Part shown: in pieces, positions 1-64,000 of the stretch
Layout of the letters: each line of letters begins with the position of its first letter
Position numbering within the stretch: position 1 is the first letter of the stretch
Assembly (NCBI RefSeq): GCF_000003815.2
Contig: NC_049994.1
Span: 8,196,316 to 8,260,315 of the forward strand
Source of the DNA: Branchiostoma floridae
Taxonomy: Eukaryota; Chordata; Leptocardii; Amphioxiformes; Branchiostomatidae
Direction of reading: 5' to 3'
DNA length: 64,000 nt
Notes under the pieces: generated by a model
What the model was told of the DNA's origin: nothing
Databases searched by the model: none
Seen by the model: the letters and a program-made list of their open reading frames with translations, nothing else
Translations under genes and position numbers: made by a program

Positions 1-2075
1 GTGCTGCTCTATCCCCTGTTTTATGAATGGGCGTTAGACGCGCCTTTTTCCAGTCATCTGGAAACTCGCTTCTTCGCAGAGATTCATTAAATAAATTTGT
101 CAGAGATGGTGCGATGATCTCAGCCCCAGCCTTGAGCAATCTGTTGCTAAGGTTGTCTAGACCAACGGCTTTATCCGTTTTCAGAGCAAGGAGTTCACGT
201 TGGACAGACTCTGTTGTTACTTGACTGAAGGTGAAACGAGCCAGACAACGGTGCACGAACTGCAGTGGGCTGAGAAGTGACATCCCCGTGTTAATACCAC
301 GTGCTAACTTTTCGGCAACGGTGCCAAAATACTTGTTAAGTTCCTGGGCGATTTCCAATGGCGAGGAGCACATATCTCCATTCGCATCATTGAGGCAGGA
401 AATATTGGACGACTTGGTCTTTCCTAACAGAGATTTGAGTGATTTCCACATGCCATTGGTATTTCCGTTGTTAATTTCATCAGTCAGGTATGTTCGTTTG
501 CTCGAGATGATTAGGCGTTTGGTGTGATTAGGCAACTGTTTGTAGGTTTCCCAGTCAGTTTGGCTCTGGGTCGACTCAGCCGTATGCCTGGCTTTATCAC
601 GAAGCGCCATTATCTCCCGTATATCTTGTGTGAGCCATGGTGGACAGTCCTCTCCCCTTACACGGAACTTCTTGAGAGGCGCATGCTTGTTGCAAACGGT
701 TTCAAAGAGTGATTTCCATGTTGCCCACATACTTTGCACGGAGTCCAAAATGTTAAGAGTGTCCCATGGAATTGTGGCCAAATCTTCCCTAAATTTTCCC
801 TCATCGAAGCATGTGGAAATGTATTTAGGGGGTGGCCTAGGGTTCTTTAATCCACGATATGTGAAGATAAGGTGATGGTCGCTTAGCGAACCCTTATAAA
901 CACCGCTGTTAGAGTGTTTACTAGGGTTAGACGTTAAAATGACGTCAATAAGGGTGGAGGATCCTTCAGTCACTCTTGTTGGTTCGGTTATGACGTTGCT
1001 AAGGTCATAAGCATCACACAAGAACTTGAGCTCCTCAATAGGCCCCTTGTCCTCCAGAAAGTTGCAGTTCAGATCACCCATGATTGTTATTTCCAGATTG
1101 CTATCAGATGCTTTGTCAAGTTTCTCTGAATAGTTCGAAGAAGTGTTCATCCTTGGGTGGTCTGTAAGCACAGTAGACGAGGAGATGTTTTGACTTAGGT
1201 GGGGTTAACTCAATCCACAGGGCCTCCAAACCCTCAACAGTGAGATCGCTTCTTTCTTTGAAAGATATAGAGTCTTTAATGTAGAATGCTACCCCGCCCC
1301 CATGTCTCGACCCCCTGTCCTTCCTGAGAAGAAAGTAGCCCGGTAGCTGTATGGTATCGTCTGGGAAATCGTCGCTTAGGTGTGTTTCGGTTAGACCGAT
1401 GATATCCAGTCTACTTTCTGTAGCAAGGATTTCGAGATCAGTATGCTTTGCTGGCAAACTTCGAATATTCTGATGTACGAACATAAGGCCCTTCTTACGT
1501 CCTTTCTTAGGCGGACAAGCAATGGAAGGTATTTCTTCAGGAGTGGCATTTGACAAATTAAGGTTTTCAGGGAAGTTTAGGCGATCACATTCACATTTTA
1601 AGCACGACCATTCCAGATCACTGTTTTGAATATAACGGTGAAACATCATGTGTGACATACCTGAACAATTTTGATGGTACCAAGTAAAGCATGTCTGACA
1701 TTCAATACCCTTTCTTACACCTTTACAACATTCTCCACATGGATCCTTTACAGCTCGACTACTTGGACCCGGATTAACTGGAATATCTCCCGACAAAAGC
1801 AATAATACACATGCACAGAGCTTAATCTTGTTACATTTTCTTCCAGGAATCGACATATTGTTGGCATGCTTACTGCGGACGCCTGACAATTGATGCAGAG
1901 CATAATCATATTTTGACACAGCTGGAGATGGTCTTGCAGTGTCGTTAGACAACAAAGTATCATAAGTGATTGCCGATTTGGAAAAGTACAAGATCAGGAC
2001 AGCTATTACTGTCAGATGTACACAGAAGGTGTTATTCGCCTTAAAACACTTCAGAAGTTTTGATCCCGACATCAT
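1..2075 (-). mobile_element. Non-LTR retrotransposon (CR1/L2-like), 5' half, cut by window edge
   Basis: Read on the minus strand, this stretch encodes in order an N-terminal hydrophobic region, a PHD-type zinc finger, an APE-type endonuclease and the beginning of a reverse transcriptase. The endonuclease N-terminal half lies in 1116-2075. Its C-terminal half (GDLNCNF near 1085-1065, SDHH near 880-870) continues in another frame down to about 800. From there to position 1 the frame runs through the linker into the conserved RT start (KARLTPIHKTGDR near 60-25). The order PHD-EN-RT is typical of CR1/L2-group LINEs. The element continues off the left edge. It is broken by at least one frameshift near 1125, so this copy is unlikely to be active. 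Clade is inferred from motifs only. Confidence 0.85.
1116..2075 (-). pseudogene. LINE open frame: 2A-like motif, PHD finger, endonuclease N-half
   Basis: A 319-codon frame. Residues 19-32 and 85-95 are hydrophobic. Residues 96-104 read GDIPVNPGP, which resembles the 2A skipping motif DxExNPGP seen near the N terminus of many LINE proteins, but with Pro where the conserved Glu sits. Residues 113-161 form a PHD-like Cys/His cluster (CGECC, CQTC, WYHQNC, CLKC). Residues 198-319 begin an APE endonuclease: QNIRSL (metal/Asn motif), LTETHL (catalytic Glu about 230) and YRPP. The frame ends prematurely at a TGA because one base is gained or lost near 1125; the matching downstream endonuclease sequence continues in another frame. 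The upstream start could lie further 5', since no promoter is visible. Confidence in the family is high; that this exact Met is the start is uncertain. Confidence 0.8.
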
Positions 2076-3423
2076 GAATGCTACTAGTACTAATAGACAG
2101 TGGCGATTTGAAATATTCGAGCTGGCGCCCCAGCGCTTTGATATGCAAATTTAGTATTGTGCGCCGAACCACTAAATCACAGTAATCACAAGTATTTAAT
2201 CTTCAAATATACTATTTACAACTGGTTTCGACCTCAGTCAAGCACAATATAACTGGAAGTGTTCAAAACATACTTAATTACAGGCACAATGATTAAAGGA
2301 AAAAAACATAAGTACAATACCTCCATGGCTTTGGGCATGCCCTCCCCACTGCTAACGTCGAGCCGCATAAACTACTATTTAAAGTACTGAGAGATCACAA
2401 TTTTACACTAAAACCATTCAGCAGGTCCTTTGAATGTTTTGCATAGGTATATAAGGACAGAGTAGTTAGTGGTGATAGAAGGAACTTGTAAAATTAGATC
2501 TGGCCGACGCAGCCTGGGAAAGTCGATGCTCCCGCCATGGTGACCCCTGACCTCCTCTTTGGGATGAAACACATCTTCTTGGAAGGCCTCATTTTAGACC
2601 CGTCCAGGTGTCAGGAATACACATTATTTGTCAAACACACAAACCGTCACACTTCATACTGTGATTTCTCGACGATCATCGCGTGCTAAGTTGACAGCCT
2701 ACGACGTCAATAGACGGTATGTTCACATTCTTTTCACCACGTTTTATATACACGTTTACGGTTGAGTGAATAAAAATAAGAGGCCATGTTTGTTAAGAAA
2801 ATCAAGCCAATGCTTCTTTGTCCAAGATATGCATGTTTTAGAATGTAAGTCTGTAGCAGAAATTTGTCTGTAATGGGAAACATTCTCAGTATTTCGGTCA
2901 CATTTAAGGGCCCTTTAAGGACGTGATGATTGCTAAAACTGCCACAAAAAAAGAACGGCTGTCGATTTGGAAATATAACAAAATGGAAGATATCCGAGTG
3001 CAGTGAAACAAAAACATACAGGTGAACGACCTGCACTACAAAAATTTAACATATTTTTATCATTTTGTCGTAATCATAATGTTTGTGAACTGTGTCAAAA
3101 TAAGCTGCATGTCCCCAGAGTTTAAAAAAAATCTCAATCATTCAGTGGACCCTCCCATGGCCTTCCGAACGAGCAAACTAATTTGCTAACGAATCAATGA
3201 ATTAAGCAGATTGGGGCATGATGTTTCTATAGACATTTCAGTCGACGCTTTTTCGAAAGATAAAGTTTCTGGTCTTTAAATTTGCCAACACGAATAGAGT
3301 TTTGTTACTGGTATTACTGGTACATTTCAAACTGGGTCGCATAGCCTTCGGCGAGGCAGCAAAGGACAAAGAGGCTGTGAAGCATGTCTTATTGGAATGT
3401 CTGTGAGGAGTAGCGCCCGCTGC
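2076..3423. other. No gene seen; LINE 5' flank and unique sequence
   Basis: The part next to 2076 is probably the LINE's 5' untranslated region, but I cannot place its end. Short open frames here (for example 2734-3036 minus) have no recognisable domain and no splice context. I see nothing else I can support. Confidence 0.4.
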
Positions 3424-3492
3424 AGACTTCAATCGGGACTGGCTTTTATTCTATGGATGAAATAAAAGCCAGTCCCGCTCGAAGACTTCAAT
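3424..3492. repeat. Perfect 17-bp hairpin flanked by 10-bp direct repeats
   Basis: Arms at 3434-3450 (CGGGACTGGCTTTTATT) and 3461-3477 are exact reverse complements with a 10-nt loop. The hairpin lies between two identical copies of AGACTTCAAT (3424-3433 and 3483-3492). The layout looks like a tiny inserted hairpin with a target-site duplication. The remaining bases inside the duplication are CTCGA (3478-3482). Confidence 0.8.
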
Positions 3493-3599
3493 GGTGAGCA
3501 TTGGTTGGAGAGACGCCTATAGGTGAAAGGTCACCATTATAGAAATGCGCAGACCCGGGAAAGCTGGTTTGTTAAAAGTACGTGTAAGAGGCATTTTTC

Positions 3600-5160
3600 T
3601 TGGGAAATGTTTGCCTTTTGGAGCTGAAAATTACAGGTGAGGGTTCTGGCTATTTCATTTTGCCATGTTTTTGGTTTCCTGGGCAGTATAGAATATGTGT
3701 TGTTTCCATTGTTTTTATACTGTACTCAAAGGGTCAAAAGGTCACCATGGTGCGTTTATTTGCTTTGATGACCTTTGCACCGTACCAAAATGCTTCATTT
3801 CGTAGACGGACTGTTTAGAAGCCATACTTTTCTGCCAATATTAGTTTTCCAAGGACTAAACGTCAGGTAGGTGACTTTTGACAGCCCTTTTCTTACATAT
3901 TATGATGTTATCCATGCGTTAGGTGCCTGGCGGCCATTGTACGGGTCTTTGCCCTTACATTTGATATGCCCCAGCAGGGCAAATTTCGGTATTTCCGGAC
4001 ACACGCAGATGACCTACTTTTAGTCCAGATGATTAGGTACCCTTGGCAAAAGTGCCTATAGAAATGAGCAGAAAAGCTGACCGTCGTTCTGTCGCCATTT
4101 TGAAAATCAAGCGATGTGTATTTTGACTGCAAGTGCCACTTGTGTCACAGGTGCGAAATCTCCATCATGGTAACGACGCGATGAAAAGACTATTTGACAT
4201 TGACACGTTTGCATAGTTCTGAGCCCTTTCGTTATGAACAAAAGGCATATCTATGGTTACCCCTGAAAGTAAATTTGTTTTTGTGCAGAGAGTTAACGTT
4301 GCGCGACGACTTTCACCCACAGCCCGATACAGGGACCGCGAACATTCCTGCATTTACAGTATATTTGGATTTTGGAGGTGAATATCACAGGTAGGGTTTT
4401 TGACGACGCCAAATATAATTGTTCAAGGCCTATTATACTATCCAAGGACTGGAATATTACGAAGTAGGACAGCCATGTGGGTTAGGTGCAAGAAAGTCAT
4501 TCAAGGGCGGAGTGCTGGAAACAGTTGGTTCTTCCTTATTTTTTATTCTCCACTACACACTGTAGTGCTCAGCTGTAGGTTTACTAACTGGTTACTGGCA
4601 GACCATTGTGCTGTACCAGGGATAGTACATTTCTGCTGGCTGGAGGTTTATGTTACAGGTGGGCTCGTATATTGCGGCCTGGGATAATGCAACAGGGAAG
4701 TTCCAGTCTATTTCTGATTTGAGCTGTATTATTGTTCCCCTCAATCGTCGTCATGGCAATAATATTTTTATTGCCAGTCTTGTTACCTCTATATTGCGTT
4801 GAAAAAAAAACACAGATTTTCTAGTGTTTGCGGTTGCTGTAGATTGCAGAAGTTAGTTGTTTTGAAGTTCTGTACGAAAGGGGTCAAAAGGTCACCCCAT
4901 GTGTTATGTGTTCTGATCCACGGTTTAACCAAGCTCCTTGGTTTAACGTCTTCTGACGTATTTTTTTTTTCGTCTTCAAATTACTCTTTAGAGACCCCAC
5001 AACTATGCCAATGTGAGATTTTCATGTTCTAAAACTCAGGTAGGTGGGTTTTGACAGCCTCTTTCTGCCATGATTTCCAACGTTAAGTATACGCAAGACC
5101 TTGATATAAGCCGCCTGAAATACCGAATTTGCCCAGCAGGACTCCAGTGTGTGTACAATT
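3600..5160. repeat. Degenerate duplicated segments, no gene
   Basis: Phrases recur at about 1.1-kb spacing: GGTCAAAAGGTCACC at about 3733 and 4879; CAGGTAGGTG followed by TTTTGACAGCC at about 3864 and 5037; related acaggtgagg-like tracts at about 3633, 4387 and 4655. A CCAGCAGG/aataccgaa block occurs near 3970 and, inverted, near 5120. This indicates an old segmental duplication with a partial inversion. No coding potential is convincing. Confidence 0.45.
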
Positions 5161-6190
5161 TGTTGACGCGCGCGTCCCATTCAAACAACACGCAACTGCT
5201 ATTGTTATTGCTATGCTTTATTTATTTCACGAGAGTGTGTGTAAATTGGAAAAAGCAAGGAAAAATTGGTGGAGCAAAAGGGCAATCTAGAAACAATTTG
5301 GCCAGGGGAGGATCTAAAAAAATACGCGAACCTGTGAACATGGAAAAAAGTTTTTGACGGATCCGCTTTGTATCAGCTCTCCGCCCCGATAAATAACATT
5401 CAATCGATTGTCCCTAACAGTGGCGTTTCTAACTTTAATATGATCAATGTTGGAATCGACAGATCTTGAATATGGTTTATGTCTTTTATCTAAATCGTCT
5501 ATGTATGTCTATGTATGAGCCTTTTAGTCTCTGTGTTTTGTTAGTACTTATCGAGTAATGACCAATCAGTATTCGTCTACCAAACTGATTTAGGGAGACC
5601 ATTCGTGGATTAAGCCACAATCACTCCTGATTAGCTGATGAAACATGGCTATGCTCTGAGCTGTATGAGTGCTAAAACTCGCAGCTTGGGTTTATCAGAA
5701 GAATATTCGCGGCTTAAAAGCTGTGTGCTCGGTAAGCTTGAGGAGTCTGTAGCGAGTGCCTGTAGTGAATGTTTAACGGCTGAGAAGATTCTTGGATCTC
5801 AATGTTTTAGCTGGTTGCCCGAAAGTCAGAGTAAGTGGATATTATCGTCCTAAAAGTATACAACGAAATGTCCTGCATTGCATAGCCATCGCTAGTTACC
5901 CGCTCCTGATATTGCAAGAATTTCTTAGTGTGTATTAATCTTGTATTTGTGGCGATAATCTAGTATCCTAAATCATCTTACTTTCTAGTAAAGAGATTCA
6001 AAACGATTCAAGATGTTGAGCTAAACTCACATCAAGTCAGGGAACCTCAGTGAGTGCACATACCATACCATAACATGATTACCAATAAATACAGTCACTT
6101 CGTTCGAGTGTATCTTTTAATAGCAGCTTGTCAACGTCAGAAAATACCTTTAGTGATCATTTTCTTTGGTTTAATCCCAGGAAATTCAAC
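5161..6190. other. Upstream region and probable 5' UTR of the nucleotidase gene
   Basis: About 1 kb with no recognised domain. A 71-codon frame at 5638-5853 (+) has no similarity I recognise and no splice support. The sequence just before 6191 lies in the same uninterrupted stretch as the first coding exon, so 5' UTR or promoter is the likeliest content. No TATA box stands out. Confidence 0.35.
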
Positions 6191-9100
6191 ATGAAAGTGC
6201 ATGTTGTAGCTTCGTTGGTGTGCCTGTGGGTGACATCATGCCTGACCTTTGACCTGACTGTCCTCCACACCAACGACTGTCACGCTCGTATCCAGCAGGC
6301 GGACGGCAATGGCGGGTCGTGCAGTGATAGTGAGGCCGCCGCCGGGAAGTGCTTCGGTGGCGTGGCGAGAAGACTCACCAAGGTACCAACCAACTTTTAG
6401 TCTGTCTGTGTTTCAGGGTATTTGTAGCTAGCAGGGGTGGGTACCGGTATAAACCCGTTTTTCTCATTGGACCGGTCCAGAGAAACCGGACCTGAAAAAA
6501 TCGGTGGCCCGGATGTAAGACTAATTGGAAAATGAACAGATTATATGACCAGGCTTGGTCATGGTCACATTTCTTCAATGAAATTAAATTAGTTTGCCCC
6601 CCCCCCCCCCCCCCACCAAAAGTTACACCAACATGACCTCGCAGAATATATAAAATATGAAATATATTGAATATCACATGCAAAAAGTGTTGATGTGTGT
6701 TTAAAATTATGAGATGTAATTTCAAGGCAACACATTTTCCACCCAGATCAGGGAGATCCGGAACACGGATGCCAACGTGATCCTGCTGGATGGAGGGGAC
6801 CAGTTCCAGGGCACGCTGTGGTTCCACTTCTACCAGGGCCTGGAGGCCGCGCGATTCATGAACAAGATGGAGTATGACGTGATGGTGAGTTTGTGCTGTT
6901 TTATTTGTTCCACATACATGTAACTACCAATAAAACTGTTTTGGACCCTCTGTTTCATAGCTTTGCAGAGTGTGTACAATCAAGCGGCGTAATGCTTTGG
7001 TCACATTGAAAAAAGGGGTCATGCTGTGCAGTTCAAGTTTGTTTTGCCCCGTGGGACACCCTGTGGCTACCGGGATATTGTTTTGGCCCGACCGTGCCCC
7101 GGGTAGATATTAAGTCGGAGTAAAAATTAAACAGGGATCCTGCAACGAACAGATTTGTAAGAACACCGACAGGTTCCCCTGCAATATCTGGCAGTCCATC
7201 GGGACAAATTGTGGGCTTCGAGACCCGCACGGGGCACTGGTGCAAATGTGTAAGATAGGCTTGTAGGATTTCATTCAGGCTTGTAAGAACTCAAGTGTAA
7301 TAAAAAGGAATTTCCTAGTTGAATGACTAGAAAGAAGGCTTTCTGTATTTTTACACATCTGAGGCTTTGCAACTGAGAGATTATTTCCATTTCTAATAGA
7401 AAATACCACCACCAAAGCTAAGTCTAAGTTGTAACTATCAAAACCTGTAATCTTATCATAACGTGTTTTTTCCTACTATGCTATAGGCTTTTGGAAATCA
7501 CGAGTTCGACAACAAAGCAAAAGGGGTTATCCCCTTTCTGAAGAACAGCAACCATACACAGGTGTGTGCAAACATCGACGCCTCGAAAGTGCCTGAACTC
7601 CAGCGGCTGTTCCAGCCGTCCGTGGTGCTGACGGTGGGAGGGGAGAAGATAGGCGTGATCGGATATCTCACACCAAACACCACATTTCTATCACAAACTG
7701 GCCGTGAGTACCACTTAAATAACACATTTCTGTCACAAACTGGTGGTCTGCATCACTTATGCCACACCAAACGCCACATTTCTGTCACAAACTGGCCATT
7801 GGTACCACTTAGATCACACATTTGTCACAAACTGGCCGTCAGAATCCCGTATATTACACCAACACCACATTTCTGTCAGAAACAGCTGGCCGTGAGTACC
7901 ACATAGGTCACACATTTCTGTCACAAACTGGCCGTCAGTAACATGTATGTCGCTTCATGCTTGTCTAATAATGTCTTAGAGAAATCCTACATCCATCAGT
8001 TGGGTTGCTATTATTTTGCTCTGAGACTCTTGCTCCATCATCTCGGTGCCTCCACCTCTTCTCGTGCAGTATCTAAATTGAAAACATATGTTTGGACCGT
8101 TCTTTTTTCATAGACACTCCATCTCAGTGGTATTGTAACCTGATATGCGTTATATCCACGTTATTATCATAGCCGACCTCGTCTTAAGTGACGAAGTTTC
8201 AGCCATAACCGCGGAGGTCAGGAGGCTTCAGGGCGAGGGCGTGAACAAGTTCATAGCACTGGGGCACTCCGGTATCAAAGCTGACATCACCATCGCTAAA
8301 CAGGTCCCCGGGCTGGATCTGGTCGTGGGAGGACACTCCAACACGTTTCTGTACAAGGGTTAGTTATCTCTCTCTCTCTCTCTCTCTTTATATATACATG
8401 TGTGTGTGTGTACATGTATGTGTGTGTGTGTGTGTATCTGTCTGTCAGCACAAAAAGTCAAGAAGGTCTGGATGGATTGTCTTGATATTTGGTGTTTGGG
8501 TAAATCTTGGTAATACCTCAACATAATTAAGCTTTAGGCCTTTAGTGGCTTGCTAATATAGCACTGCAGCGGAACAGATACTACGTTTTGATATATTGTG
8601 CTTTTAGGCACATGTGGCTTTGATGGCAGATAGCTTTTCATGATAGAAAAAAAAAGGAATAACTGTTGGGTCCCAAAGAAGCTTGTTCTGGTTTAAACAT
8701 TTTGTGAGACTTTAAGCTTTTCAGGTTGATGTTGGGGACAGCTAGAGGAATTTCCCCTGTGCCAGTAAATATTGTGCATTGTGCATAGCGTCTGTCTTCC
8801 TTGTCAAAACCAGTGGAAGAAAACTAGCATCAGCGTCGAGGGCACGCGGCGCGTCCGTAACTGTGCGAACTGTCACACTTGAACTTTGACAGCTGTTCGA
8901 ACCTATCTACGAGGATGCTCCAAATAGACTTGATGGAAATGAGTTCCACAAATCTTGTCATACGTTATTCTTTGTTGTGAATTTCATCCTTTGTTATTTT
9001 TTCAGGTACCCCTCCTGAAGATGATCCTAAGTACGGGGAGTACCCACTGACCATCCAGTCCGAGGTAGAGAGCGGACGGCAGGTTCTCGTGGTGCAGGAC

Positions 9101-12100
9101 TACTTCTTCGGGAAGTACCTGGGTTACCTCAAACTCACGTTCAACCCCGCTGGGGAGGTGACCGAGTTTGCCGGCAACCCGATTCTTCTGAATTCATCGA
9201 TTTCCCAAGGTTAGATTTTTAGTTTTTTTAGTCCAACCAATAAAATTAGATCTGTTTATTTCAGTTCAGCCAGGTAAAGGTGATCTCATAGCTGTTTTTC
9301 AGTCGTAGGGACAGTGGGATGTTATCCACTTTGTCTAGGATATGGTATTGGAAGGCGGAGCCCATTTCATTTCTGCCTGCCGCCTTTTATTTCTTCAAAC
9401 CCCGATTCTTTTGAATTCATCAATTTCCCAACGTTATATCTGTTCTGTTTTTAGTCAGTCAATATGTGATGGGGTCGGCTAGCCGTAGTTTGGAATAAAG
9501 GCAGAGCTAGTCCCATAGCCTTTTTTAGTCGTAGGAGCAGTGGGTTACGGCTGTTATCCACTGTATGTGTCTAGGGTATAGTATTTTTTCATGCTAATCT
9601 GATGACGTAGTTGGTCAAAATCCAACATGGCGGGCAAAATCATAAGCGAAAAGTGAAGCCCATTCCTCTCCTTCCAACGCCTTTTATGCCCCCAACCGAA
9701 GTCAGGAACCCATTTTACACCCATGAGAAAGGTAACTAAAAACCGTGACGGACTGATGTCTGGTCCACTAGCTTAGCCCTTTTGCCATTTCCGCTTCGAA
9801 GCTGAATGAAATGAGGGCTAGATAACATGGACAGTAAGCGTCTTGGGTGCAACTTTCATATCTATCATATGTATCAGTTCCTATTTTGTTACTTTGTCTA
9901 TTGTGATCTCTATGCACACACACTGTAAAACATAGTGTTGTACTGGAATTTCGATATGCATTATTTATGGTTTAGCGTGTGCGATGTAACGTTACATTGA
10001 CGCATTACAGACAATGAGACACTGGCAGAAGTCGCCTCCATGAAAGGTGTCATCGTGAACCTGACCAGACAGGAGGTCGGACGGACACACGTGTACCTAG
10101 ACGGGAGGAGGGTGGCATGCAGACGGGTACGTCTCTCCTTTTTTGCCATTCAATTCAATTCTTTACTAGCATATGGACACTGTAGACGTGCACACAGGGA
10201 AAAGAATGGCATGTGTTTTTCAAGTTGTGCTTCATGATATTTTTAGTAAAATATTTGAACCTCCAGATGGATTGAGATGATATTTGATAAGTTGATAGAT
10301 ACCTGTTGGGAAGGCAAAGGTGGTGGTTACTTTTAGGTCACCTGGTGTATGGCATTGGTACTGCAGCAGAACTCCCGTTTTCTGTATCATTTGTCGTGGA
10401 CACGCTATGGTCTTGATTCTGCTGTGATGGCGGATTTTGATGCAAGGAAGAACCTTTGTAGCTTAGGAACTCCTGGCAGCCTGAGTGTACAACCCAACTG
10501 TCAAGATGAATAAACAGATGAATAAATAGCTGAAGATAAATAAATAGCTGAATATTATTCTACCTTATATTATTATTAGATAAAAAATATTCGCCCTTTT
10601 TTCCTTTTAGGGAGAGTGCAACCTGGGAAATGTGATCACGGACGCCATGGTGCGGGGTAACCTGAAGACCCCGGATGAAGCGAAGTGGGCTGACGTGTCC
10701 ATCGCCATCTTTAATAGCGGCAACATCAGAGCACCCATCGCTTTCAGGGCTCCTAATGGTTAGATCGATATCTGATATGTATTTCAAATGAAAATGCTTT
10801 ACCATACTTGTTGTAAAGTATCAAAAGTTTCAAAAGTTTTGAAATCTTGCTTGGAAAATGGCTCTATTTATAGGCGGAGGAAGGGGGGGGGGGGCTTTCA
10901 CGTCGTATGGTTGCCGAACGGCGTGACTACCAACCTTGGTGACTGGAAATTTGGCTGGTAGTGATTTTATAATAGTTAAGTAAGGTTAAAATTTTTCCAA
11001 ATATGTATGAATTAACATTAATATTTCATGCTAATTTGATGACGTAATTGGTCAAAATTTAACATGGCGGGCAAAACCATAAGCGAAGGTATTGAATTAT
11101 TTTCGTTACTACTACATTCGATTCTTTTTACATATGAACGTTTTGAGTCCATTTTATTGTACTGTTGAATGTCCAAAACAGATCAAGCAATGGTGACGTC
11201 CGATCACCTCATATATGATTCTTTAACGTTCATTTTTATGATTGCCATCGAAAACCTGTTTTGTGGTGACCTCAGTGTTTCGTAGCTTAATCTTTCTATG
11301 TTGTTTTTATCGTAACATCACAGGGGTTATTACAGGAGAAGACGTGTTGACAGTTCTCCCTTTCATGAATACAATTGACGTCATCGTCTTACTCGGTGAG
11401 ACGCTGTACGAAGTGTTCGAACATTCGGTGGCGGAGCTGCCTGACACGGAAGCCGGGCAATTCCTCCAGGTCTCAGGTATGCATTTTCCTCTTTCCTTTA
11501 GGTCTAAAAAAGCCAATCTTACGAATAATATCCTCTGCAGACTGCAGAAAAATGAGATTGTACAAAAAGAAAAAAGATGAGTAAAAAACGACATGCCTGA
11601 ATGTCTGAAATAGACATAGACAACAAGATTTGAAATGACAAGTGTTAACAATAATTACATTTTCGAGGAAATATCAAACAGGTGTTTATGTCTAATTCTT
11701 GCTATATTATAGTAAGTTACCATTGTGAACCCCTTTTTCTATGGGTGCTTCCATGACCTTTTCTCCGACGATCTCACTCTACTTGTCCGTCCATGGGACT
11801 CTTTCGACGATAACTTTTGTCCTACTGTTTACAATATTCAAAAGTAGTGTTCACTGCTGTCTGCTAGCATTATCCACTTTCACAATCCATCAACTTAGCT
11901 AATTGCCTAGCATTGGCCGAATTGCCCTTCATTGAACCAACCCTCCTAAAAGAGTTCTTTCCTATTTAAGAAAAGACATTAAACGTATTTGTCATGTACA
12001 CCTATGACTCATTCCGTCTTGAAGACTACCCTATCCTCACGTATCTCTTTCAGGACTCCTCCTGAAGTACGACCTTCGCAAGCCTGTGGGAAAGCGCGTC

Positions 12101-13034
12101 GTCAGTCTGGAGGCGAAGTGTTCAGACTGTAAAGTGCCGCAGTTCGAGCCAGTCCAGAAACAGAAGCAGTACAAGGTCCTGGCAAACAGCTACATCGCCA
12201 AGGGAGGGGACGGTTACACGATGATTAAGGAGAAAACGATTAGTATGGATGCCATCGGTAAGATCTCAGTCTCATTATGTGCGTTTGCTTTCATTATCAT
12301 CATAGTTATACCCCAAGCCCCCCCCCCCCCCTCTTCTTACAGTTAAGCACAATGAACAGTGGATCACGGCTTAACGTCCCTTCCTAAAGCTAAGGGCACA
12401 ACCCGCCGTAAGTGCAATTTGTCCGTACGTTTTTTGGGAGGCCACGTCCGCCACGTATTTATCAAAAACGTTCAGGCTGTACAGGGCAGACGCGTCGCCC
12501 GTACTGGCCAATTGCAATCCGCAGCCCGATGGCACACAAAGTTTCGCCTGCGCGTAAAGTTCTACGGCGTGTCTGCGTGCTCCAAAATTCGTCGGATTCC
12601 CTACGAGTTCGTACGGAGTCGGTACTCATCAGTTACGGATCCCAAAAGATTGCCCACGTTTTGGCCATGTAGACAGCACGTATTTGCTCGTACGACGGGT
12701 TGTGTCCTTAGCTTAAGGCCTGCATCCCTTTACGGTCGCGTGCATGTCTGTAGTGACGCAGGTGGAATCGAAGTCACGGCTTCTAGTTCCAGAGGCAGGC
12801 AGATTACCACTATACTACCTTTAATGACTATCTTCATTTTATCCTACAGGGTATTTGGACACGGACATTATGTTGGCATACCTGAAGGATGCAAGTCCCA
12901 TCACAACCGGTCTGGATCGACGCATAACGTTTGTGGATGGAACTGCAGCCGGGTCCAGCTCGTTCGTGTCCGCATCATTCTATGTGTTGTTGATGTTTCC
13001 ATTACTGAATATGTTCACCACTCTCTTTGGGTGA
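6191..13034 (+). CDS. NT5E-like: Ecto-5'-nucleotidase (CD73/NT5E-like), ten exons, complete
   Basis: Hydrolyses extracellular nucleoside 5'-monophosphates such as AMP at the outer membrane face (family knowledge). Coding exons, all with GT/AG junctions and matching phases: 6191-6382, 6747-6884, 7487-7703, 8173-8358, 9006-9209, 10011-10126, 10611-10758, 11324-11476, 12054-12257, 12850-13034. They total 1743 nt, 580 residues; human NT5E has 574. Residues 1-20 form a signal peptide. Metal and catalytic residues are present: D29 and H31 (HTNDCH), D82 (GGDQ), N114-H115 (GNHE), H214 (GHSG), H237 (GGHSN). The C-terminal domain has NSGNIRAP (N386, R391), LPFMNTID and GGDGY (D504). Residues about 550-580 are small residues followed by a hydrophobic tail, as for GPI attachment. 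Adenine-stacking positions look altered (I418, Y498; see findings). The start is chosen because the signal peptide follows it directly. Introns contain repeats derived from the exons. Confidence 0.95.
6440..6614. repeat. Dispersed repeat and C18 tract in nucleotidase intron 1
   Basis: The segment containing ggaccggtcc and gacctgaaaaaatcggtgg (6460-6560) resembles, in inverted orientation, the segment at about 59550-59750, so it is a dispersed repeat copy. It is followed by an 18-base run of C (6597-6614). Confidence 0.5.
7667..7945 (+). repeat. Tandem repeats made from exon 3 end plus its splice donor
   Basis: The last ~35 bases of exon 3 and its donor (unit core ACATTTCTGTCACAAACTGG then CCGTGAGTACCAC) recur about five more times immediately inside intron 3, at imperfect spacing of roughly 40-60 bp. 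At least one copy (near 7885) keeps GGCCGTGAGTACCAC, the exact donor sequence of the authentic site at 7704. Confidence 0.85.
8366..8446. repeat. TC/GT microsatellite in intron 4
   Basis: (TC)n followed by TATATA and (TG)n runs directly after the exon 4 donor. Confidence 0.9.
9185..9700 (+). repeat. Tandem duplication of exon 5 end and following intron
   Basis: The exon 5 end (gattcttctgaattcatcg...) recurs at about 9403, followed in both copies by a TAGTCGTAGG-R-CAGTGGG block, a GTTATCCACT block and a segment containing GCCCATT and CGCCTTTTAT. The unit is about 215-300 bp and diverged. The exonic donor AAG|GTTAG is AAC GTTAT in the copy, so the second donor is weakened. Confidence 0.75.
9586..9652 (+). 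repeat. Dispersed intronic repeat, second copy at 11024-11090
   Basis: Both copies read tttcatgctaat-tgatgacgta followed by ttggtcaaaa and acatggcgggcaaaa, and end in ataagcgaa. They lie in introns 5 and 7 of the nucleotidase gene. A more distant relative with atgctaattttatgac and aagatggcgga is at about 60970-61020, inside a TIR element. Confidence 0.65.
12383..12719. mobile_element. Short TIR element in nucleotidase intron 9
   Basis: Inverted arms of about 30 bp lie at 12384-12413 and 12688-12718; both contain AAGCTAAGG-R-CACAACCCG. The interior is rich in GTACG/CGTAC words and, unlike the surrounding introns, is GC-rich. There is no transposase frame, so it is probably a MITE. Target-site duplication is not clear. 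An apparent open frame across this region and into exon 10 is in the wrong frame for the nucleotidase. Confidence 0.6.
12761..12819 (-). other. tRNA-like sequence (possible tRNA-derived SINE head)
   Basis: On the minus strand, GGTAGTATAGTGG fits an A box and, about 40 nt later, ACTTCGATTCC fits a B box. The pairing needed for a real tRNA is not evident, so this is read as a SINE promoter remnant. Confidence 0.4.
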
Positions 13035-13427
13035 GCATGGTTTCTTGGACCAAAGTCCTGGTTATAAAGTTGATGATCCTAAATACTGCGAGTACATTAT
13101 TAAAGGGTGTGGGTTTAAGGCTAAGCTGTATTTTTTGGCAACCTTCGCTTAACCTTGAAATCGTATAGATTTTGTATAGATATTGGCAGTTTTTCTGGAG
13201 ATTGATTTATGAAGTCAGGGTCTAATTGATATAAAATAGGATGTTATTCTATACCGACATCGCCTATTGCATTGTAGATTAGCGGCACTTTGTTTCCATT
13301 TCAAGTTCAATTTCTTTGATAACGTTATATAAATATTAGTATAAAAACGGAGATTTGTACGCGGTTCTAATCAGTGTTTATGGCCTTAGAATTTGGTTTT
13401 TACTTCAGAAAAACGATATACAGGGGA

Positions 13428-13433
13428 AATAAA
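13428..13433 (+). terminator. Candidate poly(A) signal of the nucleotidase gene
   Basis: AATAAA about 395 nt after the stop codon, within AT-rich 3' sequence. It is the first AATAAA downstream that I noticed. Confidence 0.45.
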
Positions 13434-13873
13434 GATAAGTGGTGGAAAAGAATGTGCATCGTTTATTACTTGTAAACGTTAACTATAGCATACATAAGGT
13501 ACGAATAATGCGTTCTGTACGAACATCATAAACAAGTATCAACAATCGTCAAATTGTAGACTTTCAGGTTGTCCAAGATCACTGTCTTTTCAAAACTAGC
13601 TTGCTGGAAAGTCGACTTATCACACAGATTGGAACATTTATTTGACGAATAATTTTGGAGTTGATAAATAACTGCATTGAGTAGGAGAGCTGATTTACAT
13701 GTAACATATCTAGTCGAAAAAAAAAAACATGTCAATTTAGGAAACTTAACTTTTGTAGCTTTTCCGGACATTTGTTTGTTCGTGTTCTCTCGTACTTTGA
13801 CCAAAGAATTTTTTTGTGTCAAGCTTTTTATTCAGGTGGGCTTTTTCCCCATATGTTTGTAATGTAGGACCTA

Positions 13874-14635
13874 TCAGCTATCCTGGACCCACTCGTCACA
13901 CATGTAGGGTTTCTTATCGGCATGTTTTGCAGTAATGTGCCGTTCTAAAGTACCTTTATCTGCAGTAGAATAGTTGCAAAAGTCACAGGCGTGAGGTTTT
14001 TCACCTGTATGTTTTCTCATGTGACGGAGTAAGTTGGTCTTTGTAATCGTTCTGTATCCGCACTCCCGACATATGTATGGTTTCTCACCGGTGTGCCTCT
14101 TTAGGTGGTTGTCCAAAGCTGATTGCTGTCTGGCAGAATAGTCACACTGATGACACTTGTAGGGTTTTTCTCCTGTATGAGTTCTCATATGATTGGATAA
14201 GTGGGAATGGTAATCTGTCCTGTATCCACATTCCCCACACATGTAAGGTTTGTCACCAGTGCGTTTTGTTACCGAGTGATTGTTCAAATGGCTGTTTTGA
14301 GCTGCAGAATAGTCATTCTGATCAAATCCGTCAAACAATTCATCTGTATCGGTTCTCGTATGTAGGGATAAGTTACATTTTCTAGGCGTTCTGGACCCAC
14401 ACACTTCACACATGTATGGTTTCTCACCACTAGCGTCTTTAACCACATGCCTTCCCATATCGCCTTCGCTTTCTTGTACCTGTGAGGTCGATATGTTGTC
14501 AGGTTGGGGAAAGTTGACATAACACTTTACCGGCTGCAGGTCCATGTCTGTTGTCTGGGTCTTCCGAATGTCAGTCTCCTTCCCAAGATGTTCGTTGTAG
14601 TCACTCTCCTTCCCAAGACGTTCAGGACTGTCCAT
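13874..14635 (-). CDS. C2H2 zinc-finger gene A (short, degenerate paralogue)
   Basis: 253 codons from the Met at 14635. The coding exon probably starts at 14675 after a CCCGCAG acceptor and has no earlier in-frame ATG. Residues 1-75 match the inter-module linker of gene C (YPGKEMD, LGKESD, NFPQPD, STSQVQES, GDMGRHVV). Then come two damaged fingers (the first lacks its last His; the second lost its Cys pair), four intact C2H2 fingers alternating GYRT and DYSA types joined by HTGEKP linkers, and a seventh that breaks after CDEW. There the expected GAGTGTGGG has lost a T, shifting the frame to a stop. A nuclear DNA-binding protein is inferred from the family. It lacks the MxxFTS-ELHAEQ opening of B and C, so it may be a truncated gene or an early pseudogene. 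Confidence 0.8.
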   Translation of the reverse strand: MDSPERLGKESDYNEHLGKETDIRKTQTTDMDLQPVKCYVNFPQPDNISTSQVQESEGDMGRHVVKDASGEKPYMCEVCGSRTPRKCNLSLHTRTDTDELFDGFDQNDYSAAQNSHLNNHSVTKRTGDKPYMCGECGYRTDYHSHLSNHMRTHTGEKPYKCHQCDYSARQQSALDNHLKRHTGEKPYICRECGYRTITKTNLLRHMRKHTGEKPHACDFCNYSTADKGTLERHITAKHADKKPYMCDEWVQDS

Positions 14636-14850
14636 CTCCTTCCCAGGATACCCGGCGCACCGTTCTCCACCGAAACTGCGGGAGTGGGATATTTGTATGA
14701 ATAGTGAAAAAAAAAATACTTATGCTATCTGACAAATTGTAGCACCATTATAATAACCTGCCGACTTGCAAGGCAACAACTGCCCCTCCGCTTAAAAATA
14801 CAAATGGTAAACACAACCAGGCAGGATTAACGACAATCACAGGTCTTACC

Positions 14851-14940
14851 TGAATGTCTGTGATGGTTAAAGGTCCTCACGGTTTCTGGAATTACGAAAA
14901 ATTGCGTTTGGATGAGTGAGCAACAAAGACGCGACGCAAA
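14851..14940 (-). other. Noncoding first exon of zinc-finger gene A (inferred)
   Basis: Lies just downstream of the shared promoter block and ends at a strong donor, CAG|GTAAGACC (exon ends at 14850-14851 on the minus strand). It has no ATG. The intron to 14675 is only about 175 bp. The transcription start is unknown. Confidence 0.55.
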
Positions 14941-15000
14941 ACAAAATGGCGGACTCCGGCTCATAGACGGGACAAAGGTGAGAGGTCACAAACCTGATAC
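14941..15000 (-). promoter_or_regulatory. Shared zinc-finger promoter block, copy A
   Basis: The minus strand reads TATCAGGTTTGTGACC, CTCACCTTTGTCCCG and GTCCGCCATTTTG. The same blocks occur in the same order before genes B and C. CCGCCATTTTG resembles a YY1 site (ATGGCGG core on the other strand). Confidence 0.6.
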
Positions 15001-15714
15001 CAAGAGGGTCAATCCAGAGATCATCGCACAACGCTTTACTGCATGAATGAAGAGCTATGTTGCAAACTTACTGTCGTAGTTTTGAACCTCACAAAGACAC
15101 GTAATCAGAGATAGACAACTCAAACTCAAACTCATAAACATTCATAGGGATCATATTTTCACTAAAGTTTGTGTATCTTCCGGCAGCCCGCTGCTGGAGA
15201 TGGAGATGTAGCGACAAAATATGATGATAGAGATAATCTCGCTGTCATCAACAAGATTAAAACTGGCTAAATGGATTGGTTTGATACTACTAGACTATTT
15301 ACTTTCGTTTCGGTCATTTCTTTTGGCTTGATTATTATCTGGGCGTCTAGCCTTAATCGGCCTGCTGTACCTGTCGGTTGTACTTAAAGTAAAATGAAGC
15401 TTTAAAAAAAATCGGAGAGTTTCAGATCGTAGAATAGTGGCTGTTGTCTGAGGGAAAAAATGACATGCTTTAAGTACTGTTGGATGGTGAGGTCAAAACG
15501 CAATTCACCGTCGAACGATTTATGGCGTTTAAAGCAAATTGTGACCTTTTTTCTTGTCTTTCCTTGATTTGATAGGAGCTTTGTACAAGAGCATTTTGAG
15601 AGTCTATATATAACGCAGAGTCCTATCATAACTGTTTAGAAAGATATCCTATTGGTACTTTTAAAGAGAAATGTAAAACTTTTCATCCTTCTATTAATCA
15701 TGGTTTCTAATCGA
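15001..15714. other. No gene seen
   Basis: AT-rich sequence between the gene A promoter and the tandem cassette. No domain, repeat or RNA feature recognised. Confidence 0.4.
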
Positions 15715-15885
15715 AAATGTGCAAACAGATTCATAAAGATATCAGTAAAAACGAGTAAACAATATGAACATTAATATTCAAAAGGCAGTTTCAGACAATC
15801 AACACCGTTTACGTAAAACTTACATAAATGTCAATGCTATTTAGTCTTTTGTTAACGTTTTTACTCTAAGACTTTGTTTATCAAG

Positions 15886-15991
15886 GAGGCACCCTACAAG
15901 ACGGACAGCAACCGGGGGTCTGAGGCATTCTACACGTCGAGCTCCAGGCCAGAAAGTGCCTCTTCTTCAGGTATCCTGACTGGCCTAAAAG
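15886..15991 (+). CDS. Candidate coding exon, unknown gene (cassette copy 1)
   Basis: 106 nt, open only in phase 0, translating to a Ser/Glu-rich segment (EAPYKTDSNRG, SSSRPESASSSG, ILTGLK). Bounded by TATCAAG and a donor AAAAG|GTATGT; an alternative donor TTCAG|GTATCC lies at 15970. Its 3' end matches that of the 17577 exon (ATCCTGACTG versus ATTCTGACTG), and the length and phase are the same. No protein family recognised; the rest of the gene was not found. Confidence 0.4.
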
Positions 15992-17576
15992 GTATGTGTC
16001 TACATATGGTTGTCTGTTGCTAGGGGTATTCTTCGTAGGGTATTCTTTTATTTCTATGCGCGCACCGTTTCTCACCTAAAAAAGCCCCCAGCGCAGGCTC
16101 TAGGACCTGCCCACGTCCTCCAAGTCCAATTCTTTCCCGTTGTTTGGTGCGGTCGGCAAATTATCGGGTTAGTCTGTTAGAAGAGGCCAAATGTTGGCTA
16201 ACCATAAAACAGTAAGTAGTAAGAAAAAATATCACGAAAATCGATTTCTTTTAAAGATTACTGCCGTTTGAATCTGATTTGTTATTTAGTTTCGATTTGG
16301 CTGCCTATATTCCGTTTCTAGGAAGGCCTTTTTTAAAACCAAATATGACACAAATTTAATCTAAGTTTGGTTCGAATGACGTCAGATCGGACATCGTCGA
16401 AACGAACGAGGTACGAATTTGACTAGATATGGGAGGTTCCATTACCATGAAATGTGGATAAGCATTTAACATCTATTAATAGTAGTATTGACAGTTGATG
16501 CACACTTATTAAGGCTTACTTATCTTAGATGGTTGAGTGGAACATTATGAACATCTCTGGCCATAGGGAAAGATTTAGAGAAGCCTTTTCGTCAGCAAAT
16601 TTTTGACAAACCTTAAACTCCAACATTTTTGTCCAGTTTAGGGTATTTCTCTTAAGAGGGTGAAATTAAGATCAAGGTTTGTGGGCCAGTTGCTGTTACA
16701 GTGCTTTAAAGGCTTGTTGTTAATATTATTGTCCGTCTCAACAGGGTTGGGAAACTTTACTTACAGTAATTGTCATTGCTAATTTGCCTACACTGAGTAG
16801 TCCTTTTTACCTTTAGCATTATTTAAAAATAGGTAGATAAGAATTTTAAAGATGATCGATGAATTTCTATCTTTTTGTTAATTTCCTTATCTAGAAGATG
16901 CAAAAAGAGTCATAACAACATCAGCAAAAACAGTAAACAAAATAAAATGTCAATATTCACAAAGTCAGCTTCAGACAATCAGTACAACCACGTCACTAGA
17001 CTAAAGTAAATGTTTGTTACACATTGTAAATAAACAATAACTGAATCACGAGACAAAAGTAAAAAAAAGGGCCTTAATTTTTTTTTATATCTTAAACAGT
17101 TACGTAGGACACTACCAGCGACACCATTTTGTAAGGTAAAGTCTAGTAGTACACAAACACTTCCACACAAAAACAAAAACTAACTTTGGTATCATTACCC
17201 TAGCCTATAAATGAGTTTTAAATATTTTTCCGGGGAAGGAATCGACTCTTCCAACGCCCCTTATGCGAAGTTGTATAGCCCAGTTCAAACCATCACCACA
17301 GAGATCAAAATGACTTTCCCTTTTTGTTAACACTTCCTATATATATAGGATAAAGCAGTTCACGTTGACAAATTACTGTTACTGAAAGCTAGCCTTTTGA
17401 TTTTACATGACATTGTGTAGCTTGAACGAAAACAAGAAAATACTTGAGAACTGTATCTGATTAAAGTTTTTCTAATGCTCATAAATGTTAATATCGATCA
17501 AATAGCCAGCTTCAGACAATCAATGACGTCACATGCACATGTGGGTAAGAGTAATGTTGGGTTGTTTTTCACACAG

Positions 17577-17682
17577 CGTTACGGATCAGCGACTGAAGCA
17601 CACACCGTTCAAGAGAAGACCACCAGCCAGCGCCCGATATCCTTAGAAGAGACAACTGAAGTCATTCTGACTGACGCGAAAG
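17577..17682 (+). CDS. Candidate coding exon, unknown gene (cassette copy 2)
   Basis: 106 nt after a good acceptor (TTTTTCACACAG) and before a strong donor (AAAG|GTAAGT). Open only in phase 0; it encodes a hydrophilic segment (RYGSATEAHTVQEK, ISLEETTEVILTDAK). It leaves in phase 1, so two such exons cannot both be included without breaking frame. It does not fit the phase of the LRR exon downstream. Function unknown. Confidence 0.45.
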
Positions 17683-18800
17683 GTAAGTGTTTGCCATATG
17701 ATAGTAATTGCAGGTACATTTGGTATGTGGAAACTAGTATTTTGAAAGTGTAGTCAGATTTGAATTATTGAAGAATGTGTTTAGGTAAAAGATTGTGGCG
17801 TTTTCTTACTGTTGGCAAGTATGGATAGCTTTACGAGAAACTCAGGAGTTTAAAAAATATCCTTAGAGTGCATTTAGGGTGCTGTGCCGGGGTGTTTCTA
17901 TTTTGTGACGTCAAACTTCTGACGAACAAATTCCGACAGAATTCGGAAATTCAGATTGACCAGAAATCTTAGGCACATAGTCCGTTGAATTACATTTTGA
18001 AAGATCTGTGGTAACTTCTCTCACTCACAAAAGACTTCAGCTAACTAACCTATAATGAACAGCTAAATGTTAACTTGCATAATAATCGTATGTCGATAAG
18101 AGTTATGTAAAATCTGTAATAGTAATATCTAAGATATAGGCTGATAGAGCGTTCAAGCAAAGTACATTCTCCTACGAAGATTTGAACCCATATCTACGAA
18201 CTCGGCGTCGCCACAAAACAGTTATCAGTCAATCAGAAAGACGCCTATGTGTTCTCTCAAAACCGCCATTTCTGCGTCCAAACCTGCAAATTACGTAACT
18301 AATTCAATATCCATAGGATCTGTGGGTAGAGAGCGATCGTACCATATACCGAAAAAAACTAAGAAACAATCACCCTCTTGCCCCTATGTCCGCCATATTG
18401 GACATTTGAATTATAGGCACTGCGCGTTGATTAGCTCGTGCTCTAAGGTGAATATTTATAGCAAAATGGGTGAATACTCAATCATGCAGGCCGATTAGGC
18501 AGCTTTTGGTGAATTCAAAGGAGTTTCTGAGACAAATCTCTGCATATGAGAATCAAAGTGTCGGTTTTCTATCATTGTTTTAATTCCCTTATCTTGAAGG
18601 TACAAACAGTCGCGAAGACATCGACTATTAATCTTTTGATTAGATTTTTTTTGACGCCAGATCCAGACAGAGAATTTCCCAATCATGTCATTCAGTCAAA
18701 TTTATATTCAAATTGCTTTCTTATTCTAGCGCTGACGATTGAAGAACACACACAGAAGGCGAAATTAGTCTGGTGGTGGGCTTCAATAAAGTAAATCTGA

Positions 18801-19596
18801 AAATTTAGCGTGTGTGTGAGGTTGGCTTGAGGCTGTCCACTACTATTTGCCTATTGCTTTCTGTTTGTTGCACACTGAAATTGAATCACTTGTTCCACAA
18901 GGGTCCTGACAGTCAGATCACTTGTAAAAAATCATGCCACTTCATTCTCGATCAAAAGACGACCAGACGACGTTTGAAACGTGACCATTTCTCAATTAAA
19001 AGGACGTTATGTAAGTTTAACCATTGTTCTGCTGAGTCCGAATATATACTGGTTGCACATATATGATGCCTATGTGGGCACGTTATCTTTATGGTTCGTT
19101 ATATGTATAGATGTGACCTGTATTGTAATTTCCTGGACAGACAAAGCTGGAGTGAAGATATACATGGTAGAAATTGTGTTCAAAGGCAACACATTTTTCC
19201 AGTAGATTGTCACAAGGTGGTTAGTTTCTAGTAAATGCCGATTAACTGGAGGTAACTTTTGTGGTATAGAAAACTAGAACATCGTTGGTTATCCAGGATG
19301 CCTCCTGCTCTGGACGTGTCCTGGATATTAAAGACCCGGGCTGTCTGTGGGAAACAGATGCGAATGGGATACAACAAGGGTTTTGATAAGATAAACACGT
19401 TTACAGCTTATAAGATTTACATGGAATTTCAACGTGGTGTAAGCGACTTTTGTACGCCTTCTATAAACATTTTCTTAAAACGTCTTACTTTAAAAACACA
19501 CACTGAAATGGACGTTACTGAAGATATGTAATACTGCCGATAGATTTGAAATAGCCTAACAGATGATCTTCCTGTTTGTTTAGGTGGTGGGACACC
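18801..19596. other. 5' flank of LRR receptor
   Basis: No recognised exon. The LRR coding exon probably begins at 19584 after a TTTGTTTAG acceptor, 13 nt before the ATG, so an upstream noncoding exon is expected but was not located. Confidence 0.35.
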
Positions 19597-22290
19597 ATGG
19601 GAAGAAAGCTGCGACACCTGCTGATTTTCCTTCTCATCATCCTGAAGGAGATCAACATCACAGAACCTGCTGGCTGCACAGCTAGGTGTATACAATTATC
19701 ACGCTGCGAATGCACCAAAATGAACCTCAATAGAATCCCTACTCGGCTCCCCAAACACATAACTTACTTGGATTTGGGAGATAATGTTATAACAACCATA
19801 AAATCGACTGAGCTGGATAAGTATAAGGATTTATGTCACTTGGATTTGAGAGACAACATTATAAGCATTATCAATTGTCTCCCCTGTCTGCCAATGCTAC
19901 ATACTTTGTACTTACATGGGAATAGAATAACTAACATCGTTTCCGACGCATTTTCAAATCTACCCAAGCTCGAAAACTTAGACCTGTCCTCTAACATCAT
20001 AACAAAGATTCAGACAGGCACATTTGTACATCTACCCAGTCTCGTATGTTTAGACCTATCCAACAATCATATAATAAGCTTACAGTCGGGAACATTTAAA
20101 AATCTACCCCAGCTTAAAGAGTTGCACCTGGTTATTAAGACGGTAACAAACATTCAGGAAATGGCATTTGACAATTTACCCCGGCTAGATCACCTAAGTC
20201 TGACGCACACCAAGCTAACAATGATTCAGTCTGGTACATTTGCTAATCTACCCGAGCTGAAAGATTTGTCCCTATCTAGCAACCAGATAACAACGATTCA
20301 GGCTAGAGCATTTGTTACTTTAGTCCATCTTGAAAAGTTGTACCTGCGAATGAACAAGATAACACAGATTAATTCAGGTACATTTTCAAATCTACCCAAA
20401 CTCCGAATTTTAGACCTTCGGTCGAACAAGATGTTTGCCATTCCTCCATTGGCGTATGGCATGTTACTATCTAATCTTGACATAAAACTTGACGGTAATC
20501 CATGGCATTGTGACTGTAGGATGGTGTTTTTTATGATGAGCACACATGGGTTTTCCCCATTTAAAGACCAGATAATATGTACCCAACCCACCAAATTCAA
20601 GGGAATAAATCTCTCTAATGTCAGTCCAAAAGAATTAATGTGTGAACAGCCAAACACATCTACACTGCCTGTCGATACCAAAACCTCATTTACATCAACT
20701 ACACAGTCGCTATCCTCTTCATTCGGCGAAACAGAAAGCAATACTATCCCAACAGCACATCTTGTAGGCTCCACATCTGCCAGCCTTCCCTTTGTTGGCC
20801 AATTAGAAAGTGTTAACGACAGTGGCAATGACATCGTCACTTCTCGCTATAACTGGTACTTCATCAAACGCAATACAGCCCCAGCAGTCCATCCTACAGG
20901 TAAAACAAGATTGAATACTTCACCCCTTGAAACTACTTCTCACAAACCGAACAGCAGCAGGTCCTATGATGACTCTGTTCCCAGTTTCTCACTACCTGTT
21001 CTCATTGTCTCTCTCAGTGGTTCAGCAGCAGGTATTGCCCTGATAAGCGCTATCATTCTCACCATCTGGTGGAAGAGGAGGATTAGGCATCCCCCTTTAG
21101 GACTAAATCAAAATGCTGTTATTAGCGACGCAAACACAGCAGGTTCTGAAATGGGCAGTGGTCATAGCAACCAGTATGAAAATATTGAAGACCATCATGA
21201 TCAGACAGGGCAGGGTCAGTCTCAGGCCATTACTGAATCTGAAAATAGCACAGCAATTGTGACCAGTGGTCATGGTCAAACAGAGCAGGGCAAGTCTCGG
21301 GTTAACACTCACAGTTTGAAAGTTGGAAATCTTTCACAGAACGTCCTAGCTGCCTTGAAGCCAAACCCTATGTACAGTGGGGGAGGGATATCACAAAATG
21401 ACCCAACATCTACTGATAACCATGATCAAACAGGGCATGGGCAGGCCGTCAATGAATCCAATACAAACACCACCACAGCTGCTGTAGTGACCAGTGGCCA
21501 TGATCAGACAGAGCAGGGTCAGTCTCAGCTTAACACTCAAAGTCTCAATGTTGAAAATCTACCACATAACGTTTTAGCTGCCTTGATGCCAAATCCTATG
21601 TACAATGATGCAGGGGCATTACAAAATGACCCAAAATCCACCAATAACCATGATCAAATTGGGCAGGATCAGTCTCAGTCTAGTACTCAATCCAACAAAA
21701 GCACAACCGTTGTTGTGACATGTGGTCATGATCAGACTGAGCAAGGCCAGTCTCAGTTTAGCACACAAAGTCTGAATGTTGGAAATCTACCACAGAACGC
21801 CCTAGCTGCCTTGACGTCAAATCCTATGTACAATGATGCAGGAACATCACAAAATGACCCAATATCTATCAATTATCACGATCAAACAGGTCAGGGTCGG
21901 TCTTTGGCAGTCAATGAATCCAATACAAACACCACAGACTCTGTAGTGACCAGTGGCCATGATCAGACAGAGCAGGGTCAGTCTCAGCTTAACACTCAAA
22001 GTCTGAATGTTGGAAATCTTCCACAGAACGTCCTAGCTGCATTGACGTCAAATCCTATGTACAGTGATGCAGGAACATCACAAAATGACCCAATATCTAG
22101 CAATAATCACGATCAAACAGGTCAGGGTCGGTCTTTGGCAGTCAATGAATCCAACACAAACACCACAGACTCTGTAGTGACCAGTGGCCATGATCAAACA
22201 GGGTCTTTGGATGCTAGAAATGCATTCTACGACAGAAGCCCAACATCCTCACAGCTGAATTCTCTGTACACAAATGTTGACCATCAGTGA
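19597..22290 (+). CDS. LRR single-pass receptor with repeated NPxY cytoplasmic tail
   Basis: 897 residues in one exon. Residues 1-28: signal peptide. About 29-50: LRR N-cap (C-x3-C-x6-CxC pattern). About 52-300: nine or so LRRs (LxxLDLSSNxITxIQ type). 301-349: LRR C-cap starting NPWHCDC and closing at C349. 350-465: Ser/Thr-rich stalk with N-glycosylation sequons. About 466-492: transmembrane helix, then WWKRRIRH. The intracellular part holds Y527 in YENI, then four tandem ~76-residue repeats, each with LAAL-x2-NPMY (Asn at 590, 666, 742, 819) and a HDQTGQG/HDQTEQGQSQ block, and ends in SLYTNVDHQ. NPxY motifs bind PTB domains or endocytic adaptors, and pYxN motifs bind Grb2-type SH2 domains (family knowledge). 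A surface recognition or adhesion receptor is inferred; the ligand is unknown. The ATG at 19597 is chosen because it opens the signal peptide and follows an acceptor. Confidence 0.85.
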   Translation: MGRKLRHLLIFLLIILKEINITEPAGCTARCIQLSRCECTKMNLNRIPTRLPKHITYLDLGDNVITTIKSTELDKYKDLCHLDLRDNIISIINCLPCLPMLHTLYLHGNRITNIVSDAFSNLPKLENLDLSSNIITKIQTGTFVHLPSLVCLDLSNNHIISLQSGTFKNLPQLKELHLVIKTVTNIQEMAFDNLPRLDHLSLTHTKLTMIQSGTFANLPELKDLSLSSNQITTIQARAFVTLVHLEKLYLRMNKITQINSGTFSNLPKLRILDLRSNKMFAIPPLAYGMLLSNLDIKLDGNPWHCDCRMVFFMMSTHGFSPFKDQIICTQPTKFKGINLSNVSPKELMCEQPNTSTLPVDTKTSFTSTTQSLSSSFGETESNTIPTAHLVGSTSASLPFVGQLESVNDSGNDIVTSRYNWYFIKRNTAPAVHPTGKTRLNTSPLETTSHKPNSSRSYDDSVPSFSLPVLIVSLSGSAAGIALISAIILTIWWKRRIRHPPLGLNQNAVISDANTAGSEMGSGHSNQYENIEDHHDQTGQGQSQAITESENSTAIVTSGHGQTEQGKSRVNTHSLKVGNLSQNVLAALKPNPMYSGGGISQNDPTSTDNHDQTGHGQAVNESNTNTTTAAVVTSGHDQTEQGQSQLNTQSLNVENLPHNVLAALMPNPMYNDAGALQNDPKSTNNHDQIGQDQSQSSTQSNKSTTVVVTCGHDQTEQGQSQFSTQSLNVGNLPQNALAALTSNPMYNDAGTSQNDPISINYHDQTGQGRSLAVNESNTNTTDSVVTSGHDQTEQGQSQLNTQSLNVGNLPQNVLAALTSNPMYSDAGTSQNDPISSNNHDQTGQGRSLAVNESNTNTTDSVVTSGHDQTGSLDARNAFYDRSPTSSQLNSLYTNVDHQ

Positions 22291-24960
22291 ATCAGATATT
22301 GACACAACAGCTGCTAAAGTAACCAGTGGTCATGTCAGGATCAATCTCAGACCGGCAATTACTTAATCTTTGGATGCTATAAATTTATCTTATGGCACAA
22401 AAAGCCAATTGCCTAGTAGCGGAACTATTTATAAACTGATGTGAACGCACTGTGAATAATGCGTATGTTCACAGAAATAAGCACACGGGCCAACCGATGA
22501 AAAAAGTAAAAGTCTTTATATCATTAACGTTACATCTATGTTAGAGATCATCGATCGGAAGAATAATGGCGATTATCAAAAAGGTAATCGGAATACCACG
22601 GAGATAACAGAATTACCCCCTTCATGTTTTTAAACATTGCTAAATGGCTTCCGTTGGATACACACTATAAGAACCAAGCAAATGAAGGTCTATGACTCTT
22701 TGGGGATCTTTCAAGAATTCCCCAACAAAATGAACTCTTTGAAAGCTATGCCTTTTCTAATACATTCCCAACACAATGACACTACTCTTAGCTAATGGTA
22801 CATCAATTTTGTTGTCTTTCTGGCATTTAAAACAAACACACAAGGGAGAAGAAACAGAAGGCTGGAGAAAACCTTGCATCTATTTATATTCAGTCAATTG
22901 GATTTTGCTTCAAGACATACTTCACACCGATTTTTTTTTTTTATGTTGATCTTCGAGATCACCATTATCTTTATATTTTCTAAAATGCCGGTGGCTACAA
23001 ATTGAGAAGGCCTACAGGAACTGCTAAGAGGCAATCAGATGACACACACTGCCGCTTTACTGATGACCCTAACCTCTACTAAAGAGCAGATAGCGCTTGT
23101 CTTATCCACCTGCAACTTGAAATTTGTAAAAAAAAAAATCTGATGGCAAGAATAAAGGGGAATGGGGCTTTCCATACTGCAGGTCCCGAAAAAAAGTTAA
23201 ATACATGTAACGCAATTCTAAAGTAGCACATTTTCAGATGTCACATTTTACAATGCACCATTGTGAAGTTATTTTACATGTTAATTATCATTGGCGTGGC
23301 CAATAACAAGGAGAGGGTTTTGGTTTTGTGTGTAAAGTATAGATGACGTTCAAGATTGAAAATATAGTAACAGAGCAAAGTACTGCAGAGTCCATGAAAA
23401 TGTTTATATTTACGAAACAGTGCACTTTGAAATGGTATTCATTCTTTTATTACTACTGAATTTAAAATACAATATACGATGTGTTTAGTTTCCCTTTTTT
23501 AAGTATTATAACAATTACAACACTTTTATGATATTTAAGTGAATTGAGAGAAAGAAAAAGAACTATTGTAGTATCACTGTGATAAAACCCAAGAAACGTA
23601 CAGTAATAAAATGGCAAAAGTGAGTAAAAGATGTTTTAACGGACAATGTAAGGCTTAATATACTTTTCTTCAACCTAGAATTTACAAAAATAGATTTCAG
23701 GTAAGAAAAAAACGCTTGTTATGTTGCAAGCCTCAAAATGTAGGTGGTGTAAAACTATTCATACTATACATATATAATATAATTCATATGAGTAAGATGG
23801 TATTGTAATGCATTTCAAAAACATAATTGTATTGCGCACTCGTTAGTACAGTCAGCCCAGGTGCAGCCAACTACTTTCTGTCATTACCTACTTTTTATAG
23901 AAAGTTGCCCAATTTTACATTTTTAACATCATCTGATGAGCAACCGTCTCAAACAACCACATAGCAATAACCAACCGGCTAATTTCATGATATTTTTACC
24001 AATCAAATTTCAAAGGCATTGTAGCACAATAATATTGTGCAGCGTTCAACTTGTAAGTGAGAGTTCCGAAATAGAAAACTACATTTGTACAAAGATTTCA
24101 AATAGTTTTAGGAACAGACATCCTGATGATTGGGATGATTGGCAATGTGGAATAGAGTACATACACTCTTTCAGATCAGTTTCTAGGAAAGTAAGATCCA
24201 CATTTATACTATTTTGTGCAAAATTTCCCGTTTACTAAGCCCATATGCACGGAGCATCCAATACCCCTTAACTAAATTTATCATTTGTTCTCAGTTATTT
24301 GGGTGGATACTGTGACACGAGAGTCGGCTGTACTTATATGTGATATTATGGAATGAAAGACATTCATTTAAACCCTATAGAGTTACACTGCTACAGGAAA
24401 CTTTTTCATAGTAGATTTTAACAGTTTACACTACAGAAATCTTGTAGCAAATTACAGAAGACACAATAGAAGAAGTAAATTACCATTTACTGTAATTTTT
24501 TGTTCAAAATTTGCACTTTGCGTCAGCATTTTTTTTTTCACTGCAGTGAAGTGCAGTGCAGTTTTGTGAAATGATGTAGAGTCAAAGAAAAATAAAATAA
24601 AAACATGCTCAGTGTTGTTCTGGTTGTCCTTTGAGTAGTTTTCGATATAGCAACAAATATTGTTGTGGCCTATATGCAACATAAAGAAAGTTATTTTCCG
24701 CTGCCTGTATTGGACAGAATTTTCTGTCACTCTATGCGTACACTATCGCTCATATATTTGGGATAGTACACAAACGTATCACAAATATAGAATTCTCATT
24801 CATATTCTTTGTTGATTTTAATATTGTTTGTTCTCTCGAACAACTTTCGGTCACACGGGGCCACTTCCCCAATCAAGACTCTCTTCCACAGTCACCTAGA
24901 AGTAACTATACAGTGTAGAAATGCATATTTGTTAAGTTCAACGCCACCGGAGTATATAGT
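22291..24960. other. LRR 3' region and intergenic sequence, no gene
   Basis: AT-rich. The first ~100 nt after the stop still resembles the coding tail repeat (CAGTGGTCATG at about 22324). An AATAAA lies at 23151 and could serve the LRR gene. No domain seen in the short frames around 23936-24991. Confidence 0.4.
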
Positions 24961-25017
24961 GTGGTGCGTTATGCGTCAATCTGTCGTTTGACCCATTGCA
25001 ACTTGTGATCAGATGTG

Positions 25018-25076
25018 TATCAGGTCTGTCACGTCTCACCTTTGACCCGTCAGAGAGCTGACTTCCGCCATTTTGC
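25018..25076 (+). promoter_or_regulatory. Shared zinc-finger promoter block, copy B
   Basis: TATCAGGTCTGTCACG, TCTCACCTTTGACCCG and GACTTCCGCCATTTTG. Homology with copy C extends about 55 bp upstream (GTTATGC and GTTTGACC). ACTTCCG also fits an ETS half-site next to the YY1-like core. Confidence 0.6.
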
Positions 25077-25157
25077 TCTGTCATCATCGGTATCGTCTCC
25101 AAACTGAAACGATTTGTGAGGAATTACAGACGTCGTGCAGACCACTAACCCCCATAG
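25077..25157 (+). other. Noncoding first exon of zinc-finger gene B (inferred)
   Basis: Runs from the promoter block to a donor ATAG|GTAAGACC. The intron to the coding exon is 824 bp. Confidence 0.5.
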
Positions 25158-25299
25158 GTAAGACCTAGTGGACCTGTGATTACCCTGATTAATGCTTGTT
25201 GATCTGAACTATAATTTGAAGAGTATAAAAGCTGCTAATTGGCCGTTCCCAAAAATTAATCTCGAGAGGGGGAGGGGCGCAGTGAAGACATGGTTTTTC

Positions 25300-25520
25300 C
25301 AACTACTTCGACGTCGACACCCTTCTGTATTTCATCCGAGCGCTTGACCCCCCCTCTCCATTCCCCTAATCTTTGGATTCCATCCGAGTGCCTCGACTGC
25401 GTTCTAATTTCATCCGAGTGCTTCGACACCTCCTTTTATTTCAACTGATTTCCAAGTGCCTCTTTTATTACATTAAAAACTAGCCTTACTCCCTCTTTGG
25501 TTTCATCCTAGTGCCTTGCC
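25300..25520 (+). repeat. Minisatellite in gene B intron 1
   Basis: Four to five degenerate copies of TTTCATCCGAGTGC-Y-TCGAC at about 45-60 bp spacing. C-rich runs follow near 25617. Confidence 0.65.
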
Positions 25521-25983
25521 CTTTAATACAATACTCTTACTAAAAGCGACGTAGTGGAACCTGAAACCATATTTTCTTGGCCTCTGTATAGAAACCCCCC
25601 AATCAAGACTTATCTTGCCCCCCCCCCCCGTTTAAAGTGATCTAAAATACAAGATTTGATCTACCCCATATTGTAAAATACGACCTCTTAAACCCAGCCC
25701 CACCTTTTTTTCTTTGGGACGGCCCAAATTTTTATCATTACAAATTGTGCCGTATCGCAAGCAATGCAATGTTGTTGTATCATCAAGGACCCCATAATTG
25801 TAACTACTAGTAACTGGAATTGACCATCAGAAATAAGGAAAAAGACTCTATTGGAATAACTGCAAAATACAGTTGTACTTCTTGGACAGAAAAAAAAAAA
25901 TCTGTAAAGTCTGATGCCCTTTTACTGTTTCTAAGTTATTAACTTATTTCTCCAATCAATATTTTCTTACCATGATTTTAGAG

Positions 25984-27279
25984 ATGGAGGAGTTCACATC
26001 TGTGCCTGCAATTCAAGAGCTTCATGCGGAACATACTGCCAATGAGACGCAAATCAAGGAGAAGGAGACAGGCCTGCAGCCGGAAACTTGTGATGTGAAC
26101 TTTCCCCAACCCGACAAAGAATCAACCTCACAGAAGAGCAAGGAGAGAAAATGCACTGGTAAGGAACCCTTCATGTGTGGAGAGTGTGGATACCAAACGG
26201 TTAGGAAGGACCACATACTCAGACATATGAGAACTCATACAGGAGAAAGACCCTACAAATGTGATCAGTGTGACTATTCTGCTGGACGAAAATCCACATT
26301 GGACAGGCATCTTGCAAACCACGCCGGTGTGAAACCTTATGCATGTGGGGAATGTGGGTATAGGACAGCTAAAAAGGCCCACTTATCCCAGCATATGAGA
26401 AGCCATACAGGTGAAAAACCTTATAGATGTGACCATTGTGACTATTCTGCTACCAATAAACGCACTTTGTGCATGCATATACAATCAAAACATACCGATG
26501 AGAAACCCTTCATGTGTGGAGAGTGCGGGTACAGAACCAATCAGAAGTGTCACTTAGCTGTACACATGAGGATCCATACTGGAGAAAAACCCTACAAGTG
26601 TGACCAATGTGACTATTCTGCTGCTGTAAAATGTACTTTAGACCTACACCTCGCAAATCACACTGATAAGAAGCCCTACATGTGTGGGGCATGTGGGTAC
26701 AGGACGGTTACAAAGTACAAGTTATCCCAACACACAAGAACGCATACAGGAAATAAACAATACAAGTGTGACCAATGCGACTATTCTGCAAAGGCAAAAT
26801 TTACTTTAGACCAACATCGAGCAAAACACACTGGTGAGAAACCTTACATGTGTGGGAAATGTGAGTACAGAACAAGTCATAGAGGTCATTTGATAAGCCA
26901 TATGAATACCCATACAGGAGAAAAACCCTACAAGTGTGACCGTTGTGATTATTCTGCAGCACGGAAATCGCAGTTGGACATCCATCTAGCAAAACACACT
27001 GGTGAAAAACGTTATATGTGTGAGATTTGTGGACATAGAACAGCAGACAAGATTTGCCTTACCCTACACATAAGAACTCATACAGGAGAAAAACCCCACA
27101 AGTGTGACCAGTGTGATTATTCTGCGGCACAGAAATGTTCTTTGCGAAAGCATATAGCAAAACACACTGGTGAGAAACCCTACATGTGTGAGAGGTGTGG
27201 GTTCAGAACAGCGAGAAAGTCTACTTTATTCCAACATATGAAAATCCATACAGACACGGGAGAAAAACTACAGGTGTGA
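25984..27279 (+). CDS. C2H2 zinc-finger gene B, 13 fingers
   Basis: 431 residues in one coding exon; the acceptor TTTTAG ends at 25981 and the ATG is two bases into the exon (an ATG at 25972 lies before the acceptor and is not used). Residues 1-60 share MxxFTS, ELHAE, ETG and NFPQPD with gene C. Then come 13 consecutive intact C2H2 fingers that alternate strictly: odd fingers are CGECGYRT-like, even fingers CDQCDYSA-like, joined by HTGEKP linkers, so the evolutionary unit is a 56-residue pair. After finger 13 the frame ends at HTDTGEKLQV. The next bases (TACAGGTGTGACCAGTGTGAC) still spell the start of a DYSA finger in another frame, showing a 2-base loss. A nuclear DNA-binding regulator is inferred; there is no KRAB, SCAN or BTB domain. 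Confidence 0.93.
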   Translation: MEEFTSVPAIQELHAEHTANETQIKEKETGLQPETCDVNFPQPDKESTSQKSKERKCTGKEPFMCGECGYQTVRKDHILRHMRTHTGERPYKCDQCDYSAGRKSTLDRHLANHAGVKPYACGECGYRTAKKAHLSQHMRSHTGEKPYRCDHCDYSATNKRTLCMHIQSKHTDEKPFMCGECGYRTNQKCHLAVHMRIHTGEKPYKCDQCDYSAAVKCTLDLHLANHTDKKPYMCGACGYRTVTKYKLSQHTRTHTGNKQYKCDQCDYSAKAKFTLDQHRAKHTGEKPYMCGKCEYRTSHRGHLISHMNTHTGEKPYKCDRCDYSAARKSQLDIHLAKHTGEKRYMCEICGHRTADKICLTLHIRTHTGEKPHKCDQCDYSAAQKCSLRKHIAKHTGEKPYMCERCGFRTARKSTLFQHMKIHTDTGEKLQV

Positions 27280-27405
27280 CCAGTGTGACTTGTTAGTACT
27301 TAAGCATACATGTATAACATTGTACATTGTAAATGCTATAGTACTTGTGCCCCCTTTGTACATATACCATAATCCTCGTTGTATCTGTTTCTACAAACAG
27401 GTAGA

Positions 27406-27411
27406 AATAAA
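27406..27411 (+). terminator. Candidate poly(A) signal of gene B
   Basis: AATAAA followed by an A-run, 127 nt after the stop. Confidence 0.5.
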
Positions 27412-28278
27412 AAAAATACCTTATACTGTACATGTACAGATGTATGTGGTAGTTTTTACACTTAATATAGTTGCTCTACTTAAGCAATACTTAATTGTTT
27501 TTAATTTCTGTAAACATATAGACCACCTTTCCTTTTTTAAACTTCACTGTGGAAACGTTTTTTTTATTTGAACCTTTATATATTCATGATAGCTCCAATC
27601 GGCTAACAGGCCGCTTTTGTGAACATAAGACTCTCTCATAATTAGGAATAGTTAGGAATATTCAGAATAAAAAATGAGTGTTTCCAACCAGTAGAAACTC
27701 TGTGCGATCCTGAAGATCAAGTGGCAATATTGGAAAGAATTTCCCAAACATTATAGCATTGAATAATGATGTATGCTGCATCGTTAGATTGTGCATGAAA
27801 AGTATGTATGGATAATAAACTATTCTTGCAAAGTCCATGTGTTGGATCTGTACGCATTTGTGGCAAAATGCAAACATATTCAGGGTCATATTTTGCATCG
27901 AGTCCACGCTCTTATTAAGTCCACCCCAGTGGAATACAACATAGTATACAACATAGATCTCAGTGGCTTGGTTATATAGCGGCGTGTCCGCAGGCATAAA
28001 GGTCACGCACTTAAAGTTCACACCTGCAAAGTTCGCCCCAGTAAAGGGACCCTACAGCTTAGTTAGCGTAGGTCAAATACTTAGTATCTGGAGTCGGCCC
28101 GACCAAGAATGGAAATTCTATTAATTTCTTTGTCTGTTCAGCACGCATAGCCAGGGCTGCCAAAATGTAGCTTGTGGTACAAAGGGCTAACACTACTGAT
28201 AGTTTTGACTTTTCAGCTCAAAACCTGAGGAGTTAATCGTTATGCTGCAATCCGTTGTTTGACCTATTTTCAGCAGTG
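27412..28278. other. Intergenic; dispersed repeat copy near 27570-27650
   Basis: The segment around TTTGAACC...TATTCATGA, AATCGGC and AGG-CCGCTTTT recurs at 41143-41225. It is probably the end of an unclassified retroelement. No gene seen. Confidence 0.45.
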
Positions 28279-28338
28279 TATCAGGTTTGCTACCTATGAC
28301 CTTTGCCCCGGCGTTTAGCTGACCTGGTAGCCATTTTG
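28279..28338 (+). promoter_or_regulatory. Shared zinc-finger promoter block, copy C
   Basis: TATCAGGTTTGCTACC, TATGACCTTTGCCCCG and GGTAGCCATTTTG in the same order as copies A and B. The YY1-like core is weaker here because CCG is replaced by AGC. Confidence 0.55.
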
Positions 28339-28425
28339 TTTTTGCTGCGTCTCCGTCGTGTCGGACTGACGATTTTACGCGATTTCAGAAGTCAAGGAGG
28401 CCGCTTACGTTCCATAGACCCACAG
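28339..28425 (+). other. Noncoding first exon of zinc-finger gene C (inferred)
   Basis: Ends at ACCCACAG|GTAAGAC. The intron (28426-30890, 2465 bp) contains the whole foldback element. Confidence 0.55.
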
Positions 28426-28519
28426 GTAAGACATATGATTATCGTTACTGCTTCCTAAGTTATGTGTTTGCTGTCGATTCATGAGGAGGGGGCTTTGGGC
28501 AAGTCTACGAAAACCTCGC

Positions 28520-29075
28520 CTTCCGCACTGGTGTTCCAGTGCTGATTGAATTGTCTGAACGGCGTCAGCACTGGTTTTCCAGTGCTGAATGTTCGTCAGC
28601 ACTCGTTTTCCAGTGCTGAAGCCGGCGTTTCGAGTGCTGAAAGCGCGTCAGCACTGGTTTTCCAGTGCTGAAATTCTTTCAGCACTCGTTTTCCAGTGCT
28701 GAACTTCTGTCAGCACTCGTTTTCCAGTGCTGAACTTCTGTCAGCACTCGTTTTCCAGTGCTGAACTGCCGTCAGCACTCGGTTACCAGTGCTGAAATCC
28801 GGGGATATCGGGTCCGGGTCAGGTCAAAGGTCATTCAGCACTGGTTACCCAGTGCTGAAACTGCCGTCAGCACTGGAACCGAGTGCTGATATACAAAAAC
28901 CTCGCCTTCCGCACTGGATTTACCAGTGCTCGAGGACACTTCAGCACTGGAAAACCAGTGCTATGAAATCTTCAGCACTGGAAAACGAGTGCTGACGTAT
29001 TTAAAGGACTGGAACGATGTGCGAACCAGTGCTGGAAGGACGTCAGCACTGGAATCTCCCAGTGCTGAGAGGGGC
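28520..29075. repeat. Palindromic repeat array 1 (about 16 units)
   Basis: Each unit is roughly TCAGCACT-(6-9 nt)-AGTGCTGA at 30-36 bp spacing. The centres are polar: in most of the left part they read CACTCGTTTTCCAGTG or CACTGGTTTTCCAGTG; from about 28935 on they read CACTGGAAAACCAGTG or CACTGGAAAACGAGTG, the reverse complements. So the array is itself head-to-head. Two units (near 28625 and 29015) are degenerate. Confidence 0.9.
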
Positions 29076-29082
29076 ACAAGAC

Positions 29083-29460
29083 GTAAATTTGAAGGAAAAA
29101 TAAGTTATTTCGTGCAAGAAAATTGTAGTTGTGCTATCCATTCGTTATGTAATTGAATATATGTGTACTGTATAAGGGATATATATCATTTATAAAATGA
29201 ATGAATGGATGAATACCTTTGTTGCACATTTTTTTATAAAGTACTGATTGCAGTACTAATAAAAGGACGCAAATTCGAATCAAAGTTACTTCGTGCAAAG
29301 AAAACTCCGTGTAATGCTGTGTATTTTATTCGCTGTACATGTGTAATTGAAAGGTAGAGATATGTATATGTGTAAGAGGTGTATAAGGGATAGCTATCAA
29401 TAAGCAACTTTATTGTGTGATTGTGATAGATATAGCCCTTTCGCGAAAGATTTGGGGGGC
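29083..29460 (+). repeat. Duplicated spacer between the palindrome arrays
   Basis: GACGTAAATTTGAA...TTTCGTGCAAG...TAATTGAA (29083-29155) recurs as GACGCAAATTCGAA...CTTCGTGCAAAG...TAATTGAA (29269-29352), offset about 187 bp. A LINE-like tail (minus strand, CATTCATTC near 29200-29215) lies between them. Confidence 0.6.
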
Positions 29461-29711
29461 CCTGAAAAGGGCCGGGGTGCTGTGAGGCAGACTTCAGCCT
29501 GCCTCCTCGTTGTTGTTGTTGTCGCGATCGCGAGTATATTCCATTATCCCCGAAGGTGATCGACAAATGAACACTGTGCACACTGTTATAGAGGCGTTAT
29601 AGAGCAGAATATAACGATAGGTGACGTTTATAACCCAGCAATGTCTTAAGTTTTAGTAGTAGAGCATAGGACGTATCGTAATTCCAAATTACTGTATATC
29701 TTAGTCTCCCG

Positions 29712-29988
29712 ATCTCTCAGCACTCGGTTTCCAATGCTGAATGTTCGTCAGCACTCGTTTTCCAGTGCTGAATGTTCGTCAGCACTCGGTTTCCAGTGCT
29801 GAATGTTCGTCAGCACTCGGTTTCCAGTGCTGAATGTTCGTCAGCACTCGGTTTCCAGTGCTGAAGCCGGCGTTTCGAGTGCTGAAAGCGCGTCAGCACT
29901 GGTTTTCCAGTGCTGACGAACATTCAGCACTGGAAATCCAGTGCTGATGCCATCTTCAGCACTGGGTTCCAGTGCTGAAAAAGGAGGG
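29712..29988. repeat. Palindromic repeat array 2 (about 9 units)
   Basis: Same unit as array 1. The first five copies are nearly identical with spacer AATGTTCG; polarity flips near 29920, where CGAACATTCAGCACTGG is the reverse complement of the earlier junction. The AAGCCGGCGTTTCGAGTG tract is shared exactly with array 1 (28619), so one array was copied from the other. One more half-degenerate unit sits at 30153-30173 next to the outer arm. Confidence 0.9.
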
Positions 29989-30389
29989 CGAGGTTTTCGT
30001 AGTTTTGCGGGCTTTGGAACCGCGATGCAGAGTTATGTAGTGTACCTTAGGTCACAGCATGTAAATTTTATGACATTCACCCCCTCGTTATTTTCGGAGA
30101 AACAAAAACAAGACTTTTTCTGCTTTGGAGATGGTGAACATGACCATTGTTTTCAGCACTCGGTTCCAGTGCGGAAGGTGAAGCTTTCGTAGACTTGCAC
30201 GAAAATTACCAAAATGGGCATATATCCTGTGTTGTAGCGTACTAACGTAATGATTGTACTTGTAGAAGTGACAGAGGTTACGACTGTAGTTGTAGAAGTG
30301 TTAGATAGTTGGGTAGCTGTAAAAGTGACACCACTAGTTGGATAGTAACGTAAAAGTGTCACCGCTAATGCACTATGGATGCCATGAGT

Positions 30390-30570
30390 GTATACGTCGT
30401 AGTTACCAACTTTGTTGGTGATACCAGTCTACCACACTAGTGCCACTTTTACTACTATGGTGCCTATTCTTAAAATGTAGCCATCTTGTTTTGTTGTACT
30501 CGTCTTGTTTTCTTTCGCCCTATTGCACTATTTTTGCCGTGTAAAGAGGATGTAATCAATAAATTTACAT
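30390..30570 (+). repeat. Segment duplicated at 38440-38665
   Basis: Both contain CAGTCTACCACAC followed by a GTG-C-A tract and, about 150 bp later, AGAGGATGT-ATC-ATAA. One copy lies on each side of the gene C coding exon, which suggests a duplication that bracketed it. Diverged. Confidence 0.5.
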
Positions 30571-30892
30571 ACTGTCCGAAACAAATATTAGTGAGGTACA
30601 CAGGCAGGTACAGGTCCTGCATCTGTACTTTTAAAAAAGCAAGTTTAATCAAGGAGTTCTTGAAAGCTCCTTAGTTTAATTGCCAATTATTAACATCTTG
30701 AAATATGCCTTTAGAAATGGTGCAGAAATTGCGGGCAACATTGCTGTATCCTGTAGAGAATATTAAGAAACCTGGAAAAATCTCTCAGACATTAAAAGAG
30801 GCCATATTCAGACAGAAGAATATATCTAAAATCTGCGCCATTTTCTTTTTAATAAAAATATCATCCGACCAATATTTTTTACAATATTAGGG

Positions 30893-33800
30893 ATGGCGAA
30901 GTTCACATCAAGATCTCCCGTGAAAGAGCTCCATGCAGAACAAACTGTGAACGAGGTGTACATCAAAGAGGAGGAGACAGGAGGCACTAGATGGCAACAG
31001 AATGAACTAGGCAATGCGCTGCATCACGAAATGTACAGTGAAGGCTTCTTTGGCGAAACCCAACGTACCGAACACCCTTGGAACAAGACAGACAACAGTT
31101 GGGGACAGACACCTGAAACGGCACGGCAGCAGGATAAGGAAAGGGACGTTCCCAATGACAGATTTTGTAGTGTAAAAGCAGAAATAGGAGAATCCAGCTG
31201 TGGTCTTTCTGATGGAAAACTCTACACTCTACACTCTACACATTCTGAAAAAGACATAGACCATTCTGGGAATGACTATGAGAAACCCTACATGTGTGGG
31301 GAGTGTGGATACAGGACAGACAGGGAGTCCCACTTATCGCAACACACGAGAACACACACAGGGGAAAAGCCATTCAAGTGTGACCAGTGTGACTATTCTG
31401 CAAGACTCAAATCTACTTTGGTCAAACATATAAGAACGCACACTGGTGAAAAACCCTACATGTGCGGAGAGTGTGGGTACAGGGCGGCTCAAATGTCTTC
31501 CTTATCCAAACATATGACGACCCATACAGGAGATAAACCCTACAAGTGTGACCAGTGTAGCTTTTCTTCAACGCTAAAATGTCATTTGAACAAACATATA
31601 GCAAAACACACAAGAGACACTGGATGGCAACAGAATGAACAAGACAATGTGCAGTACCAGGAAACATACAATGAAGACTTCTGCGGTGGCACTCAACCTA
31701 TGGGACATCCTTTGAACGACACAGACAACAGTTGGGGACAGGCACCTGGGACGGAACTGCAACATGACAATGAAATGGACGATCCCAATGACAAAGTGTG
31801 TGGTGTAAAAGCAGAAATGGGAGAGTCCAGCTGTGAGCTTTCTGATGGAGAACTCTGTACTGGGCATTCTGGGAATGATATGGACCCTTTTTGGTATGAC
31901 AAACCCTACATGTGTGGGGAGTGTGGATACAGGACAGACAGGGAGTCCCACTTATCCCAACACATGAGAACACACACAGGAGAGAAACCATTCAAGTGTG
32001 ACCAGTGTGACTATTCTGCTGCAGTCAAATCCACTTTGGTCAGTCATCTAAGAACGCACACCGGCGAGAAACCCTACATGTGTGGAGAGTGTGGGTTCAT
32101 GGCGGCTCAAAAGTCTTCCTTATCCAAACATATGACGACCCATACAGGAGATAAACCCTATAAGTGTGACCAGTGTAGCTTTTTTTCAACGCGAAAATAT
32201 CATTTGAACCAACATAAAGCAAAACACACAAGAGACACTGGATGGCAACAGAATGAACAAGACAATGTGCTGTACCAGAAAACATACAATGAAGACTTCT
32301 GCGGTGGCACTCAACCTATCGGACATTCTTTTAACGACACAGACAACAGTTTGGGACAGACACAAGGAGCGGAACTGCAACAGGACAATGAAATGGACGA
32401 TCCCAATGACAAAGTGTGTAATGTAAAAGCAGAAATAGGAGAGTCCAGCTGTGAGCTTTCTGATGGAGAGCTACATACTGGACATTCTGGAAATGAACAT
32501 ATAGCAAAACACACAAGAAGCACTGGATGGCAACAGAATGAACAAGACAACGTGCTGTGCCACGAAACGTACAACGAAGACTTCTTTGCGAGAACCCAAC
32601 CAAATAGACATCCTTTAGACAAGACAGACAACAGTTGGGGACAGAACTCAGGAATGTCACTGCAACAGGATGAGGAAAAGGACAATCCCAATGTAAAAGT
32701 TTATAGTGTAAAAGAAGAAATAGGAGAGTCCAGCTGTGAGCTTTCTGTTGGAGAACTCTGTACTGGACATTCTGGAAAAGACATGGACCATCCTGGGTAT
32801 CCCGGGAAGAAGATGGACTGTACAGAACACTTTGGGAAGGAGAGTGACAACGTGGCACAGAAATCATATAATGTGAACTTTCCTCAACCTAACAGCATAT
32901 CAACCTCCCTGGTACAGGAGAGCAGAGGCAATATGGGAAGACATGTGGTTAAACATTCTAATGAAAAACCATTCGCTTGTAAAGAGTGTCCGTACAGCAC
33001 ATATGGAAAGTCTGACTTATCCCGACACATGAGAACCCATACAGGAGAGAAACCATACAAGTGTGACCAGTGCGACTATTCTGCTGCAGTCAAATCTACT
33101 TTGGTCAAACATCTAAGAACGCACACAGGTGAAAAACCCTACATGTGCGGAGAGTGTGGGTACAGGACGGCTCAAATGTCTTGCTTATCCAAACATATGA
33201 GGACTCATACAGGGGATAAACCCTACAAGTGTGACCAGTGTAGCTATTCTGCAGTGCAAAAATCTCATTTGGACGAACATATATTAGCAAAACACACAAG
33301 AGACACTGGAAGGCAACAGAATGAACAAGACAACGTGCTGTGCCATTCATACAGTGAAGACTTCTTCGACGGAATTCAACCAGCCGGACATCCTTTAAAC
33401 GTGACAGACAACAATTGGGGACAGGCACGAGGAACGACACGACAACGGGGCGAAGAAAGGGACGTTCCCAATGACAAAGTGTGTGCTGTAAAAGTAGAAA
33501 TGGGAGAGTCCAGTTGTGAGCCCTTTGTTGGAGAACTACATACTGGACATTCTGCGAAAGACATGGACCATCCTGTGTATCCCGGGGAGGAGATGGACTG
33601 TACTGAACACCCTGGGAAGGAGAGTGACAGCCTGCAACAGAAAACGTATAATGTGAACTTTCCCCAACCTGACAGCATATCAACCTCGCGGGTACAGAAC
33701 ACAGGTAATATGGGAAGGCATGTGGTTAAACACCTTGATGAGAAACCATTCGCTTGTAAAGAGTGTCCGTACAGCACGTATGGAAAGTCCCAATTAACGC

Positions 33801-36800
33801 AACACATGAGAACCCACACAGGGGAAAAACCATTCAAGTGTGACCAGTGTGGCTATTCTGCTGCAATCAAATCTACTTTGGTCAAACATTTAAGAACGCA
33901 CACTGGTGAGAAACCCTACATGTGCGGAGAGTGTGGATACAGGGCGGCTCAAATGTCTTCCTTATCCAAACATATGACGACCCATATAGGAGATAAACCT
34001 TACAAGTGTGACCAGTGTAGCTTTTCTTCAACGCTAAAATGTCATTTGAACAAACATATAGCAAAACACACAGGAGACACTGGATGGCAACAGAATGAAC
34101 AAGACAATGTGCTGTACCAGGAAACATACAATGAAGACTTCTGCGGTGGAACTCAACCGACTGGACATCCTTTGAACGACACAGACAACAGTTGGGGACA
34201 GGCACCAGGGACGAAACTGCAAGAGGACAATGAAATGGACATTCCCAATGACAAAGTGTGTGGTGAAAACGCAGAAAAGGGGGAATCCAGCTGTGAGGTT
34301 TCTGATGGAGAACTCTGTACTGGGCATTCTGGGAATGATATGGACCCTTTTTGGTATGACAGACCCTACATGTGTGGGGAGTGTGGATACAGGACAGGCA
34401 GGGAGTCCCACTTATCCCAACACATGAGAACACACACAGGAGAGAAACCATTCAAGTGTGACCAGTGTGACTATTCTGCTGCAGTCAAATCCACTTTGGT
34501 CAGTCATCTAAGAACGCACACTGGCGAGAAACCCTACATGTGCGGAGAGTGTGGGTTCAGGGCGGCTCAAAAGTCTTCCTTATCCAAACATATGAGGACT
34601 CATACAGGGGATAAACCCTACAAATGTGACCAGGGTAGGTATTCTGCAATACAAAAATCTCATTTGGACCAACATATAGCAAAACACAGAGGAGACACTG
34701 GATGGCAACAGAATGAACAAGACAACGTGCTGTGCCAGGGAATATACAGTAAAGACATTTTCGTTGGAACTGAACCACCCGAGCATCCTTTAAACATGAC
34801 AGACAACAGTTGGGGACAGGCACCAGGAACGACACGCCAACAGAAGGAGGAAAGGGACGTTCCCAATGACAAAGTGTGTGGTGTAAAAGTAGACATGGGA
34901 GAATCCAGTTGTGAGCTTTCTGTTGGAGACTTCTGTACTGGAGATTCTATGAGTAACATGGACCCTCCTGGGTATTCCGGGGAGGCGATTGACTGTACTG
35001 AACACTTTGGAACGGAGAGTGACAACGTGGCACAGCAATCATATAATGTGAACTTTCCTCAAGCTGACAGCATATCAACCTCACAGGTACAGGAGAGCAG
35101 AGGCAATATGGGAACGCATGTGGTTACACACACTAATGAAAAACCATTCGCTTGTAAAGTGTGTCCGTACAGCACATATGGAAAGTCTGACTTATCCCGA
35201 CACATGAGAACCCATACAGGACAGAAACCATACAAGTGTGACCAGTGTGACTATTCTGCTGCAGTCAAATCCACTTTGGTCTGGCATCTAAGAACGCACA
35301 CAGGTGTGAAATCCTACAAGTGTGACCAGTGTAGGTATTCTGCAGTGCAAAAATCTCATTTGGACGAACATATATTAGCAAATCACACAAGAGACACTGG
35401 AATGACACAGAATGAACAAGACAACGTGCTGTGTCATGGAACATACAGTGAAGACTTCTTCGACGGAATTCAACCAGCCGGACATCCTTTAAACGTGACA
35501 GACAACAATTGGGGACAGGCACGAGGAACGACACGCCAACGGGGCGAGGAAAGGGACGTTCCCAATGACAAAGTGTGTGCTGTAAAAGTAGAAATGGGAG
35601 AGTCCAGTTGTGAGCCCTTTGTTGGAGAACTACATACTGGACATTCTGCGAAAGACATGGACCATCCTGTGTATCCCGGGGAGGAGATGGACTGTACTGA
35701 ACACCCTGGGAAGGAGAGTGACAGCCTGCAACAGAAAACGTATAATGTGAACTTTCCCCAACCTGACAGCATATCAACCTCGCGGGTACAGAACACAGGT
35801 AATATGGGAAGGCATGTGGTTAAACACCTTGATGAGAAACCATTCGCTTGTAAAGAGTGTCCGTACAGCACGTATGGAAAGTCCCAATTAACGCAACACA
35901 TGAGAACCCACACAGGGGAAAAACCATTCAAGTGTGACCAGTGTGGCTATTCTGCTGCAGTCAAATCTACTTTGGTCAAACATCTAAGAACGCACACAGG
36001 TGAGAAACCCTACATGTGCGGAGAGTGTGGATACAGGGCGGCTCAAATGTCTTCCTTATCCAAACATATGACGACCCATACAGGAGATAAACCCTACAAG
36101 TGTGACCAGTGTAGCTTTTCTTCAACGCTAAAATGTCATTTGAGCCAACATATAGCAAATCACACTAGAGACACTGGATGGCAACAGAATGAACAAGACA
36201 ACGTGCTGTGCCAGGAAGCGTACAGTGAAGACTTCTTCAGGGGAACTCAACCGACCGGACATCCCTTGAACGACACAGACAACAGTTGGGGACAAACACA
36301 AGGAACGGCACGGCAACAGGACGAGGAAATGGACATTCCCAATGACAAAGTCTTTGGTGTAAAAACAGAAATGAGAGAGTCCAGCTGTGAGCTTTCTATT
36401 GGACAACTACATACTGGACATTCTGGGAAGGACTTGGACCATCCTGGGTATCCTGGGAAGGAGCCAGACTGTACTGTACACCTTGGGAATGAGAGTGACA
36501 ACCTACAGCAGAAAACGTGTGAAGTGAACTTTCCCCAACCTGACAACATAGCAACCTCACAGGTACAGGAGAGCAGAGGCAATATGGGATGGCATGTGGT
36601 TTTATTTAAACATTCTAATGAGAAACCATTCGCTTGTAAAGAGTGTCCGTACAGCACATATCTTAAGTCTGACTTATCCCGACATATGAGAACACATACA
36701 GGAGAGAAACCGTACAAGTGTGACCAGTGTGCCTATTCTGCTGCAGTCAAATCCTCTTTGGTCAAACATCTAAGAACGCACACTGGAGAGAAGCCCTACA

Positions 36801-36961
36801 TGTGCGGAGAGTGTGGATACAGGACGGCTCAAATGTCTTGCTTATCCAAACATATGAGGACTCATACAGGGGATAAACCCTACAGGTGTGACCAGTGTAG
36901 CTATTCTGCAACACGAAAATCTTATTTGGACAAACATAAAGTAAAACACACTGGTCAATAA
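30893..36961 (+). CDS. Giant modular C2H2 zinc-finger gene C (2022 aa, 31 fingers)
   Basis: A single coding exon after an ATATTAG acceptor (exon from 30891). The start is fixed by MAKFTS and ELHAEQ, shared with gene B. Eight finger clusters at about residues 130-241, 335-448, 691-804, 950-1062, 1155-1267, 1416-1502, 1648-1760 and 1909-2022 hold 4,4,4,4,4,3,4,4 fingers. They are separated by 85-240-residue acidic linkers built from the same words (TGWQQNEQDN, NEDFCGGTQP, WGQAPGT, DVPNDKVCGVK, GESSCELSDGEL, DHPGYPG, NVNFPQPDSISTS, NMGRHVVKH). Blocks starting at 33361 and 35455 are near-identical (offset 2094 nt), and another pair is offset by 2460 nt. The linker between clusters 2 and 3 is double, with a finger remnant (EHIAKHTR) at the join. 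The last finger of cluster 5 has CDQG instead of CDQC. A nuclear DNA-binding protein is inferred; no effector domain is recognised. Confidence 0.93.
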   Translation: MAKFTSRSPVKELHAEQTVNEVYIKEEETGGTRWQQNELGNALHHEMYSEGFFGETQRTEHPWNKTDNSWGQTPETARQQDKERDVPNDRFCSVKAEIGESSCGLSDGKLYTLHSTHSEKDIDHSGNDYEKPYMCGECGYRTDRESHLSQHTRTHTGEKPFKCDQCDYSARLKSTLVKHIRTHTGEKPYMCGECGYRAAQMSSLSKHMTTHTGDKPYKCDQCSFSSTLKCHLNKHIAKHTRDTGWQQNEQDNVQYQETYNEDFCGGTQPMGHPLNDTDNSWGQAPGTELQHDNEMDDPNDKVCGVKAEMGESSCELSDGELCTGHSGNDMDPFWYDKPYMCGECGYRTDRESHLSQHMRTHTGEKPFKCDQCDYSAAVKSTLVSHLRTHTGEKPYMCGECGFMAAQKSSLSKHMTTHTGDKPYKCDQCSFFSTRKYHLNQHKAKHTRDTGWQQNEQDNVLYQKTYNEDFCGGTQPIGHSFNDTDNSLGQTQGAELQQDNEMDDPNDKVCNVKAEIGESSCELSDGELHTGHSGNEHIAKHTRSTGWQQNEQDNVLCHETYNEDFFARTQPNRHPLDKTDNSWGQNSGMSLQQDEEKDNPNVKVYSVKEEIGESSCELSVGELCTGHSGKDMDHPGYPGKKMDCTEHFGKESDNVAQKSYNVNFPQPNSISTSLVQESRGNMGRHVVKHSNEKPFACKECPYSTYGKSDLSRHMRTHTGEKPYKCDQCDYSAAVKSTLVKHLRTHTGEKPYMCGECGYRTAQMSCLSKHMRTHTGDKPYKCDQCSYSAVQKSHLDEHILAKHTRDTGRQQNEQDNVLCHSYSEDFFDGIQPAGHPLNVTDNNWGQARGTTRQRGEERDVPNDKVCAVKVEMGESSCEPFVGELHTGHSAKDMDHPVYPGEEMDCTEHPGKESDSLQQKTYNVNFPQPDSISTSRVQNTGNMGRHVVKHLDEKPFACKECPYSTYGKSQLTQHMRTHTGEKPFKCDQCGYSAAIKSTLVKHLRTHTGEKPYMCGECGYRAAQMSSLSKHMTTHIGDKPYKCDQCSFSSTLKCHLNKHIAKHTGDTGWQQNEQDNVLYQETYNEDFCGGTQPTGHPLNDTDNSWGQAPGTKLQEDNEMDIPNDKVCGENAEKGESSCEVSDGELCTGHSGNDMDPFWYDRPYMCGECGYRTGRESHLSQHMRTHTGEKPFKCDQCDYSAAVKSTLVSHLRTHTGEKPYMCGECGFRAAQKSSLSKHMRTHTGDKPYKCDQGRYSAIQKSHLDQHIAKHRGDTGWQQNEQDNVLCQGIYSKDIFVGTEPPEHPLNMTDNSWGQAPGTTRQQKEERDVPNDKVCGVKVDMGESSCELSVGDFCTGDSMSNMDPPGYSGEAIDCTEHFGTESDNVAQQSYNVNFPQADSISTSQVQESRGNMGTHVVTHTNEKPFACKVCPYSTYGKSDLSRHMRTHTGQKPYKCDQCDYSAAVKSTLVWHLRTHTGVKSYKCDQCRYSAVQKSHLDEHILANHTRDTGMTQNEQDNVLCHGTYSEDFFDGIQPAGHPLNVTDNNWGQARGTTRQRGEERDVPNDKVCAVKVEMGESSCEPFVGELHTGHSAKDMDHPVYPGEEMDCTEHPGKESDSLQQKTYNVNFPQPDSISTSRVQNTGNMGRHVVKHLDEKPFACKECPYSTYGKSQLTQHMRTHTGEKPFKCDQCGYSAAVKSTLVKHLRTHTGEKPYMCGECGYRAAQMSSLSKHMTTHTGDKPYKCDQCSFSSTLKCHLSQHIANHTRDTGWQQNEQDNVLCQEAYSEDFFRGTQPTGHPLNDTDNSWGQTQGTARQQDEEMDIPNDKVFGVKTEMRESSCELSIGQLHTGHSGKDLDHPGYPGKEPDCTVHLGNESDNLQQKTCEVNFPQPDNIATSQVQESRGNMGWHVVLFKHSNEKPFACKECPYSTYLKSDLSRHMRTHTGEKPYKCDQCAYSAAVKSSLVKHLRTHTGEKPYMCGECGYRTAQMSCLSKHMRTHTGDKPYRCDQCSYSATRKSYLDKHKVKHTGQ

Positions 36962-37095
36962 ACTTACCTTTGAGGGTAGTGTGGGTACAGAGCAACACAG
37001 AAGTCTGCTTTTAATTTGTCGGTACATACGAGAACCCATAACGTTGATAAACCATAGAGATGAGACCAATGTATCTATTTTGCAGCATAAAATGT
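36962..37095 (+). pseudogene. Relic zinc fingers past the gene C stop
   Basis: After the TAA the same frame still reads as decayed fingers: a GYRT-type (GYRATQKSAF, HTRTH) then a DYSA-type (DQCIYFAA), with several stops and lost cysteines. The ancestral array was therefore at least two fingers longer. Confidence 0.7.
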
Positions 37096-38139
37096 TTTAA
37101 AAGGCATCAGTCAGTGAACATAGTGATATGCCAAGCCTTTTTTCGGTCTTACATGGCTTGATCTTACCAAGAATTAGGTGTGATGCGCTTCAGATGGTTT
37201 GGCGGTTAAATGATACAAATCAATGGGGAATTCAATTAAACAAGATGTGAAAAAAATATGTAGCAATGTTTGGTTTATGTACTATTCAAGCTATTCAAAC
37301 AATCGTCGGTAGATGTCGTTGTTGTCTTCATCACGGTCACCCACGACAAACGTGTTCTCGCATTGAAGGAAATAGATAACTAAGTATGTAATAGAAGTAA
37401 TGATCATTCAGTAGCGCCCCCTATCGATGCACTGAAATAGTGCTTTTTATCAATCAACAATTTAATCTCTTATAGTTAACCATCTGTTTAGAGAAAACAC
37501 CATGGGGCGCCCGGGCATACCGCACTACATGTACGTTAATTGTATTACGACTGTTTAAATACATTATTTTTTACTTCAACAGGGCTTTAATTTAAAAAAT
37601 GGAAGATTTTACAAACTGAATATCACAGACCTAATGAATACATGATTGCACTTGCATTAAATGATATACATGTATCACATACAACATACATACAACATAC
37701 ACACATACATACATACATACATACATACATACATACATACATACTTACATACAAACATAAACACAACCACACATCTGCGTATATTTAAAGACATGTTCAT
37801 CACATATAAAAATGTGTCACCTCAATGTTGCATGACGTTTCGATAAACCTACATCACTTTGCCCTGTATGAGCGCCTAAACCCAATCTTTTTCCAAGGTT
37901 ATAAGACCTTTTACAAAAGTTCAAAGTACTTAAGATGTGTACTACCTCCATTAGCTGCGTAACATGATATCGTATCCAAAATGTCCCCGGGTGCGTCATT
38001 TATCTCCTAAGGCCACAGCAAGTATATTTTATGAATGACATCCACGCGCTCAGTAATTTTCTCCTGATTTCAGAATAATAATATTATAATAATAATCACC
38101 AGGTGTATATTGACAGCCAGTAGTTACCTAAATTATGAG
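37096..38139. other. Intergenic, with an ATAC microsatellite
   Basis: Contains a (CATA)n run at about 37672-37746. No gene recognised. Confidence 0.5.
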
Positions 38140-38408
38140 TAATGAGGCTGTTTAACGTGGTCGAGGCACCTCCTCAAGCACAGGACCCACGTTTTACGTC
38201 TCTTACGGCAGACAATTTCGTGGGACGCTTCGTGAGGCTACAGAAATCCGGTCGTCCTTCAGTTTATTTATTTTACCAGGAATACATCTCAAGTCAGCGT
38301 AGTCCTTGGTTGGGGGTCTTCCATCCAGGACTGTCCGGACCGCCCGTTGCTTAACTTTGAATTCCGAGATCGTGGGATCGGGTGTACCAACGCGCCACGC
38401 GGCCGTAG
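38140..38408 (-). mobile_element. 5S rRNA-derived SINE (SINE3-type), minus strand
   Basis: The minus strand from 38408 reads like 5S rRNA: CTACGGCC, then CACCCGATC, CGATCTCGGAA, AAGTTAAGCAACG (box A region) and GTCCTGGATGGAAGACC (box C region). It has small insertions and keeps the 5S order and spacing. About 120 nt of 5S-like head is followed by an unrelated body of about 150 nt with an AAATAAATAAA stretch. 5S-headed SINEs are known in deuterostomes; family assignment is inference. Confidence 0.7.
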
Positions 38409-39252
38409 CCAGAAAAAAGGATTTTTTGCCAAATTGATAGGTGGTGCCAGTCTACCACACAGGTGTCATGTTAACTACACTTGTGCACTTTTTAAATTAG
38501 TGGCTTGTTAGCTGTGGTGCCATATTTTGTCACTGCAACTCTTGTTATCTGTTTATTGTTTCTTCTTCAAAAATTCGACAGCTAGATCTTTTACGTATCT
38601 TTTTTTTGCGCTACCTCATGATTTTTTGCAGTCTACAGAGGATGTCATCCATAAGATTTACTTGCCGTGGCCTAGTGCTAAATACGCCGCCTACGTTCGG
38701 TGATGTCTGCCGATAACACAGCACGTCGCATGTTGACATTTCACCGCTCCACATGATAAGCGCTAAATCGTTTAACTCCACTGATGGTTCTTGGAAACTG
38801 CAATCATGTTCAAGGTTACATGATGTCACATACTGTAGATGCCCCCTATCGTGTTATATGTGTAATGCATAATTTAGATCTTATATTTTCACACTCCAGT
38901 TCATCAATCTGTTCTGTACATGTCTAGAGTCTCAAAAGTGTTATAACGGTGGGAAATTCACTTTACATTTCTATCTTATCTCCCATATGGATTCCAGGAC
39001 TACTCTTTTTTTCTGCTTCTATGGTGAACGCGCTTTTCATATTCCCATGCTTGTATATGCCTAGTCACTAACAGTGGTATGGTCTGGAATGACCATTTCT
39101 ATGTTTTCAATCACTTCTGGTAGGATAATCATTTTGACTTCAGATTAATCAAGCAGTCTTATCATTCACCATTGTAACTTGTTCTAAGACAAATTGTTTT
39201 CACACTCAAAATACATAGTATTACTTTTGCAGATTCTAGAGTAACGTAAATG
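38409..39252. other. Intergenic; no gene
   Basis: Holds the second copy of the 30390-30570 segment (38440-38665). Nothing else supported. Confidence 0.4.
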
Positions 39253-39489
39253 TGGTATCTCACTGCACTTGGTGCACCAATGCGGCACTGTGGGGTTCAT
39301 TCATTGCGGCACTGTTGTGTTGTTTTTGCCGATTTTTTTTATTATTATTCAGATATTGCGTAATACGTAAAAGTATGACTTACAAGACAACAAAATCCAC
39401 AAAACGTAATTTTTTATCTCTGAAATCCGTTAGGTAATGTATCGAACCCCGCAGTGCCGCACCGTTGCTCCAAGTGCAGTGAGATACCA
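39253..39489. mobile_element. MITE family 1, copy 1
   Basis: Terminal inverted repeats TGGTATCTCACTGCACTTGG and CCAAGTGCAGTGAGATACCA enclose 237 bp with the family core AGATATTGCGTAATACGTAA. Subtype with CGGCAC words next to the arms. Confidence 0.85.
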
Positions 39490-42326
39490 TCTTAAAGTAG
39501 TCATCCTCAATTGAGGTAAAGCATTTTGTCAAGTTCCTCGTGGTAGTGCAATAAGGCTACGGTTCGCGTTTTGGCGAAGCACACTGGGTCACACCTACCT
39601 GTTCTCGATTGGGTTCTGTTACACGAAGTTTGAGCTTTCCCTCATACATTCTATAGGTAATGAACGTAGCTGAACCCATATCATCTTCTTTAAACTGCTT
39701 CTCTGTTCCATTATTTCTTATTGCAGAATATTTCTACGTTGGACTTATTCTCCAAATATCTCTTCCTTCCGCAATTCAATTTGCTTTACTGTCCATATGT
39801 CTCGTAGATTTGCAATTTCAAATCTGATTGCGTAAGATATTCACGTCGCATTATAGTGTGAAGTGATATCTGGAAAGTTTTCATGTTGTAATATCAACGG
39901 TTGTTGCCGGGACGTTGCCCTTAAATCATGAAAACATGGATAGTTATACTTGTGCATATATTTTGGATGCAATCTTTCAAGGGTACTATATCATACATTT
40001 CACCCTATCTAACCCTAAACTTTTCTCTGCTGCACGGTATTCTTGTTGATGTTTTTAAAAAGCTACGAAAATATCATTTAAACGCGAAGAGATTTAAGAA
40101 AGACTTTACGCATCTTTAAAATGCAAGTTGTGTATTTTTTAGTGGCCAAATAATATTCTAAAACGAAAACGCTTGCGTTTTCTACAGTGTCTGATGGAAC
40201 TTACCTTTTAATATAGAAATATGGCATATATCCAGACAAATAAAAGTTGTGACAATGTACCCTTTAGGTAAATTGCATGGCCAGATGAATTGTACTTTTT
40301 AATATAGAAATATGGCATATATCCAAAAAGATACAAGTAGATACAAGTTGCCCTCGCCAACTCGTTTGGACAAGTGCGTGGTTCTTTAATGTTCCAGAAG
40401 TGACACATGTAGGCTTTGTCATCCATCACAAGTGGGCACACTTACACATGTACATCAGCGCAAGCTTTCAAAAACATTTAAGGTTAAACGCAGCTTTCCT
40501 ACCACAATGTTTAAAAGTTAAGTACACACACACACACACACACTACTGCTGATCCTTCTTGCCAATGGAACATAGACTCTAAGTTAAAATTTATAAAGAC
40601 CAATGTTCCATCGATCGACGGATACTGTCTAAAAGAGATCCTTTGTCATTTGACATGATCAAAGATGCCTTGTGAAACGAAATGATGTATTCTATAGTAC
40701 AGGTTTTTATTCACCTATTGCAGTCATTCTTGATATCTCGTTGTTTGAATTGAAGTCATACGTAAAGCTTCCACACTCGTTTCTTTTGCGATCATGTAAT
40801 GGAGAATAACGATGGCCATCTATTTAGAAGACATGCAATTTCCGTATGCAATCTTGTCCAAAGCCAAATGGCAAGTTGTGTCCCTTGTATCTTCATCTGT
40901 ACCGCGCTTAATAATCGTCTTGTGGTTGGAAAAGAATCGTTACAATCGGTCAATGACACGGGGTGTCAAACATTAATTGCAGTTCAAAGCAAGGGATTGC
41001 CATAGTCAAGATTGGGTCATTAACAACCTTCGGCCTGTCAACTTGAGTAATGATCAGCAATTTTTCTTGCAACTGCAATACATTCGGGGGTGAAACATAA
41101 ACATGTGTAACGTTTATTTCAATTGGTCTTACTTTTTTTTGAACCATTGTTTATTCATGAAAGCTCAAATCGGCCTGCAGGTCGCTTTTCATTGAGGTCA
41201 TGAGGGAAGAAGCAAGGGTCAGACAAAGTATATGCAGTTTACATCATTTAAAGTCCTAATGAGTCTTATAAGTTTATATACACAATTTTACATACATGGT
41301 ACAAAATGCATAATAGCGAGTGCTACTACATGGCTCGAGTCCGTTTATTTCTGTCGTTTTTGTTTGATAAAGGAATTCAATCCCCATAAGATTATTTACG
41401 TCAGTGACAAAATGATCTGACATTAATGGAGTATATTATGATATACACATGAAGGGACAATACATCGGAAATGTGCTTGGAGGATTTTGCCTTACATAGG
41501 GCTATAACTATAAAAGATATTTGTTCTTTCCATGTAGCTAGTCGATCGTATTGTTAATCGGCGCGGCATGCACATGAAGACGAGAATAAAGCAGCTGTGG
41601 GGTTTAACTTGTTAGTCCTAATTCCCTTCTTTTCACTGTAACTTGCAAATGGTGCTATTTAGTGATCCCGAATGCTAGTTGCTTAAAGGGTAAGTAAAAT
41701 TCGAGGAAAAAATAATAAGAATCATCATTACAAGATATCATTAAATCTGCACATAGATCCTTTTGAGTCACTATTGTGTACATTTCTGAAAAGTCTCAAT
41801 AATAATAGTCGAATTACAAGCCAAGAAAAGCATTTAGCTCTTTTTTTCTAAAAATGGGCGTGACCTTATATTACTTGATGACGTCATCATGACGCCATGC
41901 TATTTTGCGTAAGTTATCTTTATGTATTAGGGCACTGCCTTGAAAAATTAAGTTCCATACATCAATTACGATGGTAATTTTAAAACACCAAAAACTTCTC
42001 AGCCACCTTTAGACAATCTTTAACGTTAGGAGCCCAATACATGCAAAGAAAGTTTTGGTGTCATAGGGGCCTTCGTTGACTGCCCTCGCTTGGTGCCTCC
42101 ACACATATATCATTCCGCTGGGAATTGCAATCGCCCGAGACCTATGACCAACGGGTATCTAATATCCTCCCTCAAGGTCTCGTTCATTTGTCTCTGTAAC
42201 CAACAATTTTATATTTAATGAATAAGTAGAAACCTTGGACACCTCGAAAAATTTGATCAAGCCAGCCTTGGACTTTCGAACGACTACCAAGTTAAATGAT
42301 CTACCAAGTTAAATAGGTACGTGGCT
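39490..42326. other. Intergenic; small repeats only
   Basis: Holds an 88-bp tandem duplication (40203-40330, core AATATAGAAATATGGCATAT), a (CA)n run near 40523-40544 and the dispersed repeat at 41143-41225 shared with 27570-27650. No coding region recognised. Confidence 0.45.
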
Positions 42327-42482
42327 GTACTCTCCAAGCAGAGGCTAGGCTCCGGCTGTTTTTTTTGTGTTTTTTTTAGTCGTTTTTTCGGGCTTCCTAT
42401 TTTGTATTGTATCGTCAAAACCTAAAACAACTTAACAAAACGTCAAAAACAGACGTTGCCTAACCTCTGCTTGGAGAGTACT
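42327..42482. mobile_element. MITE family 2, with TGGCT target duplication
   Basis: 156 bp. Arms GTACTCTCCAAGCAGAGG and CCTCTGCTTGGAGAGTAC are perfect over 18 bp and continue with one mismatch as CTAGGC / GCCTAA. Flanked by TGGCT at 42322-42326 and 42483-42487. Confidence 0.8.
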
Positions 42483-42834
42483 TGGCTGAAGCAGCAAATA
42501 TAGAGCTGTATTGATTTCATTTTGACGTAAATGAATTTTCTTATCGAACAAGTTCTTTCATCTCATAAAGTTTTGATTGGAAGTTCGACGAGTACTTTAT
42601 CACGAACCTGTGGTTTTTACTGGTGAGGGAAATAATTGGTTAGGTTTATATGGATGTATTTTGTTAAACTTTCTGTAACGTGATAATACTTTAAACCCCT
42701 CATCAACACCAAACTTGAATTATCTTAATGGCACAGCAGTCTAAATCACAATTTAATGGTTACTATACAATACGTTGTTTTGTAGCATGTATCTTGACAA
42801 CACCTTGTTTTATCATTTTCTATCCAACCATCTC

Positions 42835-45483
42835 TTGTTTGCGGCTTTTAACTTAACACTCTGTGTAAACGTTTCCCATAAACACGAGTTATGATTTTCA
42901 TGTGCATTCTCAATTTTATTTTCATTGTCATATCGGGTGACTATAAGCGGTTACATAACGTTAAGATGAGTTTTACTTGTAAATGTATTGGCTGAGTTGA
43001 CCCGTTCATTCATGTCTTTGTAATTCTGCCGACAGGCGGAAACCTTGATAACAGCATCATCAGAAATTCTGCAATCAAGTATGATTCCGGCTGTGAATTC
43101 TCAAGGGCGTTTAGCTTGCAGACAATTTCTATCAGGCTTGGGACAGCAAAGAGGCATCTCTTGTTTGCGTTTACGGTTTTTAATTTTGCGGTTTTTAATT
43201 TTGACACTCTCTGTAAAAGTTTCACACAAACACGGGTTATGATTGTCATGTGCATTCTCAATGTTTATTCCCGTTGTCGTATGGGGTGACTATAAGCGGT
43301 TACATAACATTAAGATGAGTTTTACATGTAAATGCATTGGCTGAGTTGACCCATGCATTCATGTCTTTGTAATTCTGGCGACAGACGTAAACCTTGATAA
43401 CAGCATTATCAGAACTTCTGCAATCAAGTATGATTCTGACTGTTGATTCTCAAAGGCTTTTAGCTTGTAGACAATCAATTTCTATCAGGGTCCGGACAGC
43501 ACAGAGGCATCTCTTGTCTGCGGTTGTTAATTTTACATCCTTTGTAAAAGTTTCACATAAACACGAGTTGTGATTGTCATGTGCATTCTCAATGTTTATT
43601 CCCGTTGTCGTATCGGGAGACTATAAGCCGTTACATAACTTTAAGATGAGTTTTATATGTAAATGTATTGACTGAGTTGACCTGTGCATTCATGTCTTTG
43701 TCATGATTTTCATGTGTGGCCTAAATGTTTATTCCCGTTATCGTATCGGGTGACTATAAGCCGTTACATAACTTAAAGATGAGTTTTACATGTAAATGTA
43801 TTGACTGAGTTGACCTGTGTATTCATGTCTTTGTAATTCTGGCGACCGGCGGAAACCTTGATAACAGCATCATCAGCAATGCATCAGTCAAGTATGATTA
43901 CGGCTGCAGATGCTGCTGATTCTTAAGGGCTTTTAGCTTGTAGACAATCAATTTCTATCAGGTTCGGGACAGCAAAGAGGCATCTCTTGTCTGCGGTTGT
44001 TAATCTTACACTCTTTGTAAAAATTTCACATAAACACAAGTCATGACTTTCAAATGCGTCCTTAATGTTTATTTCCGTTGTCGTATCGGGTGACTATAAA
44101 CGGTTACATAACGTTAAGATGAGTTTTACATGTAAATGTATTGACTGAGTTGACCTCAGTGAATTCATGTCTTTGTCATAATTTTCATGTGTGTTCTAAA
44201 TGTTTATTAAAGTAGATTCCTTCATTTTAGACACATGAGTAGCACTGACAAGTTTATATTTCTCATGCGTTTTGACAAACCGACAATAGCGAAACCCATA
44301 CAGTCCTACATTTTCACTATTACCAAGAAGCGAGAAGAAGCCGAACTTTTGTGTTAGACTAGATTTGTGACACTTTTATGTATGTATATATCCTGATTTG
44401 TTGTGACCTGTACTTAGCCCGGTTGGGCAAATTGTACAATAAAGGTCTTCATTCATTCATTAAAATTGTCGTATCGGGTGCCTATAAGCGGTTACACAAC
44501 TTTAAGATGAGTTTTACTTGTAAATCTATTTGACTGAGTTGACCCATGCATTCATGTCTTTGTAATTCTGGCGACAGACGGAAACCTTGATAACAGCATC
44601 ATCAGAAATTCTGCAATCAAGTATGATTCCGGCTGCGAATTCTCAAGGGCGTTTAGCTTGTAGACAATTTCTATCAGGCTTGGGACAGCAAAGAGGCATC
44701 TCTCGTTTGCGGTTACGGTTTTTAATTTTGCGGTTTTTAATTTAAACTCTTTGTAAAAGTTTCAAATAAACACGAGTTATGATTGTCATGTGCATTCTCA
44801 ATGTTTATCCCCGTTGTCGTATCGGGTGACTATAAGCGGTTACATAACTTTAGATGAGTTTTACATGTAAATGCATTGACTGAGTTGACCCATGCATTCA
44901 TGTCTTTGTAATTCTGTCAACAGGCGGAAACCTTGATAACAGCATTATCAGAACTTCTGCAATCAAGCATGATTCCGGCTGTTGATTCTCAAGGGCTTTT
45001 AGCTTGTAGACAATCAATTTCTATCAGGGTCCGGACAGCAAAGAGGCATCTCTTGTTTGCGGTTGTTAATTTTACACTCTTTGTAAAAGTTTCATATAAA
45101 CACGAGTCATGATTTTCATGTGTGTTCTAAATGTTTATTTTCATTGTCGTATCGGGTGACTATAAGCGATTACATAACTTAAAGATGAGTTTTACATGTA
45201 AATGTATTTGACTGAGTTGACCTGTGGATTCATGTCTTTGTCATGTGTGTTCTAAATGTTTATTTCCATTGTTGTATTGGGAGACTATAAGCGGTTATAC
45301 AACTTTAAGATGAGTTTTACATGTACATGCATTGGCTGAGTACAGCCTTGCATTCATGTCTATGTACTTCTGGCGACAGACGGAAACCTTGATACCAGCA
45401 TCATCAGCCATTCTTCAATCAAGTTGATTCTCACGGGCTTTTAGCTTGTAGACAACCAATTTCTCTCAGGCTTGGTGTAGCAA
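42835..45483 (+). repeat. Satellite, about nine copies of a ~340-bp unit
   Basis: The word GACTATAAGC-GTTACATAAC recurs near 42945, 43290, 43620, 43752, 44095, 44480, 44830, 45160 and 45285. Full spacing is 328-350 bp; two intervals of 125-133 bp are internally deleted units. Each full unit also has GAAACCTTGATAACAGCAT and TTTAGCTTGTAGACAAT. One interval is enlarged by a LINE tail insertion. No open frame is conserved across units. Confidence 0.9.
44207..44462 (+). mobile_element. 3' end of an L2/CR1-like LINE inside the satellite
   Basis: About 255 bp interrupts a satellite unit. It ends TTGTACAATAAAGGTC followed by TTCATTCATTCATT, the tail form of L2-like elements. ATTAAA occurs at both junctions and may be the target duplication. 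Confidence 0.7.
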
Positions 45484-45745
45484 AGAGGCATTTCAATATA
45501 TTGTTTCCTCTTGTTGAAATCCCGTATTTCTAATCTGGCCAAAAACGTCATATATTTATCTCAACGGTGTTTGGCAATCAAAGAGAGTTCCATTTTTATA
45601 GACAATTTCCATCAGATTTAGGGTAGCAAAGAGGCATTTTAATATATCATTTCCCTTTCGTTGAAATCCCGTATTTCCAACTTGGCCTAGAACTTCTCAT
45701 ATTTATCTTCACGGTGTTTGGTAATGAAAGAGAGTTCAATTTCAT
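45479..45745 (+). repeat. 149-bp tandem duplication at the satellite edge
   Basis: CAAAGAGGCATTT-AATATAT and GTTGAAATCCCGTATTT occur twice, 149 bp apart, each followed by TTTGG-AAT-AAAGAGAGTT. Confidence 0.75.
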
Positions 45746-46139
45746 TGAGGAAACATGTAATGCCCTTGAGAGTAGCTTCAGGGCATTAAACCCTCGATAC
45801 CATACGGTTCGTGCAATTCATTAACAGTGTAGAATAGAACCTTGGCGTCTGGGGAACACATGTAAAGAATTCCATCTATTTCTTCAAAGCCGATACCTAA
45901 TGGAGCTTGATTACTTGCCCGGGGTCACGCTAGTCAGCCCCATTTCCTCTAAACGGCCGTTGTGGTGGATTTGAATAGAGCCCAGGGAGACTTGTCAAAG
46001 GTAAACTGGTCTGTCTTTCATTCTGACTAAAATGTGTACGTCAACTATGCCTCTGGGGTCATCAGGCTGTCCTCGACCTCGCCTTCCAATTTGCAACATG
46101 AGGCAGCCTTTTTATTCTCTCTGGTGAATTCCCCCATTT

Positions 46140-46520
46140 CTTGAATGAATGAATAAATAGAAGGGAGGAAGGAAGGAGGGAAGGAATGACGGAAGGAAAA
46201 GAGGGAAGAATTGATTAGTTAATAAATGAAAGAAAGAAGGGAGGGAGGACGGGATGAATGAACGAATGAGTGAGTGAACGAATAAAGAAAGGAAGGAATG
46301 GAGGAAGGAAAGAAGGAAGGGAGGAAGACAGGAAGAATGAAGGAAGGAAGAAAAAAAGTAAGAAGGTAGGAATGAATGGATGAATGAATAAATGTATGGG
46401 TGAATGAATAGATGAATGAAGTGATGAATGAATGAATGACCTTTATTGTACATTCACGCCTCGATGGGCTAGGTGGTATATCAGGCCACTACATGTACCC
46501 AGTGGTGGTTTGTTATGTAC
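46140..46520 (-). mobile_element. LINE 3' tail with expanded GAAT/GAAGG microsatellite
   Basis: On the minus strand TGTACAATAAAGGTC (about 46450-46437) is followed by CATTCATTCATT, the same tail as at 44207-44462. The tail then continues as roughly 290 bp of drifting CATT/CCTTC repeats. Long open frames here come only from the repeat. Confidence 0.75.
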
Positions 46521-46977
46521 TCTAATGAAAAGCCTTTTTCACGCAGTAAGGAAGAGTAAGTATGGCCACAGGTGTGAGAACGTCGGCCCAAAGAGCTTTA
46601 ATGGCGAAACACCAAATGGCTGGTAAAAGGGCTAGGCAATAATGACATTGGAGGCATATTGATACTACATACTTTCTAAATGTCCATTGGGTTTAAAGAC
46701 ACGCATGTACCAACAAAGTTTATGATGCAACGATTCGTTTTACAGGAAGTACTTTTGTCAAAGTAGGTAAAAGTTAACGCAGCAAACACATTGTCACATG
46801 AATTCCAAACTCAAGTTTTGAATAAACTTAAAAGGTTTTATCGGGTGCTCAAGCTATGGTTAATTTGAAACTTGAGCTTAAACATCTATTTATATAACAT
46901 TATTGAACACACACACACAACAGCAGTTACGCTACTCCACAATGTCTTGAATAGTTATTGAATATGATGCTTGAGTA
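46521..46977. other. No gene seen
   Basis: Unique AT-rich sequence with a short (CA)n run near 46910. Nothing else supported. Confidence 0.4.
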
Positions 46978-47227
46978 AATGTAGACTCTTACCGCACTTG
47001 CGGCACCGTAACGGCACTGCATGATTCGTAGATGACTCAACGAATTTCAGAGATAAAGAACGAATTTCTTTCCGTTTCAAGCATTTTGTTGTCTTGTAAG
47101 TCATACTTTTACGTATTACGCAATATCTAAATTAACTTAAAAAACGCGAAAATACAAAAACTGTGCCGCAGTGATCGAACCCCGCAGTGCCACACCTGTG
47201 CCCCAAGTGCAGTGAGATGCCACATTA
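46978..47227. mobile_element. MITE family 1, copy 2
   Basis: Arms ATGTAGACTCTTACCGCACTTG and the reverse complement of CAAGTGCAGTGAGATGCCACAT are diverged. Core GTATTACGCAATATCTAAAT matches copy 1 in inverse orientation. CGGCAC subtype. Confidence 0.75.
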
Positions 47228-47750
47228 GGTCTAATGCAGAAGCACAAACGACAACATTTACCTGTTGTATAATCCACTCTCAACGACGAATATTGAATAT
47301 CTACCTATACATGTTTGTTCATTCCTTACGCACCATACAAGAAACATACAAGTTACTTTTTTATACAGTAAAATCCTCCCCTTTTTAATGTACATATTTG
47401 TCTTTACATGATGTTCAATACGGTCCGTCTTATTCCAAACATCCATGTTACTGAGTCTCCCGGAGTAAACCTTAAGTGTCTTGTTGATAGAAGATGTCAT
47501 TACTCTTCTTGATAATTAAGGGTAGCGATACCAGTGCTTGATTTATGAAGAATACAAAGTTAATCACCGCCCCTACGGTTGCATTAAAATGTTCCCAAAT
47601 GACAGCCAATCTAGCGCATAGCACCAGACGCATCAGTTATGCTCTGGCTACCCTGAAAGTAGCGTTTCTAAATGTGTAATCTTGTGCAAATAAAATCTCG
47701 TCCCGAAATAGTCCATTTGTGTTTTCCGAAAACTACTCAAATGATTATGT

Positions 47751-47756
47751 TTTATT
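47751..47756 (-). terminator. Candidate poly(A) signal of the GPCR gene
   Basis: AATAAA on the minus strand, about 157 nt beyond the GPCR stop. Confidence 0.4.
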
Positions 47757-47912
47757 GGAACGTTTAGACCTCGCTAAACACGAAAGCAAGATAAAAGGAT
47801 TCCCATATACATCATTGAATCTGGAAGTAATTTGATTATTATAAAGGCATACATCACTTATTTAATCATAAATACAGTAGTTGTTCCTATCCTCTTAAAA
47901 GTATCACTAGGC

Positions 47913-49130
47913 TTAGATATTGCTTTCTATTTTCAGTCCTTGCTTCATTTGGTTGATGCTTTGTGATGGAGAATCCTCATTCTGTTCCACAATGATCCGA
48001 ACGTGTTTCGGACTCTCACCTCCCTGTCCTTGAACGTTAATGGCTTGTTTTGAATATGCTACTCTCACCATCGTGCGCCTGTAGCCATGCACAGCTTCGA
48101 TGTCACTGTTCAACGTACGGTTACTCCGTCTTGTAGACTGTCGTTTATGTCCTCGCCAGAGCAAGCGTTTGATGTCCTTTTTGAAGTTGTCCGAAAGGAA
48201 TACATAGATGAACGGATTCATGCATGAGTTCGCGTAGGCGAGGCAATGAGCCGTGAGTTTCAGCACGAGAGTTCCCAGCGTGTAAGGAAAGTTACCGAAG
48301 CTCAACCACATCGTTGTCACATGGTGAGGAAGCCAACATAGTCCGAAAACAGTGACGACGACTATGACCATTTTGACAGCCTTTTTCTTCGCAACGATAG
48401 CCTTTTTCATGCCGCTCCACTTCTCGGTCTGTTGTAGTACACGTGGAACACACCACAACTCGCGCAAAATGTTGATATAACAAAAGGTAATGATGAGAAA
48501 AGGAAGAACATAACCAATGAAGAAAAGGGATGCAATAAAGATAGGTCTGCCCTGAGAATTGGGCCACTGGTCGTAGCAAAGACGAAACCAGCCATCACTT
48601 GGCCAATACTTTCTGTACAGGTTGTAGTAGATGGCATAGGGAGATGCTGTTGCAAAGGATACTGCCCAAATGACAAGACAGGAGACTGTAGCTACTTTCC
48701 ACGTGCGTAGATACGCTGTTGTAATCGGGTACATGACGGCTAAGTACCTATCGAAAGACATGGCCGTGAGGGTAAAGGTACTGGACAGCATTGTGACGTA
48801 GATGAGGTAGTTGACAAACTTGCACATGAAGCCACCGAATATCCACTCAGGTAACGTGTATATAGTCCCTTGGAATGGCACGCAAAACACGATGAACATC
48901 AGGTCGGCAATGGCCAGATTCAGGATGAATACGCTTGTCGTATTTCGTCTGTTCCTCTCATTGCAGGACATGATGGTAATAACCAGAGCATTGCCTGTCA
49001 CACCGATTAGGAATATGATGGAGAACACAACTGGGATAGCGATCGCCTGCGGCGCCAAAGATGTTGTGATATTGTCCGGAGCAGGTAGTGTCTCGTTAAA
49101 GATCGAAAAAGTGTTGTTCGTCATGGTCAC
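47913..49130 (-). CDS. Galanin/allatostatin-A-type neuropeptide GPCR, intronless
   Basis: 405 residues, class A rhodopsin-like. Three N-glycosylation sequons (N5, N12, N20) precede TM1 (about 30-55, GNALV). TM2 has LAIADLMF, then CVPFQGTIYTLPEW and C103, which pairs with C185. TM3 ends in SFDRYLAVMYP (D127-R128-Y129). TM5 about 198-222; a basic third loop (KKAIVAKKKAVK); TM6 FGLCWLPHH (262-270); TM7 with NSCMNPFIY (301-309). The words CVPFQ-TIYTL, CW-PHH and YANSC-NP are characteristic of galanin and allatostatin-A receptors, so a peptide-sensing Gi-type receptor is inferred. The ligand cannot be fixed. The long C-tail has Ser/Thr sites. The start is chosen at the first Met; MTM leaves two options. 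Partial relics lie at 51228-51680. Confidence 0.9.
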   Translation of the reverse strand: MTMTNNTFSIFNETLPAPDNITTSLAPQAIAIPVVFSIIFLIGVTGNALVITIMSCNERNRRNTTSVFILNLAIADLMFIVFCVPFQGTIYTLPEWIFGGFMCKFVNYLIYVTMLSSTFTLTAMSFDRYLAVMYPITTAYLRTWKVATVSCLVIWAVSFATASPYAIYYNLYRKYWPSDGWFRLCYDQWPNSQGRPIFIASLFFIGYVLPFLIITFCYINILRELWCVPRVLQQTEKWSGMKKAIVAKKKAVKMVIVVVTVFGLCWLPHHVTTMWLSFGNFPYTLGTLVLKLTAHCLAYANSCMNPFIYVFLSDNFKKDIKRLLWRGHKRQSTRRSNRTLNSDIEAVHGYRRTMVRVAYSKQAINVQGQGGESPKHVRIIVEQNEDSPSQSINQMKQGLKIESNI

Positions 49131-49136
49131 AATTCT

Positions 49137-49960
49137 TCAACTGAAGAAGTTTTCTCAACGGTTCCTTCGAGTAAAGGCTCTTCCGATCCACATTCACTAT
49201 TTGGGATTTTCTGTCGTCGCGGTAGAAGAGCTACTGCTTGTAAAACATATCTGCGTTTTGGAATGCCTCCAGCGCAGTAATTGAGGAAAATTTGGATGAA
49301 CTATAGGACGTGTCTGCACTCCTAAGTAGCAATGAGTATTAGCTGTCTGAAGAAGTTTTCTCAACAGTTCTTTCAAGTAAAGGCTCTTCCGATTCACATT
49401 CAGTATAATGAACTTTGTGTCGTCGCGGTAGACTAGCTACTGCTTTTAAAACATCAGTTCTGCGTTTTGGACAGCCTCCAGCACAGTAATTGAGGAAAAA
49501 TTGGATGAACTAAAGGTCGTATCTGCGGTAATGATTATTAGTTGTCTGAAGAAGTTTTCTCGACAGTTCTTTCAAGTAAAGGCTCTTCCGATTCACATTC
49601 AGTATAATGAACTTTGTGTCGTCGCGGTAGACTAGCTACTGCTTGTAAAACGTCCCTGTGTTTTGGAAAGTCTCCAGCCACAATGAGGGTAAATTAGATA
49701 AACGACAGTTCGTATCTGCACCACCAAGCGGTAATGATTATTAGTTGTCTGAAGAAGTTTTCTCGACAGTTCTTTCAAGTAAAGGTTCTTCCGATTCACA
49801 TTCAGTATAATTAACTTTATGTCGTCGCGGTAGACTAGCTACTGCATGTAAAACATATCTGCGTTTTGGAATGCCTCCAGCGCAGTAATTGAGGAAAATT
49901 TGGATGAACGACAGTTCGTATCTGCACCACCAAGCGGTAATGGTTATCAGTTGAGAATCT
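49137..49960 (-). repeat. Four ~200-bp tandem repeats upstream of the GPCR, frame kept
   Basis: Copies start near 49137, 49343, 49543 and 49746. On the minus strand each encodes a C-terminus-like peptide: FLNYCAGG (lost in copy 3), PKRR, AVASLPRRHK, ECESEEPLLERTVEKTSS, then a stop. All copies share frame and stop position, and differences are mostly conservative. Only copy 4 has an upstream in-frame Met. Copy 1 ends two bases before the GPCR ATG. They could be duplicated terminal exons of a lost gene or part of the GPCR 5' UTR. Family not recognised. Confidence 0.7.
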
Positions 49961-50671
49961 TGGCCAGAACAAATTGAATTGTAGAAATTGATCGACGTTA
50001 GGTTGAACTTTTCTTGCCTGTGGGAATAAGAAAGAAATAACATATCACTAATTGCGAACGCACTCCAATTTACCTTTCTAGGGATAGATGCTTCCTTAAG
50101 GTGCATTAAACATTTATGAGTGTAATGAAACATATCTAAGTTCAGATAATTGATTATTCGCCATACGGCAACACATCAAGCAATGTTCACACCGAGTCTA
50201 GAGCCATCATTTGCGTCCAACGTTTTATGTAATCTGAACCACAGGTTATAGAACCTGCTAATCAGTCAACACACCTTTCTGACCCCCAATCTTATAAGAT
50301 TAGTTATTGTGAAGTGTATAATGGAAGATCATACCCTGAAACCATGTATTAGGTGGCCTTTGAAGGCAGAATGATCGCATTTGCCTTAGGGTTGATGATT
50401 ACTGCTTTGGGTGACATAAAGATAATTGTCTTTTGGTCGAAGAGATTGACTTTGGCGTTACGCTCAAGGGTGCAATGCTCACAGGCTTATCAGTTCACTA
50501 CAGATGGCACGTCAAAAACTTGTTATTTTTATTTGTCTTCCAATGCTTCGAACGGTAACATCTTACAAACTGGTTGGATGTATAATTTAGAACGAAGCAT
50601 ACCGTCTGAAAAGTCAATATAGCAATAGGCTACATTATTGCATTTTTTTACGAAACAGAACGTCATCTTGG
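49961..50671. other. Intergenic; no gene recognised
   Basis: The minus-strand frame reaching up to 50133 is the upstream extension of repeat copy 4. A plus frame at 50353-50622 shows no domain. Confidence 0.4.
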
Positions 50672-50913
50672 TAAAGGTGCATTCTCGCTGTACTTGCGTC
50701 ACGATGGCGTCACTGCGGTGTTCGAATGATACTCAACGAATTTCAGAGATAAAAAAACGAAGTTTCGTATTTTTTTAATTTTGTCGTCTTCTAAGTCATC
50801 TAAAGTATTTTTCAAAAGAATCGAAGAAAATAACAAAACAGTGACGCAGTGAACGAACCCAACAGTGGCCCAAGCTTGACGCAAGTGTAGTGAGACAGTA
50901 AAAGTGCACCTTA
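50672..50913. mobile_element. MITE family 1, copy 3
   Basis: Outer TAAAGGTGCA and TGCACCTTA, then TGTACTTGCGTCAC and TTGACGCAAGTGTAG. GCGTCAC subtype, with core TTTCAGAGATAAA. Confidence 0.75.
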
Positions 50914-51227
50914 AGTTATCACTTTTCTAGTGCTCCAATGCATGAGAACTTCCACGGAAGTAAAGGGGGGGGGGGTCGTGATTAAGTAATTTAGGACGTC
51001 ATTTTATGTAACTGAAGCCTTCCAGTGCCCCTTCTGCATCTTAGTTGTATTTCTTCAAGAATGATATACTGGCAAGATAATTGGGGCTCATTTTGGTATT
51101 TTATGGATAAATGATGGGATCAGTGAGGTTAATAACTATCCAAGAACTGTAATGCTAAACGAAGTACGCTGCCTTTAACAGCAAATTACATAACATTCCA
51201 TATCTTGCCCGGTGAAAATATTTTTAG

Positions 51228-51680
51228 AGAACACAATTTTGGATAACGATCGCCCGTGGCTTCAACAATGAAGTGATATTTTCCGGAGCAGGTAGTGTAT
51301 GTAAGATCATGGATAATGATTACCTTACTTATTTTACAACAACTTTTGCGGTTCTTTACAAAGAAATACATCCGATTCATCTATATATAATGAATTAGGG
51401 ATACGATAAAAAAAAACTTACTGAAATAAGGGTTCAATGGATTCCTGATCGACCTGCAATTTTGTGATTAGTCATTTCCAACGATTTTGTTTAATGCCTC
51501 TACTGATATATTTCTAAAGTATCGAAAATGAGAAAAAGTGATATTCTCCGAAGCAGCTCCAAGATCATGGATAATCATTATTAGTACCTAACTTATTTTA
51601 CATCACTGCTTGCTCTCCTTCACAAAGTAGTACATACAATCCATTCATATATGATGCACTGCGTGATATTAAGGATGCGA
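51228..51680 (-). pseudogene. Relics of the GPCR N-terminal region, tandemly repeated
   Basis: 51228-51320 matches the GPCR coding region at about 49020-49105: GAGAACACAA, CGATCGCC, GTGATATT-TCCGGAGCAG and GTAGTGT. Frames are lost. A second partial copy at about 51537-51680 shares GTGATATTCTCCG-AGCAG, AAGATCATGGATAAT and the following 100 bp with the first. This records at least two duplications of the receptor 5' region. Confidence 0.7.
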
Positions 51681-53438
51681 AATAAGGGTTCTTTATTTTT
51701 TACTGAGTTCAATGGATGCCTGATCGACCTGCCAAGAAGACGACTACAACTTCTTGACCTCCACACCATCGGGTAGGCATCAGATGATCAGCCTCAGCAG
51801 CTTGTTATTGCCGCCACGGTCATGACTTTGACCTGCGTAACGGCGATAACTTTATCTTATCCACAAGACTTGACATTTGCCATGGGATCTACAGATCTAT
51901 GTTTGACATAATCATCTAAGTCGTGACCCGCACAGAAAATAGATTATCTGGGGGTAATGAAAGTCATACTATGGTATTGCGGATGATGGTCTTCAGCCGC
52001 TATCTTTCAATCCGTAGATTGAATGGGCGGTATAATGTCGGTGATCTTTATTGAGATCGCTGACCCGTGACAGGTCATATTTGGTATTGCAATAAAGGTC
52101 GTACGTAGGGTCATGATAAACTGCCAACGAAATTACCAAAGCCCCATTCGCGCTGTAAGATAATTATTAAAATCATCACTCCGTCTTAGGAATCGAAGTC
52201 ATTTATGCTCCCATGAGCTTTTGAAGGCTCTGGATATTTGTCAGCACATCAAATAAAGTGTAGAAAAAGTATCCCTTGTGACGATGCCTTTGAGTTTAAA
52301 CATGTTTCTCCTAATAATTATTGATCCCGCACACCCACCTTTGAGCCGACAAGAAGTTAATTTTAAGCATCTAAACAATAGAATAATTAGGTAATAATAA
52401 GCAATCTATTTAAAAATTTACATCGTTAAATATGCTGATCTCCTTGATGAAATTAAAGAACCCATCAACAATTAAAAGAAGCAAGCATAAGGAAACCGGG
52501 ACTAATATTGTATAGTTCCTCGAGAGCATCAGCATCGATTTACAAAATTATCACTATGATAGTGATTCATTTTAGCCTACGAGAAAAAATTCAACATTTG
52601 AAGTAATGTATCTTCTTCGCAAGAAATATAGATCGTGTCCCATAAGATAAGATAAAGGGTGGTCTAATGTGAAGATATCAATGGATCTTACTACCTTTTC
52701 TTCTTTATCATAAAAGTCATGCAACCCCAATGCAATCCCAAGGCATACCCGTTACCTTTAGACCTTCATCATGTTTCAGAATTCCAAACTGAACTTTTAA
52801 CTTAGGTTGCTATCATGCTACTATCTGTGAAAGTTCAGGCTTCGCAGCAACTTTTTATGGGCGCCTAATGCACCTACGCTTTACGCCTACAGCCACTTGA
52901 TAGCGCTATGTAAGCCACCAGTTAAGTGCAGTGTAATGTTAGCCGTGGCAATGGTGTTTGGGGAATTAGGAGGTGACCTCGTTCTTAAAGATAGACCATA
53001 AATAACTTTTACATTTACGAACACAACTCAAAGAAGCCAGGCAAACTTGTTTTGTATAAGGTATATCTTTTTTCTTTTATAAGTCCAACGATGATGTTTA
53101 ATGCCACAGACTACTGATATCTTTCTAATTATCGAATTCCTAGACTGACAGATTTATATGTGCGAATTCTTGCAGTTACATAATTTCAGTCTGAAAGGAG
53201 TGTGTCGAACATATTTTTTAGCTTGGTCATAGATATGCATAAAAGCGAGACAGATTTTGATATCAACTGTCGAAACATATCAGACTTTCCTGAGAAACTA
53301 AGAAAAAATGTAACAGGTGAAAATCATGTATTTTTTTCTTTGCTGTCTTTGTATAGTCATAAGCCAAAAAGATATAGAAAAAATGTAATAGAAAACAAAG
53401 ACGTCATTCCAAACGTGATGTGAATACTTGTAATACGC
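51681..53438. other. Intergenic, AT-rich, no gene seen
   Basis: No splice-supported exon, domain or repeat could be supported. Confidence 0.4.
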
Positions 53439-53760
53439 GTAGCACCAAGAACCATTGGAGTTTTCTCGTACCAAGGGAATGTCATATACATCCTTAGCAG
53501 GCCATGCTATGGCGCCATGGCACGCACGCAGACTACCGACCGTGACGGTATCTTGGGCCGTCAACGCAAGTCAAAACCTATCAAAAACATCTCTTGTTTG
53601 TAGCACCGAGAACCATTGGAAGTTTTCTCGCACCAAGCTTAAGGGAATAGCCGTGTCATCTACATCCTCAGTGGGACATGCTATAGCACGCACACTATCG
53701 ACCGTGACTGTATTGTGGGCTGTCAACGCAGGTCAAAACCTATCAGAAAACATGTCATGA
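53439..53760 (+). repeat. 160-bp tandem duplication with a joint open frame
   Basis: GTAGCACC-AGAACCATTGGA occurs at 53440 and 53600, and both copies continue through GACCGTGAC, GGGC-GTCAACGCA and GTCAAAACCTATCA. A 101-codon frame (53455-53760) reads both copies in the same register (TVTV-WAVNA-QNLS). Not recognised as a protein family; may be chance. Confidence 0.6.
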
Positions 53761-54808
53761 TAACACCCTGCCAGTGCAATTTTAAGTCTGACATTTGAGG
53801 GGCTGTTTTGTCCTGTCAGATATTTATTGAGGATTATTTTTACAGCCCTGTCATTTCCTACACGTGCCTTTTTTGTTAAAAATAGATGGAATCATGACCA
53901 TGCTGTTACCTTTGCTAGTTCACCTTTATGCGTGGGGCAACCTATATCCGTTGTATTTAGCAGGTTCTAGAATTTCAAGTCTACGGAAGGTGTTTAAAGA
54001 TTGCTTTTTTTAAATATTGCAGTTACCGTCTTTTTGACATCCCAAAATTCCCTGCTTTCAAACCTTCGGGGTTATAGCTTACCCCGCGGATAGAGTTGAG
54101 GTAACGTGCGTTACGTGCAGAAATTTCTAATATGCAAAAGTTATCAGTTTAATGACATCAATTTCAACAGTTACTGCTCACGTAGCTTTAGATCTTGACA
54201 AGTCTGACATCGCGGAGTATTAACAGAGATACCCTTAAATAAAAACTGGGATAAAGAAATATTACTTTATCTCTGACAACACGGGTTTCTTTCAAAGGAA
54301 GTTATTACAACGGACTATACGTCTAAATATCTGAAACACTACTAATGAATATCACTTCCTTGCAGGACGGTTACGGCTAATCCTTTCCACATCATTATCG
54401 GTTAGCACACATGGATATCAACTTTGCACGCCGAAGTTCAGGAAAGGGGAGGTAATACGTATCGACTTAAACTAATTGGCATCCCACAATGCACTTTCCT
54501 CAGCATGCATTATTCATTGCAACATGGTGCTCAACTAGATATGTAGTAAAATACTACATCAATGAATCGTAAAGTGTATAGCATCGGATTTAGTTGAAAG
54601 CACATTATTTGTTTGAGGAAATGTTGGTATTTAAGATCAAGGACACATGGAGAGGGCCCATGACTTGCATGCTACCCGTTTTCAATTAGGGTGTAACAAA
54701 ATCAAAAAGGAAGAAAAACTAAACGAGAGAGACAAGTTTTTTTTTCTTCACTGTATTCATTTCTTTGTCAACATTTCAAAGAACATACAATGGAAGAAGG
54801 AAAGAAAA
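53761..54808. other. No gene seen
   Basis: Unique sequence; nothing I can support. Confidence 0.4.
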
Positions 54809-55008
54809 GACTTGCGTCACGCTTGCGTCACTGCGGGGTTCGAAAGATACTCAACGTATTTCAGTGATAAAGAACGAATATTTTCTTACTTTTGTGTATT
54901 TTGTCGTCTTCCAAGTCATAATTTTACGTATTACGCAATATCTAAATTATAAAGAATCTAAGCAGGAGTGACGCAAGCTTGACGCAAGTGCAGTGAGATA
55001 CTACCTTA
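54809..55008. mobile_element. MITE family 1, copy 4
   Basis: The right arm is complete (GACGCAAGTGCAGTGAGATA then CTACCTTAA); the left arm starts inside the repeat (ACTTGCGTCACGCTTGCGTCA). GCGTCAC subtype, core GTATTACGCAATATCTAAAT. Confidence 0.8.
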
Positions 55009-55146
55009 ACCCGTAACCCGTGAGACGTCGGTGTTCAATGAGTAGTTCAGCGTCTATAGATAGTATCTTGCACAGAGAAGACCCCCTTAGGAATATTGCA
55101 AATCGACTAGAAAATTTTACAAACATTCTGCTTCCAATAATATCAG

Positions 55147-55637
55147 AAAGAAACGATCAAAGATGACCTCGAACGTTTACTAAAACCTTCGGCTATATTC
55201 TGTTCAGTTTTTGTAACAGTTTTGCTTATATCCTTATTGCTGCTGCTGCTGGTCTATTCTACAAGTTTGTTTAATGATAAACTGATTGGAGCTTCGGTGA
55301 GTTCTTTAGATGTTTTGAATTTTTAAATGTTAAGGACAATATATCTATCATGGAATTCAACTGCAAGTATCGTAAATGAGCATACTTCTGACTGGAATTT
55401 TTTGATATCATCTTTCATAATGTATAATTTTTCTCTGTTCGTTTGCATCACAGGTTGTGAATTGGTGACCGTAATATTTGTTCTATTCTTAGATACATGA
55501 ACTCTCCTTTGACGCATTCATGGTAAAAGTTTTAGTACGCAGTTTGAGCGTGATTAGATCTCTGAGACGAAAGGGTCTGAGGAGGAAGGCGTCTAAAAGG
55601 TCCCAAAGATCGGAGATAACACAGCTGGATAGTATAG
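55147..55637 (+). CDS. Candidate exon pair of an unknown membrane protein
   Basis: Exon 55147-55296 (150 nt, phase 0 to 0) lies between ATATCAG and TTCG|GTGAGT. It encodes an acidic start (KETIKDDLERLLK) then about 25 hydrophobic residues (VTVLLISLLLLLLVYSTS), a likely transmembrane helix. Exon 55493-55637 follows after TTCTTAG and ends ATAG|GTAAAA. It encodes a strongly basic stretch (RRKGLRRKASKRSQR). Phases agree. Both flanking exons are missing from my reading, so the gene is incomplete. Family not recognised. Confidence 0.35.
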
Positions 55638-56359
55638 GTAAAATTACTGTCTGTATCGACCTTTTTGGTGAGCATTTATCGACTTATTGGAAGCAAAAGC
55701 ATATCATAGAAACCTTGCAGTTTTCCTCTAATTGAAAAGAATGAATTATCATCATACTTGACGGGTAGAGTCATGTTAGATATCAAATGTTTTTCGCGCA
55801 ATAAAATCGCTATAATATAGCTTCATATACAGCTTAGGCTTTTTAATTTTGAATTTGCACAAAATACATTTAAATGTGAAAATTCACGCAATTTTTTGAA
55901 ATTAAGTATTACGTATTACATTGTTGACATGCAAAACTCATCGTATGTGATGAACCGAACCACGAATATGCATATTTTTAATGAGGCAACTCAAACGGAA
56001 GTAAATCTTCTCAATCTTTGCTTTTATGGTGCCGAAGGAGTTACGGTACACTAGTTGACGCATGCAACATACATTTGATAAATAATAATGAGTTTGTCAA
56101 TAGATACAGAAATCACAATTATTTGACTGAAAAGCTCATATCAACATGTCTTGTCTAATAGAAAAAATGCACAGTCTAATTTGATAACTACATGGTCCGT
56201 GAATGCTTAGATGATTTAATCAACCCTCTAAGATGCCCACAGAGTGAGCGCTACTTTACGCTTTCAAAATACGTAGTATTCTTAGGCAAAAATGTAACTT
56301 TCTGACAGATTGACAGCCTTTACGATAAGCTATGGCCCAAGACAAATCAGATAACTCAC

Positions 56360-56522
56360 CAAAGCGGGCCGTCGTGCCTCTCAGTCCGCTGCAGATCTGC
56401 CAAACGTGCGCGGGGCTTCTGCAGTGAGATCCATCCCCCGGAGGGAGGGGCGTACACGTCATGGTCACATGTCCACAGGAAGTCGGTGTAATGTAAGGGA
56501 AACATTGCCTTGCCAAGATTGA
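56360..56522 (-). CDS. Candidate coding exon, unknown gene, minus strand
   Basis: 163 nt between acceptor ACGTAGACAG and donor CTTTG|GTGAGT on the minus strand. It is open as NLGKAMFPLHYTDFL, CDHDVYAPPSGGW, SLQKPRARLADLQ, RTERHDGPL. It is GC-richer than its surroundings, as the nucleotidase exons are, which supports coding. Leaves in phase 2. Neighbouring exons were not found and no family is recognised. Confidence 0.5.
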
Positions 56523-57120
56523 CTGTCTACGTTATAGGAGGATTATCGGTATGCCCTGTAGGCTATGTGGACGTGACCGGCTCTGAACATACAGTGATAT
56601 TTTGAACATACGGTGTCCAATAAAGATCTTCTTCTTCAGTCGTTCTCATCAATGGTCAATGGGCAGGTATAAAGCTATTGCCTCGGAATATACATCACAG
56701 GAAAATGTCATAATTAAAATGTCGACATTATAGGAAGATTACTGGTATATCCAGTAGGCTCTGTGGACTTGGCTGGCTCTGAACATACAGTGATACTTTG
56801 AACATACGGTGTCCAGTAAAGTTCTTCTTCCTCTCCAGTCGTTCGAGATCATCAATGGTCAATGGTCAATGGGCAGGTATAAAGCTATTGACTCGGAAAA
56901 TCTCACTGGAAAATGTCATAATTAAAATGTCGACATATAGAAAAATTACCGGTATGCCCTGTAGGCTCTGTAGACTTGGCTGGCTCTGAACATGCAGTGA
57001 TACTTTGAACATACGGTGTCCAATAGTTCTCACCAAGATATGGCTAATGGGGGGATGGGCTGCTAAGGTATAAAGCTATTGCATCGGAATAAACATCACA
57101 GGAGAATCTCATAATCAAAA
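56523..57120. repeat. Three ~200-bp tandem repeats
   Basis: Copies begin near 56531, 56727 and 56935. Shared words are TCTGAACATACAGTGATA, TTTGAACATACGGTGTCCA, GGTATAAAGCTATTG and AAATGTCATAATTAAAATGT. On the minus strand each copy has the polypyrimidine side of the 56522 acceptor region, so the duplication started at an intron-exon border. Confidence 0.85.
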
Positions 57121-58890
57121 ATGCACAAAAATGAGCCTAAGGATGATTTCCATACCTCTTGCCAAAAGACTGCGCGCATAATGACTGTAAATTGCCAGAT
57201 ATAAAATCCATATATTTAAAGTTCACAGGGTGATAGGCCTAGTGCTCGTTGTTTTCGTGTTCCGAATAAAAATTACCTCGATGACCTCATTTTTGTCCTA
57301 CTTACTTATTACTCTCACGGAAAGATCGTTAGCGATATGCGTCTAGTCTAGCAAGGGCGTATGGCATGTTACTCATACGTGTCCTAGATCGTTATGCTCT
57401 ACTTAGCCAAAGTGAACATTTCAGGTCCCGACTTGAAACCATTTTCGTCCCTTCTGTCGCAGTCCCAACGTTGTCTAGAATCTCTTGGTACGTGCGATGC
57501 CATAGAAAGTGAACTTAAATAAAGTTGAAAAAACAACAACTAAACTTTACAGGACCAACTTGAAAAGGTTGTGGAGCCGTTTATAGTTGATGGCTAGCGC
57601 TTTTCCTTGCATTAGAGATGTTGAATCGAACTGCTTGAAAGGTAAATGTACCTTGTTCAAAAATATTCAATGTAAGGTAGTCTTTTTCATACTTTATGTT
57701 TTGATCTATTGTAATAACTGTAAAATCACAAAACCCCAGAAATACGAGAAGAATGAGAACTCACATTTGCATAAGAAAAATATGGTTTCAATACCTCGTT
57801 CCAATCAGACTTTATTCTCATAGCTAGAGCTGGTCTGACGGCCGACGAAAGAAACTTTGATAACCCTACATCATGTGGGAAATGATCGCTGCCTCTAGGC
57901 GCCTGTTTAATATTGTTATGAAAGGCTTGCAAATGAAGGTCTTACCTTTTCCCGACAGTTCTTAGATTATTGAAATGAAAACGTACTTAGGTATGCTTTA
58001 CTTTGATAACTGTAACAGACATTGCAGTAGACTACAGCTCATCGCGTCGAGTCCAATTAATTCAAAATGTTTATATAACCCAGAACCTACTTAATTTCAT
58101 GATAAACGCAACTTCTTTAAATACCCTCTAGTGATCCCCTTACTGGTAGTCGAATTCCATTGCCTGATGTGCAATGATGTTTGTTAATGAGCTTGATTAT
58201 GTAATTACTATGGTGTGTGGTTTATTTGAAGACGTTGCTTCGTGAATTGCTGATATATGCACAATTTGCTGCAATAACTATCAGCTAAAAATTACGGTGT
58301 TATGGCCGAGTGGGAGTGTTCTCCTTGCATAGGTCGACAATTTGATCCCAGAGTGATACCAAAATCTTTAAAAATGGTATATGTTGCTTTATCTACTTGC
58401 ACTAAGCACTAATTAGAAAGAGTATGGGAGTTAAACACACATATCACTACCAGCGGACTAGCCCCCTGTTGTAGTGGCTTGCACAAATGTGTGGCCAAAG
58501 GGTTACATAAATTGAGATGGTCGCACATCTGCACAGATATACAGGCAACTTTTTAGAATACAAAATTGAGGGTAAATTGTATGTATTCCTACTCCTTTAC
58601 TCTTTGTTGCTTATAATCCGTATCGTCACCAGAAGGTAAATAAAGAATGTTGGACATTGCCGTCATTTTATTAAAGGTTAACTGTGAAATCACTCGACTC
58701 CTAATTGGGCAAAACTGATGCCAGATAATCTTTTCCCGACGCGGTAATGTTACTTAAATGTCACAAGACTAAATCATAACGCGTGCATCTCTTCTATGCC
58801 GTCCCTTTGATATATAACAATAATAGCGTAAATGTTTGGTGACGGTCATATTAATGTATAGAGATTAGACATATTTCTGTCTATAACTAT
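57121..58890. other. Intergenic; tRNA-like tract at 58297-58366, otherwise nothing
   Basis: TGGCCGAGTGG (A-box-like) at about 58303 and TTTGATCCC about 40 nt later suggest a decayed tRNA or tRNA-derived SINE. No gene is recognised in the remainder. Confidence 0.35.
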
Positions 58891-59134
58891 AGGTGGTATC
58901 TCATTGTACTTGTGGCACCAGTGCGACACCGGGGGGTTTGGAGATGACTCAACGAATTTCAGAGATAAAGGACAAATTTCCTTACATTTTGTGTATTTTT
59001 TTGTCTTCTAAGTCATACTTTTACGTATTGCGCAATATCTAAATTATAAAAAAAAATCGGAGAAAATAACAAAACAGTGCCGCAGTGAATGAGCCCCGTA
59101 GTACCACACCAGTGCCCCAAATGAGATACCACCT
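58891..59134. mobile_element. MITE family 1, copy 5
   Basis: AGGTGGTATCTCATTGTACTTG at the left and CAAATGAGATACCACCT at the right. CGGCAC/TGCCGCA subtype. Core GTATTGCGCAATATCTAAAT. Confidence 0.85.
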
Positions 59135-60091
59135 GCAATAAGAGTGAGAATGAGGGCATAGTTGTAACCCATATATCTGTTGTGTATTTCTTTATTACTA
59201 TAGACAATGAAAAATATTGTTTGGTGAATCCTACGTATGGTGTACGTTCATAAACGTGATATTATATCATCTGGTATATGTAATGTTATCTCAACATAAG
59301 CACTTAGCTTGTGCATGCAATTTTGATGAAGTTTTCACTGTTTATCTTTATGTTATGTATACTCAAACAGATAACATTAAAGCAAAAGAAAAATGTCATC
59401 ATACGCTGTTTTGCTTTATGTTCTTTTTAGATGTGAAGCAAGTATTCTCTTAAAATCGAGATTGGTGGAGTGGTCTTGTGCATGCATACGATGTACATAT
59501 GCACGTATGATTAAATCAAATTATCATGACTAGGGGCGCGTATTGAGAATTGGGGTACAGGTACGGTTCAGGTCCAGAGGTCCATATCTTCTCTACTTCA
59601 CTCTTATCTGTAACGTTAAGCCTAAAAAAAACCACATAAACGCCTGCCAAAATAATTTGCTCATTTTCGAATCGGTCCAACATACGGTCCACTGATTTTT
59701 CAGGTCTGTCTTTTAGACTGTTTTTCTAGACTGGTCCAACAAGAAGAAATATACCCTACTCTGATCAATGAATGAATGAATGAATTTGTTGCTCCACAAT
59801 CGCACAGGGTACAATGTATGGCAACCAGTAACAACTTATAACTATACAGATAATATAGTACTAAGAGGCTGCATGCAAAACAACAGCAAAACATTATCGA
59901 TAATAGTACAGCTATGTACGAGTAATCTGGTCTCGCATTTGGAATACATTATAAAGAAACTGGCCTACGTAGACGGATATATGAGTTGAACGTGAGAGTA
60001 ATGTATGGAAAATATCGTTTTCTGCACCATTAAGAGAGATGTGTGTTTTGGTTCTAATATTCTTAAACAATGTTTCTATTTCTTACTGTAG
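59135..60091. other. Intergenic with two old repeats
   Basis: 59550-59750 is an inverted relative of the repeat in nucleotidase intron 1. 59766-59835 looks like a minus-strand LINE tail (CATTCATTCATTCATT preceded by GGAGCAACAAATT). No gene recognised. Confidence 0.45.
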
Positions 60092-60223
60092 GATCATGAC
60101 TGTGAGGTGTGGTTATTACAAGATGGACATGATAAACAACCCTCTCAGACACTAATGATCATCAGGGATAATCAGCCACTCGATGAGCCACATCTGCCAT
60201 TCGCATCAGCGGTTGCCATTTAG
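60092..60223 (+). CDS. Candidate terminal coding exon, unknown gene
   Basis: Preceded by a very good acceptor (TTTCTATTTCTTACTGTAG). Open in phase 0 for 43 codons (DHDCEVWLLQDGHDK, TLMIIRDNQPLDE, PFASAVAI) then TAG. It could belong with the exon pair at 55147-55637, but the phase of that pair (exit 1) does not match directly. Confidence 0.35.
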   Translation, partial: DHDCEVWLLQDGHDKQPSQTLMIIRDNQPLDEPHLPFASAVAI

Positions 60224-60270
60224 TCATGATTGATGGCGGATACCGACACCGAAGGACTTCCGAAATGATG

Positions 60271-60440
60271 GATACATGGATGGAAACCCTGCACAGAAAC
60301 CCAGGGATGACACCCTTACACAGAAGTCATAGGGAAGAAACCCTAGCACAAAAACATCAAGGTGGATAAAACAACCCTGTACAAAAATTCCTAGGAAGCA
60401 TATCCTAGCCAAAAAAGCCAGTGGGAATGGCCCCTGCAAC
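60271..60440. repeat. Degenerate ~33-bp minisatellite
   Basis: Five to six units built on CCCT--CACA-AA-C--AGGG. The minus-strand open frame here is a by-product of the unit length. Confidence 0.55.
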
Positions 60441-60594
60441 AATATGTAAATGTATTATAGTATACAAATGCATTTGCCTACGGATTGGGTAAAGGTAGAC
60501 TAGTGTGTAAAACGGTAAAAAAAATGTCGGCCGTGGCTTCTGGTACAAACATATAAAAAAAGAATTGTTGGTATAGCAAACCATTCTCCCTTGT

Positions 60595-62271
60595 TAACCC
60601 TATTCAGACGGGGGGGGGGGGGGGGGCTTTTGAGGCCCGCGCTAACTTTGATGTCCTATAACGCGAGAACAGCTTACGATAGAGCTACCAACTTTGATGT
60701 CCTATAACGCGAGAACGGCTAACAATAGAGCTACCAAATTTTGTGAGTTTTCCTAAAATATTGTTGGCAACAATTTTACGAAGTTTGCCAAATTTTTCAT
60801 ATTTTTGTGTCGCCATGGTAACTGTTTGTTGACAGGCAGTTTTGCCAAAAGTCACTATTTTTGGTTCTAACAAGGTATTTTTCACATTTATTTGCTATAT
60901 TACTGCTATTTTGTTACATAAATAAAATCTTATATTATTTAGCATGCCTTTCATAATTATATATGCATAAATTATGCTAATTTTATGACATCATCAGTCC
61001 AAAATCCAAGATGGCGGACCGCATGTCCAGATCAAAAATAACAAGCTAATTATCCCTTAAAATTTGTAACCACCTGGTATTTTTTCATTAAAAAACATCT
61101 AAATGAATGAATTTAGTCTATTTCCATTGCCCTTTGTGATTGTTTCTTGCAAAAAAAGTATTTTTAAAAATTCAAGGTGGTGGATATAATATGGCGGAGC
61201 CCAACTCGTATATTAGATGTGCATGACGTCATTTTATGACGTCATTTTGACGTCATTGATGTTGCTATCAGCAACGCAAGTCGTTATAAACATTTATTAT
61301 TCTGTTATCTGCAAGAGGTACAGTAAGAGGTACAGAGTTGGAGCAGGTCGAGGAGTTCACCTACCTCGGCTCCTTACAGACAGAGGACGGCAGTTCAGCC
61401 CGAGAAGTGAAGGTCAGAATTGCAAAGTCTACTCTTGCATTGTCAAAGCTCAAACACATCTGGTCTAGCAAAAATATTACCATGCCGACCAAAATTCGTC
61501 TTCTACGCTCTCTTGTCTTGTCAATATTTTTATATGGTGCTGAGACATGGACACTGAACGCAGACATAAAAAAGAGAATAAATGCTCTAGAGATGAACTG
61601 CTACAGGCGGTTACTAGGAGTCCACTGGACATCCCATACTTCAAATAAAGATATCCAGGAACGCATCACCACTCTGGCAGGACCACTACCCAGCTTTTTA
61701 TCTTGGTCAAAAGAAAGAAGCTTCAGTGGTTTGGACATGCGTGTAGGCGAAAAGGAAGCTTGACAAATACAATCTTACAAGGCAAAGTGGAAGGAGCGCG
61801 GCCGAGGGGTCGCCCCCGCCGAACATGGATAAACGACCTAAAAGAATGGACTGGAAGGACGTCAGCCCAGCTGACGAGGCTGGTAGATGATCGCCAGAGC
61901 TGGAAGTCACTAGTGAACAGCATTACTGCCCCTACGGCCACATGAGGTACGGGACGAGTGAGTGAGTGAGTGAGTATCTGCACTTGTTGTTACATTTTTG
62001 TAGCATAACTTGAAGTTTTCTGAGATTACCCTTTTTTCATTGGTCCGGCCAATATAATCAAATTAATGACGCCATATTTACGTCATCTTACGTCAACGTA
62101 ACGTCAAACGTCAAATTAGTGTCAGATATTATGTCGACATCATGTCCTGAAAATTTGATGGCCCTACGACACGTCGTATTAGAGTTATAGGACTTAGAAG
62201 TGGAGGGCCTCAAAAGCCCCCCCCCCCCCCCGTCCAGGGATGACCGAAAAAGCCCGGTCTGAATAGGGTTA
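60595..62271. mobile_element. TIR/foldback element with a LINE inserted inside
   Basis: Ends TAACCCTATTCAGAC (60595) and GTCTGAATAGGGTTA (62271). Next to the left end is a G-run then CTTTTGAGGCCC; next to the right end is GGGCCTCAAAAG then a C-run. Inner arms share GTCCTATAAC and a CTACCAAATTTT-like block, so the imperfect arms reach about 120 bp. A 52-bp direct duplication (CTTTGATGTCCTATAACGCG) lies at 60645-60730. No transposase frame. The extra length comes from the LINE at 61330-61978. Confidence 0.8.
61330..61978 (+). pseudogene. 5'-truncated LINE: C-terminal RT region, frameshifted
   Basis: Two frames. 61338-61690 gives EEFTYLGSLQTEDGSS, IRLLRSLVLSIFLYGAETW and NALEMNCYRRLLGV; 61703-61945 gives KRKKLQWFGHACRR, ILQGKVEGARPRGRPRRTW and LKEWTG. 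Together these are the conserved C-terminal region of non-LTR reverse transcriptases. The frame changes near 61690. It ends in a (GTGA)n tail at 61958-61976. Clade not assigned. Confidence 0.85.
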
Positions 62272-62455
62272 GGTTGCCCTCTCACTGCACTTGCGTTAAG
62301 CTTGCGTCACTGCGGGGCTTATTCACTGCGTCACTGTTTTGGTATTTTCTCCGATTTTTTTTATAATTCAGATATTGCGTAACACGTAAAAGTATGACAA
62401 AAATACGACAAAATTACACAAAAAAGTAAGTAAAATAAAAATTCGTTCTTCATCT
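62271..62455 (+). mobile_element. MITE family 1, copy 6, cut by a LINE
   Basis: Left arm CTCTCACTGCACTTGCG, AAGCTTGCGTCACTGCGGGG and core CAGATATTGCGTAACACGTAA are present. It stops after AAAAATTCGTTCTTCAT where the LINE's A-tail joins. The other half is not in the window. Confidence 0.8.
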
Positions 62456-63880
62456 TTTTTTAAATTTTTATTGGGTTTTCAAATAAACAAAGACAAACAA
62501 CAAAATGACAGCAAAAAATAACAAAAGTCATTTCAATATAGCCATAACAATAATGAACTTAGATTCAAAAAATAATATGAGATACTGTAACAGTAATTAA
62601 CTTAGATTCAATAGTGATATAACAGATCTCAAACCATAACAATAATGAACTTAGATTCAAAAGTAATATAACTGAGAACTCAAACCATAACAATGATGAA
62701 CTTAGATTCAAAAGTAATATAACTGAGATCTCAAACCATAACAATAATGAACTTAGATTCAAAAGTAATATAACTGAGAACTCAAACCATAACAATGATG
62801 AACTTAGATTCAAAAGTAATATAACTGAGAACTCAAACCATAACAATAATGAACTTAGATTCAAAAGTAATATCTCAGATCTCAAACCATAACAATAATG
62901 AACTTAGATTTAAAAAATAATAATAATATAACTGAGATATCAAACCATAACAGTACTGAGCTTAGATTCAAGAATAATATAACTGAGATCTCAAATCATA
63001 ACAATAATGAACTTAGTTTCAAAAAAGGATATAGCTGAGATCTCAAACCATAACAATAATGAGCATAGATTTCAATGATAATATAACTGAGATCTCAAAC
63101 GATAACAATGATGAACTTAGATTTTAAAGAAAAGCAAACAATATAACTGAGATCTCAAACCATAACAATAAGGAACTTAGATTTATGTTTGACAATGCTT
63201 AACTGTAGGTTGATGGATACGATATCAGCTGCATAAGGAGCCCCACTTCCCCAGATGTTTATCCAGTTTGCCTTTTTTCAAGGCTACATAATATTCTACT
63301 TTATTAAAGAAATTAACGTAACGGAGAAAGGAGTCAAAGTTTAAGGTACTGGGTTTTCTACATATATATATATATATAGATTTTGGCTAGTAAAGTTATA
63401 AGGTTTTCAATCGGGGGAGTTCCAAAGTGTAGATTTCCAAAAATGATATTAAATCCATTCAATTTCAAATTTAGGGTTGTTTTACTGTGATACCAGTTTT
63501 TAATTTTGTCCCAAAAGGGGAATAAGTGTGGACATTCCCAGAAAACATGCAGGTAAGTTTCTTCTTCCTCATGGCAGAATGAGCATAATAAAGGGTTAAT
63601 GCCCCGGCCGGCATGATAAGGCGGGGCATTAACGTTATTATCATATAGCCTACACAAACTGACCCATTTAAGCAACAAATTCCTTTATAATACATACATC
63701 CTTTATTCAAGACTTCCAAGGCTTGACATAATGACAAATTCCCTTCTGCTGGGACAAGTGTGTTACCATTTAATCCTAAGTTATACTTGTACATATTCAA
63801 TAAATTTGAAAGAATGTGAACAGTAATAATGTTTGGATCAGAAGGCCCCGTTCCACGTTGGTTATGACGCCGTAACACGT
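62456..63880 (-). mobile_element. L1/Tx1-like LINE 3' part, minus strand
   Basis: 63358-63878 holds two overlapping frames: an upstream segment (LNMYKYNLGLNGN, LCQALEVLNKGCMYYKG) and a downstream one (AGRGINPLLCSFC, EEETYLHVFWECPHLFPFW). The CxxC...H-x4-C pattern is the zinc-binding module after the RT in L1/Tx1-type elements. A frameshift separates them. 62560-63190 is its 3' UTR minisatellite, and the minus strand ends CCCAATAAAAATTTAAAAAAA at 62456-62480, a polyadenylation signal and A-tail. The 5' side is truncated or diverges near 63880. Confidence 0.75.
62560..63190. repeat. ~55-bp minisatellite, about 11 units, in LINE 3' UTR
   Basis: Unit words: CTCAAACCATAACAATAATG, AACTTAGATTCAAAAGTAAT and ATAACTGAGA. 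The first units are near-identical; units after 62900 vary in length. The minus frame reading LLLNLSSLLLWFE repeatedly is an artefact. Confidence 0.9.
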
Positions 63881-63951
63881 AGATTCAGGCCAGGCAGGTG
63901 GGTATCGCTCCCCTGCTTGGTCAGAATGAATCGACAACGGCACCGGTGTCG

Positions 63952-63987
63952 ATTTGCATCGACACCGGCACCAGTGTCGATGCAAAT
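63952..63987. repeat. 14-bp perfect palindrome arms with octamer motifs
   Basis: ATTTGCATCGACAC (63952-63965) and GTGTCGATGCAAAT (63974-63987), 8-nt centre. Another overlapping inverted pair (CCGGTGTCGAT / ATCGACACCGG) lies just left. ATTTGCAT and ATGCAAAT are POU octamer sequences. It may be the end of a repeat that continues beyond the window. Confidence 0.7.
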
Positions 63988-64000
63988 GCCTGAACTGGAG

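Follow-up and report, generated by a model that had tools for sequence, protein, structure and literature searches.

The window, i.e., the whole stretch of 64,000 nucleotides of Branchiostoma floridae DNA that was analysed, contains at 30893–36961 a zinc-finger frame of 2022 codons. Two stretches resemble neighbouring zinc-finger genes, the upstream exon (28238–28338, similar to 24967–25075) and the coding exon (30864–30981, similar to 25951–26072), and the splice letters are in place (donor GT at 28426–28427, acceptor AG at 30889–30890). We infer from these that the repetitive element described here sits inside the first intron of the zinc-finger gene, a placement already made by the original prediction and now supported by the paralogue exons and the GT/AG letters. 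The features of the locus are as follows:

28426–30890, + strand: predicted intron 1 of the zinc-finger gene (frame 30893–36961), from paralogue alignments, splice-site letters and Pfam zinc fingers
28490–28498, no strand: left target-site duplication GGGCTTTGG, identical to 30009–30017
28499–28520, + strand: left terminal repeat (L head) GCAAGTCTACGAAAACCTCGCC, with at least 33 exact places in the genome including this one
28522–29068, no strand: array 1, 14 palindromic units and 2 half-sites, mostly of 31-bp period
28896–28917, + strand: internal 22-bp sequence repeating exactly the inner part of the L head plus the first half-site
29069–29716, no strand: middle region, 38% GC
29717–29978, no strand: array 2, 8 palindromic units and 1 half-site
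29987–30008, – strand: right terminal repeat (R head), reading inward GCAAAACTACGAAAACCTCGCC, 20/22 with the L head, of a type that recurs in the family
30009–30017, no strand: right target-site duplication GGGCTTTGG
30153–30198, – strand (opposite orientation): separate fragment with one unit and an L-type head of a sister subfamily (GCAAGTCTACGAAAGCTTCACC)

Other repeats are found in the window. Three collinear blocks (74–85% identity) link 30045–30568 to 38006–38661 without spanning the insertion, and probably represent an older repeat or a duplicated stretch near zinc-finger genes. A 51-bp tandem repeat (11.4 copies) occupies 62588–63183, while 43239–44208 is a tandem duplication of 473 bp that includes a 133-bp repeat.

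Boundaries and architecture of the element

The element extends over 1510 bp (28499–30008) and ends in 22-bp terminal inverted repeats, L and R being identical at 20 of 22 positions. Directly outside both ends stands a perfect 9-bp target-site duplication (TSD), GGGCTTTGG, i.e., a 9/9 agreement that two random 9-mers of the window would reach with a probability of 1.5e-5. The family has two unequal ends (L: GCAAGTC; R: GCAAAAC). The right boundary had originally been set at 30198, with the arm ending there taken as the outer right arm of the element. This was a misplacement: the TSD flanks 28499–30008, the sequence flanking the 30198 arm agrees at 1/9 positions, and the arm itself belongs to an L-type fragment of the sister subfamily. 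The existence of two distinct family ends next to a sister L end explains the confusion. That the real element would run from 28499 to 30198, the 9-bp match at 30009 being fortuitous, is extremely improbable: its arm at 30185–30198 does match the left arm at 14/14 positions, but both arms would then be of L type, whereas the TSD-bearing pairs examined combine L with R, the flanks disagree, and the head at 30177–30198 is that of the sister subfamily. The lone sister end (30153–30198) starts 136 bp past the right TSD of the main element, and its flank, ACGAAAATT, is single-copy in the window, so that its partner end must have been lost or lie elsewhere. Two stretches containing CGTGCAA in the middle of the element (29111 and 29292) resemble the sequence immediately outside and across the 30198 end. 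In the middle region (29069–29716), a protein domain was looked for and none was found.

Both arrays are composed of palindromes of the form TCAGCACT-(5–10)-AGTGCTGA, of which the window holds 18 exact instances, versus 0 in 100 shuffles. With the diverged ones included, the count rises to 23 two-armed units, of which 14 belong to array 1, 8 to array 2 and one lies at 30153, plus three single half-sites, hence 49 half-sites, which agrees with the approximately 25 units in two arrays first announced. Units are 23–26 bp long, with core gaps of 7–10 bp (8 bp in 18 of the 23), and most neighbour spacings inside the arrays (14/20) amount to 31–32.5 bp, the other six being 42, 43, 52, 52, 63 and 72 bp. 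An exact 65-bp tract is common to arrays 1 and 2 (starting at 28607 and 29852, respectively), as had been predicted, and the spacer ATGTTCG occurs five times, plus once as its reverse complement. Recurring spacers and 65 shared identical bases make copying between the arrays well supported.

The original prediction also described inversion at three scales: unit, array and element. The palindromic units are real, while the arrays are only weakly inverted relative to each other, the alignment score of array 1 against array 2 being 251 in direct orientation and 148 in inverted orientation. Foldback elements have long inverted termini made up of tandem repeats; here, repeat arrays stand at both ends, with a true terminal inversion of about 22 bp. 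The arrays are thus not mirror images but mainly direct copies of each other, which makes the element foldback-like rather than a classic foldback.

A dispersed family with target-site duplications

The genome (513,431,437 bases in 431 contigs) was searched for the units and the heads. Exact units number at least 1552, versus 1 for a reversed-pattern control. The L head pattern is present in at least 63 places with up to two mismatches (at least 33 of them exact; control: 0) and the head of the sister subfamily in at least 98 places with up to one mismatch (control: 0). Thirty of the 33 exact L heads were retrieved together with flanks of about 1.5 kb per side. An R head is present within the retrieved sequence in 23 cases, and in 21 of these it starts exactly with GCAAAAC. 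Among these 23 L–R pairs, 17 are bounded by a perfect 9-bp TSD, three by one with 8/9 matches and one by a perfect 8-bp TSD (L042), while two have none (L019 and L024). The sister subfamily contributes six examined pairs, one of which lacks a TSD (L008), whereas all five long ones have a perfect 9-bp TSD. Taken together, the 29 head pairs yield 22 perfect 9-bp TSDs, three of 8/9, one perfect 8-bp TSD and three without any. When the flanks are fixed at 9 bp, 20 of the 23 pairs reach at least 8/9, versus 0 in 2000 shuffled pairings of the same 23, and all 22 perfect 9-mer duplications differ between sites. Given the abundance of units relative to the control and the TSD counts relative to the shuffles, we are dealing with a family of non-autonomous cut-and-paste transposons dispersed over the genome. 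The idea of a mobile element built from palindromic units, along with the search for the same arms elsewhere in the genome that had been proposed to check it, is therefore borne out. No empty site was seen within the window, where the neighbouring zinc-finger genes align only around exons.

The lengths of the 23 pairs range from 245 to 1510 bp (the upper end being limited by the approximately 1.5 kb fetched per side) and their unit numbers from 3 to 18. Blocks of the middle region longer than 80 bp are found in other copies at 77–98% identity, but four of the 22 other copies (L019, L021, L029 and L041) have no match to it, while keeping heads and arrays. Three of them (L021, L029 and L041) are hardly more than heads and arrays. 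Internally deleted copies as short as 245 bp still possess both, and the array-only copies of 405, 375 and 245 bp have TSDs of 9/9, 9/9 and 8/9, respectively.

Comparing copies also clarifies the polarity of the units, which had been said to reverse part-way through each array. In the window copy, core alignment scoring assigns minus polarity to 4 of 23 units, with one tie. At least two adjacent minus units recur in the left array, close to or at its inner end, in 18 of the 23 family copies. Owing to this recurrence, the switch in the left array must be inherited, and a polarity varying randomly from unit to unit, named beforehand as the outcome that would speak against the element, is ruled out.

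Some sister copies have received further sequence. One of them (L077), with exact heads and a perfect TSD, harbours between its heads a nested retroelement frame (RVT_1, 600 aa). Two others with perfect TSDs (L080, 7,725 bp, and L081+L082, 11,770 bp) are enlarged by inserts within an array, and the insert of the latter carries a Myb/SANT-like frame.

Putative role of the arrays and affiliation of the family

No transposase was recognised among the family copies and frames scanned. Within the window, Pfam returned none in the 10 frames scanned out of the 24 of at least 120 aa, nor in two further frames, and none in four stop-to-stop frames taken from the element and from the flank on its right, for which the sole line was P35 (E = 0.11), below the cut-off. 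Of the seven exact L heads without an R head nearby, four were followed 4.9 kb further, and no R end was met within six mismatches over that distance, the stretch of L022 being largely N. Beyond L020 and L030, a 9-mer at most one mismatch away from the left flank appears 4116 and 3656 bp on, respectively, without a recognisable end. The three frames scanned beyond the followed heads matched no Pfam family; a further one, of 427 aa, lies beyond L030. The five long sister copies (L077, L078, L079, L080 and L081+L082) had no transposase domain in the frames scanned: one frame of L078 matched no family, L079 is mostly N, and ten frames of L080 and L081+L082 gave a single domain above the cut-off, the Myb/SANT-like one of L081+L082. 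The MULE domain PF10551 has 27 matches in the genome, 13 of which lie in frames longer than 250 aa without internal stop. The 20 PF10551 loci that were fetched out of these 27 (L043–L062) show neither head nor unit within about 1.5 kb, two of them having a single half-site 8-mer, and tblastn of the longest frame of each fetched locus against 58 family loci gave no match. Finally, Rfam found nothing in the window at gathering scores, and no match was obtained for the unit and head patterns in viral contigs or for the unit in contigs of prokaryote genomes.

As no transposase was recognised, the assignment to a superfamily depends on the length of the TSD and on the layout, by which the family appears most like Mutator/foldback elements. 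The TSDs of Mutator-like elements (MULEs) are 8–11 bp long according to the consulted part of a 2019 survey (PMC6446971), a range into which the perfect 9-bp duplications of 22 of the 29 pairs fall (shuffled control: 0). Here, the proper terminal inverted repeat (TIR) covers only about 22 bp, with repeat units beyond it; long TIRs are typical of MULEs, yet not universal. The Merlin superfamily was considered and rejected, its TIRs starting with GG in the available description (PMC8101967), against GCAA in the exact heads of both subfamilies.

Our preferred reading, which we regard as probable, is a DNA transposon of the cut-and-paste type that is non-autonomous and most likely mobilised in trans by a MULE transposase, for which the arrays would be the binding sites. 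Each 24-bp palindrome would be bound by a dimer, either of the transposase or of an accompanying DNA-binding protein encoded by the autonomous relative, and the 31-bp spacing, i.e., about three helical turns, would align the sites along the same side of the helix. Transposase or accessory protein would bind cooperatively along each arm, and the assembly of multimers along both arms could then lead to end pairing, cutting and reinsertion. The arrays themselves may expand, and one arm may be copied onto the other, through unequal exchange or conversion, to which their repeat structure lends itself; any hairpins formed by the intron transcript would be incidental. There is a precedent for the binding step, since the DNA-binding domain of the Galileo transposase binds sites in the tandem repeats of its long TIRs (PMC3688188). 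A bolder version, which we hold to be rather doubtful, is that a chordate transposon lineage has a putative transposase or accessory protein reading helically phased palindromic dimer sites of polarity fixed per arm, so that a filament-like, side-specific assembly would replace the long TIR; the ends would then be distinguished by their differing heads (L and R) and by the switch of polarity in the left array.

It is less likely, though possible, that the element is mobile but that its arrays escape or steer host silencing, in the manner of the VANC-bound repeats of VANDAL elements, or confer promoter activity, instead of assembling a transposase. The protein-bound noncoding tandem motifs of VANDAL elements expand, contract and diverge fast, as far as the excerpted text goes (PMC10398659), and the unit number of our family is likewise variable across its 23 copies. 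Against this, the arrays lie directly behind the heads at both ends and are retained in the smallest TSD-bearing copies, which is what would be expected of sites needed for transposition.

The half-sites bear on a second alternative, namely that the units are maintained as RNA hairpins of the intron transcript, either as a small-RNA precursor or as a target of A-to-I editing. Both arrays do fold far beyond their shuffles as RNA (z = –17.06 and –14.85), and the four single units tested form DNA hairpins of –6.5 to –11.3 kcal/mol. Nonetheless, this reading is quite unlikely, because the strong folding follows from the units being palindromes, because copies exist at many other sites, independently of this intron, and because compensatory change is absent: no stem pair out of ten is changed on both sides, and 7 of the 15 distinct units have a mismatch at pair 9–18. 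In the alignment of the 23 units, 13 columns are invariant, including most half-site columns, and six more are at least 90% alike. Moreover, the spacings shorter than 80 bp across the family fall for the most part (227 of 248) no more than 1.5 bp away from a whole multiple of 10.5 bp, although these spacings are not independent, owing to common ancestry, and 18 of the 27 distinct values are in phase. For the window copy, the five distinct spacings other than 31 bp give p ~0.002, in a test picked after seeing the spacings. The lack of compensatory change, the conserved half-sites and the spacing in multiples of about 10.5 bp are the grounds on which transposase-binding arrays appear to fit better than RNA hairpins.

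It is very improbable that the arrays are not transposon ends but a regulatory element of the host, to which a host factor would bind: the first-intron position and the half-site TGCTGA/TCAGCA, which we take to resemble a Maf-type half-site, speak for it, but the same arrays occur elsewhere at many sites, bounded by heads and TSDs.

With these results, a puzzling repeat becomes a transposon family with defined ends, target duplications and array-only minimal copies, and the role of repeat arrays at transposon ends becomes directly testable. If the MULE assignment is true, a foldback-like Mutator family is added in lancelet. In its accessible part, the 2019 survey reports limited evidence of MULEs in chordates and could not detect lancelet MULE transposases (PMC6446971), with which the 27 PF10551 matches in this genome contrast.

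Comparison with known systems

The original prediction knew of no described element of this exact form. This holds insofar as the literature searched, in the parts available, yielded no description of the element (Repbase and most subscription papers were outside its scope, and a Repbase entry is quite possible); repeat terms looked for in PMC5803294 were not found, and the portions seen of PMC2955051 and PMC5802833 name no such element. The general plan, however, is shared by Tm1 and Muta1 (see below). The comparisons that follow are with the available parts of the cited papers.

Two kinds of repeats can be set aside. A CRISPR array, which has unique spacers and belongs with cas genes in a prokaryotic genome, was rightly dismissed in the original prediction, the spacers here being repeated and the location being a zinc-finger gene intron. 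The 'mirage' minisatellites of amphioxus are tandem-duplicated exon–intron boundaries (PMC3087553), whereas our arrays lie inside the predicted intron and are bounded by TSDs. The SIRC cassettes of Arabidopsis, for which a MITE origin has been proposed, also associate CRISPR-like short repeats and spacers with miniature transposons, but they are plant direct repeats, about 57% of them without palindromes (PMC10342631).

Several transposons come closer. Rehavkus has in common the 9-bp TSD, but features a minisatellite before its 3' TIR and a PHD-finger transposase (PMC6446971), whereas our family has repeats at both ends and no PHD-finger transposase was seen. Galileo, of the P superfamily, resembles the proposed model by its several transposase-binding sites in terminal repeats (PMC3688188), yet differs by its superfamily and by the 7–8 bp TSDs of its D. 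willistoni copies (PMC4168063). Plant MULEs with tandem TIRs have an extra internal copy of their terminal sequence, like the one at 28896–28917, but their TIRs are long and palindrome arrays are not reported in the text consulted (PMC3310237). Tetris of Drosophila virilis is non-autonomous too, with 8–10 bp TSDs, terminal tandem repeats and a Mutator assignment made by TSD and layout only; in contrast, its repeats are 220 bp long and part of long true TIRs (PMC4079207).

The Mutator/foldback family Tm1 of root-knot nematodes shares TSDs of 8–10 bp (mostly 9 bp), differing outermost motifs at the two ends, a variable count of tandem motifs and non-coding copies, but its motif is 13–15 bp long and transposase-bearing copies are known (PMC3169594). 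Likewise, Muta1 and related MULEs of Aedes aegypti combine TSDs of 8–9 bp with a terminal motif, behind which come subterminal tandem repeats separated by short spacers. Further likenesses are that the terminal motif is imperfectly palindromic, that they belong to the type 2 foldback class, and that their many non-autonomous derivatives vary in repeat number. They differ by 12-bp repeats within a 145-bp TIR and by a known transposase (PMC5225508), whereas the amphioxus family has 24-bp palindromes at a 31-bp period, arrays that are mainly direct copies, and no transposase found. As far as the available descriptions of these named relatives go, the amphioxus family is distinguished from them by its palindromic dimer unit, by a phasing of 31 bp and by its direct-copy arrays.
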